Assembly (NCBI GenBank): GCA_027081015.1
Contig: JALWMA010000138.1
Location: forward strand, 1-56,336
Source: Campylobacterales bacterium
GTDB taxonomy: Bacteria > Campylobacterota > Campylobacteria > Campylobacterales > Hydrogenimonadaceae
Length of the DNA: 56,336 nt
Reading direction: 5' to 3'
Below, one piece after another: positions 1 through 56,336 of the stretch (position 1 is the first letter of the stretch; every line of letters begins with the position of its first letter). The translations under genes were made by a program, and so were the position numbers. The notes beneath the pieces are model-generated. The model ran no database searches. It was not told the origin of the DNA and saw only the letters and a program-made list of their open reading frames with translations.

Positions 1-806
1 TTCTCATATATGCCAAGAGGGCCTTTGAGATAGAGAAGATCGACATGTTCTACACCGGATCGGAGACGGGTCCGGTACTCGGTCTAAACGAATATGCACA
101 TACATATTTGGGAATCGAAGCGAGCGATTTCGACTTCGACTACGAGATGGAGAAGGGTGACTGGTATGTCGATCAGTTCCACTTCCTCTCCATACTGGAG
201 GCGATCAAAAATATCGAAGGTGAAGAGAGTCCCAACTTCACAGTCTTCTTCCGCCCTCCCCCGTTCTTCGCAAGAAGAAGCGGACAGTTCATCATAACTA
301 CGGCCGCTACTATCGTCCTGGCACTCTCACTTCCGGTCTACAACTATACATACGACACATATGTGAAGATTAGCAACGACAGGCTCAAAAAGGAAGAGAA
401 ACAACTCAATAAACTGACAACATCGATTAGAAACGAGATTACGTCGCTTGAGAAACAAAAAAACGACATCTTGGCAAGAATAAAGGCCGAAAACGATCTT
501 TTCGAAACGAAAAAGAAGATCCTGGCAGCGATATATGACAAAAAGGTCAACTACCCGATGAAGGCCAAAACGATCGTAGAGTTCGGCAACAACATGACCA
601 AGTTCGATGTACGTGTAACCAAAATCACCGATGAAGACAACCTCTTCACCCTTACACTCTACGCCAGAAGCGAGAAGAAGATCACTCAATTTATAAAATA
701 TTTGACCGATACATACGAAAACAGGATCCATACGGATATAGACAAAATCTATAAAGATGAAGAGACCGGGATTTATCACGGCGATCTAAAGGTGACTGTA
801 CTATGA
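1..806 (+). CDS. PilM/PilN-like (GspL-like) inner-membrane assembly protein, 5' end outside window
   Basis: The frame is open from base 3, before the first ATG at 45, so this is the C-terminal part of a longer protein. The N-terminal part visible here looks like the end of a cytoplasmic actin-like (PilM/GspL) domain. It is followed by a proline-rich stretch, one membrane helix (about 82-99 counting from the ATG at 45), a Lys/Glu-rich coiled coil (105-155) and a small alpha/beta domain, which is the PilN plan. This suggests a PilM-PilN fusion that couples the cytoplasmic ATPase to the periplasmic part of a type IV pilus / type II secretion-like machine. Its stop overlaps the start of the PilO-like gene (ATGA). 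Family assignment comes from architecture and neighbours, not from strong motifs. Confidence 0.7.
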   Translation, partial: LIYAKRAFEIEKIDMFYTGSETGPVLGLNEYAHTYLGIEASDFDFDYEMEKGDWYVDQFHFLSILEAIKNIEGEESPNFTVFFRPPPFFARRSGQFIITTAATIVLALSLPVYNYTYDTYVKISNDRLKKEEKQLNKLTTSIRNEITSLEKQKNDILARIKAENDLFETKKKILAAIYDKKVNYPMKAKTIVEFGNNMTKFDVRVTKITDEDNLFTLTLYARSEKKITQFIKYLTDTYENRIHTDIDKIYKDEETGIYHGDLKVTVL

Positions 807-1447
807 AGATAATTGAAGATTTGCTGGAAAAACTCGATAACTACTTGGAAGAGAAGAGAGAGAGCGAGTTCTACCTGATGGTACTGGCGGTTGTAGCCGT
901 CTTTGGGCTCATTTCGTACTCATATCTTATCCCCATTACAGAGAAAGAGCTAAAAAAGGACCTTCAGATACAAAAACAGCTCCAAAGCAAAATAAATGCA
1001 GAAAAGTCATACCTTGCATCTGTCACCGTAAACGGTGACCAGCGCTTCAAAATAAAGCAGTTGCAGGGCGAGATAGCGAGGCTGAAGACAAGATACAGCG
1101 ACCTCAAAGAGATCAATGAATATTCCGACTACCAGATACAGACCCTTTCGGAGCTTCTGTTCAACGAGAAGAACTGGGCCAAGTTCCTCGATTCGATCGC
1201 CCTAAAGGCGAAGAAAAACAATATCGATATCTCACTGATCTCGAACAAGTTCATAAACAACAAGGACAGCTTCGGTCACGTTCTCGAGATAGGTGTCGAT
1301 TGTGAAGGGAGCTACAGGAATATGATCAGGTTTATGAACGAAATTGAAGAGAGCGAGCTCGTTGTCGATATATACAGTATAAACCTGGAGAGCGACAAAA
1401 AAATAAATGCAAACTTTAAGGTATCGGTATGGGGAATAAACTATTGA
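803..1447 (+). CDS. PilO-like inner-membrane alignment protein
   Basis: A 214-residue bitopic protein with a short cytoplasmic N-terminus, one membrane helix (about 23-45), a long coiled coil (48-110) and a compact periplasmic C-terminal domain. This is the PilO/GspM plan. Such proteins pair with the PilN-like protein and link the inner-membrane platform to the PilP-like protein and secretin. It begins at an ATG overlapping the preceding stop, and its own end overlaps the next gene by 19 bases, indicating one transcript with coupled translation. The Campylobacter transformation gene ctsR occupies a comparable place, but orthology was not tested. Confidence 0.7.
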   Translation: MKIIEDLLEKLDNYLEEKRESEFYLMVLAVVAVFGLISYSYLIPITEKELKKDLQIQKQLQSKINAEKSYLASVTVNGDQRFKIKQLQGEIARLKTRYSDLKEINEYSDYQIQTLSELLFNEKNWAKFLDSIALKAKKNNIDISLISNKFINNKDSFGHVLEIGVDCEGSYRNMIRFMNEIEESELVVDIYSINLESDKKINANFKVSVWGINY

Positions 1448-1851
1448 TTAAATCGTCCGTTATAATCTTCTCGACGGCAGCGCTGCTAAGTGCCGAAATC
1501 ACGATCAACGATATCGACAAACTTGTCAACGACATAAAACAGGAGCGCATAGGCCTCAAAGATAACGAGATAAGAAGTGCAAAAGATCCGTTTATCTACC
1601 CTAACGGAAAGTACGGACGGATCATCCGCTCTTCCAAATCCGTAAAGAAACATTACAGGTTCGTTTTGAGCGCTGTTATAAACGACCGTGTCAAGATAAA
1701 CGGCAGATGGTACGGGCTCAACTCGAAAGTCAACGGTTTCAGACTCAGCCGAGTCGGTAAGGACCACGTTTTACTTACACGTAAAAACGAGCGGATTCGC
1801 GTCTTCTTGAAGCGTTCAAAGAGCAAAAAAATCAAACTTTTCGTTAAATGA
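1429..1851 (+). CDS. PilP/MshK-like exported pilotin-type component
   Basis: A 140-residue protein with a typical signal peptide (basic start, hydrophobic core, cleavage near AEITIND). The C-terminal half holds a small beta-rich domain with an ING-RWY motif (about 90-95) followed by a VNG turn, as seen in PilP/MshK/GspC-type HR domains that contact the secretin. Its position between the PilO-like gene and the secretin gene is the canonical one for PilP. The start at 1429 lies inside the previous coding region in another frame, and no better start with the signal sequence is present. Rich in Lys/Arg. Confidence 0.65.
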   Translation: MGNKLLIKSSVIIFSTAALLSAEITINDIDKLVNDIKQERIGLKDNEIRSAKDPFIYPNGKYGRIIRSSKSVKKHYRFVLSAVINDRVKINGRWYGLNSKVNGFRLSRVGKDHVLLTRKNERIRVFLKRSKSKKIKLFVK

Positions 1852-1861
1852 AGGATTGGGA

Positions 1862-3415
1862 ATGAAATGTATGAAAAATATCAAGCTGTCACTTATGGCG
1901 GCTGTCGTGACTGCATCGATAGGCTTTACCGCAAATCTGCAGGCGGCATGTGAAGATAATCTTTTCAATATCAAGGCCAATCAGGGAACCAGGGCATCCG
2001 AAATCATAAATCAACTCGCAGACCAGTGCGATCTGACACTGATAATCAAAGATAAAGAGGCGGCGAAGAAGCTCAGAACACGTCTCAACCGGCTTTCACT
2101 CAAAGACGCCACACTGCCCGAAGTTCTAAACGTGGTACTCAATGAACACAATCTCAACTACTCCCTCGAAGGCAACGTACTGAAGATATCGTATCTTCTG
2201 ACGAAGACTTTCCATGTCAACTATATCAGTACCGACAGGGAGAGTACAAGCAGTACCAAGGTGACTCTCTCGAGCGGGGCCGCAAGGCAACAGACGACAA
2301 GACAGAACAGGCAGGGAGCTCCATCGACCAGTACCATGAGCGCCGGAGAGTCCGAAAGCGGTATAAATGTAACCTCAGACGACAAGTTCATATTCTGGGC
2401 CGAACTCTTAGAGCAGATCAGAGATATACTAAATAGACCTGAAGACACGTACGAAGCAGGAGATCCTGTTGTAGACAAAGAGTCAGGTTTGGTTACAATT
2501 ACAGGAACGAAAAAGCAGCTCGACAGGGTAGAAGAGTATATAGACAACTTAATGGACAGACTTCATAAGCAGGTTCTTATAGATGTCAAGATGTACACAG
2601 TTGTTCTCAACAAAGGAAACGAGACGGGAATTGATTGGAGACAGTTATACAATCTGCAAAATTTCAAAGTAAATGCAGAGAGGCTTACTACAAACGGAAA
2701 TGTATATGAAATACAGTATCCGGGAACCATCGATGTACCATATATAAAAACCTTTGGTCAGGGTACCGCTACATTTACTGATATAGCCATGACAGCTCAA
2801 ATAGGTACAATCGTCAAGTTTCTAAAATCACAGGGGGACGTCCACTCCGTCTCAAACCCGAAAGTGCTTACGCTAAATAACCAGGCCGCAATGATAACTG
2901 TTGGTAAACAGTACTTCTATAAAATAAAAAACAGCACTACCACCAGTAATACTGGAGGAAGCACTGTTGCTCAAAACGAGATCATAGATTCCGTATTTGC
3001 CGGAATACTTCTTGATATTACACCGGAAATAGCCGCTGACGGCACTATAACTCTGAAGATCAACCCTTCTATAAGTGATACAATTACTCCTGTAACCAAT
3101 GACAACTTGAATAGAACAATGCCACCGGATCTCGAGCGCAGGCAGATGGCAGCCGTTGTTACCGTTAAAGACGGTTCTCACGTAATTCTCGGCGGACTTA
3201 TCACCGACAAAGTAAACAAGTCGATCAACAAAGTACCGCTGCTTGGAGATATTCCCATACTTGGATATGCGTTCAGATACGATGAGTTGACGGACGAGAA
3301 GGTGGAACTTGTAATTATTGTCACACCACATCTTGTCGAAGCGAAATCGTCCATGACACTGAAGGATTTGGGATACGACAAACTTTCCGACAGCAATTTG
3401 ACCAAGATGCAATGA
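1862..3415 (+). CDS. Type II/IV secretin (MshL/PilQ/CtsD-like outer-membrane pore)
   Basis: A 517-residue secretin. It has a signal peptide ending near LQAA, an N-terminal STN-like small domain (about 35-110), a Ser/Thr/Gln-rich low-complexity linker (about 130-165), and then the secretin core with the hallmark VPLLGDIPILGY motif and terminal beta strands. It should form the multimeric outer-membrane ring through which the pilus or DNA passes. I chose the ATG at 1862 because AAGGA lies six bases upstream. A TTG two codons earlier and an ATG three codons later are alternatives. The stop overlaps the next start. Very likely the CtsD/MshL equivalent. Confidence 0.9.
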   Translation: MKCMKNIKLSLMAAVVTASIGFTANLQAACEDNLFNIKANQGTRASEIINQLADQCDLTLIIKDKEAAKKLRTRLNRLSLKDATLPEVLNVVLNEHNLNYSLEGNVLKISYLLTKTFHVNYISTDRESTSSTKVTLSSGAARQQTTRQNRQGAPSTSTMSAGESESGINVTSDDKFIFWAELLEQIRDILNRPEDTYEAGDPVVDKESGLVTITGTKKQLDRVEEYIDNLMDRLHKQVLIDVKMYTVVLNKGNETGIDWRQLYNLQNFKVNAERLTTNGNVYEIQYPGTIDVPYIKTFGQGTATFTDIAMTAQIGTIVKFLKSQGDVHSVSNPKVLTLNNQAAMITVGKQYFYKIKNSTTTSNTGGSTVAQNEIIDSVFAGILLDITPEIAADGTITLKINPSISDTITPVTNDNLNRTMPPDLERRQMAAVVTVKDGSHVILGGLITDKVNKSINKVPLLGDIPILGYAFRYDELTDEKVELVIIVTPHLVEAKSSMTLKDLGYDKLSDSNLTKMQ

Positions 3416-4218
3416 GTAAATACAGACAGCTGCAGAGTATCTTTATAGACAGAATCGAGGTAAACCAGTATATCGGTCTCGATACCTCGATACTGTTTTA
3501 CAACAAGCTCCAAGAGAGTATACAAAAGCCTCTCAAGATGATTCTGCTCTATGGAAAGCCTGGGACAGGCAAAAGTGTCCTGATCAACAAGATATACCAC
3601 GATGCGAAAGATAAGAAAAATGTCTTTCTGATATCGACACCCATACAGCAGGAAGAGGAGTTTATAAAAAAGCTCTATACCTTTCTGCTTCCAGAGTCCA
3701 CACTTCCGGAAGATCTAACATACAATAGGTTCATCGATATATGTAATGCTCTGAAAGATAAAAAACATATTACCGTTCTGCTCGATGAAGCTCAGCTATA
3801 TTCATCGTCGCTTATGGAAAAGATAAGACTGATATCTGACACAAGAACCATCAAGTTCGTTGTCTCTCTTCATAAAACGGAGAAAGAGGATCTTATCGCA
3901 AAAGAGCATTTTCAGTCGAGAATCTGGGAGACGATAGAGTTGAAAAACGGAACTATCCACGATACAAACATGTATATACAAAAAAAACTTATTCAACAGA
4001 ACTACTTCGAAATAGCAAATATGTTCCGCAAAAGCAACATAAAGCTGATCCATAAATTCACAAAGGGAAACTATAGAGAGATAAACAAGCTCATGTTTAC
4101 ACTTTTCGAGATCTACGACTACTACGAGGACAACAAACCCTCCAAGATAGCCGGCTCTACCATTAAAAACAGATATCTCGAGATGTCGGCACTCAAGCTG
4201 GGATATATCAATGCTTGA
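3412..4218 (+). CDS. AAA ATPase of the ExeA/MshM/CtsP type
   Basis: A 268-residue soluble P-loop ATPase with Walker A GKPGTGKS (48-55) and Walker B VLLDEAQ (122-128). The Asp-Glu-Ala-Gln form is typical of the ExeA/GspA and MshM families, which help assemble or energise secretins. It has no peptidoglycan-binding domain, unlike ExeA, so it resembles MshM or Campylobacter CtsP. It overlaps the secretin stop by four bases and the next gene by eight. It presumably works at the inner membrane with the TPR protein encoded next, as MshM does with MshN; that pairing is inferred from gene order. Confidence 0.82.
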   Translation: MSKYRQLQSIFIDRIEVNQYIGLDTSILFYNKLQESIQKPLKMILLYGKPGTGKSVLINKIYHDAKDKKNVFLISTPIQQEEEFIKKLYTFLLPESTLPEDLTYNRFIDICNALKDKKHITVLLDEAQLYSSSLMEKIRLISDTRTIKFVVSLHKTEKEDLIAKEHFQSRIWETIELKNGTIHDTNMYIQKKLIQQNYFEIANMFRKSNIKLIHKFTKGNYREINKLMFTLFEIYDYYEDNKPSKIAGSTIKNRYLEMSALKLGYINA

Positions 4219-5110
4219 AATAGAGAAGTTAGAAAAAGAGTGGCGCAGGTACAGGCTGAAACGTCTGAAACCGTTGATCTTTTCCTCTATTGCGCTTCTC
4301 GTTGCGGCGGCCGCCGCAGTATGGCTAACCGAAACGGGCTCCAATTCGACTCTAAAAAATGGCGCTGAAGAGATCGAGGCGACCGCTCTGGGTCTCCCCG
4401 CCGCAGCAACAAAAACCTCTTCAAATATCGAGCCCTCCGTGCCTGTAGAGAAAGCGAGTGTGCCGATTGTCGAAAAGCCGATCAAAAGCGGAACGAAAAA
4501 GGCTTCTGTTCAAACAGAGACTAAAGAGACGGAAAAAAAAGAGGTACGGATGAGCCGTACCGAAACCGTAGAATCTGAGGTGACTCTCAATCCCGATACC
4601 GCTTTTATGGAGTCACTTTTAGATGACATGAAAGATAGTTCCACAGCTAAAGAGTATAGAGCCGTCATACCGGTGAAAGAGGAGATCGTCGCCTCGTCTA
4701 CAACAGAGAGAAAGAAGAGTCCTGTTTCCAAAAAGAGCGACGATACCGAAATAGAGAACACGGAAAAGGCAGATAGAAGTAAAGGTTCGGGCCTACAAAT
4801 TCAATCTACTAAGACGAACAATACACTTCAGCTTCTGATCGAACGATTCAGCCGCAGCAACGATCCGAAGCTTGCATCGTATATAGCCCAGAGCTACTAC
4901 AAAAAAGGGAACTACAAAAAGGCCGTAAAGTGGAGCGTTACGGCAAACTCTCTCGATCCTTCCGGTGAAGAGAGCTGGATCACGTTCGCCCGTGCAAAAG
5001 TTAAGCTGGGTAAGAGGGATGAGGCCATCAAAGCTTTGAGGGTCTATCTGAACCAGTACAGCTCCAGAAAAGTGAGATCGTACCTAAGAAGGCTGGAGTC
5101 GAAGAGATGA
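4211..5110 (+). CDS. Membrane-anchored TPR protein (MshN-like)
   Basis: A 299-residue bitopic protein with a basic cytoplasmic start, a membrane helix (about 21-40) and a long Ser/Thr/Glu/Lys-rich, probably disordered linker (45-200). The C-terminal domain (about 205-299) carries two to three TPR-like helical hairpins, with motifs such as ASYIAQSYYKKGNYKKAVKW. The arrangement matches MshN, the periplasmic TPR subunit of MSHA-type pilus systems, and suggests a periplasmic scaffold. The linker is conserved in composition rather than sequence, so similarity searches would rest on the last 90 residues. Overlaps both neighbours. Confidence 0.65.
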   Translation: MLEIEKLEKEWRRYRLKRLKPLIFSSIALLVAAAAAVWLTETGSNSTLKNGAEEIEATALGLPAAATKTSSNIEPSVPVEKASVPIVEKPIKSGTKKASVQTETKETEKKEVRMSRTETVESEVTLNPDTAFMESLLDDMKDSSTAKEYRAVIPVKEEIVASSTTERKKSPVSKKSDDTEIENTEKADRSKGSGLQIQSTKTNNTLQLLIERFSRSNDPKLASYIAQSYYKKGNYKKAVKWSVTANSLDPSGEESWITFARAKVKLGKRDEAIKALRVYLNQYSSRKVRSYLRRLESKR

Positions 5111-5655
5111 AAAAAGCTATTCTTGCAACCATGCTCCTCTTCTCTTCACTAGCATCTGCAGACATTGAGAGCCTCTATAAACTCTACCAGAATAAAAAGT
5201 ACAAGCAGGCTTGTGGGCTTGGACTAAAGATGTTCAAAGAGCATAAAAAAGACTCGAGGTTCCTGATGCTCTACGGGCTCTCATGTCTCAACGCCGACTA
5301 TATAGACCGTCTTGCCGTCCCTATGACCGGTCTGCGATACACGAAGACCGAACGTGCGAATGCCAGCTATTTTGCCACGATACTCCTGCAGAAGAAGCTT
5401 CTTTACCACTCTCTCCTCGACGGTGTCGACATATCTAATCTAAAACTTCCAAAAACCGATTATATACTCTCGAAGGTCTTCGATCTTTATACAAAAAAAG
5501 AGTACAAGAAGGTCGACGATAAATACTATTTCATACCGAAAAATAGTTCCGGTTTAATGTATGTCCTCTATCTGGAAAGAACCGGAAAGGTCACCAAGAT
5601 GATCATCGAAGAGAGGTTGGATGACCATATTATCAAGACACACAGGTATTGGTAG
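5107..5655 (+). CDS. Small exported helical-repeat protein of the assembly cluster, function unknown
   Basis: A 182-residue protein with a clear signal peptide (MKKAILATMLLFSSLASA). The N-terminal half of the mature protein has TPR/SEL-like helices (LYKLYQNKKYKQACGLGLKM). I do not recognise a named family. Its start overlaps the TPR gene (ATGA) and its stop directly abuts the GspE-type gene, so it belongs to the same operon and probably acts in the periplasm with the secretin and TPR proteins. Campylobacter Cts clusters carry an uncharacterised gene at a comparable place; whether they are related is untested. Two Cys (C37, C59) could form a disulfide. Confidence 0.6.
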   Translation: MKKAILATMLLFSSLASADIESLYKLYQNKKYKQACGLGLKMFKEHKKDSRFLMLYGLSCLNADYIDRLAVPMTGLRYTKTERANASYFATILLQKKLLYHSLLDGVDISNLKLPKTDYILSKVFDLYTKKEYKKVDDKYYFIPKNSSGLMYVLYLERTGKVTKMIIEERLDDHIIKTHRYW

Positions 5656-7398
5656 ATGAGTAGAATAATTGAGCTTTTGATGCAGAACGGACTTGTAACG
5701 AAGGAGCAGATAGCCGACCTGCTCAAGAACAAGAAAGAGAAAAAGATAACGATCAAGGCCCTGCAGGAGCACCAGATCGTAAAACCGGAACAGATCTACA
5801 AACTTATAGCCGACGAGGTGAGAAAAGGGAGTCTCTCGCTCGATATGCTCGAAAAAGAGGGCGGCTCTATAAATATAAACAAAGTCCTGATGCACCTGGC
5901 GAAGCTGATGAATATGGACTATATCAACCTTGATGAGGTAGATATAGATCTGCGCCTTGTCGGCAGGCTTCCTATGCAAAAACTTGAGAAGATAGGCGCA
6001 CTGCCTATCAGAGAGAGCGATCTGAGCGTCACTGTAGCATTCAAAGATCCGTTCGATTTCAGTGCTCAGGAGGCGATACAGCGTCTATTTCCCAAAAAGC
6101 CCGTCAATCCTGCTATCTCAAGACCGTCACAGATAGATTACCACCTTAACCGTCTAGAAATGTCAGAAAGTATAAAAGGGCTGATAAATGAGATAAGACA
6201 GGAGATCTCCGAGAGCGCTTCCGCAACCGAGGCGAGTGAATCTTCCGCAATTCTAAAGCTTATAGAGGTGATCTTGAAGTCTGCCATCATAGCAAGAGCC
6301 AGCGATATTCATATCGAGCCCACGGAGAACAGCTGTATCGTAAGAAGCCGTATCGACGGCATGCTTGCCGAGAGTTTCCGCTTTGACAAAGATATATACC
6401 CACCCCTCTCTTCGAGGTTGAAACTCCTCTCCAATCTCGATATAGCCGAGCGTAGAAAACCGCAGGACGGCCGCTTCTCTGCCACCATAGTGAACCGTGA
6501 GTTCGACTTCAGGGTATCTACCCTTCCAATCATGAACGGCGAATCGATCGTAATGAGGATTCTGGACAAATCAAAAGTGATGATCCGCCTTGAAGATGCA
6601 GGAATGAGCCAGCACAACTTCAATATATTCAACGAAGCTCTCAAAGTTCCATACGGCATAGTACTTGTAACGGGACCGACCGGAAGCGGTAAGACCACCA
6701 CGCTCTACGGTGCGCTCAACAACCTAAAGAGCGTCGACAAGAAGCTAATAACGGTCGAAGACCCCGTAGAGTACCAGATGAATCTGGTTCAGCAGGTTCA
6801 GGTAAATCCGAAAGTCGGCCTGACGTTCGCAAGCGCTTTGCGCTCGATTTTGAGGCAGGACCCCGATATCATCATGATCGGTGAGATCAGGGACCAGGAG
6901 ACGCTGAGAATCGCCATCCAAGCTGCACTGACCGGCCACCTGGTTCTCTCCACGCTGCATACGAACGACTCGATAAGCGCGATAAACAGAATGGCCGATA
7001 TGGGGATAGAACCATACCTTATAAGCGGTTCACTCATTGCGATAGAGGCGCAGCGCCTTGTCAGAAAAATCTGCCCAAACTGTAAAAAAAGCGTCGAAAT
7101 TCCCGATCATGTTATCAACGAGCTCGAAGAGTTCCTTCCCGAGAAGTACCGGTTCTTTAAAGGTAGCGGCTGTAAGGAGTGCCAGGGAACGGGTTATATT
7201 GGGCGTGAGATGATCAGCGAAGTTCTGCGCGTAGACGATACACTCACCAGTATGATCGCCCGTGAAGCGTCAAAAGCCGAATTGACGCAGGAGGCGTTGA
7301 GACAGGGGTTCGTCTCTATGATTCAAGACGGTGTCAACAAGGCGGTCGAAGGTAAAACGACAATAGATGAAGTACTAAGAGTTGCGAGGTTATCATGA
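5656..7398 (+). CDS. ctsE: GspE/PilB-type assembly ATPase (MshE/CtsE-like)
   Basis: A 580-residue secretion ATPase. It has an N-terminal MshEN-type domain (1-150), then the bilobed ATPase with Walker A GPTGSGKT (340-347), an Asp box, a Walker B ending DIIMIGEIRD and a His box STLHTND. A zinc-binding tetracysteine (CPNC about 470, CKEC about 510) marks the GspE/PilB assembly class rather than PilT retraction. It powers pilin polymerisation through the GspF platform encoded next. No PilT-like gene is seen here. The start ATG follows the previous stop without a gap. The symbol follows the Campylobacter name; mshE would be equally defensible. Confidence 0.88.
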   Translation: MSRIIELLMQNGLVTKEQIADLLKNKKEKKITIKALQEHQIVKPEQIYKLIADEVRKGSLSLDMLEKEGGSININKVLMHLAKLMNMDYINLDEVDIDLRLVGRLPMQKLEKIGALPIRESDLSVTVAFKDPFDFSAQEAIQRLFPKKPVNPAISRPSQIDYHLNRLEMSESIKGLINEIRQEISESASATEASESSAILKLIEVILKSAIIARASDIHIEPTENSCIVRSRIDGMLAESFRFDKDIYPPLSSRLKLLSNLDIAERRKPQDGRFSATIVNREFDFRVSTLPIMNGESIVMRILDKSKVMIRLEDAGMSQHNFNIFNEALKVPYGIVLVTGPTGSGKTTTLYGALNNLKSVDKKLITVEDPVEYQMNLVQQVQVNPKVGLTFASALRSILRQDPDIIMIGEIRDQETLRIAIQAALTGHLVLSTLHTNDSISAINRMADMGIEPYLISGSLIAIEAQRLVRKICPNCKKSVEIPDHVINELEEFLPEKYRFFKGSGCKECQGTGYIGREMISEVLRVDDTLTSMIAREASKAELTQEALRQGFVSMIQDGVNKAVEGKTTIDEVLRVARLS

Positions 7399-8639
7399 AA
7401 TATTTTCAAGTCACTATGCTGGTTCGCGGCAACCGTCGAAATATTGTACTCAAGGCCAAAGACAGGGCAGATGCCATCAAGAAGATCAAGAAGGATTATC
7501 AAGGCACAATGCTCCGCATTAAAGAGATTTCGGCCCCTATCGACGCAACTATCAAAGAGTTCTTTTCACAATTTAGCTCTACCGTTGCCAACCGTAAAGT
7601 ACAGCCCAAAAACCTGATAGCCGCCATAAGGCAGCTGGCTGTTATGACAAACGCCGGAATCTCGGTGCACGATGCACTAAACGAGATAGCGAACGCTACC
7701 AACGACGCCAAGCTCAAAACGATATTGACACAGGCATCCGAGAGTATAAACTCCGGTTTGAGCCTTTCCGACACTTTCAATAGATACAGGTACGATGTCG
7801 GCGGAATCACCCTGGCGATGATAGAGCTTGGAGAGCAGACGGGAAACATGGCCGACGCCCTCTCAGCCCTTGCCGATATCCTCGAAGAGATACAGGAGAA
7901 CGTACAGAAGTTCAAAAAAGCGATGCGCTACCCGATGATTACACTGGGAGCCATGGCGATAGCCTTTACCGTCCTGATTATGGTAGTCGTACCGAAGTTC
8001 AAAGCCATCTTCGAAAAGTTCAACGCCGAACTCCCGCTTCCCACAAAGATACTGCTCGGAATAGAGCACGTTCTGAGCAACTACGGTCTGCTTGTGCTCG
8101 GCGGGCTCATCTTTTTCATCGTCCTGATCATCTACCTGTACAGAAACAACGAAGAGTTCAAATACAAAGCAGACAAACTGATGCTGAAGACCTATCTGAT
8201 CAAAGATATCATATTTTTCGCGACCCTTAACCGCTTCGCCATTGTCTTTACGGAGCTCGTGCACGCCGGTATCCCTATCGCCGACGCGCTCGATACGGCA
8301 ACGGGCATGATAGACAATGCCGTGATGAAAGAGAAACTCGAATCGGTAAAAGTAGCGGTTTCAAGAGGTGTGAGCCTAACCGAAGCCTTCAGGGATACCG
8401 GTGTTTTCGAAAACATGATCATCCAGATGATCTCGGCCGGAGAGAGCAGCGGACAGCTCGACAACATGATGCGTAAAGTCACCGACTACTACAGAATGCG
8501 CTTCAACTACATTCTCGACAACATGTCATCCTACATAGAGCCCATAATGCTCGCGATAATCGCGGGACTGGTACTTCTGCTCGCCCTTGGAATCTTCCTT
8601 CCGATGTGGGATATGGCCCGAGCCGTCAAGGGGCACTAA
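7395..8639 (+). CDS. ctsF: GspF/PilC-type inner-membrane platform protein (MshG/CtsF-like)
   Basis: A 414-residue polytopic protein with two tandem T2SSF domains (about 75-200 and 275-400), each followed by membrane helices (helices near 180-205, 225-250 and 380-405). This is the platform that couples the GspE ATPase to the growing pilus or pseudopilus. The start overlaps the ATPase stop (ATGA). It is the last gene of the cluster, and no pilin or prepilin peptidase gene follows, so those must lie elsewhere. The last 14 bases overlap the 3' end of the oppositely oriented helicase gene, leaving no room for an intergenic terminator. Confidence 0.87.
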   Translation: MKYFQVTMLVRGNRRNIVLKAKDRADAIKKIKKDYQGTMLRIKEISAPIDATIKEFFSQFSSTVANRKVQPKNLIAAIRQLAVMTNAGISVHDALNEIANATNDAKLKTILTQASESINSGLSLSDTFNRYRYDVGGITLAMIELGEQTGNMADALSALADILEEIQENVQKFKKAMRYPMITLGAMAIAFTVLIMVVVPKFKAIFEKFNAELPLPTKILLGIEHVLSNYGLLVLGGLIFFIVLIIYLYRNNEEFKYKADKLMLKTYLIKDIIFFATLNRFAIVFTELVHAGIPIADALDTATGMIDNAVMKEKLESVKVAVSRGVSLTEAFRDTGVFENMIIQMISAGESSGQLDNMMRKVTDYYRMRFNYILDNMSSYIEPIMLAIIAGLVLLLALGIFLPMWDMARAVKGH

Positions 8640-10689
8640 GGGCCTTGAGCCTCTCGTAGGTCCCATCCTTTTTCAAGAGGCCGGCCTCGTAAAGAAATTG
8701 TGACGGGAAAAAGGTGATATCCTTGAAGCTGTCGTATTTGGCGTACGAAAGGTAGAGGATATCCCGTGCACGGGTAAGAGCTACGTAAAAGAGCCTCCGC
8801 TCCTCCTCTATGCTGCCCCCCTGCCCCGCCAGCTTCCTGTTCGGGAATCTGCCGTCCATAAGGTCTATTACGTATACCTCGTCGAATTCGAGCCCTTTAC
8901 TCGCATGTACCGTAAGCAGGTTTACCCCTTCTCCTTCGTTCAGCTCCCTGCCGCCCAGGACCATGGCATTTATGAACTTTTCGTTGCTTCCGTACGCCTC
9001 CGCCAGGCGCACCAGCAAAAGACCTTTGCGCTTTATCCTCTCGAGTGCATCGACCCTCTTCGCCCCGTCTATCTCACCGTTTTTCAGGGTGGCTCGTCGT
9101 TCGGCGAGGCGCTCAGTTATGTAACCGTAAAGATCCGAAGATAGAATATGGCGCATAATCGAGTGGGGCTGCTTCAGACTCTTGAGCCTCTTTATTAGCC
9201 TGTAGAAGTCATATAGGAACTTTACGCCGTCGCTGTTTAGGGCCGGATGCTTCAGAATCGGGTGTGCCATGAAGTTCTCGTCAAGTCCGAGGTGGGAAAA
9301 CCTCGAAACAGATCCGATCTGCATGGGATGGTCGAAGAGTCCCAGCTGGTAGTTCGTATTTCGGGCTTTGAAAGGGTTGGTCATAGGTTTCGGATCGAAG
9401 AGCCCTCTCACCATGCAGCCGTCGCCGAGAGTTGTCAGCCCCTCGAAAAGCTCCTTGGCGGTAGCACTTCCGACACCTCTGGCATATTCGAAGATATGTA
9501 TGAAAGCCATCATATCCTTCGGATTCAGAAGCAGAGTCGCGAAATCGAGCGCCGCTTTGACCTCCTTTGCGTCGAAGAAACTGCGCCCTCCTTTACGGCG
9601 GCACGATATCCCCTCCTCTTTCAGCATTGCCTCTATGCCGTCGGCCGATGCGTTGTTTCTGAATATTACCGCTATCTCATGATGCGGGGTGGTGGAGCGC
9701 CTGATCGATTGGGCTATCGTCTCATACTGCTGCATCAGGTTGTCGAATATCAGAAGTTTCGGTCTTGCAGCCGACCCCCCCTTGCGCACCACCTCGAGCT
9801 GTTTGGGATATATACGCTCGTTATACTCTATCACCCTGTTGGCCAGCTCCAGTATCGGCGCCGTGGAGCGGTAGTTTTTGGTTAGCGTAAAGACCCTCGC
9901 ATCGTCGAACTTTGCGGCGAAAGAGCCTATGATATTTATATTGGCGCCGTTGAAGGCGTAGATGCTCTGGTCGTAGTCGCCGACACAAAATAGCGAAGGT
10001 GCGTTCATCGCATCTATCAAGGAGCCCTGTAGTTCGTTGGTATCCTGATATTCGTCTATCAATATCTCCCTGAACGCGAGAGGTTTGTGCTTAACCGATT
10101 CGCGCATCATTATCAGAAGATCGTTGAAGTCGACGAAGCCGAACTCCTCTTTACTGCTTTTGAACTCGTCGATGATGTCGAGGTATATATCTATATAGGG
10201 TTCGTGCCCCTTATGCCTTTTTGAGAGCCACTCTTCAAACGGCTCCTTGGTAGCGTTTTGGTAGAGCGAATGGAGATCGTACAGAAAGTTCGACGCAAAA
10301 GGCTCAGTCTCCGCCCCTATATGGTGAAAGCGGCGCTTCTCATAGATGCTTCGAAAGAGTGTTTTAAGCTCGAAAGGCTGCTTCAGGTTGATTTCTCTTT
10401 CTCTTTTGAGATGGCGGTAGCTTACCGCATGAAAAGTCCCCGCCTCGATTTTTGCGGCCACTTCACGGCTGAAATAGCCCGCCACCCTCTCGACCATCTC
10501 GGCAGCCGCCTTGTTCGTGAAGGTCAAAAGCAGAATATCCCGGGGATCTACACCCTTTGAGAGCAGATATCCGATCCGGCCTACGATCGTAGAGGTCTTT
10601 CCGGTTCCGGCCGAGGCGATTACGAGGTTGTGGCCGAAGGGGGCCGTTGCGGCTGCGAGCTGCTCTTCGTTCAGGCGTGATAGGGGCAT
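8626..10689 (-). CDS. UvrD/Rep-family superfamily 1 DNA helicase
   Basis: A 687-residue SF1A 3'-5' helicase with a Q motif (LNEEQLAA), Walker A ASAGTGKT (25-32), motif Ia TFTNKAAAEM, motif II DEYQDTN, motif III GDYDQSIYAFNGA, motif V LLTVHASKGLEF and motif VI VALTRARD. This fits UvrD, PcrA or Rep (DNA repair and replication restart), and the sequence alone does not separate them. Length is normal. It lies 100 bases downstream of the SUV3-type helicase on the same strand, so the two may be co-transcribed. The ATG start is preceded only by a poorly spaced GGAG. Confidence 0.9.
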   Translation of the reverse strand: MPLSRLNEEQLAAATAPFGHNLVIASAGTGKTSTIVGRIGYLLSKGVDPRDILLLTFTNKAAAEMVERVAGYFSREVAAKIEAGTFHAVSYRHLKREREINLKQPFELKTLFRSIYEKRRFHHIGAETEPFASNFLYDLHSLYQNATKEPFEEWLSKRHKGHEPYIDIYLDIIDEFKSSKEEFGFVDFNDLLIMMRESVKHKPLAFREILIDEYQDTNELQGSLIDAMNAPSLFCVGDYDQSIYAFNGANINIIGSFAAKFDDARVFTLTKNYRSTAPILELANRVIEYNERIYPKQLEVVRKGGSAARPKLLIFDNLMQQYETIAQSIRRSTTPHHEIAVIFRNNASADGIEAMLKEEGISCRRKGGRSFFDAKEVKAALDFATLLLNPKDMMAFIHIFEYARGVGSATAKELFEGLTTLGDGCMVRGLFDPKPMTNPFKARNTNYQLGLFDHPMQIGSVSRFSHLGLDENFMAHPILKHPALNSDGVKFLYDFYRLIKRLKSLKQPHSIMRHILSSDLYGYITERLAERRATLKNGEIDGAKRVDALERIKRKGLLLVRLAEAYGSNEKFINAMVLGGRELNEGEGVNLLTVHASKGLEFDEVYVIDLMDGRFPNRKLAGQGGSIEEERRLFYVALTRARDILYLSYAKYDSFKDITFFPSQFLYEAGLLKKDGTYERLKALSAP

Positions 10690-10789
10690 ATGTAGGGGTT
10701 TGACTCCATTTCAAGGCAGATCTTGCTAAGCGGCACCATCCGCAAGCCCTTTGCAGGCATTGAATCGGGCGAAATTATACCATGTATTC

Positions 10790-13582
10790 TCACCTGCCGG
10801 AATACCTTCGTATCTTACGCCCTCCCCTGTAGCACTCCTGGCATATTCCGAAGCGAAAGTTGGGCGGCAGGGGTTTCGCACATCTTTTGCAGGCTCTGGC
10901 GAATACACCTTTGCGCAAAGAGCGTTCTATGAACGAATTGAGTATCTCCCGTGCCCTCAATGCGTTCTGCGTATCCACGAAAGCTTCGGGGAAGCGGTAC
11001 GAAAGCCAGAGGTATAGCGAAACCTCCTTGACCCTCTCTTCCGCATCGAAAAGCATGTCGGAGGTCTGTGCTGTCGGCGGTAGATCGTCGGGAATCGCAA
11101 ACGGTATGGGCTCATCGCGCTCCAGCGCGATCAGGTATCGGTGAAAGACGCTCTCGAGGTAGGCCGACCCCAGGCTGAGGGGTGCGCACGAGAGGTGGTA
11201 TTTGGCCTTCAGGTCGAGCCTGTAGAGATCGACCATTTTGGCGATTTCGAGCATATTTTCGATATTCGCCGCCACGAACGGGCCGTCGAAACGCATATTT
11301 TTAACAAAAAAGCCGAGAATCTCCGAAAGGCTCTGTGTCTCGACTATTTTTGCGATCAGCTCTATATGCTCGAAGTTGGCCATTACACGGTACGGGCCGC
11401 CTATCTGAGCCGACTCTTCGTCTATCAGCTCGGTTACGGTATTTAGTACAGGGCCGCTCAAAGCTCCCACATACCCCTCTTCGTGAAGACCGTAGCGCCC
11501 TGCCCGGCCCGCTATCTGGCGTATCTCCGAAGGTGTCAGCAGTCGTCGGCTCTGCCCGTCGAATTTCGAATCCCTTGCAAAGAGAATCGTCTTTATGGGG
11601 AGGTTCAGCCCCATCGCTATCGCATCGGTGGCCACGAGTATCTGCGACTCACCCTCCCTGAACCTCCTCGCCTCTTCCCGGCGCACTTCGGGGCTCAGAT
11701 TGCCGTATACCACCGACACATCGTACCTGCCGCCGAGCTGCTCCTTGAGTGCAAGAACGTCCCTCCTGGAGAACGCCACGATAGCTGTGGAGGGTTCGAG
11801 CCTCTTCAAAGATGTTGGCCGGTGGTTGAGTATCAGGGGAGCCTTTCTCTCGAAACGCACCACCTCAAGCTCCTCATCGAGCCACTCGGCAAGCTCTTTG
11901 ACAGCCTCGAGGACATCTTCACTTCCCGTCATTACGACGGTAGTTGCGGGTATTCCTATTATGGCGTTCGCCCACGCCCACCCCCTGTCGGGATCGTCTA
12001 TCATCTGAACTTCGTCTATGACGCATACATCCACCTCTACCTGGAAGTTCGCCATCTCGATAGTCGAGCTCACATGCGCCGCCTCTTCATCTATAAGCTG
12101 CTCCTCCCCGGTAACCAAAGAGGCCTGAAGCCCCCATTTCAAAAGGGTCTCGTAACCCTCGAGCGCCAGCAGCCGAAGCGGCGCCAGGTAGTACCCGGTC
12201 TCCGCTTCTTTGAGCATCTTCATCGCGCTGTAGGTCTTCCCGCTGTTTGTCGGGCCTACATGGAATATGAGCTTTCGCCCCATCTCCCTTGCAAGCGGAA
12301 AGAGGTTTTTGAAGTCCCTTATCGTTCTGGCGAGCAGCTCCTCTCTCTGCTTCTTCAGTTTGAGGCCCTCTATTTTGCGTGCGAAGTGCCTGTTTATGTT
12401 CTTGAGAGTCTTGTAGGGAACCTCAAGGATCCCGTTCTGCTCTATCACACCGATAACGGCTTCGGCGATTATCGACTCCACCTGCGACGGCTCCATATCC
12501 AGGCCGTCCGCCTCTCCCAGCAGTGCATCCCTCAAGGCGTAGAGTTCGGCATCGAACTGCGCCTCGACTTCCGTTTTTCGGGTTTCGAAATCTTCGTCTA
12601 TCCCAAGGGGCTCCGAGGCCCATACCGCCTGGTAGAGCCACCGCTTCTCGACCGTCAGCATAAGACGGTAGCCGACTCTCCACTCCTCATTGGAAAAGAG
12701 CACTTTAGTCTCGTCTCTAAACAGCCTGACGGAATCGGCCGTAAACTCCGGATGCGAAATATCGAAATCTTCGAGCAGAATATCGCACAAAAAACTTTCG
12801 GGAATCGGAACGGAGACAAAGTCGCAGCTCTCAGGCAGCCGCTTTATCGCCTGCACGACCTGCTCGCTCGTCAGGTAGCGGTTCGGACGGCCGGCCATGT
12901 CCAAAAAGGCCTCGATCTGCCTCCTTTTTCTCGAGACCGCCTCCGCTTTGCACTCATCGAGCTTGGAGACCAGCAGACTCTCCTCCCGGCGTACTATTTC
13001 AGCGTCATCGAAAGGCGGACACTCCAACTCGATTATCTTGTGGAACTTTTCGTCGAATATCGAAAACTCGAAAGAGTGGAAAAAGCGGAAGCTTCCATCT
13101 TCGTCGAATATGCCGTCGCAAGCCTCTTCGAGCCTGTTTCGTTTCTGCACGCTTCTGAGTTTGGCAAGAGCTTCGGCGATCCTCTTGGGGGTGATCTTTT
13201 TGAGTTTCGATTCGCCAAACTGCTCCCTTACTGCAACCGCCTCGGCGGGCGTATGCTCTATCTGCGCCAGTATCTCGTCTATCTTCCGCTCTCTAACCTC
13301 CGAGTTGGGAACACTCTTTTGGGGTCCGAAAGTGGTGTCGAGAGACTTTAGATACTCCGTGATCAGCGCTCTGTCCGCGGCATCCCCCGACGACCACAGG
13401 CGCCTGAAGGCCCGTACAAGATCGGCCTTGCTAAGGTGCTGCTCCTTCAGGGAGAGGATCATCGCCATCTCGATCAGGTTGTCCAGAGGCAGACGCTCTA
13501 CCCCCTCGTCGAACCCCTCCCCGCCGAAGATCTTTCTGATGGTCTGATTATACTTTATGAGTTTTTTCTTCTTTTTTGCCAT
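10790..13582 (-). CDS. SUV3-like superfamily 2 (DExH/Ski2-like) RNA helicase
   Basis: A 930-residue protein with a central helicase core: motif I GPTNSGKT (about 442-449), motif II DEVQ (about 521), a SAT-like motif VVMTGSED, motif V ATDAIAMGLN and motif VI QIAGRAGRYG. Asn in the P-loop and the DEVQM box are characteristic of SUV3, the mitochondrial degradosome helicase. The 400-residue N-terminal extension is helical, charged and unfamiliar. The C-terminus has paired CxxC motifs (CKRC and CQEC) suggesting a small zinc ribbon. A role in RNA turnover is inferred from family. Start context is weak, but the reading frame does not extend usefully upstream. Confidence 0.85.
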   Translation of the reverse strand: MAKKKKKLIKYNQTIRKIFGGEGFDEGVERLPLDNLIEMAMILSLKEQHLSKADLVRAFRRLWSSGDAADRALITEYLKSLDTTFGPQKSVPNSEVRERKIDEILAQIEHTPAEAVAVREQFGESKLKKITPKRIAEALAKLRSVQKRNRLEEACDGIFDEDGSFRFFHSFEFSIFDEKFHKIIELECPPFDDAEIVRREESLLVSKLDECKAEAVSRKRRQIEAFLDMAGRPNRYLTSEQVVQAIKRLPESCDFVSVPIPESFLCDILLEDFDISHPEFTADSVRLFRDETKVLFSNEEWRVGYRLMLTVEKRWLYQAVWASEPLGIDEDFETRKTEVEAQFDAELYALRDALLGEADGLDMEPSQVESIIAEAVIGVIEQNGILEVPYKTLKNINRHFARKIEGLKLKKQREELLARTIRDFKNLFPLAREMGRKLIFHVGPTNSGKTYSAMKMLKEAETGYYLAPLRLLALEGYETLLKWGLQASLVTGEEQLIDEEAAHVSSTIEMANFQVEVDVCVIDEVQMIDDPDRGWAWANAIIGIPATTVVMTGSEDVLEAVKELAEWLDEELEVVRFERKAPLILNHRPTSLKRLEPSTAIVAFSRRDVLALKEQLGGRYDVSVVYGNLSPEVRREEARRFREGESQILVATDAIAMGLNLPIKTILFARDSKFDGQSRRLLTPSEIRQIAGRAGRYGLHEEGYVGALSGPVLNTVTELIDEESAQIGGPYRVMANFEHIELIAKIVETQSLSEILGFFVKNMRFDGPFVAANIENMLEIAKMVDLYRLDLKAKYHLSCAPLSLGSAYLESVFHRYLIALERDEPIPFAIPDDLPPTAQTSDMLFDAEERVKEVSLYLWLSYRFPEAFVDTQNALRAREILNSFIERSLRKGVFARACKRCAKPLPPNFRFGICQECYRGGRKIRRYSGR

Positions 13583-13796
13583 TTCGATGATCCGTCAAAG
13601 GCCAAAAAACCTTTTTCGCAACCATTCCTTTCGTAAGATTGAACCAAGTCCAAATCGAAATACAACAAAACATCCGCTCCATTCTGTCGGCAGCGATAGA
13701 GTCGGATGGTTCAGCTTTAGTCTACATACCTAAAAGTACGAAGCGGTTCCGGGCGAGAATGACGACTGCGTGTTTCGTTTCTATCTGGAGCCGGTA

Positions 13797-14327
13797 CTAT
13801 TTAGATTTCGGCCTAAACACCTCTATCACCTCTTCGTTCGCCACCATGTAGCGCCCGCCTACCAGGTCTATACAGTAGGGGACGGCCGGAAATACGGCAT
13901 CAAGGCACTCCCTTATAGATTTCGGTTTGCCCGGAAGGTTTATTATGAGGCTCTTGGCGCATACACCCGCGCTCTGGCGGCTCAAGATCGCGGTCGGCAC
14001 ATATTTCAGACTCACCTGCCGCATCAACTCACCGAATCCCGGAAGCATCTTGTCGCAAACCGCCTCCGTAGCCTCGGGTGTGACGTCTCTGGGTGCCGGT
14101 CCGGTGCCTCCGGTGGTCACTATCAGGTCACACCGCTCCTGCGCAAGCTCCTTCAGTGCCGCCTCTATCTCCGGCTGCTCGTCCGGTATGCAGCGGTATA
14201 GAAACTCGATCTCGTTTAGAAGGTACTCTTTGAGCGTATCCATTATGGCGACACCCGATATATCTTCGTATATACCGGCACTCGCCCTGTCGCTTGCTGT
14301 GACGACTCCCACTCTTATCTTATCCAC
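13797..14327 (-). CDS. mog: Molybdopterin adenylyltransferase (MogA/MoaB family)
   Basis: A 176-residue MoCF-biosynthesis domain protein. It has the N-terminal strand VGVVTASDRASAG, the nucleotide/MPT-binding TTGGTGPAPRDVTPEA segment (about 70-86) and the C-terminal NLPGKP loop. It adenylates molybdopterin before metal insertion, so the cell should make molybdoenzymes such as periplasmic nitrate reductase. It sits 10 bases downstream of bioV on the same strand. The 214 bases between its stop and the SUV3-like gene hold no gene I can support. Mog and MoaB are hard to separate by eye; the length favours Mog. Confidence 0.87.
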   Translation of the reverse strand: MDKIRVGVVTASDRASAGIYEDISGVAIMDTLKEYLLNEIEFLYRCIPDEQPEIEAALKELAQERCDLIVTTGGTGPAPRDVTPEATEAVCDKMLPGFGELMRQVSLKYVPTAILSRQSAGVCAKSLIINLPGKPKSIRECLDAVFPAVPYCIDLVGGRYMVANEEVIEVFRPKSK

Positions 14328-14337
14328 TCTTCCCTCC

Positions 14338-14859
14338 TCATCTCAAAATGTGGCCATACTCTTTGAAAAGATAGCTCTCGCCGAAATTTTTGAAAAAGCG
14401 GTGTGCCGCTTCGGCATCCACTATTTTGTCTTTCGCACCGAGATATGTCTCTATTTTGGTGCCTCTGCGTTGGATCCCGCGCAGCTTCTCGTCGGGCCAC
14501 GGGTAGGTAAGAAGCTCCTCGAGCTCACTATCGTTTGCATCCGCAAGGTATCGGTCGAGCAGACACTTGTGTGCGGGATAGGCGGCATTTTCGAGAAACT
14601 TTTCGAGATAGGCCGATCGATCTTTCCTAAAGTAGATCATCTGTGTCTTTACGAATGCCCTGCCTCTTCCTACAAAATAGGCCGGTGAGAGCAGGATAAG
14701 CCTCTCGACCCTTTCGCAACCGCCGTAAACATGTTCCACCGCCTTTACGGCACCGTAGCTGAAACCGGCTACGACATACGGGTTCTCTTCGTACGGTGCG
14801 ACGATCTCGTCGAAAAGCCCGGCCTCCCCGTCGAGGCCGAAACCGCTAAAATATCTCAT
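14338..14859 (-). CDS. bioV: BioV-type pimeloyl-ACP methyl ester esterase
   Basis: A compact 173-residue alpha/beta hydrolase lacking the usual cap domain. It has the nucleophile elbow GFSYG (Ser34), an acid in the KDKIVD segment (Asp144 or Asp148) and a terminal GHILR carrying the catalytic His170. The start MRYFSGFGL and the short size match BioV, the esterase that releases pimeloyl-ACP for biotin synthesis in Helicobacter. Its first 14 bases overlap the end of the FtsH-like gene. No other biotin gene lies in this window, so the assignment rests on the protein itself. A generic short esterase is the alternative. Confidence 0.72.
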   Translation of the reverse strand: MRYFSGFGLDGEAGLFDEIVAPYEENPYVVAGFSYGAVKAVEHVYGGCERVERLILLSPAYFVGRGRAFVKTQMIYFRKDRSAYLEKFLENAAYPAHKCLLDRYLADANDSELEELLTYPWPDEKLRGIQRRGTKIETYLGAKDKIVDAEAAHRFFKNFGESYLFKEYGHILR

Positions 14860-16495
14860 TAAGCAGCTCTTTCACATCCTCCCTTGATACTGTCTCACGT
14901 CTTAAAATCTCGTCCGCCAGCCGCATTATCCCCTCTTCCGCCCTTGCCACGAAGCTCTCGACATCTGATTTGGCCTCCATCAGTATCTTCTCCTCTTCAG
15001 CCGCTGCAGCACCGAAACTCTCTACCATCGAGTAGAGCTCCACCATGTCACGGGCTATCAGCCTGGCCTCTTTCAGGTCGTTCGCCGCGTTGGTATAGTG
15101 CTCGTTGAAGTGCAGGTGCATCATCGCATCGCCCGCAAGATATACCTTTATCCTGTTCATCATGTCGGTTTTGGAGACAATCTCTTTCTCCGGCCTCTGG
15201 AAGTTGTCGCCCAGTAGCCCGATTTTGTCGAAGTCGACATCGAGCCAGTATGCCGTCACCGCTTTGGCCGCCTGATATGCCGACTGGATCCGCTTCTCCT
15301 CTTCGGAGTATGTGAGGATCTTTCTTTTCCCGAGAAGCACTTTGTCTTTAACGGCAAGAAAGTCCTCCTCCTCGATTATCTTCTTACCGCTTTTTAGAGC
15401 GTGAATCGCCGCCTCGTTAACCAGCGAAGAGAGTGCGGCACCGCTGAAGCCGACCGTCATCTGCGCTATCTCCTCCAGATCCAGATGGTACGGCTTGTTG
15501 GCCAGATATATCCTCAAGATAGATTTGCGCTCCTCCTTGTTCGGCAGCGAGACATATACCCGCCTGTCGAACCGCCCGGGCCTCAGCAGCGCATCGTCGA
15601 GCATCTCTATCTTGTTCGTGGCGGCAATCACAATCACCCCGCTGCTGTCTTCGAAACCGTCCATCTCGGTCAGAAGCTGGTTCAGCGTAGCCTCCCGCTC
15701 GTCGTTTCGCATCCCCCCGCGGGCCTTTCCCACGGCATCTATCTCGTCTATGAAGACTATCGCCGGAGCGGCCGCTTTGGCCCTCTTGAAAAGCTCTCTT
15801 ACCCGCTTCGCACCCATTCCCACATATATCTGGACGAACGATGCGCCGCTCTGATAGAAAAAAGGCACTCCCGCTTCGCCGGCAACCGCTTTGGCTATCA
15901 GCGTCTTTCCCACCCCCGGGGGGCCTACCAGAAGTACGCCTCGCGGCATACGGATACCGAAATTGAGATATTTGCCGGGGTGTCTGAGAAAATCTATGAT
16001 CTCCTCGAGCTCCTCTTTTACATCGTTTATTCCGGCGACATCCTTGAAGGTGATGTTCGAGACCATGGGCTTTATGTCGCTCGGTCTTTGGAGCTCGCTT
16101 GCAAACTGGATCTGCTCGCTGAGCTGCTGCTCTTTGAGCTCGCGGTTCTTTCTGGCCCATCTTAGAAGATAGGCCACCAAAAGTGCCAGAAAAGCTATCG
16201 TGATCAGATCGGCGAGGTATGGGTTAGGCTCCTTTACCGCCACCGGCGTCGTTTTGTAGAGCTCTTTCAGATCTATAGCCTCTTTGGGTACCCTGTAGCG
16301 CTCTTTGCCGCTTCTGAAATAGAGGTAGGCGCCCTCTATCTTCGCATCCTCTACCAGAGAGCTCTCTATAAGGCTCTGCGCCGTTTGGGCGTCTATCAGA
16401 TGCGATCTGTCTCTAAAAAGGGCGAAAAGAAGAAGAGAGACAACAAGAAGAGCGGAAACGGCTATGATATATCTGTTTTTCTTAGAGACTTCCAC
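14846..16495 (-). CDS. FtsH-like membrane AAA protein with inactivated zinc-protease motif
   Basis: A 549-residue protein with FtsH architecture: two membrane helices (about 9-27 and 92-113) flanking a periplasmic loop, then an AAA domain with Walker A GPPGVGKT (about 190), Walker B VFIDEID, a pore loop FVQIYVG and a second-region RPGRFDRR. The protease domain fold continues (NAANDLKEARLIARDMV), but the HEAGH zinc motif reads QAAKA (408-412). Both His ligands and the catalytic Glu are gone, while the third ligand Asp appears kept. It probably acts as an unfoldase/chaperone or partner of an active FtsH. I chose GTG at 16495 because GGGAGG lies five bases upstream. Overlaps mtaB by 14 bases. 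Confidence 0.88.
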   Translation of the reverse strand: MEVSKKNRYIIAVSALLVVSLLLFALFRDRSHLIDAQTAQSLIESSLVEDAKIEGAYLYFRSGKERYRVPKEAIDLKELYKTTPVAVKEPNPYLADLITIAFLALLVAYLLRWARKNRELKEQQLSEQIQFASELQRPSDIKPMVSNITFKDVAGINDVKEELEEIIDFLRHPGKYLNFGIRMPRGVLLVGPPGVGKTLIAKAVAGEAGVPFFYQSGASFVQIYVGMGAKRVRELFKRAKAAAPAIVFIDEIDAVGKARGGMRNDEREATLNQLLTEMDGFEDSSGVIVIAATNKIEMLDDALLRPGRFDRRVYVSLPNKEERKSILRIYLANKPYHLDLEEIAQMTVGFSGAALSSLVNEAAIHALKSGKKIIEEEDFLAVKDKVLLGKRKILTYSEEEKRIQSAYQAAKAVTAYWLDVDFDKIGLLGDNFQRPEKEIVSKTDMMNRIKVYLAGDAMMHLHFNEHYTNAANDLKEARLIARDMVELYSMVESFGAAAAEEEKILMEAKSDVESFVARAEEGIMRLADEILRRETVSREDVKELLNEIF

Positions 16496-17729
16496 GATTT
16501 CCTCCCTCAAGGGCTTCGAATTTTTCCAGCACTACCCACTCGCCCGTTATATCACGGCCGCACTCTATCTCTACCCTGTTGAAATATTGATCCAGACCGA
16601 TGTACCGCCCATCTTTGACGCTCTCCACTAGAACCTCGAGCGGCCTCTTCAAAGAGCGCCTGAAGGCAAGGTTTTTCCTCTTTATCAGAGATGTCAGCTC
16701 CCTATGCCTCTCTTTGGCGATATTTCCTGGCACTACGGGCTTCATGACTGCGCTGGGCGTACCGTCTCTGCGTGAGTAGGTAAAGGCGTGTATATGGGTC
16801 AGAGGCAGAAGCTCCACCCGCTCTATCGCCTCTCTCCACTCCTCCTCTCCCTCACCGGGATGGCCTACGATAAAGTCGGTTCCTATCGCGTACCCGAGCC
16901 GGGAAATCTCTTCGAAAAGCTTTAGGTCGCCATCGAATCCGTTTCTGCGGTTCATCAGCTCCAGCATCCTGTCGGAAGTGTGCTGCAGAGCTATGTGCAG
17001 ATGGCGCGACATCCACGGCTCACCCAGCAGCTCCCTGAACTCGGGTGTGATCTGCACAGGCTCCAGCGAACCTATCCTTATGCGCCTCACACCGCGTATT
17101 AGACTCATGCGCCTGAGAAGTCCCGCCAGGGTGCCGCCCCTCTCTTTTCCGTAGCTTCCCACGTTGGTACCGGTAAGGATGAACTCTCCGAAGCCGTTTG
17201 CGGCAAGCCGCCTCACCTGTTCAAGTATGAGCTCTTCGTCAAGGCTCCTTGCATTTCCGCGGACATAGGGAATTATGCAGTAGCTGCACCTGAAGTCGCA
17301 CCCCTCCTGTATCTTGATGAAGGCGCGCGACTTTCCTACGAACTGCTCTACGACGGTGCTGTCGATATGCTCGAGATCTCCTATCTCGTAGAAGCGCTCG
17401 CCGCTCTCGATGAAGCTGCTGATCTTCTCTTTTTCGCTGTGGCCGAAGACACCGTCGACCTTTCCGCTCTCAAAGAGCGACTCCCCCTTCGTATGGGCTC
17501 CGCACCCGGTCAGAATAACTCTCGCATTTTCGTTTATGCGCCTCGCCTGGTTGATGTAGCCCCTTACGCCGCTGTCGGCACCGTTCGTTACGGTACATGA
17601 GTTCACGACGATGACATCGGCATCCTCTTCGCTTTGGGCCAGCTTGTAGCCGCCGAGCCTCGAGATCATCACCTGTGTATCGAACTGGTTCGTTCTGCAT
17701 CCGAACGTTTTGAAAAATACCTTTTTCAT
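16482..17729 (-). CDS. mtaB: tRNA (t6A37) methylthiotransferase MtaB
   Basis: A 415-residue methylthiotransferase. The N-terminal UPF0004 domain has Cys11, Cys45 and Cys76 for the auxiliary 4Fe-4S cluster. The radical SAM core has the CxxxCxxC motif CDFRCSYC (Cys144, 148, 151), and a TRAM-like tail follows. The short first segment (FFKTFGCRTNQFDTQ) matches the MtaB rather than the MiaB/RimO subgroup. It converts t6A37 to ms2t6A in ANN-decoding tRNAs. The ATG at 17729 overlaps the mscS stop (ATGA), which is better than an in-frame ATG 60 codons upstream that lies inside mscS. Upstream neighbours are mscS and aroB. Confidence 0.9.
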   Translation of the reverse strand: MKKVFFKTFGCRTNQFDTQVMISRLGGYKLAQSEEDADVIVVNSCTVTNGADSGVRGYINQARRINENARVILTGCGAHTKGESLFESGKVDGVFGHSEKEKISSFIESGERFYEIGDLEHIDSTVVEQFVGKSRAFIKIQEGCDFRCSYCIIPYVRGNARSLDEELILEQVRRLAANGFGEFILTGTNVGSYGKERGGTLAGLLRRMSLIRGVRRIRIGSLEPVQITPEFRELLGEPWMSRHLHIALQHTSDRMLELMNRRNGFDGDLKLFEEISRLGYAIGTDFIVGHPGEGEEEWREAIERVELLPLTHIHAFTYSRRDGTPSAVMKPVVPGNIAKERHRELTSLIKRKNLAFRRSLKRPLEVLVESVKDGRYIGLDQYFNRVEIECGRDITGEWVVLEKFEALEGGNRGSL

Positions 17730-19366
17730 ACCGTAATCGTACTCTCTGTAAGATCCGGAAGAGTCGGTTTCTTTCTTGCGCGCTCGAGGTAGAGCTGCTG
17801 TGACGGGTAGGCTATGGCTATGTCGTCCTCCTCTTTTATCTGGTCGAGAATATCGGCCGAAATGGTACTCCTGAGCGTCAGAGTGGCATATGCGTTTGTC
17901 ATGTACCATACGCTTATTCTTATGCCGTTCTCCTCTATGAACGAGTATACCCTCGGTTCGACGTTCGTGTTTTTGAGGCTGTACTTCGATCTCAGCTTGT
18001 TTAGCTGCTTGCGGGTTATATCGGTGTACCCTTTGGCATACTTCTTCGCGGTCTCCCTCGCTATATGCTGCGCCTTCTTGTGGTTGGAGTTGAATGTGAT
18101 CGTGAAATCTATACCGTCCCAGACGGTCTTTAGTGTCGCATGGGTGTAGTTGGCTATCATATCGGTAAATATGTAGTTGTTGGGTATGAATATGATCCTG
18201 CCGGCACGACGGTTGTGCTTGTAGGTCGTCAACGTTATATCTTCGAGCATCGTAATGCGAAGAAGAGAGATATCGAGAACGTCACCCACATACATCTTGC
18301 CGTCTTTGTCGACCCTGATGCGGTCGCCCACATGTATGGAGCCGCCGAGCACTATGACTAGCCAGCCGAGCATACTCATAAACCAGTCCTTCATCGCGAT
18401 AGCTATACCGGCGGAAGCGAAACCGAGTACCGTCACCAGGTACGAGACGTTCTCTATATAGGCGAAAAGAAGAATGATGATCGCAAGGAAAAAGAATGTG
18501 AAGTTGATGATCTTGTTCGCCATATAGAAGCGCTCGTTGTCGGTGATGGTGCGCTTTACGAGCCACTTGAATAGAAGGACGAAAAGAAGTATTATAAGCA
18601 GTGTGGCACCTATCGTTCCCGCCTTCTTCGCCTGCTGCATGATCTGATCGGTCAGACGCAGCCTGATCTCGTCCACCTTCTTCTTATAGACTATCAGGGC
18701 GGTACGGTGCAGGCTCAGGGCATCTTCGGCCTCCTCCACCTCTTTTTCGGTACGGGCAAGCTCCAGCGACGCCTCTTTGTCTTGAGGATCGAGCTCCAGA
18801 ATATCTTTGAGCAGCACGACCTTACTGTTCAGCAGATCTATGAAGTTTTTAAGGGACTCAACCTCGTATTCGAACCTGTTCTGCTGCTCGTCGAGCTGTT
18901 TCAGAAAAGAGAAGGCGCTTATGATCGCTACCGGGTTCGTAACCGAGGGAGGCTCTTTGACCTCTTTGGGACGAATCATGGTTTTGAAGGGGTTCGAGCT
19001 GTAATCTTTAAGCAGGTCCAGCTGTTCGCGCAGCTTGAGCTTCTGCTCCTCGAGGTTGCGTATCGCGGTACGGTATCGTGACGGGCCTTTACGCTTGTAA
19101 GCCCTGATCTGCCGTTCGATCTTTTTTATCTTCTCTTCCATGTCGATATAGGCGAGGTGGTTGGCATAGACCTTCTGCCACACACTCTCCTGTTCGAGTT
19201 TCTGGTCTATCTTTTTCAGCGACTCTTTGAGCCTCTGAATCTCCATATCCTTCTGAACGAGGCTCGAATTCTGTTCCGCAGCGGCATCGGAGATGTTCGC
19301 TTCACCCTCTGCAAACGAAAGGGTCGCAAAGATTGCCAGAAGAAAGAGTAGAACCCTCGCTTTCAA
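17726..19366 (-). CDS. MscS-family mechanosensitive channel with long coiled-coil periplasmic domain
   Basis: A 546-residue protein with a signal peptide (ending near SFAEG), about 180 residues of periplasmic coiled coil, three to four membrane helices (about 230-335), and the MscS beta domain (GWLVIVLGGSIHVGDRIRVD, then IFIPNNYIFT) plus cytoplasmic alpha/beta tail. This resembles the larger MscK/YbdG-like relatives rather than the 280-residue MscS. It should open on membrane tension to release solutes during osmotic downshock. The start is a TTG overlapping the aroB stop (TTGA). The coiled-coil domain may touch the cell wall; that is inference. Confidence 0.88.
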   Translation of the reverse strand: MKARVLLFLLAIFATLSFAEGEANISDAAAEQNSSLVQKDMEIQRLKESLKKIDQKLEQESVWQKVYANHLAYIDMEEKIKKIERQIRAYKRKGPSRYRTAIRNLEEQKLKLREQLDLLKDYSSNPFKTMIRPKEVKEPPSVTNPVAIISAFSFLKQLDEQQNRFEYEVESLKNFIDLLNSKVVLLKDILELDPQDKEASLELARTEKEVEEAEDALSLHRTALIVYKKKVDEIRLRLTDQIMQQAKKAGTIGATLLIILLFVLLFKWLVKRTITDNERFYMANKIINFTFFFLAIIILLFAYIENVSYLVTVLGFASAGIAIAMKDWFMSMLGWLVIVLGGSIHVGDRIRVDKDGKMYVGDVLDISLLRITMLEDITLTTYKHNRRAGRIIFIPNNYIFTDMIANYTHATLKTVWDGIDFTITFNSNHKKAQHIARETAKKYAKGYTDITRKQLNKLRSKYSLKNTNVEPRVYSFIEENGIRISVWYMTNAYATLTLRSTISADILDQIKEEDDIAIAYPSQQLYLERARKKPTLPDLTESTITV

Positions 19367-20421
19367 TCTTCCTTACCCCTTTCAAATCTCTTCAGCACCG
19401 ATAGGACAAGCTCCCTATCGGGATTTTCGAGCATCCTGTAGCGCCCTATCTCTTCCGGTACGATGAAGGTGATCGTGTTGTCATGGCTCTTCTTGTCGAG
19501 AAAGAACTGCTCGTAAAAGCGCTCGGCGGACTCTACGGGGTAGTCCACCGGCAGTCCGTAGCGCTTCAGAAGCTCTTTGACGCGCATCGCCTCCTCTTTG
19601 CTGAAGGTACCCCACGATATAGCCAGCTCATTCGCCATCACCATACCTATGGCGACCGCCTCTCCGTGCAGGAGGTTTCCGTACCCGCTGAAGTTCTCTA
19701 TCACGTGGGCGAAGGTGTGACCGTAGTTCAGAACGGCCCGCACGCCCTTCTCCTTCTCATCCTCCGCCACTACCTTCGCCTTCAGCTCCACCGAACGCCT
19801 TATAGCCTCCATCAGATCGGCTCTATCGTCGAGATCGTGCCCTTCGAGCCACTCGAAAAACTCCCTGTCGAACATGACCGCCATCTTTATTATCTCGGCG
19901 ACACCGGCGGCAAACTCTCTTCTCGGAAGGGTCTTGAGCCAGTACGTATCTATATAGACCGCCCTCGGCTGGTGGAACGCCCCCACGAGGTTTTTCCCGT
20001 AACGGTTGTTTATGCCGGTCTTTCCCCCTACACTCGCGTCGACCTGTGAAAGAAGAGTCGTCGGTATCTGTATGAAGTCGATGCCTCGCTGGAAAATACC
20101 TGCGGCAAACCCGGTCATATCGCCTATGACACCTCCGCCGAAGGCGATGAGGGTCGATTTTCTGTCGAGCCGATGGTCGAAGAGTCTTTCGAGAACGAAC
20201 TCTACGGTCTGCATCGTCTTATACTCTTCACCGTCCGGTATAACGACGATATAGAGCTCTTTCGCATCTATACGCTCCAGAAGCCTCTTCAGGTGCAGAC
20301 CCGCTATCTTCGGGTTTGTGACTATCGCCGCTTTGGAATCGATCCTTATTCGCGGCATATCGTCTATCGTGATGGTATAGTCCCTGTCTGCCGACTTCGG
20401 TAGAGAGATGGGAATCTTCAT
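19363..20421 (-). CDS. aroB: 3-dehydroquinate synthase
   Basis: A 352-residue protein with the NAD-binding glycine motif GGGVIGDMTGFAA, the substrate-binding PTTLLSQVDASVGGKTGIN segment and the metal-binding residues in LNYGHTFAHVIE and LLHGEAVAIGM. It converts DAHP to 3-dehydroquinate, step two of the shikimate pathway. It heads the coupled chain aroB-mscS-mtaB-ftsH-like-bioV, overlapping mscS by four bases, and is separated from the upstream TrkA-like gene by a repeat copy. The ATG has no strong Shine-Dalgarno sequence (only GTGTTGAAACA upstream). Length and motifs are normal. Confidence 0.95.
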   Translation of the reverse strand: MKIPISLPKSADRDYTITIDDMPRIRIDSKAAIVTNPKIAGLHLKRLLERIDAKELYIVVIPDGEEYKTMQTVEFVLERLFDHRLDRKSTLIAFGGGVIGDMTGFAAGIFQRGIDFIQIPTTLLSQVDASVGGKTGINNRYGKNLVGAFHQPRAVYIDTYWLKTLPRREFAAGVAEIIKMAVMFDREFFEWLEGHDLDDRADLMEAIRRSVELKAKVVAEDEKEKGVRAVLNYGHTFAHVIENFSGYGNLLHGEAVAIGMVMANELAISWGTFSKEEAMRVKELLKRYGLPVDYPVESAERFYEQFFLDKKSHDNTITFIVPEEIGRYRMLENPDRELVLSVLKRFERGKED

Positions 20422-20490
20422 TGTTTCAACACCTGTAAAAATTTTCTTATACTTTACTTAATACCTACTTTGAAACTGCTTACTTACTCA

Positions 20491-20572
20491 CCGATGCTAC
20501 GCAAACTCCGGGCCAAGCCCGCACTCTGGCAGGGCTTAGCGCCCCCGCGATCCCCTGATGCTTCGAAACCCG
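20491..20572 (+). repeat. Dispersed structured repeat, single divergent copy (R1)
   Basis: Sits between the aroB start and the stop of the TrkA-like gene. It shares the left end (GATGCTACGCAAACTCCGGG), hairpin 1 (CGGGC-CAA-GCCCG type), a GGGC/GCCC hairpin 2, a CCCC-TGATGCTTCGAAA block and a final CCGGA with the copies near 27.3 and 56 kb. The copy is truncated after hairpin 3. Strand is given by the order of the hairpins. Confidence 0.75.
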
Positions 20573-20577
20573 GAAGG

Positions 20578-21999
20578 CTACTCAATATCTACCGGGACGA
20601 AAAGCTGGGGGTTGTTCGAGAGCTTGAAGTATAGCTTTTCGGCATCCGCACTGAAATAGGAGAGAAGCGGACTCTGCAGAATCTTCCTTGTAAAAGGGAG
20701 AACCTGCAAAAAGCCATCTTCGTGCGAAAGCTCCCTTATCGGATTTCGCTTCTCCTGTCTCACTTCGAGATTTTTTGAGAAAATGTGCGATAGATTTTCG
20801 TAATGGTTTAGTATGAAACTCTTCTTCTCGAACTCCCCGTCGGGATCGTAGTCGAGAAGCTCTATATTCAGATCGAGCTGCGAAGCGACATCGAAAACGG
20901 TCGCGGATATGAACTCCATACTCTTCTCTTCCGAAAGGACAACCACAACTTTTTTCAGGCCGGTGATAGGATAGCTACTCATCTGCAAAACCGGTTTTCT
21001 GAGAGAGTAGAAGATAGTGCGGAACTCCCTCTCCCTGAAAAGATCCCTCCCGCAGATCAGCAGCCCGACATTGTGCTGCTTCATATCGTCGCCGATCAGC
21101 TCCGACGCCGTTTGCTGCCGATAGTCTATGAAGCAGTTTACGAGTTCGTTTTCCCTCTCCATCGACTTGATCTCTTCGAGCAGCTCTATATCCGTCGGGT
21201 TAGCCACCCGAACTATCAGCCTTCTGCCCTTGAATCTTTTGTGCAGATACTTCACCTGATCTATACAGGCCCTTATACATTCGCGTCCCTCCTTGATCAT
21301 ATCGAGGTATAGGTAGAGGTTCTCTCCAAATGGCGCCGGAAACTGCCCGAGCTCCTGCTTTATCGCCTTGAAAACCGACTCCAGAACGGATGGCTTTCCG
21401 ACAAGCAGCAGCAGGTCGTTCGGCTTTATCATCAGAGAGGGCTTGGGAAGAACCAGTTTGTTGGAGCGGTACAGGGCAACAATACGCCACTGGTTCTGCT
21501 CTATCGTACCGATATGCCTGTAGACATACGCGCTTCCGAAAGGGACCAGTACCTCCATGATTTCGCCCTGCCCGAGCCCTACATTCTGGGCAATGACCGG
21601 GACGTTGGGCAAAAAGTCGTACATTCGGCTCGCGAGAATCTCGTTCGCGTTGATGTTTATCAGGTTCTCATCGTCGAACTCTATATCCCACCTGTTGAAA
21701 AAGGTTATTCGCGTATAGGGTCTGTCACGCCGTATATTCTGGTACGCCCCTTCGGCATCTACCCTGTTCTTCATTATGATGAAGATATCGTCGAACTCCC
21801 TTTTGATCAACATCGACAACTTTATATAGCTTGTCGGATCGAACTGGTAGCTTGTTATATTGGACGGCAGCCGAGCCGGAAGTATAGACCTCTCGAGCGT
21901 GACGACCGTATATTCGTTGGTGCTTATGAAGGTTTCGCTGATCCTGTGCAAAAAATGTTTTGCTACAATTCCATCAGCGAGAATCAAAATCTGTTTCAT
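20578..21999 (-). CDS. TrkA-like (COG3400-type) RCK-domain protein, cytoplasmic
   Basis: A 473-residue soluble protein that begins with a Rossmann-like strand (MKQILILADGIVAKHFLHRI) and an RCK/TrkA-N-like fold. A TrkA-C-like segment follows (about 150-215: VLVPFGSAYVYRHIG through NDLLLLVGKPS), then a universal-stress-like alpha/beta C-terminal half. Proteins of this kind are annotated as TrkA C-terminal domain or COG3400 and are known next to aroB and tgt in Helicobacter (recalled). The classic GxGxxG is reduced, so NAD binding is uncertain. A role in potassium or ion-flux control is inferred only. GGAG lies five bases before the ATG. Confidence 0.7.
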   Translation of the reverse strand: MKQILILADGIVAKHFLHRISETFISTNEYTVVTLERSILPARLPSNITSYQFDPTSYIKLSMLIKREFDDIFIIMKNRVDAEGAYQNIRRDRPYTRITFFNRWDIEFDDENLININANEILASRMYDFLPNVPVIAQNVGLGQGEIMEVLVPFGSAYVYRHIGTIEQNQWRIVALYRSNKLVLPKPSLMIKPNDLLLLVGKPSVLESVFKAIKQELGQFPAPFGENLYLYLDMIKEGRECIRACIDQVKYLHKRFKGRRLIVRVANPTDIELLEEIKSMERENELVNCFIDYRQQTASELIGDDMKQHNVGLLICGRDLFREREFRTIFYSLRKPVLQMSSYPITGLKKVVVVLSEEKSMEFISATVFDVASQLDLNIELLDYDPDGEFEKKSFILNHYENLSHIFSKNLEVRQEKRNPIRELSHEDGFLQVLPFTRKILQSPLLSYFSADAEKLYFKLSNNPQLFVPVDIE

Positions 22000-22060
22000 C
22001 GGTTCTCCACGCTCCGACGCCTACCTGGGGACCACGCCGCATAAACTGCCGCCGCGGTAG

Positions 22061-23248
<1,188 letters not shown>

Positions 23249-23335
23249 ATCGTATCCTGAAGTTTCTATTAACTATAACTGTTTTAGAATAGTCTCTGTA
23301 TGGGGTTTATACCGTTGAAACAGAAGGCGGAACTC

Positions 23336-24031
23336 ATGAAAAGAGCACATATAGAGGATGCCGGAATCGTCGCGGCATTCGTCGCACTTACCGACATGGC
23401 GGCGATGATCCAATTTGTCGTCATAGAAATAGAGACTATTCGGCTCCATTACTTTATCCTGCCGAGCGCAGTCGGAGCACTATTCGGCACAGTTTTGATC
23501 TATACCCGCCGCTACTACAGGAGATCGAAAGAGGCCGAACGTTTCGAAAAGGCGGCAAAAACCGACTATCTTACCGGCACACTCAACAGATACGCCTTTT
23601 ATACGCTGATAGAGAGCGAGATGGAGAGGGCCAAAAGGAAAGATAGAACCTTCTCCCTGGCTATGATGGATATAGACGACTTCAAAAAGATCAACGACAG
23701 ATACGGCCACAGGATCGGTGATGAAGTTCTTGTGCTCTTTTGTGAACTTGTGAAGTCCGGCTTGCGTGCCACCGACCATCTGAACCGATGGGGCGGAGAG
23801 GAGTTCATGGCTCTTCTGCCGGAAACCACAATCGAGGAAGCGCTCTTTGTTACAGAGCGCATTCGCAAAAAGGTAAGCGAAAGCAGCTTCGGTCTCGATG
23901 AGCCGGTTACCGTCAGCATCGGAATAACACACTACGGCACCGACGATACGATAGAGACGATGATAGAGCGTGTAGACAATGCGCTATACGATGCCAAAAG
24001 GCTCGGTAAAAACAGGATAGAGAGACGATGA
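23336..24031 (+). CDS. Membrane-anchored GGDEF diguanylate cyclase
   Basis: About 231 residues. Two membrane helices (about 8-30 and 40-58) are followed by a GGDEF domain with an intact GGEEF active site and an upstream RATD inhibitory site placed exactly five residues before it. So an active, product-inhibited cyclic-di-GMP synthase is predicted. There is no periplasmic sensor domain; the loop between helices is only about ten residues. I chose the ATG at 23336 because AAGG precedes it. An ATG at 23300 is in frame, but a TAGAAT -10-like hexamer sits just before it. The next gene starts four bases after its stop. Confidence 0.87.
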   Translation: MKRAHIEDAGIVAAFVALTDMAAMIQFVVIEIETIRLHYFILPSAVGALFGTVLIYTRRYYRRSKEAERFEKAAKTDYLTGTLNRYAFYTLIESEMERAKRKDRTFSLAMMDIDDFKKINDRYGHRIGDEVLVLFCELVKSGLRATDHLNRWGGEEFMALLPETTIEEALFVTERIRKKVSESSFGLDEPVTVSIGITHYGTDDTIETMIERVDNALYDAKRLGKNRIERR

Positions 24032-24035
24032 AGAG

Positions 24036-24698
24036 ATGAAGATAAGCAAACTCGAGTTTTTTGCGCTGCTCATAGCCATCTTTGCGGGGCTGCACTTCTA
24101 CAGTCAGCACAAGATGGAAGATATAACGGAGGGTGAAGAGTACTTTTTCGAAACCTTTTACGACAGGCAGAACCCCCCGACAATAGTGGCTTTCGGCGAC
24201 AGCCTGACCTACGGGACCGGTGCCAGATCCGCGGGAGAAGATATGAGCTACCCGGCACAGCTCTCGAAGATGCTGGGCCTGAACGTGATCAACGAAGGTC
24301 TCCCGGGCGAGACGGCCGAAAGAGGGTACGGCCGCCTCGTGAAGGTTCTGAAGAGATACAACCCCGACATCCTGATCCTATGTGAGGGCGGAAACGACAT
24401 GCTGCGTTCAAGAAAGCCGGCCCTTATAAAAAATGATCTCGAAAAGATGATAGAAGCCGCGACAGAGAGCGGCTCCAAAGTCATTCTGCTCGGAGTACCG
24501 GAGCCGCATCAACTCTTTTTGCGCGATGCCGACCTCTACAGTGAACTGGCCGACGAGAGAGGAGTGCTCTACCTGCCGGAGACATTTTCAGAGGTCCTCT
24601 CGGACGACTCCCTCACAAAAGACCCTATCCACCCGAACGCGAAGGGTTACGCTATAATCGCAAAAAAGATCTATGAAGCCATAAAGGAGACTCTATGA
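24036..24698 (+). CDS. SGNH/GDSL hydrolase, TesA-like periplasmic esterase
   Basis: A 220-residue SGNH hydrolase with an N-terminal membrane anchor or uncleaved signal (about 5-23). Block I is AFGDSLTYGTG (catalytic Ser), block II has the Gly in NEGLPGETAERG, block III is GGNDMLR and block V is DPIHPN (Asp and His). The arrangement is that of TesA (thioesterase I / lysophospholipase L1). Substrates cannot be read from sequence. It is coupled to pdxJ (ATGA overlap) and follows the diguanylate cyclase by four bases, so it probably belongs to one transcript with them. Confidence 0.83.
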   Translation: MKISKLEFFALLIAIFAGLHFYSQHKMEDITEGEEYFFETFYDRQNPPTIVAFGDSLTYGTGARSAGEDMSYPAQLSKMLGLNVINEGLPGETAERGYGRLVKVLKRYNPDILILCEGGNDMLRSRKPALIKNDLEKMIEAATESGSKVILLGVPEPHQLFLRDADLYSELADERGVLYLPETFSEVLSDDSLTKDPIHPNAKGYAIIAKKIYEAIKETL

Positions 24699-25474
24699 AG
24701 CTGGGAGTCAACATCGACCACATCGCGGTATTGAGGGAGGCCAGGAGAATAAACGATCCCGATCCTATCGAGGCTCTCGGCATACTCAGATCGGCCGGTG
24801 CGGACCAGGTCACCATTCACCTGCGGGAAGATAGAAGGCACATAAACGACGAAGATGCGAAAAGGATCGTACAGATAAGCCGTTTGCCGGTCAATCTCGA
24901 GTGCTCTACAGACAGCAGGATAATCGATATAGTCTGCGCTCTAAAACCCCATAGAGCGACACTTGTTCCGGAAAAGAGGGAAGAGGTGACGACGGAAGGC
25001 GGTCTTGATATTTTTAGATATGAAGATAGGATCGCCGCAGCTATAGAGAAGCTGCATGCCCACGAAATCGAAGTTTCGCTCTTTATCGACCCCGATCTGG
25101 AGAGTGTAACGAGATCGGATGCGCTCGGCGCGGAGTGGATAGAACTCCATACAGGCAGATATGCAAATATTTTCGCCATGCTCTACTCCGGACTGCAAAA
25201 CACCCCGCACTCGATTAAAGAGCTGGAGCTGCCCAGACATACGCTCCTGACAGAGCTGAACGAGACTCTATCCACCCTTTCGGCAGTAGCGGCTCATGCC
25301 GCCTCTATGGGCCTGAAGGTTGCTGCCGGACACGGTTTGAACTACCAAAACGTAAGAGAAGTTGCAGAAATAGAGGCGGTAGAGGAGCTCAATATAGGCC
25401 AGAGCATCATAGCCAGGAGCATATTTACCGGTCTTGAAAAAGCGGTCGTACAGATGAAAGAGCTGCTTGGATGA
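24695..25474 (+). CDS. pdxJ: Pyridoxine 5'-phosphate synthase
   Basis: A 259-residue TIM barrel with the signature start LGVNIDHIAVLREAR, the active-site VTIHLREDRRHI segment and phosphate-binding GLNYQNV and LNIGQSIIARS. It condenses 1-deoxyxylulose 5-phosphate with the PdxA product to give pyridoxine 5'-phosphate (DXP-dependent vitamin B6 pathway). It overlaps the esterase stop and the pdxA start by four bases each, the usual pdxJ-pdxA pairing of the phylum. Confidence 0.95.
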   Translation: MKLGVNIDHIAVLREARRINDPDPIEALGILRSAGADQVTIHLREDRRHINDEDAKRIVQISRLPVNLECSTDSRIIDIVCALKPHRATLVPEKREEVTTEGGLDIFRYEDRIAAAIEKLHAHEIEVSLFIDPDLESVTRSDALGAEWIELHTGRYANIFAMLYSGLQNTPHSIKELELPRHTLLTELNETLSTLSAVAAHAASMGLKVAAGHGLNYQNVREVAEIEAVEELNIGQSIIARSIFTGLEKAVVQMKELLG

Positions 25475-26421
25475 AGCCGAAAATCGCCGTCAGCATAGGC
25501 GATCCTAACGGAATAGGTCCGGAGATAGCACTCAGAGCGCACAACAAGATCAGCTCATTTTGCACACCTGTATACTTTGCCGGATTCGACCTTCTGAATG
25601 CGGCGGCCCGGAGGCTGAAGATGGAGGTTCCGGAAAAGATGATCCACCGCTCGCCCGCGGCCGCACCGGAAATCAGACCCGGGATCGCCGCCGCCGAAAG
25701 CGGAGCCTACAGCTTCGCATCTTTCAAAAAGGGTGTAGAGAGCGTAAAATCGGGAGAGTGTGACGCGATAGTCACCCTTCCCGTAAACAAAGAGGCTTGG
25801 ATGCACTCCGGCATACCCTACAAAGGCCATACCGATTTTCTTAGAGACCTTTTCAAAAGAGACGCCATCATGATGCTCGGCTGCAAAAGACTCTATGTGG
25901 CACTCTTTACGGAGCATACCCCCCTCAAAGATGTGCCAAAAAGGATAGAAAAGGGGGCTCTGGTACGTTTTTTGACCGATCTGCAAAGAGAGGTCGATGC
26001 CGAAAATATCGGAGTTCTGGGGCTGAATCCCCATGCTGGAGACCACGGCGTTTTAGGCAGCGAAGAGAGAATAATAGAAGAGGCCATAGAAGAGGCGAAC
26101 TCATGTTTTACAAAAAGCGGGACACACCCGATCTTCGAAGGTCCTCTGGTGCCGGACACAGCCTTCACGCCCGCATCGCGCGAACGATACAGGTATCTTG
26201 TAGCCATGTACCACGACCAGGGGCTCGCCCCCCTCAAAGCTCTTTATTTCGAAGAGAGCATAAACATAAGCCTCAATCTTCCTATCGTCAGAACTTCCGT
26301 CGACCACGGAACGGCCTACGACATAGCCTACATGCCGAACCGCTCCGTTTCACTCAAAAGCTACATAGAAGCGGCCGCCGCTGCCGTGGAGCTGGCCGCG
26401 AAGAGATCTCAGCGCTCGTAG
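25471..26421 (+). CDS. pdxA: 4-hydroxythreonine-4-phosphate dehydrogenase
   Basis: A 316-residue PdxA. It has the N-terminal ISIGDPNGIGPEI-type segment, the KGHTDFLRDLF metal/substrate motif, LGLNPHAGDHG and the terminal DHGTAYDIA. The enzyme oxidises 4-phosphohydroxythreonine, giving the amino-ketone used by PdxJ. The start overlaps the pdxJ stop (ATGA). The last 13 bases overlap the 3' end of the convergent PEBP gene. No pdxB or epd is present nearby. Confidence 0.94.
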   Translation: MKPKIAVSIGDPNGIGPEIALRAHNKISSFCTPVYFAGFDLLNAAARRLKMEVPEKMIHRSPAAAPEIRPGIAAAESGAYSFASFKKGVESVKSGECDAIVTLPVNKEAWMHSGIPYKGHTDFLRDLFKRDAIMMLGCKRLYVALFTEHTPLKDVPKRIEKGALVRFLTDLQREVDAENIGVLGLNPHAGDHGVLGSEERIIEEAIEEANSCFTKSGTHPIFEGPLVPDTAFTPASRERYRYLVAMYHDQGLAPLKALYFEESINISLNLPIVRTSVDHGTAYDIAYMPNRSVSLKSYIEAAAAAVELAAKRSQRS

Positions 26422-26861
26422 ATACCCATCAACCCGGCACCGGAAATCAGATGCCCATCCATTGCACTCAAAAGCTCGTGCTTGCTCAAGCCAGCTTCAA
26501 GATCGAATGGCATATCGACCGCATAGAGCTTGAACATATAGCGGTGTGCACCTCCCGGCGGGCACGGGCCTCCGTAGCCTATTTTGCCGAAGCTGTTGAC
26601 CCCCTGTCTTATACCTTCCGAAAGATAGGGCTCGTTAGGTACAGCTTCGGGCAGCACTCCGGGCATAGGGGGTATGTTGTATACGATCCAGTGTACGAAA
26701 GTACCGCCGGGAGCATCAGGATCGTCCATTATCAGTGCAAGCGACTGCGCCTCTTCGGGTATGTCGTCAAACTCGAGGGGGATCGATACATCTTCCCCGT
26801 CACATGTGTACTTCGGGGGAATATACCCGCCGTCTTCGAATGCGGAACTAGAAAGCCTCAT
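26409..26861 (-). CDS. YbhB/YbcL-family (PEBP-like) protein
   Basis: A 150-residue protein of the bacterial phosphatidylethanolamine-binding-protein family. It has the MDDPDAPGGTFVHWI motif, the following GVNSFGKIGYGGPCPPGGAHRY segment (positions about 85-105) and a pocket His. The family's biochemical role in bacteria is unclear; ligand binding or a chaperone-like role has been proposed. It has no signal peptide, so it is cytoplasmic like YbhB. A strong AAGGAGGTGAGAG precedes the ATG. The neighbouring DksA-like gene on the same strand is 26 bases upstream. It converges on pdxA with overlapping ends. Confidence 0.88.
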   Translation of the reverse strand: MRLSSSAFEDGGYIPPKYTCDGEDVSIPLEFDDIPEEAQSLALIMDDPDAPGGTFVHWIVYNIPPMPGVLPEAVPNEPYLSEGIRQGVNSFGKIGYGGPCPPGGAHRYMFKLYAVDMPFDLEAGLSKHELLSAMDGHLISGAGLMGIYER

Positions 26862-26887
26862 CTCTCACCTCCTTGACCAAACGGGCT

Positions 26888-27208
26888 CTACACACTCCTT
26901 GCAGCCGGGTTCGCCAGAAGGCGGTTTAGAGGAATGGGCTTTCCGCTCTTCTCGTCGAGCCCGTATTTTCCTGTTTTTATTCTCCTCAACGCATCATTCA
27001 CATCTCTCAACTCGAGCATCAAAATTCGCAGGATCTCCATGTCACGGTCGTTCTCGATCTTGAGCTCTGCAAGATCTTCTATATCGTCTATCTCGTCCTC
27101 CGCCGCTATAGCGGCCAGCTCGTCGTTGATCTCACCGATATTTTTCAAGATCCTCTCTTTCTCCTCTTCGAGCCTCTTTTTGAAATAGTCGAGATTCAGA
27201 TTTGCCAT
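26888..27208 (-). CDS. DksA/TraR-like protein lacking the zinc-finger cysteines
   Basis: A 106-residue protein made of a long coiled-coil hairpin (about 5-80). It carries an acidic turn (AAEDEIDDIEDLAE), as in the DksA tip that enters the RNA polymerase secondary channel, followed by KTGKYGLDEKSGKPIP. In DksA this last part reads YGxCxxCGxxIP. Here both Cys are Asp and Ser, and the second CxxC pair is absent because the protein ends 15 residues later. It is probably a zinc-free DksA-like transcription factor. Asp residues at the tip suggest polymerase binding could persist. A Shine-Dalgarno GGATGGGAG precedes the ATG. Confidence 0.78.
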   Translation of the reverse strand: MANLNLDYFKKRLEEEKERILKNIGEINDELAAIAAEDEIDDIEDLAELKIENDRDMEILRILMLELRDVNDALRRIKTGKYGLDEKSGKPIPLNRLLANPAARSV

Positions 27209-27230
27209 CTCCCATCCTTTTTTGATGTTA

Positions 27231-27425
27231 TTTACTGATGTTACGCAAATTCCGGGCAGAGCCCGTAATTTGGCAGGGCCTGGCCGGCCCTACAACCCCC
27301 TAAAGCTACGAAATCCAAGATTTCGAGATGACTTTACGCTTTCTGCGTAAAATCGGTTATTCAAACTCCGGGCAGAGCCCGCAATTCGGAAGGGCCTGGA
27401 TATGGCCCTGCGCCCCCACTTCAGT
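27231..27425 (+). repeat. Dispersed structured repeat, two tandem units of 116-bp period (R2)
   Basis: Together with a short leader and a promoter this fills the 308 bases between the DksA-like gene and the metK remnant. The CGGGC of hairpin 1 recurs at 27253 and 27369, exactly 116 bases apart. Unit a has four stem-loops: hairpin 1 extended by AAATT/AATTT, hairpin 2 AGGGCC-TGGCC-GGCCCT, hairpin 3 CGAAATC-CAA-GATTTCG and hairpin 4 TTTACGC-TTTCT-GCGTAAA. Unit b stops after hairpin 2, whose loop has changed while the stem is kept. Confidence 0.85.
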
Positions 27426-27487
27426 TTAGCCGCTTTTAGCTTTCGATATGTATAGATTATATCACTTTTAGCTTGATTGGAGTAATC

Positions 27488-27493
27488 TATAAT
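27488..27493 (+). promoter_or_regulatory. Putative -10 element before the metK remnant
   Basis: A perfect TATAAT lies 23 bases before the metK ATG. Upstream DNA is AT-rich and lacks a clear -35. AGGAGA sits at 27505-27510. The expression signals of the decayed gene are therefore still recognisable. Confidence 0.45.
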
Positions 27494-27516
27494 CGATATT
27501 GTACAGGAGATTGAAA

Positions 27517-28162
27517 ATGTATCTATATACATCGGAGTCCGTTTCGGCCGGACATCCTGACAAGTGCGCCGATATCATCGCCGATACCATCGTCGACAGG
27601 CTGCTGCAGCTCGACCCTGCATCGAGGGTGGCGACGGAGGTTTTTATTAGCGGTAGAGATATAATAATATGGGTGAGGTAGAAACCTCCGCCCCGATAAG
27701 CGAAGGTTTCTACCGTCTCTGCGCGATGGACGCACTTTTTAAGGTCGGCTATCCCGAGAGGGAATTATGATAGGTTTCGCCACCGACGAAACACCGGCAC
27801 TCATGTCGGCCGCACTCTACTTAAGAGACACTCTCTACCGTTTCGCACTCGAAAACGACACCGAGTACGGTATCGATATAAAGACTCAGGTCACTGTCGA
27901 TTACAAAACGAAAGATCACTTCGACTCCAACCGCCCTGCGGTAATAAAAGAGATAGTGGCCGCGACCGATGTAGAGATATCCGAAAAGCTCGCCTCTCTT
28001 TTTCCACTTACACCCGGCTGGATAACGGAGAAGTTCGGACTCTACTGACCTTCTTCGAAGCGCTTTCTATATGCCTATGTAGCCGCACGGGGAGAGGTAG
28101 GATACGATGACTACCCGTGGGAAAAGCTCGACATGGTGGATCTGTTCAAAACTCTTGTCTGA
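27517..28162 (+). pseudogene. metK: Decayed S-adenosylmethionine synthetase gene
   Basis: The first 50 codons are clearly Met[21 protein letters not shown] is the N-terminal signature. The frame breaks after DIIIW at a TAG (27679). Later frames hold further MetK pieces: a CAMDALFKVGYPERE segment (27718-27767), then MIGFATDETPALM from 27767 to about 28045, and finally YPWEKLDMVDLFK ending at 28162. Compared with the roughly 380-400 residue enzyme, about 150 residues are missing in at least three deletions, including the GAGDQG region. No functional product is possible. Since SAM synthesis is essential, an intact metK or another type must exist elsewhere. The copy lies directly beside a repeat array. 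Confidence 0.88.
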
Positions 28163-28199
28163 AAGCCGCTCTGTTGCTATGCAGATTCCGTTCATAACC

Positions 28200-28217
28200 C
28201 GGCAGGCGCTCCTGCCG
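28200..28217. terminator. Stem-loop between the metK remnant and amrS
   Basis: A perfect 7-bp GC-rich stem (CGGCAGG/CCTGCCG) with a CGCT loop sits in the 105-base gap between two convergent units. Neither side has a T-run, so rho-independent function is uncertain. It might also be a worn remnant of the repeat family's hairpin 2. Confidence 0.35.
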
Positions 28218-28267
28218 CCCCAACTTCATTGCATCGGAAAGTTTCGCGACGGTACCACACCTTTCGC

Positions 28268-29293
28268 TCAACTCCAGACACCTTCGAGACGGTATCCGCA
28301 ATAGGGGCAGACGCCGTCGCTTTTCAAGCGGTTGGTTACATGCCGGCCGATGGTACCGCGCCGCTCTATGACCGGCTTGGTGCAGGATGGACAGTAGGTG
28401 GACTCATGCTCCTTGTCGTCGATGTTTCCGATATATACATATTTCAACCCCTCCTCCTTTCCGATCTCGTAAGCACGCCTCAAAGTCGCTGCAGGAGTCG
28501 GAGGAACGTCGGTCATCTTGTACATCGGATAAAACGCGCTTATATGCCACGGCATCGCGGGGTCGAGATCGGCCTGAAATCTGGCTATTCCTCTTATCTC
28601 TTCGTCGGAATCGTTGTGACCGGGAATGAGCAGCGTCGTCGTTTCGATCCATATCCCCTTTTTATGGGCATACTTTATCGTATCGAGCACAGGCTTTAGT
28701 CTCGCCCCGCAGATCTCTTTATAAAACGAATCGGTAAATCCTTTGATGTCAATATTCATACCGTCGAGGTACGGGGCCAGTGTCTCTATCGCTTTATGGG
28801 TCTCATAACCGCTGGTCACATAGATGTTTTTCAGACCGGATTCGTGCGCAAGTTTGGCCGTATCGAAAGTATATTCAAAGAAGACAACAGGCTCGTTGTA
28901 GGTGTAGGCTATCGATGCACACCCATACTCTTTGGCCATCTCAACGATCTGCTTCGGGGATAGATCACGGCCGAAAATCCTGTGCCCGTGCTCTTTTGGA
29001 TACTGTGAAATGTCGAAATTCTGGCAGAATTTACAGGAGAAGTTACATCCTACGGTGCCGAACGAGAACGATTTGGTTCCGGGTTGAAAGTGGAACATAG
29101 GCTTCTTCTCTACATGATCGACATTGACTGCGGCTGCAAGCCCGTATACCAGCAGCTTCAGCTCCCCGTTTTCGACCTTTCTGACCCCGCATACTCCATA
29201 CTCACCTTCACAAAGCCTGCATCTCTGACTGCAGGCTTCACAAAGAACTCTACCATCATCCAGTTTTTTGGACAGCCAGGCGGGTGCAGACAT
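28268..29293 (-). CDS. amrS: AmmeMemoRadiSam system radical SAM enzyme
   Basis: A 341-residue radical SAM protein with the cluster motif CNFSCKFC and, before it, an N-terminal Cys-rich segment (CEACSQRCRLCEGEYGVCG, about 19-37). After the core it has a C-terminal CPSC...CPYC zinc-type pair. This matches the AmrS/PflA-like family that usually occurs with Memo and AMMECR1 proteins. Neither is visible in this window, so the partner genes, if present, are elsewhere. The reaction is unknown. It follows the small methyltransferase gene by 61 bases at the end of the leftward rpmH-glmS run. Confidence 0.87.
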   Translation of the reverse strand: MSAPAWLSKKLDDGRVLCEACSQRCRLCEGEYGVCGVRKVENGELKLLVYGLAAAVNVDHVEKKPMFHFQPGTKSFSFGTVGCNFSCKFCQNFDISQYPKEHGHRIFGRDLSPKQIVEMAKEYGCASIAYTYNEPVVFFEYTFDTAKLAHESGLKNIYVTSGYETHKAIETLAPYLDGMNIDIKGFTDSFYKEICGARLKPVLDTIKYAHKKGIWIETTTLLIPGHNDSDEEIRGIARFQADLDPAMPWHISAFYPMYKMTDVPPTPAATLRRAYEIGKEEGLKYVYIGNIDDKEHESTYCPSCTKPVIERRGTIGRHVTNRLKSDGVCPYCGYRLEGVWS

Positions 29294-29354
29294 CTTTTTG
29301 CCCTCCTCTTTCTCGATAGCCCGAATGTGAAGATCGATGGGCCGATGTTATATT

Positions 29355-29840
29355 TTACCTCTTTTTTGAAAAAAGTCGGCTCAAGCACTCTTTTTTGAAA
29401 CATAACGGCGGAACTCTTTTGGCGTATTCGTCGTAAGAGGATCCGAATTTTCTCCTGCACTCCCGCTCTTCGAGCGTCAAGACCATAACGATTATAAATA
29501 CCATCTCAAGAGGGGCCAGTATGAGTATGAAAAAGGGGGAGCCTATCATAAGAGCCAGGGCCATTGGGACGAGTGTGAGCCCAAAGAGCATCGGATGGCG
29601 CATATGCGCGTAGATCCCTGTGGTCACAAGAGTGTCCGTTTCGAGCCTCGGCGTAGAAGAGCCCACTCTCCCCTTTTTTGCAAGCTCCCTCCCGCCCGCA
29701 GCAGCGGCACGAAAAGCCAAAAGCATCAAAAAGAGGCCAAAAGGCAGCGTAAGAATGTGGTATATCGGGTTGAAAAAGAGCTCTCTGAAATATTGAAGAT
29801 CGAAATAGATACTTGCGGCGGAGCCGCCGACAAGCAGCAC
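29355..29840 (-). CDS. Isoprenylcysteine carboxyl methyltransferase-family membrane protein
   Basis: About 161 residues with three to four membrane helices and the family motif TGIYAHMRHPMLFG followed by a C-terminal EERECRRKFGSSYDEYAKRVP segment, as in ICMT/PEMT-like methyltransferases. The substrate is unknown. The start is uncertain. A GTG at 29840 is the only common start codon, but it cuts into the first membrane helix. The same frame stays open back to the TAG that ends glmS, encoding a plausible helix (ASVVVRILIWCVLLVGG) without ATG, GTG or TTG. So a rare start or stop-codon readthrough from glmS is possible. Confidence 0.72.
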   Translation of the reverse strand: MLLVGGSAASIYFDLQYFRELFFNPIYHILTLPFGLFLMLLAFRAAAAGGRELAKKGRVGSSTPRLETDTLVTTGIYAHMRHPMLFGLTLVPMALALMIGSPFFILILAPLEMVFIIVMVLTLEERECRRKFGSSYDEYAKRVPPLCFKKECLSRLFSKKR

Positions 29841-29888
29841 ACACCAGATCAGAATCCTGACGACGACGGAGGCGGAGGTAGCGATACC

Positions 29889-31688
29889 CTACTCCACCGT
29901 CACGCTTTTTGCGAGGTTTCTGGGCATATCCACATCGTTTCCGAGGCGAACCGCGATCTCCATCGAAAGTAGCTGTTCGACGATCATCATTTCGAAAAAT
30001 TCGAGCATCGGATGTTTGTGCGGATGCGTAAGAATGAAGTCGTCGGCCAGATCGAACATCTCCGGCGATATCGAAAGTATCGTGGAATCCCTGGCGCTGA
30101 GCTCTTCGACATTGCTTTTGGTCTTGTCGTAAAGCAGGGTTTTGGGCATGAGCGCTATCGTAAATAGTTCCGCATCGGCAAGTGCTATCGGGCCGTGCTT
30201 CATCTCTCCCGCCGGGTACCCTTCCGCATGGAGGTAGCTGATCTCTTTCAGCTTCAATGCACCCTCGAGTGCGAGCGGATAGAAGATATCACGACCTATG
30301 AAGAAGAATCCGTGACCGTGCAGGTAGCGCTTGGAGAGGCGTTTGCACTTCTCGTGCACCTCGAGTGACTTCTGCAGCACTTTTGGAACGTAGCTCATGA
30401 ATCTCAGCTCGTCCTTTATCGCCTCACGCTCCATGCTTCGGCGCCTCTTGGCGAAATAGAGCGAAAGCATCCACAGCACCATCACCTGTGTGGCGAAAGC
30501 CTTCGTGCTGGCGACCCCCTTCTCTATGCCCGCGCGTGTAAGTATGGTCGCATCCGCCATCCTTACGATCGACGAGTTGTCGACATTGCATACTGCAAGT
30601 GTCTTGAGCCCGGCCTCTTTAGCCATCCTGAGCGCTTCGAGCGTATCCGCCGTCTCTCCGCTCTGGCTTATAACTATAAAGAGCGTATCGTCGGTCAGAA
30701 GGGGCTCTTTGTACCTGAATTCGCTCGCTATCTCCACATTCACCGGGATCTTGGAGAGCCTCTCGAAAAGGTAGCTCGCCGTCAGGGCCGCATGGTAGCT
30801 CGTCCCGCACGCGCATATCTTTATTCTCGTTATGCCGTCGACGAACTCGTCGTCTATCTCTTCGAAAACGATATCCTCATCGAGCACCCTGCCGATCATC
30901 GTATCGCTCATCACTTCGTACTGCTCGTAGATCTCCTTCTCCATAAAGAAGCGGAAGCCGCCCTTCTGCGCAGTCATCTTGTCGCCCTGCAGCGGAACGA
31001 AAGAGAGTGGCTCCGGCTCGGTATACAGAGTCTCGGAGGTTACGAAACCCACTGTACCGTCCTCCATATATGCCGCCTCGTCGGCTTCACCTATCAAGGG
31101 GGCGTCCGAAGAGGCGAAAAATATCTCTCCGCTGCCGCTTCTGCCTATTATCATAGGAGAGCCCTTTCTGGCGAAGAAGATCGTACCGGGAGCCTTCTGG
31201 GTTATCAGCAGAACTGCATACGCACCGTCGAGCTGATCTATGGTCGCCTTGAACGCCTCAAAGAGGTCATCGCGGCACTCGGCCTCGATCTCGAAGAGGT
31301 GCACGATCACTTCGGTATCCGTCTGGCTCAAAAAGGTTACACCCCTCTCTTCGAGCATCTCCTTTATCTCACGATAGTTCTCTATAATTCCGTTATGTAC
31401 CACATAACTGTACTCTCCCATATGCGGATGGGCGTTCAGCTCAGTGGGTTTGCCGTGAGTCGCCCAGCGCGTATGGCCTATGCCTATACCGGATCCGTTC
31501 GTGGCGAAATCTTTGGTCTTCTCTTCGAGATTGGAGAGCTTGCCGACCGCTTTGAAAGACTCTATGCGCCCGTCCAGCATCACGGCGATACCGGCGGAGT
31601 CGTACCCCCTGTATTCCAGTTCACGAAGCCCCTCTATCAGTCTGCTCTTGATCTCTCTCTTTCCGATATATCCGACAATCCCACACAT
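29889..31688 (-). CDS. glmS: Glutamine-fructose-6-phosphate aminotransferase (isomerizing)
   Basis: A 599-residue GlmS. After Met removal Cys2 is the glutaminase nucleophile in MCGIVGYIGKR. The Ntn glutaminase domain (GHTRWATHGKPTELNAHPH) is followed by two SIS sugar-isomerase domains and the conserved C-terminal NLAKSVTVE. It makes glucosamine 6-phosphate for peptidoglycan and LPS. I chose the ATG at 31688 rather than one eight codons upstream because the Cys must follow the start and AGGAG sits close before it. It lies eight bases downstream of mnmE. No glmS ribozyme was recognised. Confidence 0.96.
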   Translation of the reverse strand: MCGIVGYIGKREIKSRLIEGLRELEYRGYDSAGIAVMLDGRIESFKAVGKLSNLEEKTKDFATNGSGIGIGHTRWATHGKPTELNAHPHMGEYSYVVHNGIIENYREIKEMLEERGVTFLSQTDTEVIVHLFEIEAECRDDLFEAFKATIDQLDGAYAVLLITQKAPGTIFFARKGSPMIIGRSGSGEIFFASSDAPLIGEADEAAYMEDGTVGFVTSETLYTEPEPLSFVPLQGDKMTAQKGGFRFFMEKEIYEQYEVMSDTMIGRVLDEDIVFEEIDDEFVDGITRIKICACGTSYHAALTASYLFERLSKIPVNVEIASEFRYKEPLLTDDTLFIVISQSGETADTLEALRMAKEAGLKTLAVCNVDNSSIVRMADATILTRAGIEKGVASTKAFATQVMVLWMLSLYFAKRRRSMEREAIKDELRFMSYVPKVLQKSLEVHEKCKRLSKRYLHGHGFFFIGRDIFYPLALEGALKLKEISYLHAEGYPAGEMKHGPIALADAELFTIALMPKTLLYDKTKSNVEELSARDSTILSISPEMFDLADDFILTHPHKHPMLEFFEMMIVEQLLSMEIAVRLGNDVDMPRNLAKSVTVE

Positions 31689-31696
31689 AAAATCTC

Positions 31697-33040
31697 CTAT
31701 TTTCCCAGACAAAACTCACCGAACATTTTATCCATAATATCATTAAAATCGACTGGTTTGGATATGGAGCTTATAGCCGTTATCGCTTCGGTCAGGTAAA
31801 AAGAGAAAATCTCGAGCTCTCCGTTCAAGAGAGGCTCTTTGGCGCTCTTTACGGCATCTTTCGTACGTTTCAGCGCCTCTATTTGGCGCGCGGAAACAAG
31901 CAGTAGTTCGTCTCCCTGAGCCATTTTCGAGAGCCTCTCCCCGAGAGCCTTCAAAATCAGCTCCGCCCTCTTCTCCTTATCTAATCGAAGCGGAGAGAAT
32001 CTCTCCAGCTTCGAAATATCGAGCTTTTGAGGGAGGTCGCTCTTGCTCAGGGCCGTAATGATCTCTTTTTCCTCTTCGTACCGCTCCAGAAGTGAAAGTA
32101 TCCGCTCATCCTCCTCGTCCCAAGGCTCACTCGAGTCGAAAAGCGCGATTACGATCTCGCTCTGCTCTACAGCCGCAACGGAGCGCTCTATGCCGATCTT
32201 TTCTATGGTATCCGCGGAGTGGCGTATGCCGGCGGTGTCGACTATGCGTACGAGGTGGCTGCCTACCCTGATCTGCTCTTCGATCGTATCTCGCGTGGTA
32301 CCCGCTATGGAGCTCACGATCGCCCGCTCGTAGTTTAGTATCGCATTGAGCAGAGAGCTCTTGCCTACATTCGGCTTTCCCACTATGGCGACCTTGAAAC
32401 CCTCTATCAAACCTCTGCGTCTTTCGCTCGAAGAGACTATTCTGTCCATTCTCCGCTCGAGCTCTTCAAGCTGGTGCAATATGTTGTCCACAAGATCTTC
32501 CGGCAGATCCTCTTCGGCGTAGTCTATGGTCACTTCCGCAAACGCGACCGCACGCAGGAGCCTCTCTCTCGCATCTTCCACGAACTCTCTCAGCTCGCCC
32601 TTCATCTGCCGCGCAAGAATCTTGGCCGCATCCGCGCTTTTGGCCTCTATCAGCTTGGCTATCGCTTCTGCTTCGGTCAGGTCTATTCTGCCGCCGATAA
32701 ACGCACGCTTCGTAAACTCTCCGGGCTCAGCCGGCCGCGCACCCGCCTCGAATACCGCATCGAGAATCTTTTCGGCAACGACCGTACCGCCGTGACACTG
32801 AAACTCGACGACATCTTCAGTCGTGAAACTGCGGGGAGCTTTGAAGTAGATGACAATCGCTTCGTCGATGATTTCGCCATCTTTGTCGTAGAGATCGGCA
32901 AGTGTGGCGTATCTGGGGGTAAAGGAGGATCTTTTCGTCAACTTTTTCGCTATATCGAGTGCTCTATCTCCGCTGACACGTACAATCGCTACCGAACCTA
33001 TCCCGCCGGCGGTAGCGACGGCGGCTATCGTATCATTCAC
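31697..33040 (-). CDS. mnmE: tRNA-modification GTPase MnmE
   Basis: A 447-residue protein with the N-terminal tetrahydrofolate-binding domain (MNDTIAAVATAGGIGSVAIV), a helical domain, and an inserted G domain: G1 GKPNVGKS, G2 TTRD, G3 DTAG, G4 replaced by SKSD. The C-terminal CLGK corresponds to the family's CIGK. With MnmG it installs the cmnm5 group on U34 of several tRNAs. The start is a GTG overlapping the jag stop (GTGA). mnmE after yidC-jag is the ancestral order in the phylum. Confidence 0.95.
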   Translation of the reverse strand: MNDTIAAVATAGGIGSVAIVRVSGDRALDIAKKLTKRSSFTPRYATLADLYDKDGEIIDEAIVIYFKAPRSFTTEDVVEFQCHGGTVVAEKILDAVFEAGARPAEPGEFTKRAFIGGRIDLTEAEAIAKLIEAKSADAAKILARQMKGELREFVEDARERLLRAVAFAEVTIDYAEEDLPEDLVDNILHQLEELERRMDRIVSSSERRRGLIEGFKVAIVGKPNVGKSSLLNAILNYERAIVSSIAGTTRDTIEEQIRVGSHLVRIVDTAGIRHSADTIEKIGIERSVAAVEQSEIVIALFDSSEPWDEEDERILSLLERYEEEKEIITALSKSDLPQKLDISKLERFSPLRLDKEKRAELILKALGERLSKMAQGDELLLVSARQIEALKRTKDAVKSAKEPLLNGELEIFSFYLTEAITAISSISKPVDFNDIMDKMFGEFCLGK

Positions 33041-33945
33041 CTTCTCTCCATGAATTCGTTGACGATAACGTAGCGTCCCCCCTCTTTGTTTGTGCGTACC
33101 GCGACATACTTTTGCGGGTATCTCTCTCTAAGCTTCTGAAGCGCGATCTGCACGAGGATACCGTCGAGCACCTTGGTCTGAGCGCGCCCTTCGGACTCTA
33201 TCCGCTCTATGACGGGCTGTAGGTAGCTCTCCATCATAGCCTCCTGGTTCTGTAGAAACTCTGCGATTTCGAGCCTTATTTTGTATCCGTACCTGCCGTG
33301 TATCCAGTTGTAGAGAAGATATGCCATCGCTTTGTAGCGGTACCCCTCTTTCCCTATCAAAAGAGCGGCATCCTCGCCCTTGAATTCTATCTGAAGTGTC
33401 TCGTCATCGAGGGCAAAAACCCGTATCGGCTCTATCTTGAAGCAGGCGGAAGAGAATAGCCTGTTTATCTCACTCTCGACCTCTGAAACGACAGAGTGTA
33501 TATCGATCGTATCGTCGTAGAAGTTGTCGAAAATATCTTTGTTAGAGTAGCTTTTGCGCTCTCTGTTCTCCTCTTTCAAAGCACTACCGGATGCCGGCTC
33601 CTCCGGCCGCGCCTCTACTCTTCTCTCTTCGCTCGCGGACTGCTCGGCTTTCCGGGGCTTCGGCTCGCCCCTGCCCTCTCTTTTGTCCTCCTGCCTCTTT
33701 TTTGGCGCTTTCCGTTTTTTAGCCTCTGCGGTCTCTTTTGTGCCGCTCCCGCTCCCAACCTCTTTTTGTACCTCTAAACCCGATTTGCGCAGTGCGACAA
33801 TAACGGCATTTTTGCGTCCGAAACCCAAAAATCCCCTGGAAGGGTTCTGGACAACCTGTATATCCAGTTCGGTCACGGAGCATGAAAACTCTTTGGCCGC
33901 GGCCGCATAGGCCTCTTCCAGTGTCCGGGCTTCGAACTTTTTCAT
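33037..33945 (-). CDS. jag: Jag/KhpB-like RNA-binding protein
   Basis: A 302-residue protein with a Jag-N domain (1-55: MKKFEARTLEEAY ... GFLGFGRKNAVIV), a long Lys/Glu/Pro/Ala-rich disordered linker (about 60-140), and a KH domain with the motif LIGKEGYRYKAMAYLLY. The terminal R3H domain ends IVNEFMERR. Such proteins bind RNA, often with a KH partner, and are linked to cell division and envelope synthesis in other bacteria. The ATG at 33945 shares one base with the yidC stop (TAATG), so the much longer in-frame extension through yidC is not real. Confidence 0.9.
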   Translation of the reverse strand: MKKFEARTLEEAYAAAAKEFSCSVTELDIQVVQNPSRGFLGFGRKNAVIVALRKSGLEVQKEVGSGSGTKETAEAKKRKAPKKRQEDKREGRGEPKPRKAEQSASEERRVEARPEEPASGSALKEENRERKSYSNKDIFDNFYDDTIDIHSVVSEVESEINRLFSSACFKIEPIRVFALDDETLQIEFKGEDAALLIGKEGYRYKAMAYLLYNWIHGRYGYKIRLEIAEFLQNQEAMMESYLQPVIERIESEGRAQTKVLDGILVQIALQKLRERYPQKYVAVRTNKEGGRYVIVNEFMERR

Positions 33946-35537
33946 TATTCGGCCTTTTTGTTCTTTTCGAGCATCTTGTTGATCAGCAGCTGCTGGGCGA
34001 TCGAGAAGATGTTGTTTGTAAGCCAGTAAAGAACCAGTCCCGCCGGGAAAGTGACGAAGAAGAATGTAAAGATAACCGGCAGCCATTTGAATATCTTCTC
34101 CTGCATCGGGTCGGTGAAGTTGTTCGGAGTCACCATCTGGTGAGCCCACATCGAAGCACCCATCAGTATAGGCAGTACATAGTAGGGGTCCATCACCGAA
34201 AGGTCGTCGATCCACAATATCCACTCGGCGCCTTTGAGCTCTATCGCGTTGAGCAGAACCCGGTATATCGCGAAAAAGACCGGTATCTGCAGCAGCATAG
34301 GCAGACATCCGCCCAGAGGATTGGCCTTGTGCTTCTTGTACAGCTCCATCATGTGGGCGTTCATCTTCTGCGGATCGCCCTTGTATTTGGCCTGAATCTC
34401 CTTGATCTTGGGGGCAAGCTCCTTCAGCTTGTACATAGAGACCATACCCTTGTACGTCAAGGGGTATAGGATGATACGGATCAGGAATGTAAGGGCTACG
34501 ATCGTCCAGCCCCAGTTGGGGATATAACCGTGAAGCCATAACAGCACCTTGAACATCGGTGCGGCTATGAACGTGAACCATCCGAACTCTATGATCTTTG
34601 TAAGTTCGGGATGGATGGCTTGGAGTATCTTGTGCTCTTTGGGCCCGATGTAGCCGTGTATCACCCTTCCGCTCTCGCCGTTGATGAAAAGAACGGGATT
34701 CTCTTCGGCATCTTTGTTCACCACGACATTCAGACCTTTGTCGAAGTCGTAAAAGGCCGTAGCGTAGTAGCGGTCAAACGCCACAGCTATGCGCGCCTTC
34801 CGGAACGCCTCCGTACCTTTGGCGTCTCCGTCTTCGATAATCGTGAGCGTTCCGTCAGCCTCTTCTACCATCGCACCGTGAACGGTATAGCCGTCCACTC
34901 TGAGGTCCGGCCTCACACCGGGTGAGATATAAAAAGGTCTCGGTTCGCTGAGCCTGACCGTAGCCTCATAGTGGTGATCCGGAAATATATCGATCTCTTT
35001 TTCGACTATAAAACCGTCGAGATCCTGCCTGAACGTAAGCCTCTTTTTAGAGCCGTTCAACTCTACCGAAGAGACCGATACCGTATACGGCGTTTTGAAG
35101 GCGAGTTCGTTCAGTGCCGGGTCGCTGAAACGAATCTCGAGAGGCTTCGGTATTTTGGGAGTGTTGAAGAGTTTGAGCTCCTCACCCTCTTCGTCCCTGT
35201 ACTGCCTGTCTTTCAGGTAGACCTGGCTTATGCGTCCGAGAGCATCGAACTCCATTGTCATGTTCGACGTCTCTACGGTCGCAATGACCCTCTCCAGGCC
35301 GCCTTCACTTACCGGGGCGGCCTCCCTTTTTTCAATATGCTGCGAAGCGTCGGCCGCAGGTGCGGCAGGTGCCGCGGTGGAGGGTGTGCTGCTCACTGCA
35401 TCACGACCCGTCACCTGTGTACTGCTGTTGGCGTCAAAGGTGCGGGGAGACACTTTCGGCATAAAGAGGTAGTCGTAACCTATAAAGACGATGAGGGAGA
35501 GTACAGTCGCTACGATGACCCTCATCTGTGTACTCAT
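33945..35537 (-). CDS. yidC: Membrane protein insertase YidC
   Basis: A 530-residue Gram-negative-type YidC with an N-terminal membrane helix (about 6-27), a large periplasmic beta-sandwich domain (about 70-310) and a C-terminal five-helix insertase core with PMFKVLLWLHGYIPNWGW, the KHKANPLGGCLPML motif and a final TNNIFSIAQQLLI helix. It inserts and folds inner-membrane proteins alone or with Sec. I chose the start MSTQMRVIVATV, eight bases after yidD ends. An upstream in-frame ATG would overlap yidD by 43 bases and add a non-homologous tail. Confidence 0.94.
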   Translation of the reverse strand: MSTQMRVIVATVLSLIVFIGYDYLFMPKVSPRTFDANSSTQVTGRDAVSSTPSTAAPAAPAADASQHIEKREAAPVSEGGLERVIATVETSNMTMEFDALGRISQVYLKDRQYRDEEGEELKLFNTPKIPKPLEIRFSDPALNELAFKTPYTVSVSSVELNGSKKRLTFRQDLDGFIVEKEIDIFPDHHYEATVRLSEPRPFYISPGVRPDLRVDGYTVHGAMVEEADGTLTIIEDGDAKGTEAFRKARIAVAFDRYYATAFYDFDKGLNVVVNKDAEENPVLFINGESGRVIHGYIGPKEHKILQAIHPELTKIIEFGWFTFIAAPMFKVLLWLHGYIPNWGWTIVALTFLIRIILYPLTYKGMVSMYKLKELAPKIKEIQAKYKGDPQKMNAHMMELYKKHKANPLGGCLPMLLQIPVFFAIYRVLLNAIELKGAEWILWIDDLSVMDPYYVLPILMGASMWAHQMVTPNNFTDPMQEKIFKWLPVIFTFFFVTFPAGLVLYWLTNNIFSIAQQLLINKMLEKNKKAE

Positions 35538-35545
35538 ATTGTCTA

Positions 35546-35890
35546 TCACGAACGGCCTTTCGAAAAGATATTTTTTATAACGTTCCATCTCTTTTTGCGA
35601 CTATCCGGCACATACCAGTATCTTACGGTACATGGACGGTCACAAAACCTTGCGTCTTTGGATGGATTGGCTGAGATCTTGGGGTAGTCGATCCCGCCGA
35701 CGAAGAGCTGGTTGCAGCGAAGAATCCTGAGAATCGACATAAAGAGTGCTTTGAAAAGGTTGGGGTTCGTTTCGAGCTGCCACTTGGCATACTCTGAACA
35801 GGTCGGGTAGTAGCGGCAGCTTCCGTAACCCAATAGCGTAAAGAATCTCTGGTAGACCTTCAAAAAACCCGATAATACGCTTCTGATCAT
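35546..35890 (-). CDS. yidD: Membrane protein insertion efficiency factor YidD
   Basis: A 114-residue small protein with the YidD signature YQRFFTLLGYGSCRYYPTCS (positions about 15-34), in which the three Cys region and the amphipathic N-terminal helix are conserved. It helps YidC-dependent insertion. It overlaps the rnpA stop by four bases and is directly followed by yidC, the standard arrangement. The C-terminal 40 residues are more basic than usual. Confidence 0.92.
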   Translation of the reverse strand: MIRSVLSGFLKVYQRFFTLLGYGSCRYYPTCSEYAKWQLETNPNLFKALFMSILRILRCNQLFVGGIDYPKISANPSKDARFCDRPCTVRYWYVPDSRKKRWNVIKNIFSKGRS

Positions 35891-36222
35891 TTCGTTTGCC
35901 CAATTTTCAATCGTTTTACAGCCCGCCTGAAGGCCTTTTCGAGTTCACCGAACGGAACTTCGAGAACCGGCTGTTTAGCCACCAGCACGTAGTCGCCCTC
36001 GGCCAGCATCGGAGCCATCTTTATAAAAAGTGCCCGGAGCCTCCTTTTGGCCCTGGCCCTTTTGACGGCGTTGCCGATCTTTTTACTGGCCACGAAACCG
36101 ACCCTGCAGCCACCCCTGCGCGGTACCGCAAAGAGTACAAAAGCGGGGTCGTGCCAGCGCTTGCCGGCCTTGTAGACCCTGTCGAAATCGGCGGTACGCT
36201 TGAGGGATTCGAAGTGTATCAG
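35887..36222 (-). CDS. rnpA: Ribonuclease P protein component with a non-standard start codon
   Basis: The protein is clearly RnpA: an N-terminal [17 protein letters not shown] segment, the [23 protein letters not shown] motif (about 40-60) and a C-terminal helix. It binds RNase P RNA and assists 5' maturation of tRNAs. Between the in-frame upstream stop (TAA) and the conserved region there is no ATG, GTG or TTG. CTG at 36222, overlapping the rpmH stop as CTGA, gives a normal 111-residue length. ATT three codons earlier and ATA one codon later are alternatives. The first GTG is 43 codons in and would remove the essential N-terminus. Confidence 0.88.
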
Positions 36223-36353
36223 ACCGCCAATCGCTTACGGCCTTTTGCACGGCGTGCATTGATTATTTTGCGTCCGTTTTTCGTCTTCATTCGGGTACGG
36301 AAACCGTGTGTCCTCTTGCGTGGAGTGTTATGCGGTTGATAGGTTCGTTTCAT
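36219..36353 (-). CDS. rpmH: 50S ribosomal protein L34
   Basis: A 44-residue basic protein with the family signature [20 protein letters not shown] and the terminal GRKRLAV. It is a structural protein of the large ribosomal subunit. AAGGA lies seven bases before the ATG. It heads the conserved run rpmH-rnpA-yidD-yidC-jag-mnmE, which is the order recalled for Helicobacter. AT-rich DNA just upstream (36380-36410) probably carries the promoter. Confidence 0.97.
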
Positions 36354-36502
36354 CTATCTGTCCTTATGGTTTTGGATTTAAGCCTGATATTTTAATTAAA
36401 TTTCGCTTAACGGCAGTTTAGGGTTGCCTCGTAGGGTAGAGCCGTGGCGGTCGAAAAGAGCCCCTGTCGAACTGAGTTTACCCGATCGAAATGAAACGAA
36501 AA

Positions 36503-36534
36503 GCCCGGCCGGCTTCCGCCAGACTCGTTCGGGC
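36503..36534 (-). terminator. Probable rho-independent terminator after the small exported protein gene
   Basis: Read leftward: an outer GCCCG/CGGGC stem with an inner CTGGC-GGAA-GCCGG hairpin, followed by TTTTCGTTT. It lies about 40 bases past the stop of the leftward gene and before the rpmH promoter region, so it should separate the two transcripts. Confidence 0.55.
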
Positions 36535-36573
36535 ACCGCCCGCGGCGGTTACGGCCGACCTGTTCGTTCTACT

Positions 36574-36993
36574 CTATTCCGGTTTGTAACCGCAGATACT
36601 CTCATCGATATCGAACCTGAAAAGCTCCCGCTTGGTTGGAGCCGAAACATACCTGTATGAGATAGTTATGCCGCTTTGCAAAAAGCGGCGCGATGTCGCA
36701 CAGACTCCGGCAGTTACGTTTCTTTTCATACGATCGGCACCCTCTCTTATCAGGGTCTCGTCACTTTTGGGAGCCGCATCTATCTCGAAGGTGTATGCCA
36801 GGGTCTGACCCTCCGCGGAGATCGCGACAAGCTCTGTGAACCTGTCCACTCTTTTGGGAAGCTCTCTGGAGAGCTCTTCGGCTGCCGCCTTCACCACGTT
36901 TCTGTTCTGTATCTCTATCTTTTCGGCCATATCGCCGGCGCCGAAAGCGGCGGTAAGCGAAAATATCAGTATCAGAAGGTAAATTTTTCCCAT
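36574..36993 (-). CDS. Small exported protein, function unknown
   Basis: A 139-residue protein with a signal peptide (MGKIYLLILIFSLTAAFGAG). The mature part is mixed alpha/beta and holds two Cys (in AGVCATS and ESICGY) that could form a disulfide. I recognise a recurrent type of periplasmic protein ending in a YRYVS...RFDID pattern, but no characterised family. It stands alone on its strand and is followed by a terminator-like hairpin. A function cannot be inferred from the neighbours (rpmH run on one side, a pseudogene and nosD on the other). Confidence 0.7.
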   Translation of the reverse strand: MGKIYLLILIFSLTAAFGAGDMAEKIEIQNRNVVKAAAEELSRELPKRVDRFTELVAISAEGQTLAYTFEIDAAPKSDETLIREGADRMKRNVTAGVCATSRRFLQSGITISYRYVSAPTKRELFRFDIDESICGYKPE

Positions 36994-37069
36994 TTTTCTC
37001 TTCCCAATAAATTTTGACCGATTATATCATACCCTCAACCCGATTTTACCTCCGGTACGGCTTCACTCT

Positions 37070-37473
37070 TCACCCCCTTGCAAAATCGAAATCGACGGCG
37101 ATCGGCTTTTCGGTCCCTTTTCGCAAAATTTCGACTTCTATATCGCACCGTAGCTGAGGAGCTCCCCGCTCATGGGTTGCAGACTCTTTTCAACTCCCCT
37201 CATTCCTACGGACGAAACCGTAGCTTTCACCCTCGCGTCACAGATACGCTCGCCGCTTTCTGCATCGAATAGAGCGACAAGAATATGGCAGCTATCATCA
37301 CCTTTGGCTCCGCCGTGCATATTTTTCTCATCCTCTTTGATGGGTTTGGAAGGTATTACCCCCAGGTATACGCTCATGCCGTCGACTCTCTTGTGCCACC
37401 GTGAATCTCCTGCGGCCGCGACTCCCGCAGCCAGCAGAAGTGCCAGAAACAGTTTCATACCGGAACAACGCAT
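37070..37473 (-). pseudogene. Frameshifted exported protein (YtkA-like periplasmic family)
   Basis: The gene starts well: AAGGAGG five bases before the ATG, a signal peptide (MKLFLALLLAAGVAAAG), a DGMSVYLGVIPS segment, MHGG and then a SCHILVALFDAESGERICDA strand pattern. It meets a TAG at 37138 right after LSYGAI. In another frame the sequence continues with EVEILRKGTEKPIAVDFDF to a TGA at 37070, as expected for the C-terminal strand of the same domain. So a small deletion near 37140, probably removing about ten codons, has shifted the frame. Intact members are short periplasmic proteins of uncertain role; a link to the adjacent nosD is speculative. Confidence 0.65.
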
Positions 37474-37597
37474 ATTGCCCTCCTTTTGCATATTCCGACC
37501 GCCTCCCGCATATATACGAACCGGGGCATCGGTATTTCATGTTAGCACGATAGCATGTACTTTTTGTGCAAGCCGGCAGGTCAACAGAGAGTGAGAC

Positions 37598-38881
37598 TCA
37601 CTCTTTAAAGTCGACGGGAGATATTCGGGGGCTGGAGTCTCTCATAAGCAGAAGCGGCTCACTAAAAGGTGCAAGCCGTTCGATAAAGTCGACTATCGAA
37701 AGTACCGGGGTTGCATAGAAAAATTTGAGATGGTGGTCGAACTGCCACAACTTGTCCGCGTATACCAGAACGTTGTGGGGAGTGTCCCCTATACCGTCAC
37801 CGTCCATGTCGAAACCCATATATCTGTCCCAGTAGTTCAGCGATATATCGTTGTCGTAACTCTTCGTATGGCGAATATTTTTTACCACATCCGTAAGATT
37901 GTCGGTAATGTTATTGTTTCTGATGGTGTTGTTCTTTATGATGGCATGGAAGTGAAAGGCTTCGTTGTTCAGGGATATTCTGTTGTACTCTATGTATCGC
38001 TTCATGCCGCGTTCGGCCGGTGAAGTGTCGATGTAGAATGCCTGGGCGTGCCTCATGATAGTGTTGTGAAATATCTCGTGTCTGCCTCCGCGCCGGATCA
38101 CGATTCCGACACCGGTAGCCAAGCGTGTCTTGACGATCGAGTTGCCGGTAATTTTCGTATCTTTGGAACCGCTGCTCAAGATGCCGACATAGTTGGAGAC
38201 TATCTCGTTTCCGATCACGGATGTATCTTCGCACATCTGCAGATAGACGCCGTAACGGCTGTCTGTTATCTTGTTTGACTCGATAACATTGTGGTCCGAG
38301 CGCATCAGTGATAGATCTCTGCTTCCGGTGATTCTGTTTCGCTCAATTATATTGGCGTCCGACAGCCAGAGTCTGACGGCGTCACCCCTGTTGTCCACGA
38401 CATCCTCTCTGTATGAGGAGATATTGTTCTCCCTGATTGCACAGCTGTCGCTTCGAGAGAGAATGATTCCAAAAAGTGTGTTCGCTATCGAACACCCTTC
38501 GACTCTTACACGCTCGGCACCGCCCACAAAGATCGCCGCATCGAGAGAGTGGCGCTGTTTCCCGCTGTTTCGTATGGCAATATCTTTTACGGTCACATCG
38601 GACGATAGAACGGTTATCACCGTACCGCTTCCGTTTCCGTCTATTACGCTCAACGATCCCATGCCCTTTAGAATCAGCGGCTTTCTTATCGTTACGGGGC
38701 CGTAAAATCTTCCGGCAGGAAGCTCTATGGTTGATCCGGCAGGCGCATTGTCTATGACATCCTGCAGACTCCCTGCACCCATAGCGGTCTGCGGCAAAAC
38801 GGCCAGAAGCATACAGAGGCAGAAAAAGAGTCGCGCGGTTATATTTTCAAAATTCCCGGGTCTGTTCGAAATGGAAAGCAT
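37598..38881 (-). CDS. nosD: NosD-like periplasmic copper-processing protein
   Basis: A 427-residue exported protein. After a hydrophobic signal segment (about 15-36) comes a right-handed beta-helix with many PbH1 repeats (pattern N-x-I/S-x-x-N). It opens with a carbohydrate-binding-like CASH start (DVIDNAPAGSTIELPAG) and ends with the NosD-typical NYWDRYMGFDMDGDGIGDTP calcium-like loop (positions about 350-369). NosD works with NosF/NosY in maturing the copper centre of nitrous oxide reductase. Here no nosZ, nosF, nosY or nosL is adjacent. It may be a detached copy, or the rest of the cluster may be elsewhere. Confidence 0.82.
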   Translation of the reverse strand: MLSISNRPGNFENITARLFFCLCMLLAVLPQTAMGAGSLQDVIDNAPAGSTIELPAGRFYGPVTIRKPLILKGMGSLSVIDGNGSGTVITVLSSDVTVKDIAIRNSGKQRHSLDAAIFVGGAERVRVEGCSIANTLFGIILSRSDSCAIRENNISSYREDVVDNRGDAVRLWLSDANIIERNRITGSRDLSLMRSDHNVIESNKITDSRYGVYLQMCEDTSVIGNEIVSNYVGILSSGSKDTKITGNSIVKTRLATGVGIVIRRGGRHEIFHNTIMRHAQAFYIDTSPAERGMKRYIEYNRISLNNEAFHFHAIIKNNTIRNNNITDNLTDVVKNIRHTKSYDNDISLNYWDRYMGFDMDGDGIGDTPHNVLVYADKLWQFDHHLKFFYATPVLSIVDFIERLAPFSEPLLLMRDSSPRISPVDFKE

Positions 38882-39033
38882 AACGGTATGATACTCGATT
38901 CCCCCTCAAAATTTCCTGCACTGACGATTTTCATTATCGAAATAACCTATTAAGCCGAATCCCCTATCCGGTGTAATTGTAGAGCATATTCCGTTTTCGT
39001 TTGTAAAATGCGTATATCGGGAGTAGAAGCAGA

Positions 39034-39051
39034 GGCCGCCTCAAGGCGGCC
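39034..39051 (-). terminator. Stem-loop after clpB
   Basis: A perfect 7-bp stem (GGCCGCC/GGCGGCC) with a four-base loop lies 13 bases past the clpB stop. The following leftward sequence, TCTGCTTCTACT, is only pyrimidine-rich, so termination is likely but not certain. Confidence 0.5.
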
Positions 39052-39064
39052 GTGGAGAGATGGT

Positions 39065-41641
<2,577 letters not shown>

Positions 41642-41676
41642 TTTGCACATCTCCTTTTCGTTGATTGACTGTCGAA

Positions 41677-41706
41677 ATTATATCAACTTTAGTCAACTAT
41701 TGTCAA
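41677..41706 (-). promoter_or_regulatory. clpB promoter (-35 TTGACA, -10 TATAAT)
   Basis: Read leftward, a consensus TTGACA and a consensus TATAAT are separated by 18 bases. The -10 ends 35 bases before the clpB ATG, with AAGGAG between. Such a full -35 is unusual for Campylobacterota, whose main promoters often lack one. TTGA recurs every ten bases across the spacer. Confidence 0.75.
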
Positions 41707-41707
41707 G
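41687..41707. promoter_or_regulatory. HAIR-like HspR operator overlapping the clpB promoter
   Basis: Read rightward: CTTTAGT, seven bases, TGTCAAG. The established HAIR consensus is CTTGAGT-N7-ACTCAAG, so 11 of 14 positions match with exact spacing. It covers the -35 hexamer and the spacer, where a bound repressor would block RNA polymerase. HspR is known to control chaperone genes in Helicobacter and Campylobacter. No hspR gene lies in this window. Confidence 0.6.
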
Positions 41708-41805
41708 TTTCTTTATTTGTCTGCTTTAAAGGAGAGAAAAAAACTCGATTTTTTCCATAAACATGTCGATTGAGGGCGGCTCGTTATCACTTTTTTAGTT
41801 GCGGG

Positions 41806-41814
41806 TGGTATAAT
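41806..41814 (+). promoter_or_regulatory. ctpA-pur promoter, extended -10
   Basis: A TATAAT with an upstream TG (TGGTATAAT) ends 34 bases before the ctpA ATG. No good -35 is present; an AT-rich TTATCACTTTTTTAG stretch lies where it should be. It probably drives ctpA and the purine genes. Confidence 0.5.
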
Positions 41815-41848
41815 ATCCTCCATAAATTTCAAGACGGGTAACTAAAAG

Positions 41849-43171
41849 ATGATGAAAAGAAAAAGAGGCTTGATAGCCGCGGGATTTATATCTACTTTCG
41901 CCGCACTCACCCTGGCGGGTGCTCCTGACCTGTTCGCAAAAAGCGATACCAACGGCACGGTCTCGAAGCTTGAGGCGCTAAGCAAATTCACACGGGTGAT
42001 CGGAACCGTCGAGAAGTACTATGTCGACGACCTGACGATCAACCAGATCATAGACAAGGCGATAAAGGGGCTCATGGCCAACCTCGACGCCCACTCCTCT
42101 TTCCTCGACGCCAAGAGTTTCAAAGAGATGAAGATCCAGACCAGCGGGGAGTTTGGAGGGCTCGGAGTGACCGTTGGCATGCGTGACGGCGCCCTTACCG
42201 TCATCGCTCCTCTCGAGGGGACTCCGGCATACAGAGCAGGCCTTAAATCGGGAGATATCATTCTCAAAATCGACGACAAGTCGACACTGAACATGACGCT
42301 CGATGAAGCGGTATCTTTGATGAGAGGCAAGCCCAAGACCAAGATCACCCTGACGATAGTGCGCAAAAACGAGCCCAAACCGATCGTCGTGACGATCGTC
42401 AGGGATATTATCAAGATAGAGTCGGTATACACCAAAAAGGTCGGCAGCGATATTCTCTATATACGTATCGTCTCATTCGACAAAAAGGTGGTGAACGACA
42501 TAAAAAAGGCCCTGAGAGAGAACCCGAACGCAAAAGGTCTGATCTTGGATCTCAGGAACAACCCGGGCGGGCTGCTCGACCAGGCGGTGGGCACGGTCGA
42601 CCTTTTTGTCGACAAAGGTGTCATCGTCTCCCAGAAGGGGCGTGTAAAAGATGAGAATCAGGTCTACAAAGCCCACAGCAAGGGGACCTACAAAAATATT
42701 CCGATCGTAGTGCTGGTAAACGGCGGCAGTGCAAGCGCCAGCGAGATCGTCAGCGGCTCTCTGCAGGATCACAGACGTGCCGTCATCGTAGGAGAGAAGA
42801 CTTTCGGAAAAGGAAGCGTTCAGATAATAATGCCGATCAACAAGTCGGAGGCTCTCAGGCTCACCATCGCACGCTACTACCTCCCGAGCGGAAGAACGAT
42901 CCAGGCGGTGGGCGTAACTCCCGATATAAATGTCTCTTTCGGAAAGGTCACCGTCGAAGAGAACCACTTCTCGCTCAAAGAGTCGCAGCTCAAAGAGCAC
43001 CTAAAAGGCGAACTCGAAAAGATCGACGGAAAGAGCGAAAAAGAGTCGGAGAAGAGGAGTACCGAGGCCAAAGAGAAGGTGATTACGACCGAAGAGCTAT
43101 ATAACGACAACCAGCTCAAAGAGGGCGTGGACATTCTGCGTGCACTAATCATAACACAGGAGAAGAGATGA
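41849..43171 (+). CDS. ctpA: Carboxyl-terminal processing protease (S41 family)
   Basis: A 440-residue exported serine protease with an N-terminal signal or anchor (about 8-28), a PDZ domain (about 95-175: [13 protein letters not shown] ... GDIILKIDD) and an S41 catalytic domain with the nucleophile in [13 protein letters not shown] and the Lys in FGKGSVQ. It trims periplasmic proteins near their C-termini. The tail after 380 is a charged Lys/Glu-rich stretch. Its last four bases overlap the purC start, a gene order common in the phylum (recalled). Confidence 0.94.
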
Positions 43172-43878
43172 GAAAACGAGAGCTGCTCTACGAAGGTAAG
43201 GCCAAACGCCTTTACACAACGGACGACCCTGATCAACTAATCGCTGAGTTCAAGGACGATCTTACCGCATTCAACGGTGAGAAACACTCTATGGAGAGCG
43301 GCAAAGGGGCGCTTAACAACAAGATAAGCAGTGAACTCTTCAGGCTGCTCGAGAGCGCCGGCATCCCCACGCACTTCATAGATATGCCCGACGAGAACCA
43401 TATGCTCGTAAAAAAGGTGGATATCATCCTGATAGAGGTCGTGGTGAGGAATATCGCGACAGGAAGCCTTACAAAACGTCTGGGAATAGAAGACGGCACG
43501 AAACTACCCTTTACCCTTGTAGAGTTCTACTACAAGCGCGACGACTTGGGAGATCCGCTGATCAACGACGAACACTGCCTGATACTCGATCTTGTAAAGA
43601 GCGAAGCGGACCTCGAAGAGCTGAAACGGCTGGGCCGAGAAATCAATACGATCCTGAAAGCCTTTTTCGCGAAAAAGGGCCTCAACCTCGTTGACTTCAA
43701 AGTGGAGTTCGGATACGACAGCAGCGGAAAGATCATCCTTGCAGACGAGATAAGCCCCGACAGCTGCCGCTTCTGGGATATGGAGTCGGGAGAGAAGCTC
43801 GACAAAGACCGTTTCAGACAGGGGCTTGGCGGGCTGAAGGTAGCCTATGAAGAGGTGCTCAGGCGTATTTTGAGCTAA
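43168..43878 (+). CDS. purC: SAICAR synthetase
   Basis: A 236-residue PurC with [11 protein letters not shown] at the N-terminus, the [17 protein letters not shown] motif, and [26 protein letters not shown] (positions about 170-195) with the metal/substrate acids. It joins CAIR and aspartate in purine synthesis. A GGAGAAGAG lies directly before the ATG. A 107-base gap with no recognisable gene separates it from purS. Confidence 0.95.
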
Positions 43879-43985
43879 ACGGGTCGACGCCGAAATTCAA
43901 GCCGGCCCGCCGGGAAAGAAATAGCGGCCTCTCTTTTCGCAAAGGTATCGAAAAACGGGCCAAGCAGTCAAGGAGAACCATTTCA

Positions 43986-44228
43986 ATGAAAGCAATAGTC
44001 AATGTATATCTCAAAGAGGGGGTCCTCGACCCCCAGGGCAAAGCTGTGCACCATGCGCTCGGAGCTCTCGGCTTCGACAGCGTCGAAAACGTACGCATCG
44101 GCAAGCAGATCGTTCTGGACCTGAAAGCCGAATCGATGCGAGAGGCCGAAAAAGAGGTCGAGAAGATGTGTGAGACACTCCTCGCCAACACTGTAATCGA
44201 AGACTACTCCATAGAGATCGTGCAATGA
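43986..44228 (+). CDS. purS: Phosphoribosylformylglycinamidine synthase subunit PurS
   Basis: An 80-residue protein with the PurS pattern: a first strand KAIVNVYLKEGVLDPQGKAV and a GLVENVRIGK-like segment (FDSVENVRIGKQIVLD). It bridges PurQ and PurL in the three-subunit FGAM synthase. AAGGAGA lies nine bases before the ATG. The stop overlaps the purQ start. purL is not in this window. Confidence 0.93.
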   Translation: MKAIVNVYLKEGVLDPQGKAVHHALGALGFDSVENVRIGKQIVLDLKAESMREAEKEVEKMCETLLANTVIEDYSIEIVQ

Positions 44229-44896
44229 GAATCGCCGTTCCACAGTTTCCCGGTACAAACTGCGAATTCGACACCAAATACGCATTCGAACATCTCGGGC
44301 ACGATGTAAGAATTGTGTGGCACGAAGAGGAGAGACTCCCTGCCGATATCGATCTGATTGTGGTTCCCGGCGGGTTCAGCTACGGCGACTACCTGCGAAG
44401 CGGTGCGATAGCGAGATTCAGCCCGATCATGAAAGCGATAAAGGCGTACGCCGACAACGGCGGATACGTCCTGGGTATCTGCAACGGATTCCAGATACTT
44501 CTGGAGAGCCATATGCTCCCCGGAGCGATGAAACGCAACGAAAACCTCCACTTCGTTTCGAAGCATCAATATCTGAAGGTAGAAAACTGCGACAACCGCT
44601 TTTTGAGAAAATGCAAAGAGGGAGAGATACTGAACATACCGATCGCACATGCCGAAGGGAACTACTTCATCGAAGAGGATGGTCTCAAAAAGCTATACGA
44701 CAACGGCCAGATTCTGTTGACCTACTGTGACGAAAAGGGCAATCCCGACAACCCCAACGGGTCGGTAGACAACATCGCCGGCATCTGCAACGAAGCGCGG
44801 AACGTCTTCGGCCTGATGCCCCATCCGGAAAGGGCCGTCGAAACCGTTCTGGGCTCCGATGACGGCATCAGAATGCTGGAAGGTTTTCTCTCTTAA
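44225..44896 (+). CDS. purQ: Phosphoribosylformylglycinamidine synthase subunit PurQ
   Basis: A 223-residue class I glutamine amidotransferase. It starts IAVPQFPGTNCEFD, has the nucleophile Cys in GICNGFQIL, and the His/Glu pair in MPHPERAVE. It supplies ammonia to PurL for conversion of FGAR to FGAM. Coupled to purS by an ATGA overlap. The small PurQ with separate PurS and PurL is the Gram-positive/archaeal-style arrangement also used by Campylobacterota. Confidence 0.95.
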   Translation: MRIAVPQFPGTNCEFDTKYAFEHLGHDVRIVWHEEERLPADIDLIVVPGGFSYGDYLRSGAIARFSPIMKAIKAYADNGGYVLGICNGFQILLESHMLPGAMKRNENLHFVSKHQYLKVENCDNRFLRKCKEGEILNIPIAHAEGNYFIEEDGLKKLYDNGQILLTYCDEKGNPDNPNGSVDNIAGICNEARNVFGLMPHPERAVETVLGSDDGIRMLEGFLS

Positions 44897-44905
44897 GTGC
44901 AATCT

Positions 44906-46027
44906 ATGCCTATGCGCCTCATTCTCACCCTCTTTTTCGCTACAGGTCTCATGCTTGCCGCAGAGCCGGAGCCTTCCGTTTTTCCCGACTATGAAACCGA
45001 ATGGGCGGAAGAGGGAAACGAAACGGTTACAAAACCTGCAGAGAGACTCATATATCTTAGCGTGGAGAAGCTTCCCGAAAAGATATATGTGGGCCAGATT
45101 TTCCCGGTCACACTCAAAGTAACCTCCCTTGACAGGGAGAGGCCTTTCGAAATAAGAGTAGAAGATGGAAAAGATGTCGAAATTGCAGAAGAGCCTGAGA
45201 GGATCGAGCCCAGGGCGATAAGCCGGATCGAATACCTCTTCAAAGCTACCGGAAAGCGTATTCGTCTACCCGATTTCATAGCCTACTACGTCGATGAGCC
45301 GGAAGTAGAATACAGAGTCGAAGGGAGACCCGTAGAGGCGGTCAGACTCAACCCGCCGAGAGATTTCTGCAATGTCCTGGCGAAAAAGATGGAGCTTGTC
45401 AACTATCAGGCCTCCACATACACAAACGACAGCAATATAGTGGCGCTTCAACTCAAAATCGAGTACGGAAACTATGGCGATTTCCATCTGCAAAACTCAT
45501 CCAACCAGGGAATCGACTCCTACAGCGGTGAGCTGAACGATACCACACTATACTATTACGCCGTCTATCCGGCGGGGCTTGAACAGCTCTCGTTCAGCTA
45601 CTTCAACCTTAAAAAAAACAGGTACGAAAAGTTTCGCATACCGATCATAGTCAAACGAAGCAGCGTAAGCACACAGAGCAATCTCGACCCGCAGGCGAGC
45701 GAGTTTACCAAATTCAAAATAGCCGCAACCGCTTTTCTGATTCTGCTTTGGCTCGTTTTGTGGGCCGTGCGGAAAAACTGGATCTATCCGCTGCTCATAA
45801 TAGTCGCGGCAGGATACCTGGTAACGTACCTGATACCGCTCAAGAGTGTCTGCATTAAACCCGAAAGCAGACTATACCTGCTTCCAACACCGCAGAGCAC
45901 ACCTTTTATGACGCTTTATGAGCGTACGGAGGCCAAAAAGATGAACGGCAACGACAGCTACACAAAAATACAGCTGCCGAACGATACTATAGGATGGGTC
46001 AGGAATGAAGATCTTTGCTCGAATTAG
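44906..46027 (+). CDS. Exported/membrane protein with BatD-like and SH3-like parts, function unknown
   Basis: About 373 residues: a signal peptide (MRLILTLFFATGLMLAAE), a periplasmic beta-rich region resembling the Ig-like domains of BatD/oxygen-tolerance proteins (about 35-260), two membrane helices (about 270-290 and 297-317), and an SH3-like C-terminal domain (LYLLPTPQSTPFMTLYERTEA ... GWVRNED, positions about 325-372). I do not recognise a named family. It follows purQ closely and overlaps plsC by 23 bases, so it is probably co-transcribed. A GTG three codons upstream and an ATG two codons downstream are alternative starts. Confidence 0.68.
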   Translation: MPMRLILTLFFATGLMLAAEPEPSVFPDYETEWAEEGNETVTKPAERLIYLSVEKLPEKIYVGQIFPVTLKVTSLDRERPFEIRVEDGKDVEIAEEPERIEPRAISRIEYLFKATGKRIRLPDFIAYYVDEPEVEYRVEGRPVEAVRLNPPRDFCNVLAKKMELVNYQASTYTNDSNIVALQLKIEYGNYGDFHLQNSSNQGIDSYSGELNDTTLYYYAVYPAGLEQLSFSYFNLKKNRYEKFRIPIIVKRSSVSTQSNLDPQASEFTKFKIAATAFLILLWLVLWAVRKNWIYPLLIIVAAGYLVTYLIPLKSVCIKPESRLYLLPTPQSTPFMTLYERTEAKKMNGNDSYTKIQLPNDTIGWVRNEDLCSN

Positions 46028-46712
46028 GTTCTACTACTCCGCACTGGTAATATCGTGCGTCGTCTCGGTGATGATCGTTCTCCTAAAGCTCTTCCCGAAT
46101 CGTAAGGGGAGTATCCTCCACTACGGCAACAGGGTCATGATGGCACTCATGTTTGCAGATATCGAAACCGAAGGAGAACCGGACCCGAACGCTCAGCTCT
46201 ACTTGCTCAACCATCAGGGAATTGTAGACATAATAACGATGGAGGCGCTGCTGGACAAAAATATGAACTGGGTGGCCAAGAGGGAGCTCTTCGAGGTCCC
46301 TTGGTTCGGCAGGCTCCTCAAAAACGGCGAGATGATTTCGGTAGACAGAAGCGATAAGAGGGGTTTGATAAAGCTTCTAAAAGATGTCAAACGCTCCATA
46401 AAGGAGCTGCACAGGCCTGTAGCCCTCTTTCCCGAAGGGACCCGTGCAAAAGATCAGAAACTGCTGCCGTTCAAGGAGGGGGCCAAATTCATTGCCGAAA
46501 AGCTTGAGCTCGTAGTTCAGCCTGTAGTGATCGTCGGAAGCAAGAGGGTCGTCAACGAACACGAGAGAACCTCGTCGGGAGGAGACGTAAAGGTCATCTT
46601 TCTCCCCTCCATAGATATGAAGAGCGCCCCTTCGGACTGGTACAGCCGGCTCAGAGAGAGGATGCAGGAGACGATCGACAAAGAGCTCGAAACGAACTCT
46701 TTGAGCAGATAG
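46005..46712 (+). CDS. plsC: 1-acyl-sn-glycerol-3-phosphate acyltransferase
   Basis: A 235-residue acyltransferase with an N-terminal membrane helix (about 8-28), the catalytic NHQGIVD (HX4D) motif near residue 68, the FPEGTRA substrate motif near 145 and the intervening GRLLKNGEMISVDR segment. It makes phosphatidic acid from lysophosphatidic acid. It starts within the preceding gene and ends the ctpA-pur unit. The 276 bases after it hold a weak 6-bp hairpin at 46830-46845 but no gene or strong terminator that I can support. Confidence 0.92.
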   Translation: MKIFARIRFYYSALVISCVVSVMIVLLKLFPNRKGSILHYGNRVMMALMFADIETEGEPDPNAQLYLLNHQGIVDIITMEALLDKNMNWVAKRELFEVPWFGRLLKNGEMISVDRSDKRGLIKLLKDVKRSIKELHRPVALFPEGTRAKDQKLLPFKEGAKFIAEKLELVVQPVVIVGSKRVVNEHERTSSGGDVKVIFLPSIDMKSAPSDWYSRLRERMQETIDKELETNSLSR

Positions 46713-46988
46713 CCTTATGCCGGTACCGAATGTGTAACGAAAGAGTCGGCCGCCCTCCTCGAGTGCCGGGTAATTCTTTCTCTCTCTATAGTTTTGTATC
46801 GGTCGGCATCAGAGCTTCGCACGGAGAAGATCGAGGGCTCTCGATTAACTGGAGTTGCAATCGGTATTCTCTTTCGTATCTTTGCACCGGGAAGTAAGTC
46901 AGGAAGTTTATTAAGGGCGCTATAAAATTAATTGTAAATATATACGGAGCCATCTATCGGTCCTGGACTTTCGAAGACAGAGAGATCG

Positions 46989-47879
46989 TTACCGGGAAAG
47001 CAAAGGGTGGAGCTGAACATCTCTGCAGATCTTTAAAGCCTCGTTAGGCGATAACAGCCCCCTCTCTGTCACTATACTCTCGATATACTTCAAAGGTGTA
47101 GTGTCGAAATAGTAGTTCATCACTTCAAAACAGCCGCTCTCGGCGATCTCGTCCGGGCTCTTCGGGGGCTCTTCGACACCTTCGAGTTCATAGGGCCAGA
47201 ACTTTTCGGTCCCGGCAAGCACGACAACCGGCACACCGCTCTCTCTCGCCGCCAGAACCAGCGGGTATGTTCCTGTTTTGTGAACCAGCCCGAAACGGCC
47301 GATTCCGTCGGCTCCGATAAGCAGCAGGTCGGTATTGCGGCATAAAGATGGTGCCGCGGCATCGGTAACGAGCACTGCATCGATCCCCGCTTCACATAGA
47401 CTCCTCGCAAGCTCCACACCCTCGTTTTTCGGCCTCGACTCGGTACATATAAGGCGCACTCCGCTCTTTGAAGAGTGTGAGACGAGCAGCGTATCCTTGA
47501 CCAGGGAGCTGTACGAGTGCGTCATCACCGTTTCTATACCCATCCGCGACAATCTCTCGGCAGCAAGATAGCGGATCTGTCGAGCCGACTCCTCCATACC
47601 TTTTATAAAAGAGTCGCAAAAAGCGCAAATCTCCTCCGCCCTCCGGCTTCGATCGAGAAAAAAGAGCAGATCGTCGGCGAAGCGGAAAATCGACGCCATC
47701 ATCGGCCTTGCCGCGGCCAATGCGACCGAAGCTTCACGCAGGCTCGACATATCGGCACCGCTTCCGGCCGCTCTTTTAAAGGCATCTGCCGCTTTCAGTG
47801 TCAGGTATGTCGCTCCGTGCAGGGAGTCTTCCCTTATAGACTCTATCTCCGACTCCAGCTTCATGATTGACTCTTTCAC
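46989..47879 (-). CDS. eIF-2B alpha/beta/delta-family protein (aIF-2B / R15P isomerase-like)
   Basis: About 296 residues with a helical N-terminal domain (1-110) and a Rossmann-like C-terminal domain. Motifs include TVMTHSYSSLV, ICTESRPKNEG (ESRP-E/G), DLLLIGADGI and KTGTYPLVLAA, all typical of the IF-2B fold shared by MtnA, ribose-1,5-bisphosphate isomerase and eIF-2B subunits. It lacks the MtnA hallmark GCNTG as far as I can see, so it is nearer the archaeal R15P isomerase/aIF-2B type. Substrate unknown. I chose GTG at 47879 (AAGGG six bases before); an ATG ten codons upstream lies inside a repeat copy. Confidence 0.75.
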   Translation of the reverse strand: MKESIMKLESEIESIREDSLHGATYLTLKAADAFKRAAGSGADMSSLREASVALAAARPMMASIFRFADDLLFFLDRSRRAEEICAFCDSFIKGMEESARQIRYLAAERLSRMGIETVMTHSYSSLVKDTLLVSHSSKSGVRLICTESRPKNEGVELARSLCEAGIDAVLVTDAAAPSLCRNTDLLLIGADGIGRFGLVHKTGTYPLVLAARESGVPVVVLAGTEKFWPYELEGVEEPPKSPDEIAESGCFEVMNYYFDTTPLKYIESIVTERGLLSPNEALKICRDVQLHPLLSR

Positions 47880-47894
47880 CCTGTGCCCTTTTAA

Positions 47895-47973
47895 TCCGAT
47901 GTAACACAAATTTCTGGCAGGGGCTGAGCGCCCCTTGCACCCCCCTGAAGCTTCTAAATCCTGAATTTCGGGA
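47895..47973 (+). repeat. Dispersed structured repeat, divergent single copy (R4)
   Basis: It begins CCGATGTAACACAAATTT like the other left ends and lacks hairpin 1. Hairpin 2 is AGGGGC-TGAGC-GCCCCT, with the same size and loop length as in R2/R3 but with a C:G pair changed to G:C. CCCCCTGAAGCTTC and an AAATCCTGAATTT remnant of hairpin 3 follow. It lies just upstream of the eIF-2B-like gene and in front of the cytochrome gene. Confidence 0.7.
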
Positions 47974-48184
47974 CTATTTTGAATTATATCGCTTTTCGAA
48001 TACAGAAATAGAGACGCTCCAATCCTTGGAAGAGTCGGAGCAGGAAGAGCCGCGGTAGGCTCAAAAGCGAGAAATCTATTGGACAGAGCAGGTTTAATCT
48101 TTTCATAAATAAATTAAGGTTAATATAGTCATAAGTTTTTCTAACTGGCGGTTGCACGCTCGGTTATATCAGGAAGGAGAAGTT

Positions 48185-48550
48185 ATGCCTCTAAAGTTCA
48201 CTCTTTTAACTGTGGTTGCCCTATCCGCTCTATTTGGCGGAGTGAGCGGCCGGGAGCTCGTCGAAAAGAGGTGCGGCAGCTGCCACATGGTTTCCAACCC
48301 CACCATTGAGCAGGTCAAACATATGGTCGCACCCCCTATGTGGGGTGTGGCACGCCACATTAAAAGGGAGATTCCGCAAAAAGATGAATTTGTATCTTTC
48401 GTAGCCGACTACATTATGGAGCCGGCGGAAGATAAGATCAGATTCAACAAAGAGGCTTTTAGAAGATTCGGACTGATGCCATCCATGAAGGGAACCATGA
48501 CCGATGCAGAGGCGAGGCTTGTAGCGGAGTATCTATACGAAACCTACTGA
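48185..48550 (+). CDS. Periplasmic mono-haem cytochrome c
   Basis: A 121-residue exported protein with a signal peptide (about 1-22), one haem-binding CGSCH (Cys30, Cys33, His34) and a Met-containing segment (LMPSMKGTM, about 96-104) for the sixth ligand, followed by a terminal helix TDAEARLVAEYLYE. It is a class I-like electron carrier. AGGAAGGAG lies directly before the ATG; an upstream in-frame ATG has no such site. It converges on the WD40 gene with a 7-base overlap. Cytochromes of this size occur in nos/nap loci of the phylum, but the partner here is unknown. Confidence 0.85.
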   Translation: MPLKFTLLTVVALSALFGGVSGRELVEKRCGSCHMVSNPTIEQVKHMVAPPMWGVARHIKREIPQKDEFVSFVADYIMEPAEDKIRFNKEAFRRFGLMPSMKGTMTDAEARLVAEYLYETY

Positions 48551-49503
48551 GTCTCTGCATCCAGCCGCCAGAGAAAAACTCTGCCGCCCCGCTCCGAAGT
48601 CAGTACCACACGATTGGCTACGAACCTGATCTGGTTCACTATCGCACCGTGACCGACCAGCCGGTCGGTCAGTTTTCCGCTCTTGAGATCGAAAAGCTGA
48701 AGCGCCTGATCGTCCCCGCTCAAAAAAACTCCTATCTTCGCATCCGGGCTAAGCCCGACACAAAAGACCGGGAAGTCGCTCTTTATGTAGTAGCCGCTCG
48801 AATCGGAAAAATGGACACCCACCCTTCTGTCGTGCCCTCCGCTCACGAGTACCCCCTTCTCATATGCCACAGAGTGCACCTTGTCGAGATGGGCCGAGTC
48901 GATTGTGCTTACGGTTTTCAAAGTTGCACCATCCAAAATAGAGATGCTGCCGGCCTCGTCCGAGAAGAGGATCTTCGATCCGTCGTCGCTCACGGCGATA
49001 TCTCCTATTGTGCTCTCGGACGCTCTTGCACTGTACGACTCATACCCCTCACCTAACGAGTAGGAGAACACTTCGGAACCGAATGTTCCCAAAACGGCCC
49101 TCCCCTCATCCGCGAAGCGTGCCTCCTTTATATAGAGCCCCCTGTCGCTCTCTACAACCTTTTTGAGTATATGGTCTCTATATAACCAGACATCCCTGAA
49201 GCCCCCCTCTCCTACCGAAACGACAAGCAGCGAACCGTCCTTGGCATCCACACTCAGGATGCGGGCGGGGATCAGTCGTCCCACGCCGTCTTTTACAGGC
49301 TCGAGGGCTATGCGGTATAGGAGCTTCGCACTCTTCATGTCGAAAACATAGACGACTCCCATATCGGTACCGACAAAGACTCTTTCGCTATCGACCGCGA
49401 AGTCGCTTACTATGGCGGGAACCGCAAACACGGCCGACGGCTCTATATCGCGCGCAAAAAGGATGTTTGGGATTAGAAGAAGAGAAACAAGAACTATCTT
49501 CAT
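48544..49503 (-). CDS. Exported WD40-repeat protein (NapL-like)
   Basis: About 319 residues with a signal peptide (MKIVLVSLLLIPNILFARD) and some six to seven WD40-like blades, the clearest being VHSVAYEKGVLVSGGHDRRV and IVNQIRFVANRVVLTSERGG. Campylobacterota nap operons carry a comparable periplasmic beta-propeller, NapL. Here it is the last gene of the gatB-kch-gpsA-proA run rather than beside napA. Function is unproved in any case. An ATG four codons upstream (49515) is an alternative start; the chosen one opens directly on the basic/hydrophobic signal. Confidence 0.78.
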   Translation of the reverse strand: MKIVLVSLLLIPNILFARDIEPSAVFAVPAIVSDFAVDSERVFVGTDMGVVYVFDMKSAKLLYRIALEPVKDGVGRLIPARILSVDAKDGSLLVVSVGEGGFRDVWLYRDHILKKVVESDRGLYIKEARFADEGRAVLGTFGSEVFSYSLGEGYESYSARASESTIGDIAVSDDGSKILFSDEAGSISILDGATLKTVSTIDSAHLDKVHSVAYEKGVLVSGGHDRRVGVHFSDSSGYYIKSDFPVFCVGLSPDAKIGVFLSGDDQALQLFDLKSGKLTDRLVGHGAIVNQIRFVANRVVLTSERGGRVFLWRLDAETQ

Positions 49504-49521
49504 GGAATCGATCATACCCGA

Positions 49522-50109
49522 TTATGCCTCGAGCTCCACAATACGGTCGCTGCACCACTCGGCCAGATCGCGGTCGTGCGTTATCATCAAGATCCCTACC
49601 TTCTCGAGTGTCTTTAGAAGCAGTTTCATCACATCGAGCTGGATAAGGTTGTCGAGTGCGGATGTAGGCTCGTCCGCAAGAAGAAGCTTCGGCTTCATAA
49701 GAAGCGCCCTGATTATCGAAGCGCGCTGCAACTGCCCCCCGGAGAGTTCATGGGGCCTCTTTTCGAGCAGCAGCGGATCGAACCCCATCTCTTTGCACAA
49801 TGAGTCGATGCCGGAGATATCGGCGACATCTTCGATCTGGTTTCTGATCGTATATGTCGGGTGAAAAGAGCTGTACGGGTCTTGAAAAACCTGTGAAAAC
49901 GAAGCCCTCTCTATTCTACCTTCCATAGGTTTCAGGTTTCCCGCAATGAGTTCGAAGAGCGTACTCTTGCCGCTGCCGCTCGGACCCAGTATCGTCACTA
50001 TCTCTCCCGTATATAGCGAGAGCGAGAAGTTTCGGTAAAGAAGCCTCTCTTTCGAATAGCCGAAGGTAAGGTTCTCTATGTCCAGAACCCTCTCTCGATT
50101 TTCAGACAC
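49522..50109 (-). CDS. ABC transporter ATP-binding protein, oligopeptide/nickel type
   Basis: A 195-residue ATPase, short for the class, with Walker A GPSGSGKST (about 42-50), a Q-loop in VFQDPYSSFHPTYTI, signature LSGGQLQRA, Walker B LLLADEPTSALD and the switch MITHD. The QDPYSSFHP segment is typical of the DppF/OppF/NikE group. No permease or binding-protein gene adjoins it, and it lacks the usual C-terminal oligopeptide extension, so partner and substrate are open. Starts at a GTG overlapping the proA stop (TAGTG). Confidence 0.85.
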   Translation of the reverse strand: MSENRERVLDIENLTFGYSKERLLYRNFSLSLYTGEIVTILGPSGSGKSTLFELIAGNLKPMEGRIERASFSQVFQDPYSSFHPTYTIRNQIEDVADISGIDSLCKEMGFDPLLLEKRPHELSGGQLQRASIIRALLMKPKLLLADEPTSALDNLIQLDVMKLLLKTLEKVGILMITHDRDLAEWCSDRIVELEA

Positions 50110-51341
50110 TATCTAATCTGCCCGTCACCGTAGATTTTGTATTTGTAGGTGGTAAGATCGTTGATGCCCATCGGACCTCTTGCGTGAAGCTTGTTGGTGC
50201 TTATGCCCACTTCGGCACCGAACCCGAATGCGCCTCCGTCAGTGAACCTGGTGGATGCGTTTACATATACACACGCCGCATCGACCTCGTTAAGAAATCT
50301 CTCGGCGGCCCTGTGGTCGTTCGTCACTATCGCCTCAGAATGGCCGGATCCGTACCTGCGAATATGGGCTATAGCCTCATCTATACCTTTTACCACCTTT
50401 ATCGAGAGTATATTGGCAAGATACTCCGTGTCATAATCCTCTTCGGTTGCCTCGTCGATTTCTATGATCTTCCTTGCGGCCTCATCCCCAAGAAGCTTTG
50501 TCGACTCGGCGTCGAAAGCTGCTTTCAGCTTCGGAAGCATATCGTCCGCAACCGCCTCGTCTACGATCAGCGTCTCCATGGCGTTGCAGACTCCCGGGCG
50601 CTGACATTTGGCGTTTACTGATATCTTCACCGCCTCTTCCGGGTCGGCGGCTTTGTGTATATAGGTGTGACAGAGCCCTTTGTCATGTTTGACGACCGGC
50701 ACCGTCGCGTTTTCGTTGACAAAACGTATGAGCGCCTCTCCGCCCCTCGGGATTATCAGGTCCACATAGCTGTCCATCTTTATGAGTTTGGCCACACCTT
50801 CACGGCTGGCGTCGGGAAGCAGGCTTATAAGCGCCCTCGGAAGACTCTCCTCTTCGAGGCTTTTTTGTATTATCTTCGCGATCGCCTCGTTGCTCTGCTG
50901 CGCCTCTTTGCCCCCTTTCAGTATGGCGACGTTTCCGCTTTTGAGACAGAGTGCAGCCGCATCGCTCGTTACGTTCGGTCTCGACTCGTAGATTATTCCT
51001 ACAACCCCTATAGGAATCGATACCTTCTCTATCCTGAGACCGTTATCGGTCACCCAGCCGTCAAGGATGCGCCCTACAGGCTCTTTGAGTGCCGCTATAT
51101 CGCGCACCGCCTGAGCCATAGAAGCGATGCGCCCCTCATCGAGGTAGAGCCTGTCCATCAGTGCCGACGAAAGGCCGTTTCGCTCTCCCTCCTCCATATC
51201 GAACCTGTTGTGCTCCATGATCAGGGCGCTGTTCGCCTCCAGCGCATCGGCAATCCTGTTCAAAACCCTGTTCTTCTTCTCACCGGTCAAAGTAGCGAGT
51301 ATGCTTGAAGCCTCTTTAGCCTCTTTCAGATAGTTTTCCAT
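50109..51341 (-). CDS. proA: Gamma-glutamyl phosphate reductase
   Basis: A 410-residue aldehyde-dehydrogenase-fold enzyme. It has the KGGKEAQQSNEA nucleotide segment, the catalytic Cys in GVCNAMETLIVD, and the C-terminal TRFTDGGAFGFGAEVGIST loop (positions about 360-378). It reduces glutamyl 5-phosphate to the semialdehyde in proline synthesis. proB is not adjacent. It begins one base after the gpsA stop (TGAGATG) and ends overlapping the ABC ATPase start. Confidence 0.95.
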   Translation of the reverse strand: MENYLKEAKEASSILATLTGEKKNRVLNRIADALEANSALIMEHNRFDMEEGERNGLSSALMDRLYLDEGRIASMAQAVRDIAALKEPVGRILDGWVTDNGLRIEKVSIPIGVVGIIYESRPNVTSDAAALCLKSGNVAILKGGKEAQQSNEAIAKIIQKSLEEESLPRALISLLPDASREGVAKLIKMDSYVDLIIPRGGEALIRFVNENATVPVVKHDKGLCHTYIHKAADPEEAVKISVNAKCQRPGVCNAMETLIVDEAVADDMLPKLKAAFDAESTKLLGDEAARKIIEIDEATEEDYDTEYLANILSIKVVKGIDEAIAHIRRYGSGHSEAIVTNDHRAAERFLNEVDAACVYVNASTRFTDGGAFGFGAEVGISTNKLHARGPMGINDLTTYKYKIYGDGQIR

Positions 51342-51342
51342 C

Positions 51343-52242
51343 TCAGTCCCTTCTCCTGTTAAGTAGATCTTTCAGACTCATCATAGGGTCCTTTCCTTCT
51401 ATAATCGCATATACCTCGTTCGCGATAGGAAGGTATATGTCATTGGTTAGGGAGATCTTGTGAAGAGCTTTTGCGGTGGCTATACCTTCGGCCACCTCCC
51501 CGATCTCTTCCAGTATATCGTCCACGCCTCTCCTTTGAGCCAGACCGAGGCCGACCCTGAAGTTGCGCGAGAGTTTGCTGCCGGCGGTCAGGAAAAGATC
51601 GCCCGCACCGCTCAGTGACAGAAAAGTCTCCTCTTTTGCACCGAACTCCCGTCCGAAGCGGGCCATCTCGACAAGACCTCTCGAAACGAGGCTCGCATGG
51701 GCATTCTCTCCCAGTTTGAGCCCGGCACAGATTCCCCCGGCGATCGCGATGACGTTTTTGTAAGCACCGGCGATCTCGGCGCCGACCACATCGGTACTCA
51801 AATAGGTCTTTATGAAGTCAGGAAACAGCTCGCTCCACTCGGCCGCCGCCATGCGGTTGCTGCTGTTTAGCACTAGTGCCGTGGGCAGCCCTTCCATCAC
51901 CTCTTTTGCGAACGACGGGCCGCTGAGGTAAGTCAGATTCGAGGGTGGTACGTACTCTTCGTATATCTCGTTCAAAAAAGCCCCCGTCTCCGCCTCTATA
52001 CCTTTCGAAGCGACGAGTATGGAGTGCTCTTTGAAGCCTCTACACGACCTGAGCCACTCCCGCACCGCCTGGGCCGGAATCGCCATGACTATCATCTCGC
52101 GCTCCATCGCCTCGTCGAGGGTGACGAAACCTGCGATATCCCTTTCACGGCGCGAAGTTATCACTACGTCGCACTTTTTTCCCAGCGCGAAAGCCAGGGC
52201 CTGCCCCCACTTTCCGGCACCGATTACCGCTACACGTCTCAT
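51343..52242 (-). CDS. gpsA: Glycerol-3-phosphate dehydrogenase [NAD(P)+]
   Basis: A 299-residue GpsA with the N-terminal dinucleotide motif VIGAGKWGQALA, the YLSGPSFAKEV segment, catalytic Lys in GAYKNVIAIAGGI and the SLSGAGDLFLT loop. It makes sn-glycerol 3-phosphate for phospholipids, the substrate chain that PlsC (46.0 kb) continues. It overlaps the RCK gene upstream by four bases. About 30 residues shorter than E. coli GpsA but complete in motifs. Confidence 0.95.
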   Translation of the reverse strand: MRRVAVIGAGKWGQALAFALGKKCDVVITSRRERDIAGFVTLDEAMEREMIVMAIPAQAVREWLRSCRGFKEHSILVASKGIEAETGAFLNEIYEEYVPPSNLTYLSGPSFAKEVMEGLPTALVLNSSNRMAAAEWSELFPDFIKTYLSTDVVGAEIAGAYKNVIAIAGGICAGLKLGENAHASLVSRGLVEMARFGREFGAKEETFLSLSGAGDLFLTAGSKLSRNFRVGLGLAQRRGVDDILEEIGEVAEGIATAKALHKISLTNDIYLPIANEVYAIIEGKDPMMSLKDLLNRRRD

Positions 52243-52949
52243 CTTCTCTCCATCAGTCTCTTATAGAAAGCTTCCAGGTTCGGGGTCTCTCCCATAACGA
52301 CCAGAATGTCGCCCGGATCGAATTTGTGGTTTATTCCCCGCGATACAAATATGAAATCTTCTCCCAGCTCCTTGTCCGATATTCCTATCAGGATCAGCCC
52401 GTACTCCCTGAAGTTTATATCCTGTACGCATTTGCCCTCCAGGAACGAATCCGGGGGGATCTCGATCTCCTCTATGCTTATTCCGTTGTCTGCATATATT
52501 ATCTCATCCATCACGCGAGTGACTGCTGGCCTTGTGATAATGTCGACGATTCTGTTGGCACTCGATTCGTATATGTCGATAACCTTGTCGACCCCTATAA
52601 ATTTCAATTTCCTGGTATTCTCCGCGGACGTCGATACGGAAAGAAGCGTCGAATCATGAGAAATACTCTTTAATGAGAGGGCCAGAAATATGTTCAGCGA
52701 CATCTCGTCCATAGCGCAAAAGAGAATCTTGCCGTCGAGACCCAAATCTTCGAGTTCGCTGTCGTTGGTTATATCTATCCGGTAGGAAGTGACGATCCCA
52801 TCCTCTTTCGCCTTTTCGATATGGCTCTCATCCAAATCCACAACGGTGATTTTTGAGAAGTTTACAGATAGCATCTCGTACACTTTGGCACCGGTCGTTC
52901 CATATCCGAATAGGACAATTTCGAGGTTACTACTTTTTGTATCGAACAC
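52239..52949 (-). CDS. RCK (TrkA-N/TrkA-C) potassium-gating subunit
   Basis: About 236 residues with no membrane helix: a TrkA-N Rossmann domain with LFGYGTTGAKVYEML (nucleotide loop) and VVDLDESHIEKAK, followed by a TrkA-C domain ending in DPGDILVVMGETPNLEAFYKRLM. It resembles the RCK half of the channel encoded just upstream, and the two genes overlap. It may form mixed gating rings with the channel. I favour GTG at 52949 (GGAG four bases upstream); an ATG ten codons earlier is deeper inside the channel gene. Confidence 0.82.
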   Translation of the reverse strand: MFDTKSSNLEIVLFGYGTTGAKVYEMLSVNFSKITVVDLDESHIEKAKEDGIVTSYRIDITNDSELEDLGLDGKILFCAMDEMSLNIFLALSLKSISHDSTLLSVSTSAENTRKLKFIGVDKVIDIYESSANRIVDIITRPAVTRVMDEIIYADNGISIEEIEIPPDSFLEGKCVQDINFREYGLILIGISDKELGEDFIFVSRGINHKFDPGDILVVMGETPNLEAFYKRLMERR

Positions 52950-54513
52950 TCTGCTCCAACCTTCCCTTGAAATCGGCAATGCTTACGCTGTAGCCCATGA
53001 TCACCAAAATATCCCCCGCCTTCAAAGGTGTATCGTCCGGCGGGTTGAAAACTATGTAGTGGCTCTTTCTGTCACTGCCGTCGAAACGTTTCAATAGTGC
53101 CAAAAGCACGAGCTTGTTGGCCGCGAAGTCGAAATCACCGACCTTCGCACCATCGAGAAAAGAGCCCAGCTTAACCTCCACCTCGTCTATGCGCGCGGTT
53201 CTCTTCTGCGTTATTATCGCCTGCAGCGCTTCGAACGCGACCGGCTGTCCGATATATACCGATCCAAGCATACCGGCTATCTCTTCAGGAGTTATTACAT
53301 GGTTGGCACCGGCCATGCGGAGTTTCTTTGCGACACCGTGTTCACTGCATCTGGCTATTATCTCCACATCGCTGCAGAGGCTTCGCGCGTTGATCGTAAT
53401 GAACACGTTAATTATATCGTCATGTGTCACACATATGACTGAACGCACGTTTTCGCCAAGCTTCAGCCTAAGCAGGGTTTCACTCTTCGTCGCATCCGCC
53501 ATCAGCACGTCGCACCCGTCCATCTCCGCTTTCTGCACTTTTGCCGGATCGCTCTCTATAACCAGGAAATTGCGCCTGTTCTCTTTCAGTTTTTTGGCGA
53601 CCAGCTGTCCGATTTTGCCATAGCCGCAGATGAGGTTCAGATCTCTCTTCTTCGCGATACTGTTCATAACCCTTGTCTGCTTTATCTCGGGCAGCTTTTC
53701 ACTGAAGGCCGAAACTATGATCGAAGTGAGAAAAGAGATGGCGCCTATACCTGTGAGAATCACCAGCATAGCGACAGCCCTGCCCTCTGTGGTTACCGGG
53801 GTGATGTCGCCGTAACCCACCGTGGTTATCGTGACGACGGCCCAGTATACCGCATCGAAGAGATTGGATATTTCGCTATTGCTGTTTCCTTCGAAGACAT
53901 ATATCATTATCGAAGCTATCATCGCGAAAAAGGACAACAGGGTCAAAAGCGTGTAGAGCTCAACCTTCTTGCTGCGCAGAATGTCGAAAAACTGCAGCAG
54001 GCTCCTGCTGTAGCGCAGCATCTTGAAGGCCCTGAAAAGCACGAAGACGCGAAGCACCCTGATTTCACGGTAGCTCGGAAGGATAGCGATAAGGTCTATT
54101 ATTGCCGCAGGAGAAGATATGTAGGCCCACTTGTCGCGTGAAACCTGCTTGATCACTTTCCACAACGAGAATGGCTTTTCGAAAAACTCCGACTCTTCGT
54201 AATGGGCTATTACCACTTTATGTATATCGCTATGAACCCAAAGGCGCAGAAGGTACTCTACGATGAATATCCACGTCACGATGTAGAGATCGTAGAAATC
54301 GAGCCAGTAGGCTACATGCTCGTGAACGTCGATGACAAGTATCGTGACACTCGAGAGTATCACGACTATCATGAATAGGTCGAAATATTTTTTGTAAGGG
54401 TAGTCGTCGTTGTTGAGAAGGTCGTTGAAAAAGCGCTTCACGCGCTGATAGCGCGGAGCGCTCTCCAGCAGATACGAAAAAGATACTATCTGCCTTATCA
54501 GAAAACGTTTCAA
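52930..54513 (-). CDS. Voltage-gated-type potassium channel with RCK domain
   Basis: A 527-residue six-helix channel. S1-S3 lie at about 43-165 and include a long loop, S4 is Arg-rich ([22 protein letters not shown]), and the pore has the selectivity filter TTVGYGD between S5 and S6. A complete RCK domain follows ([16 protein letters not shown], then VIESDP) and a TrkA-C tail (about 430-520). It should conduct K+ and be gated by ligand, and possibly by voltage. The start is a TTG overlapping the gatB stop (TTGA). Helicobacter HpKchA is a comparable channel (recalled). Confidence 0.9.
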
Positions 54514-55940
54514 CTGCTCAATCGCTCTTTCAGTAACTGGTTCACTTTGGCCGGATTGGCCGAACCCCTGCTCGCTTTCATCACCTGCCCGACAAAAAAG
54601 CCGAAGAGCTTCTCCTTGCCGGCTCTGTACTCCTCCACTTTATCGCCGTTGGCGGCCAGAACATCGTCGATGAGAGCGAGAATCGCACTGTCGTCGCTAA
54701 CCTGTTTGAGGCCCAGTTTTTCGATTGCCTCATCCACTTCGCTCTTTGGATGTTCGAAAAGATGGTCGAGTACCTGTTTGCCCGCCTTGCCGCTTATAGT
54801 TCCATCCTCTATCCTCTTTACGAGCGTTGCCAGTTTTTTCGCATCGACCGGAGAGCTCTCGAGCGTAAGCCCCCCCTTGAGGCGCCCGAGAAGCTCTACC
54901 GTCAGCCATGTGACCGCATTTTTGGCGCTCACCCCCTCATCGATCATCGTCTCGAAGAAGCGGGCCATCTCGACTTCCGATGTTATGACTGTGGCGTCAT
55001 ACTCGCGCACGCCGTACTCTTCGACATATCTGCGCCTCTTTTCATCGGGCATTTCGGGTATCTTTTTGGCGGCCTCCACCATTTCGTCCGTCAAAACTAC
55101 CGGCAGAAGATCGGGCTCGGGGAAGTACCTGTAGTCCGCACTCTCCTCTTTGCCCCTCATCGAGCGTGTCTCGCCTTTTGCGGTATCGAAGAGTCTGGTC
55201 TCCTGCCACACTTCATCCTCGTATACTCCGTCCTCCCACGCCTCTATCTGACGCTCTACCTCGTAGTCGATCGCCTGATGTATAAAGCGGAAGCTGTTCA
55301 TGTTTTTAATTTCGACACGCGTATAGAGCCTGTCGTCACCTTTGGGACGTATCGAAACGTTGACGTCACACCTGAACGACCCCTCCTGCATATTGGCATC
55401 GCTGATATCGAGATAGCGTACGATTGCATGGAGCTTTTTCAGATATCTGACCGCTTCGTCTGCGCTGCGCATATCGGGTTCGCTCACGATCTCGAGTAGC
55501 GGCGTACCCGCCCTGTTCAGGTCGACGAGGGAGTGCTCCCCTTCGTGTATGTTTTTGCCGGCATCCTCTTCAAGGTGAGCACGTGTGATCCCTATGCGTT
55601 TCCGGCTGCCGTCGTCGAAGTCGATCATCAGGTGGCCGTTCTCTACTATTGGAATCTCGAACTGGCTTATCTGGTACCCTTTGGGAAGATCTGGGTAGAA
55701 GTAGTTTTTTCGGTTGAAAACCGATTTTTTGTTAACCGTGGCATCGACTGCATAGCCGAACATCATCGCCTTTTTTACCGCCTCTTCGTTGAGTACCGGA
55801 AGCGCCCCCGGGAGACCCAGGCAGACGGGGCATGTGTGTACGTTCTGCCTGTCGGCAAAACTTGTGGCGCAGTTGCAGAATATCTTTGTTTCGGTATTTA
55901 GCTGTACATGCACTTCGAGACCGATGATAACTTCAAACAT
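54510..55940 (-). CDS. gatB: Aspartyl/glutamyl-tRNA amidotransferase subunit B
   Basis: A 476-residue GatB. It starts [20 protein letters not shown] with the zinc site CNC...[13 protein letters not shown], has the [10 protein letters not shown] and [18 protein letters not shown] motifs, and ends with the helical GatB/YqeY domain (about 340-476). It transamidates Glu-tRNA(Gln) and Asp-tRNA(Asn) with GatA and GatC, which are not adjacent. First gene of a seven-gene leftward run; AAGGAAA lies just before the ATG. Confidence 0.96.
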
Positions 55941-55975
55941 TGTTTTCCTTGAGTTGAATCTGTAATTACATTTAT

Positions 55976-55981
55976 TTTATA
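55976..55981 (-). promoter_or_regulatory. Putative gatB -10 element at the edge of the repeat array
   Basis: Read leftward, GTATAAAAT lies 35 bases before the gatB ATG and directly abuts the first repeat unit, so any -35 contact would fall inside hairpin 1 of the repeat. Confidence 0.4.
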
Positions 55982-55984
55982 CGG

Positions 55985-56304
55985 ATTTCGGGCAAAGCCC
56001 GCAATCCGGCAGGGCCTGGCCGGCCCTACAACCCCCTAAAGCTTCGAAATCCAAGATTCCGAGACGACGTTCCGTCAACGCAACGTCGGGTTACATCACG
56101 GACTCGGGCAAAGCCCGCAATCCGGCAGGGCCTGGCCGGCCCTACAACCCCCTAAAGCTTCGAAATCCAAGATTCCGAGACGACGTTCCGTCAACGCAAC
56201 GTCGGGTTTCATCACGGACTCGGGCAAAGCCCGCAATCCGGCAGGGCCTGGCCGGCCCTACAACCCCCTAAAGCTTCGAAATCCAAGATTCCGAGACGAC
56301 GTTC
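55985..56304 (+). repeat. Tandem array of three 116-bp structured repeat units (R3)
   Basis: This fills the 396 bases between gatB and the right window edge. CGGGCAAAGCCCGCAATCCG recurs at 55989, 56105 and 56221, exactly 116 bases apart, and the first two periods are nearly identical. Each unit holds hairpin 1 (CGGGC-AAA-GCCCG), hairpin 2 (AGGGCC-TGGCC-GGCCCT), hairpin 3 (CGAAATC-CAA-GATTCCG, one mismatch) and hairpin 4 (GACGTT/AACGTC). The third unit breaks off after GACGACGTTC; the last 32 bases are unrelated and hold nothing I recognise. Confidence 0.9.
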
Positions 56305-56336
56305 ACCTGTCGCGGTACCTACCACGCGGCAAAGTA

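Follow-up and report, generated by a model that had tools for sequence, protein, structure and literature searches.

Bacterial MITEs such as ERIC, Correia/NEMIS and QMITE2 are short, non-coding, intergenic sequences with terminal inverted repeats (TIRs) and target duplications, which occur in tens of copies per genome, give rise to predicted stem-loop transcripts and are mobilized in trans by insertion sequences (PMC10969869). The repeat family described here resembles them in all of these respects, trans mobilization being the mechanism that we propose below; it differs from them in its sequence, in its 7-bp TTANTAA duplications, in a multi-hairpin interior that displays compensatory changes over many genera, and in the occurrence of several unrelated interiors within identical ends. 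A tandem array combined with a MITE is known from BrickBuilt of Porphyromonas gingivalis, and BrickBuilt and 464/PgRS provide a further parallel in that their terminal repeats resemble each other while their interiors are unrelated; in BrickBuilt, however, a 23-nt minisatellite lies inside one MITE (PMC4596501), whereas what is multiplied head to tail in our arrays is the entire element, of about 120 bp. REP/BIME sequences with their RAYT are likewise dispersed intergenic hairpins that are sometimes arrayed, but REPs measure 20-40 nt and lack target duplications, and their Y1 transposase is absent from the genome studied here.

Judged from sequence comparison, the repeat is a mobile element of the MITE type whose fold is unusually well conserved, and not a CRISPR array or a REP/RAYT element. 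While this kind of element is already known, the family itself appears to be undescribed: no Rfam model matches the window at the gathering threshold, matches elsewhere being sub-threshold and due to chance, and the open literature holds neither a description of the family nor, in what was found, a comparable repeat family in Campylobacterota, in agreement with the preliminary description, which knew of no named family that fits. The literature covered comprised open-licence papers, so that an earlier description elsewhere is possible. The overall explanation that we consider likely is that of a MITE moved in trans by an IS4-type or related transposase, whose fold has been kept and whose arrays result from slippage or exchange.

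Copies in the window

The window is the whole stretch of 56,336 nucleotides analyzed here, which belongs to a draft genome of 147 contigs and 2.14 Mb. A profile of the unit matches it exactly seven times, always on the + strand, with E-values from 1.5e-27 to 2.6e-6: as single copies at 20509-20571 and 47913-47980, as a two-unit array at 27253-27338 and 27369-27416, and as a three-unit array at 55989-56074, 56105-56190 and 56221-56303. These are the seven copies, all pointing one way, that had been listed beforehand, although their make-up is less uniform than was first thought.

Only one of them is a complete element, of 122 bp (27235..27356, + strand), whose TIRs are CTGATGTTACGCA (27235-27247) and TGCGTAAAATCGG (27344-27356) and which is flanked by target-site duplications that agree at 6/7 positions, TTATTTA on the left (27228..27234) and TTATTCA on the right (27357..27363). 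What had been described as two units at 27231 is thus an array made up of this complete element and a partial second unit (27357..27417, + strand), 116 bp downstream and in register. Both single copies are truncated at the 3' end: the copy at 20491..20577 (+ strand), with the left inverted repeat CCGATGCTACGCA, has a 3-dehydroquinate synthase gene on one side and a TrkA_C-domain gene on the other, and that at 47896..47980 (+ strand), with the left inverted repeat CCGATGTAACACA, adjoins the start of an IF-2B-family gene.

The array at the window end does contain three units, which are nearly identical to each other (115/116 and 85/85 bases for the array at 55988), but the third lacks hairpin 4 and the array runs into an assembly gap. 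On the + strand, the first unit (55982..56103, ending in the junction to the second) comprises hairpin 1 (55982-56008), hairpin 2 (56010-56029), the conserved linker AACCCCCTAAAGC (56030-56042), hairpin 3 (56042-56063) and hairpin 4 (56065-56088); the second unit (56104..56219, + strand) is identical to it at 115/116 bases, and the third occupies 56220..56304 (+ strand). The four stem-loops that the preliminary description had read as consecutive are real and conserved as a fold, except that an unpaired conserved linker separates hairpins 2 and 3. After the third unit, beyond the window end at 56336, a run of N begins at position 56337 of the contig (C138), after which the same unit end recurs, with an identical copy at contig position 56437; at this point the three-unit array may have been duplicated or collapsed in assembly.

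The 116-base spacing holds in both window arrays but is no general constant, since other arrays in the genome have periods of 116-121 and once 139; it is specific to the subtype to which the window copies belong. A CRISPR array was rejected as an explanation, as there are no unique spacers and the units abut through a shared junction.

Distribution across Campylobacterales

In the parts of the window's genome that were searched, the profile detects at least 82 copies at 56 places, far above chance, and 20 of these 56 places hold two to four tandem units. A close relative, Hydrogenimonas sp. S141_77, has orthologous stretches that are 86-94% identical to this genome. The covariance-model search that had been suggested beforehand did uncover relatives: 81 of 399 Campylobacterales genomes and 21 of 87 genera are matched, among them Hydrogenimonas, Sulfurimonas and relatives, in a patchy pattern that leaves 5 of the 18 members of the window's genus and most genomes of the order with no copy detected. 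With a pattern of the core, more than 109 matching stretches were obtained from 84,980 species genomes, and among the matches listed all organism names belong to Campylobacterota save for one MAG named only 'bacterium'. The viral collections contained the element in 0 viral contigs and 0 phages, and the plasmid collection yielded one copy only, on Sulfuricurvum kujiense pSULKU01.

The family is hence found in about a fifth of the sampled Campylobacterales genomes, with at least 80 copies in some. It provides sites of insertion ahead of housekeeping genes, stretches of homology at which rearrangement can occur, and a marker for the typing of strains.

Ends and target-site duplications

When copies from many genera are aligned, the unit proves longer than its conserved core and is bounded by the TIRs CTGAYNTTACGCA...TGCGTAANRTCAG, full-length copies measuring 116-143 bp (about 120). 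The copies are mostly intergenic and contain no coding sequence, and elements with these ends measure 39-268 bp between them. Over 148 TIR pairs, a 7-bp target-site duplication emerges with z = 14.8 against a permuted-partner control: the flanks match at 4.04 of 7 positions compared with 2.84 +/- 0.08 in permuted partners, and 51 of the 148 pairs match at 6 or more positions where about 4 would be expected. The next best duplication length, 9, reaches a z of 2.7 only. The target-site consensus, TTANTAA, is palindromic. Duplications of this kind are the signature that a staggered-cut insertion leaves.

Comparison with the complete genome G001 points in the same direction, as G001 lacks the element at two orthologous sites at which the window's genome carries it (L231/L302 and L093/L301), whereas at a third (L075/L310) it is common to both genomes and has diverged; the insertions are therefore of different ages. 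TIRs, precise 7-bp duplications, element-free orthologous sites and patchy spread together argue strongly for a MITE-type mobile element, thereby bearing out the mobile non-coding element that had been one of the initial proposals.

The same duplications decide against a REP/BIME-like element moved through single-stranded hairpins by a RAYT-type Y1 transposase, a reading whose probability we put close to nil. The hairpins, the intergenic position, a reverse-strand GTAG beside the hairpin and a replication-strand bias would all suit it; however, no Y1 transposase (PF01797) was detected in the window's genome, which is 99.9% complete, while control genomes were matched. Y1 transposition is not known to leave a target duplication, and the precise 7-bp duplications already refute this reading. 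The unlikeness to CRISPR arrays and simple REP elements noted at the outset consequently stands, there being no spacers, no Y1 transposase, and target duplications at the insertion sites.

Same ends around other interiors

In four genomes (G043, G118, G092 and G136), interiors other than the hairpin core also occur between these ends, again with 7-bp duplications, namely TIR-TIR miniatures of 39-46 bp, deletion forms of 65-108 bp, double-hairpin interiors of 257-268 bp and interiors of 211-241 bp with a GTCATTGCGAGGCACGAAGCAATCT-type repeat. Since several interiors occur between the same ends, the ends would seem to be what the mobilizing enzyme needs.

Some of these forms deserve separate mention. 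Elements of the 257-268-bp double-hairpin form occur in two families of the order (L245-L249, L252, L253 and L116:1043-1310) and have a conserved GGCRG...YAACGAAG and a central CCCTTCGGG. At L287-L290, L326 and L327 (G092), the same ends surround an interior with a GTCATTGCGAGGCACGAAGCAATCT...AATGAC repeat. In the window's genome itself, two homologous sequences (L227:974-1085, and L238 at about 13490-13601 of contig C73) have TIR-like ends and an interior unrelated to the core. Finally, a second palindromic repeat, of the type TTTTCTAAAGAAACTTCG / CGCAAAGCGAAAATGTTTCTTTAG, is inserted in element copies of Sulfurimonas and Hydrogenimonas, inside hairpin 1 or 3 (L126, L141, L144, L155, L162, L168, L182, L184 and L104).

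A candidate transposase partner

No transposase was found inside the TIR pairs examined, up to 3.5-5 kb. A search for an autonomous element between identical TIRs, which covered almost all exact TIRs of G136 and some of those of G092, G043 and G118, returned only MITEs, deletion derivatives and unrelated genes. A candidate partner was reached instead by reading the ends of transposase matches from a PF01609 screen. The same order harbors insertion sequences of 1.48-1.56 kb with ends CTNAACTTWCGCAC, whose 454-aa DDE protein scores above cut-off against NCBIfam NF049925 and is thereby placed in the IS4 family. A decayed copy ending in CTGAACTTTCGCAC is present in G136, a genome that carries about 50 exact element TIRs, and relatives of this copy were detected in 45 of the 399 genomes, Aliarcobacter plasmids included.

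Like our element, these insertion sequences have 7-bp AT-rich target duplications, which are perfect in six copies (L334, L336, L346, L363 and, twice, L364), and their ends, as on the Aliarcobacter plasmids NZ_CP104333 and NZ_CP099557, are similar to the CTGACCTTACGCAC of the element. The likeness varies by subtype: 11-12 of 14 positions are identical to the Campylobacteraceae-type element TIR and 9-10 of 14 to the Hydrogenimonas type, so that the IS4 TIR departs from that of the element at 2-5 of 14 positions, and none of the insertion sequences found has TIRs identical to those of the element. Unlike the element, they encode a transposase within a much longer and unrelated interior, from which that of the element is not derived, and none was detected in 18 genomes of the window's genus, the Hydrogenimonas group, where the partner is therefore either gone or unrecognized. 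Because they share an unusual duplication length and target type with the element, the IS4 elements are the best candidate group rather than a proven partner.

Ends and insertion scars thus point to the transposase of an IS4-type insertion sequence as the enzyme that moves the element. The DDE transposase of such an insertion sequence, or of a close relative, would bind the terminal repeats in trans and paste the element into AT-rich intergenic TTANTAA sites.

As a side observation, an aminoglycoside adenylyltransferase gene on the Aliarcobacter butzleri plasmid NZ_CP104333.1 lies between two equally oriented IS4 copies (L364:23830-28047); the outer flanks of the pair read taatata / taatata, an arrangement that resembles a composite transposon and its 7-bp duplication.

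A conserved multi-hairpin fold

According to the covariance model, the interior consists of a closing stem, formed by the TIRs, and three hairpins around a linker, AACCCCCTAAAGCTWCGAAA, which is almost invariant. Pair counts were taken from a covariance-model alignment (A3) of 113 copies, chosen over MAFFT because the latter misplaces hairpin arms between clades. In this alignment, pairing is found in 88.9% of cells and changes on both sides that preserve it at 37 of the 42 pairs, and the covariation score is 0.354 compared with 0.125 in shuffles and at most 0.071 with partners slid; A3 leans towards its own model, and the slid controls do not carry the signal. A model-free comparison of the arms of hairpin 1 gives the same picture, with 6.68 of 8 positions pairing when both arms come from one copy and 4.26 +/- 0.22 when they come from different copies, and fold z-scores range from -10 to -5. 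A.C combinations on the + strand that become G.U on the other strand number 196 against 58 of the reverse kind. This excess suggests folding of the reverse-complement strand, but most of it comes from two alignment columns.

Such a fold could mean that the repeat is a cis-regulatory or small structured RNA family spread by mobility, whose reverse-complement strand, transcribed within 5' leaders, would act on the gene behind it. The strong covariation and the two recurrent A.C mismatches would accord with that, as would the many copies located 15-35 bases upstream of start codons with their 5' end facing the gene. The neighbors, however, are unrelated (dehydroquinate synthase, a TrkA_C protein, an IF-2B protein, GatB, thiamine phosphate synthase), orientation relative to transcription is unbiased in co-directional gaps (8:11 and 28:29), and Rfam offers no match, all of which renders this alternative improbable. 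Of the RNA family that had been proposed, the real and conserved fold remains, whereas nothing shows action as a free RNA. Riboswitch-like regulation was rejected on account of the unrelated neighbor genes and the lack of a transcription-orientation bias. In the window's genome and the GTDB loci, copies separated from a start codon by no more than about 40 bases have their 5' end towards the gene some two times as frequently as their 3' end, by a rough and weak count uncorrected for multiple looks.

Returning to the MITE, its fold may have been kept because it matters to the element itself, whether it is single-stranded DNA that folds in this way during replication or RNA that does so in 5' leaders. 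A stronger version, which we regard as rather unlikely, is that the multi-hairpin interior functions in its folded state, as RNA or as single-stranded DNA of the lagging strand, and is itself recognized in mobilization or array growth. If true, the family would stand for a structure-dependent, replication-coupled class of mobile elements that borrows an IS4 transposase and accommodates interchangeable structured interiors between the same ends. The conserved fold, the interchangeable interiors and the replication-strand bias of the arrays open a general question to testing, namely why a gene-less parasite would retain a complex secondary structure.

Tandem arrays and replication strand

Tandem arrays are found mainly in Hydrogenimonas. 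Unit numbers differ between orthologous or homologous loci, being 2 versus 1 at L062/L218, L089/L214, L068/L195 and L071/L073 and 3 versus 1 at L088/L098, and the units of most arrays are at least as alike mutually as to any other copy, indicating that arrays grow and shrink in place. Dimers of 242 bp with perfect 7-bp duplications (L074 and L117), on the other hand, imply that some arose before insertion or moved as one unit. We propose that head-to-tail arrays arise at an existing copy through replication slippage, possibly on the lagging-strand template, or through unequal exchange between units, that their growth would be favored when one strand of the element lies on a given replication strand, and that some dimers could subsequently be mobilized together through their outer ends.

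Transposable elements whose orientation is determined by replication are already known (Gomez et al. 2014, as cited in PMC4549789). In the complete genome G001, where dnaA at base 83 and a change of GC-skew sign near 1.1 Mb agree with each other, the + strand of the element lies on the G-poor strand at 33 of 43 loci (p = 6e-4) and in 9 of 9 arrays. Local GC skew reveals the same preference at 35 of 49 places in the window's genome; this bias and the skew of the window, -0.059, fit the common direction of all window copies. The bias is significant in these two Hydrogenimonas genomes only: it is not significant in G007 taken alone (25/40), nor does it appear in Sulfurimonas and others (59/111). 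A bias of copy orientation relative to replication, which the preliminary description had suggested mapping, is hence seen in G001 and in the window's genome, but as a general rule the bias was rejected because it is absent outside Hydrogenimonas.

These strand figures, arrays included, are also what a chromosome-organising or replication-related protein-binding site at defined positions and orientation would predict. We nevertheless hold such a site to be very improbable, given that no copy was detected in 5 of the 18 genomes of the genus or in most of those of the order, that the bias is confined to Hydrogenimonas, and that target duplications and truncated relics belong to a mobile element. 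The chromosome-organising role envisaged initially is accordingly not upheld, several sister species being devoid of copies and both orientations occurring even though Hydrogenimonas is strand-biased.

Two of the locus pairs with differing unit numbers, L071 and L073 (97.8% identical) and L088 and L098 (80-98%), are homologous stretches within one draft assembly, and represent either paralogous regions or a mixture of strains.
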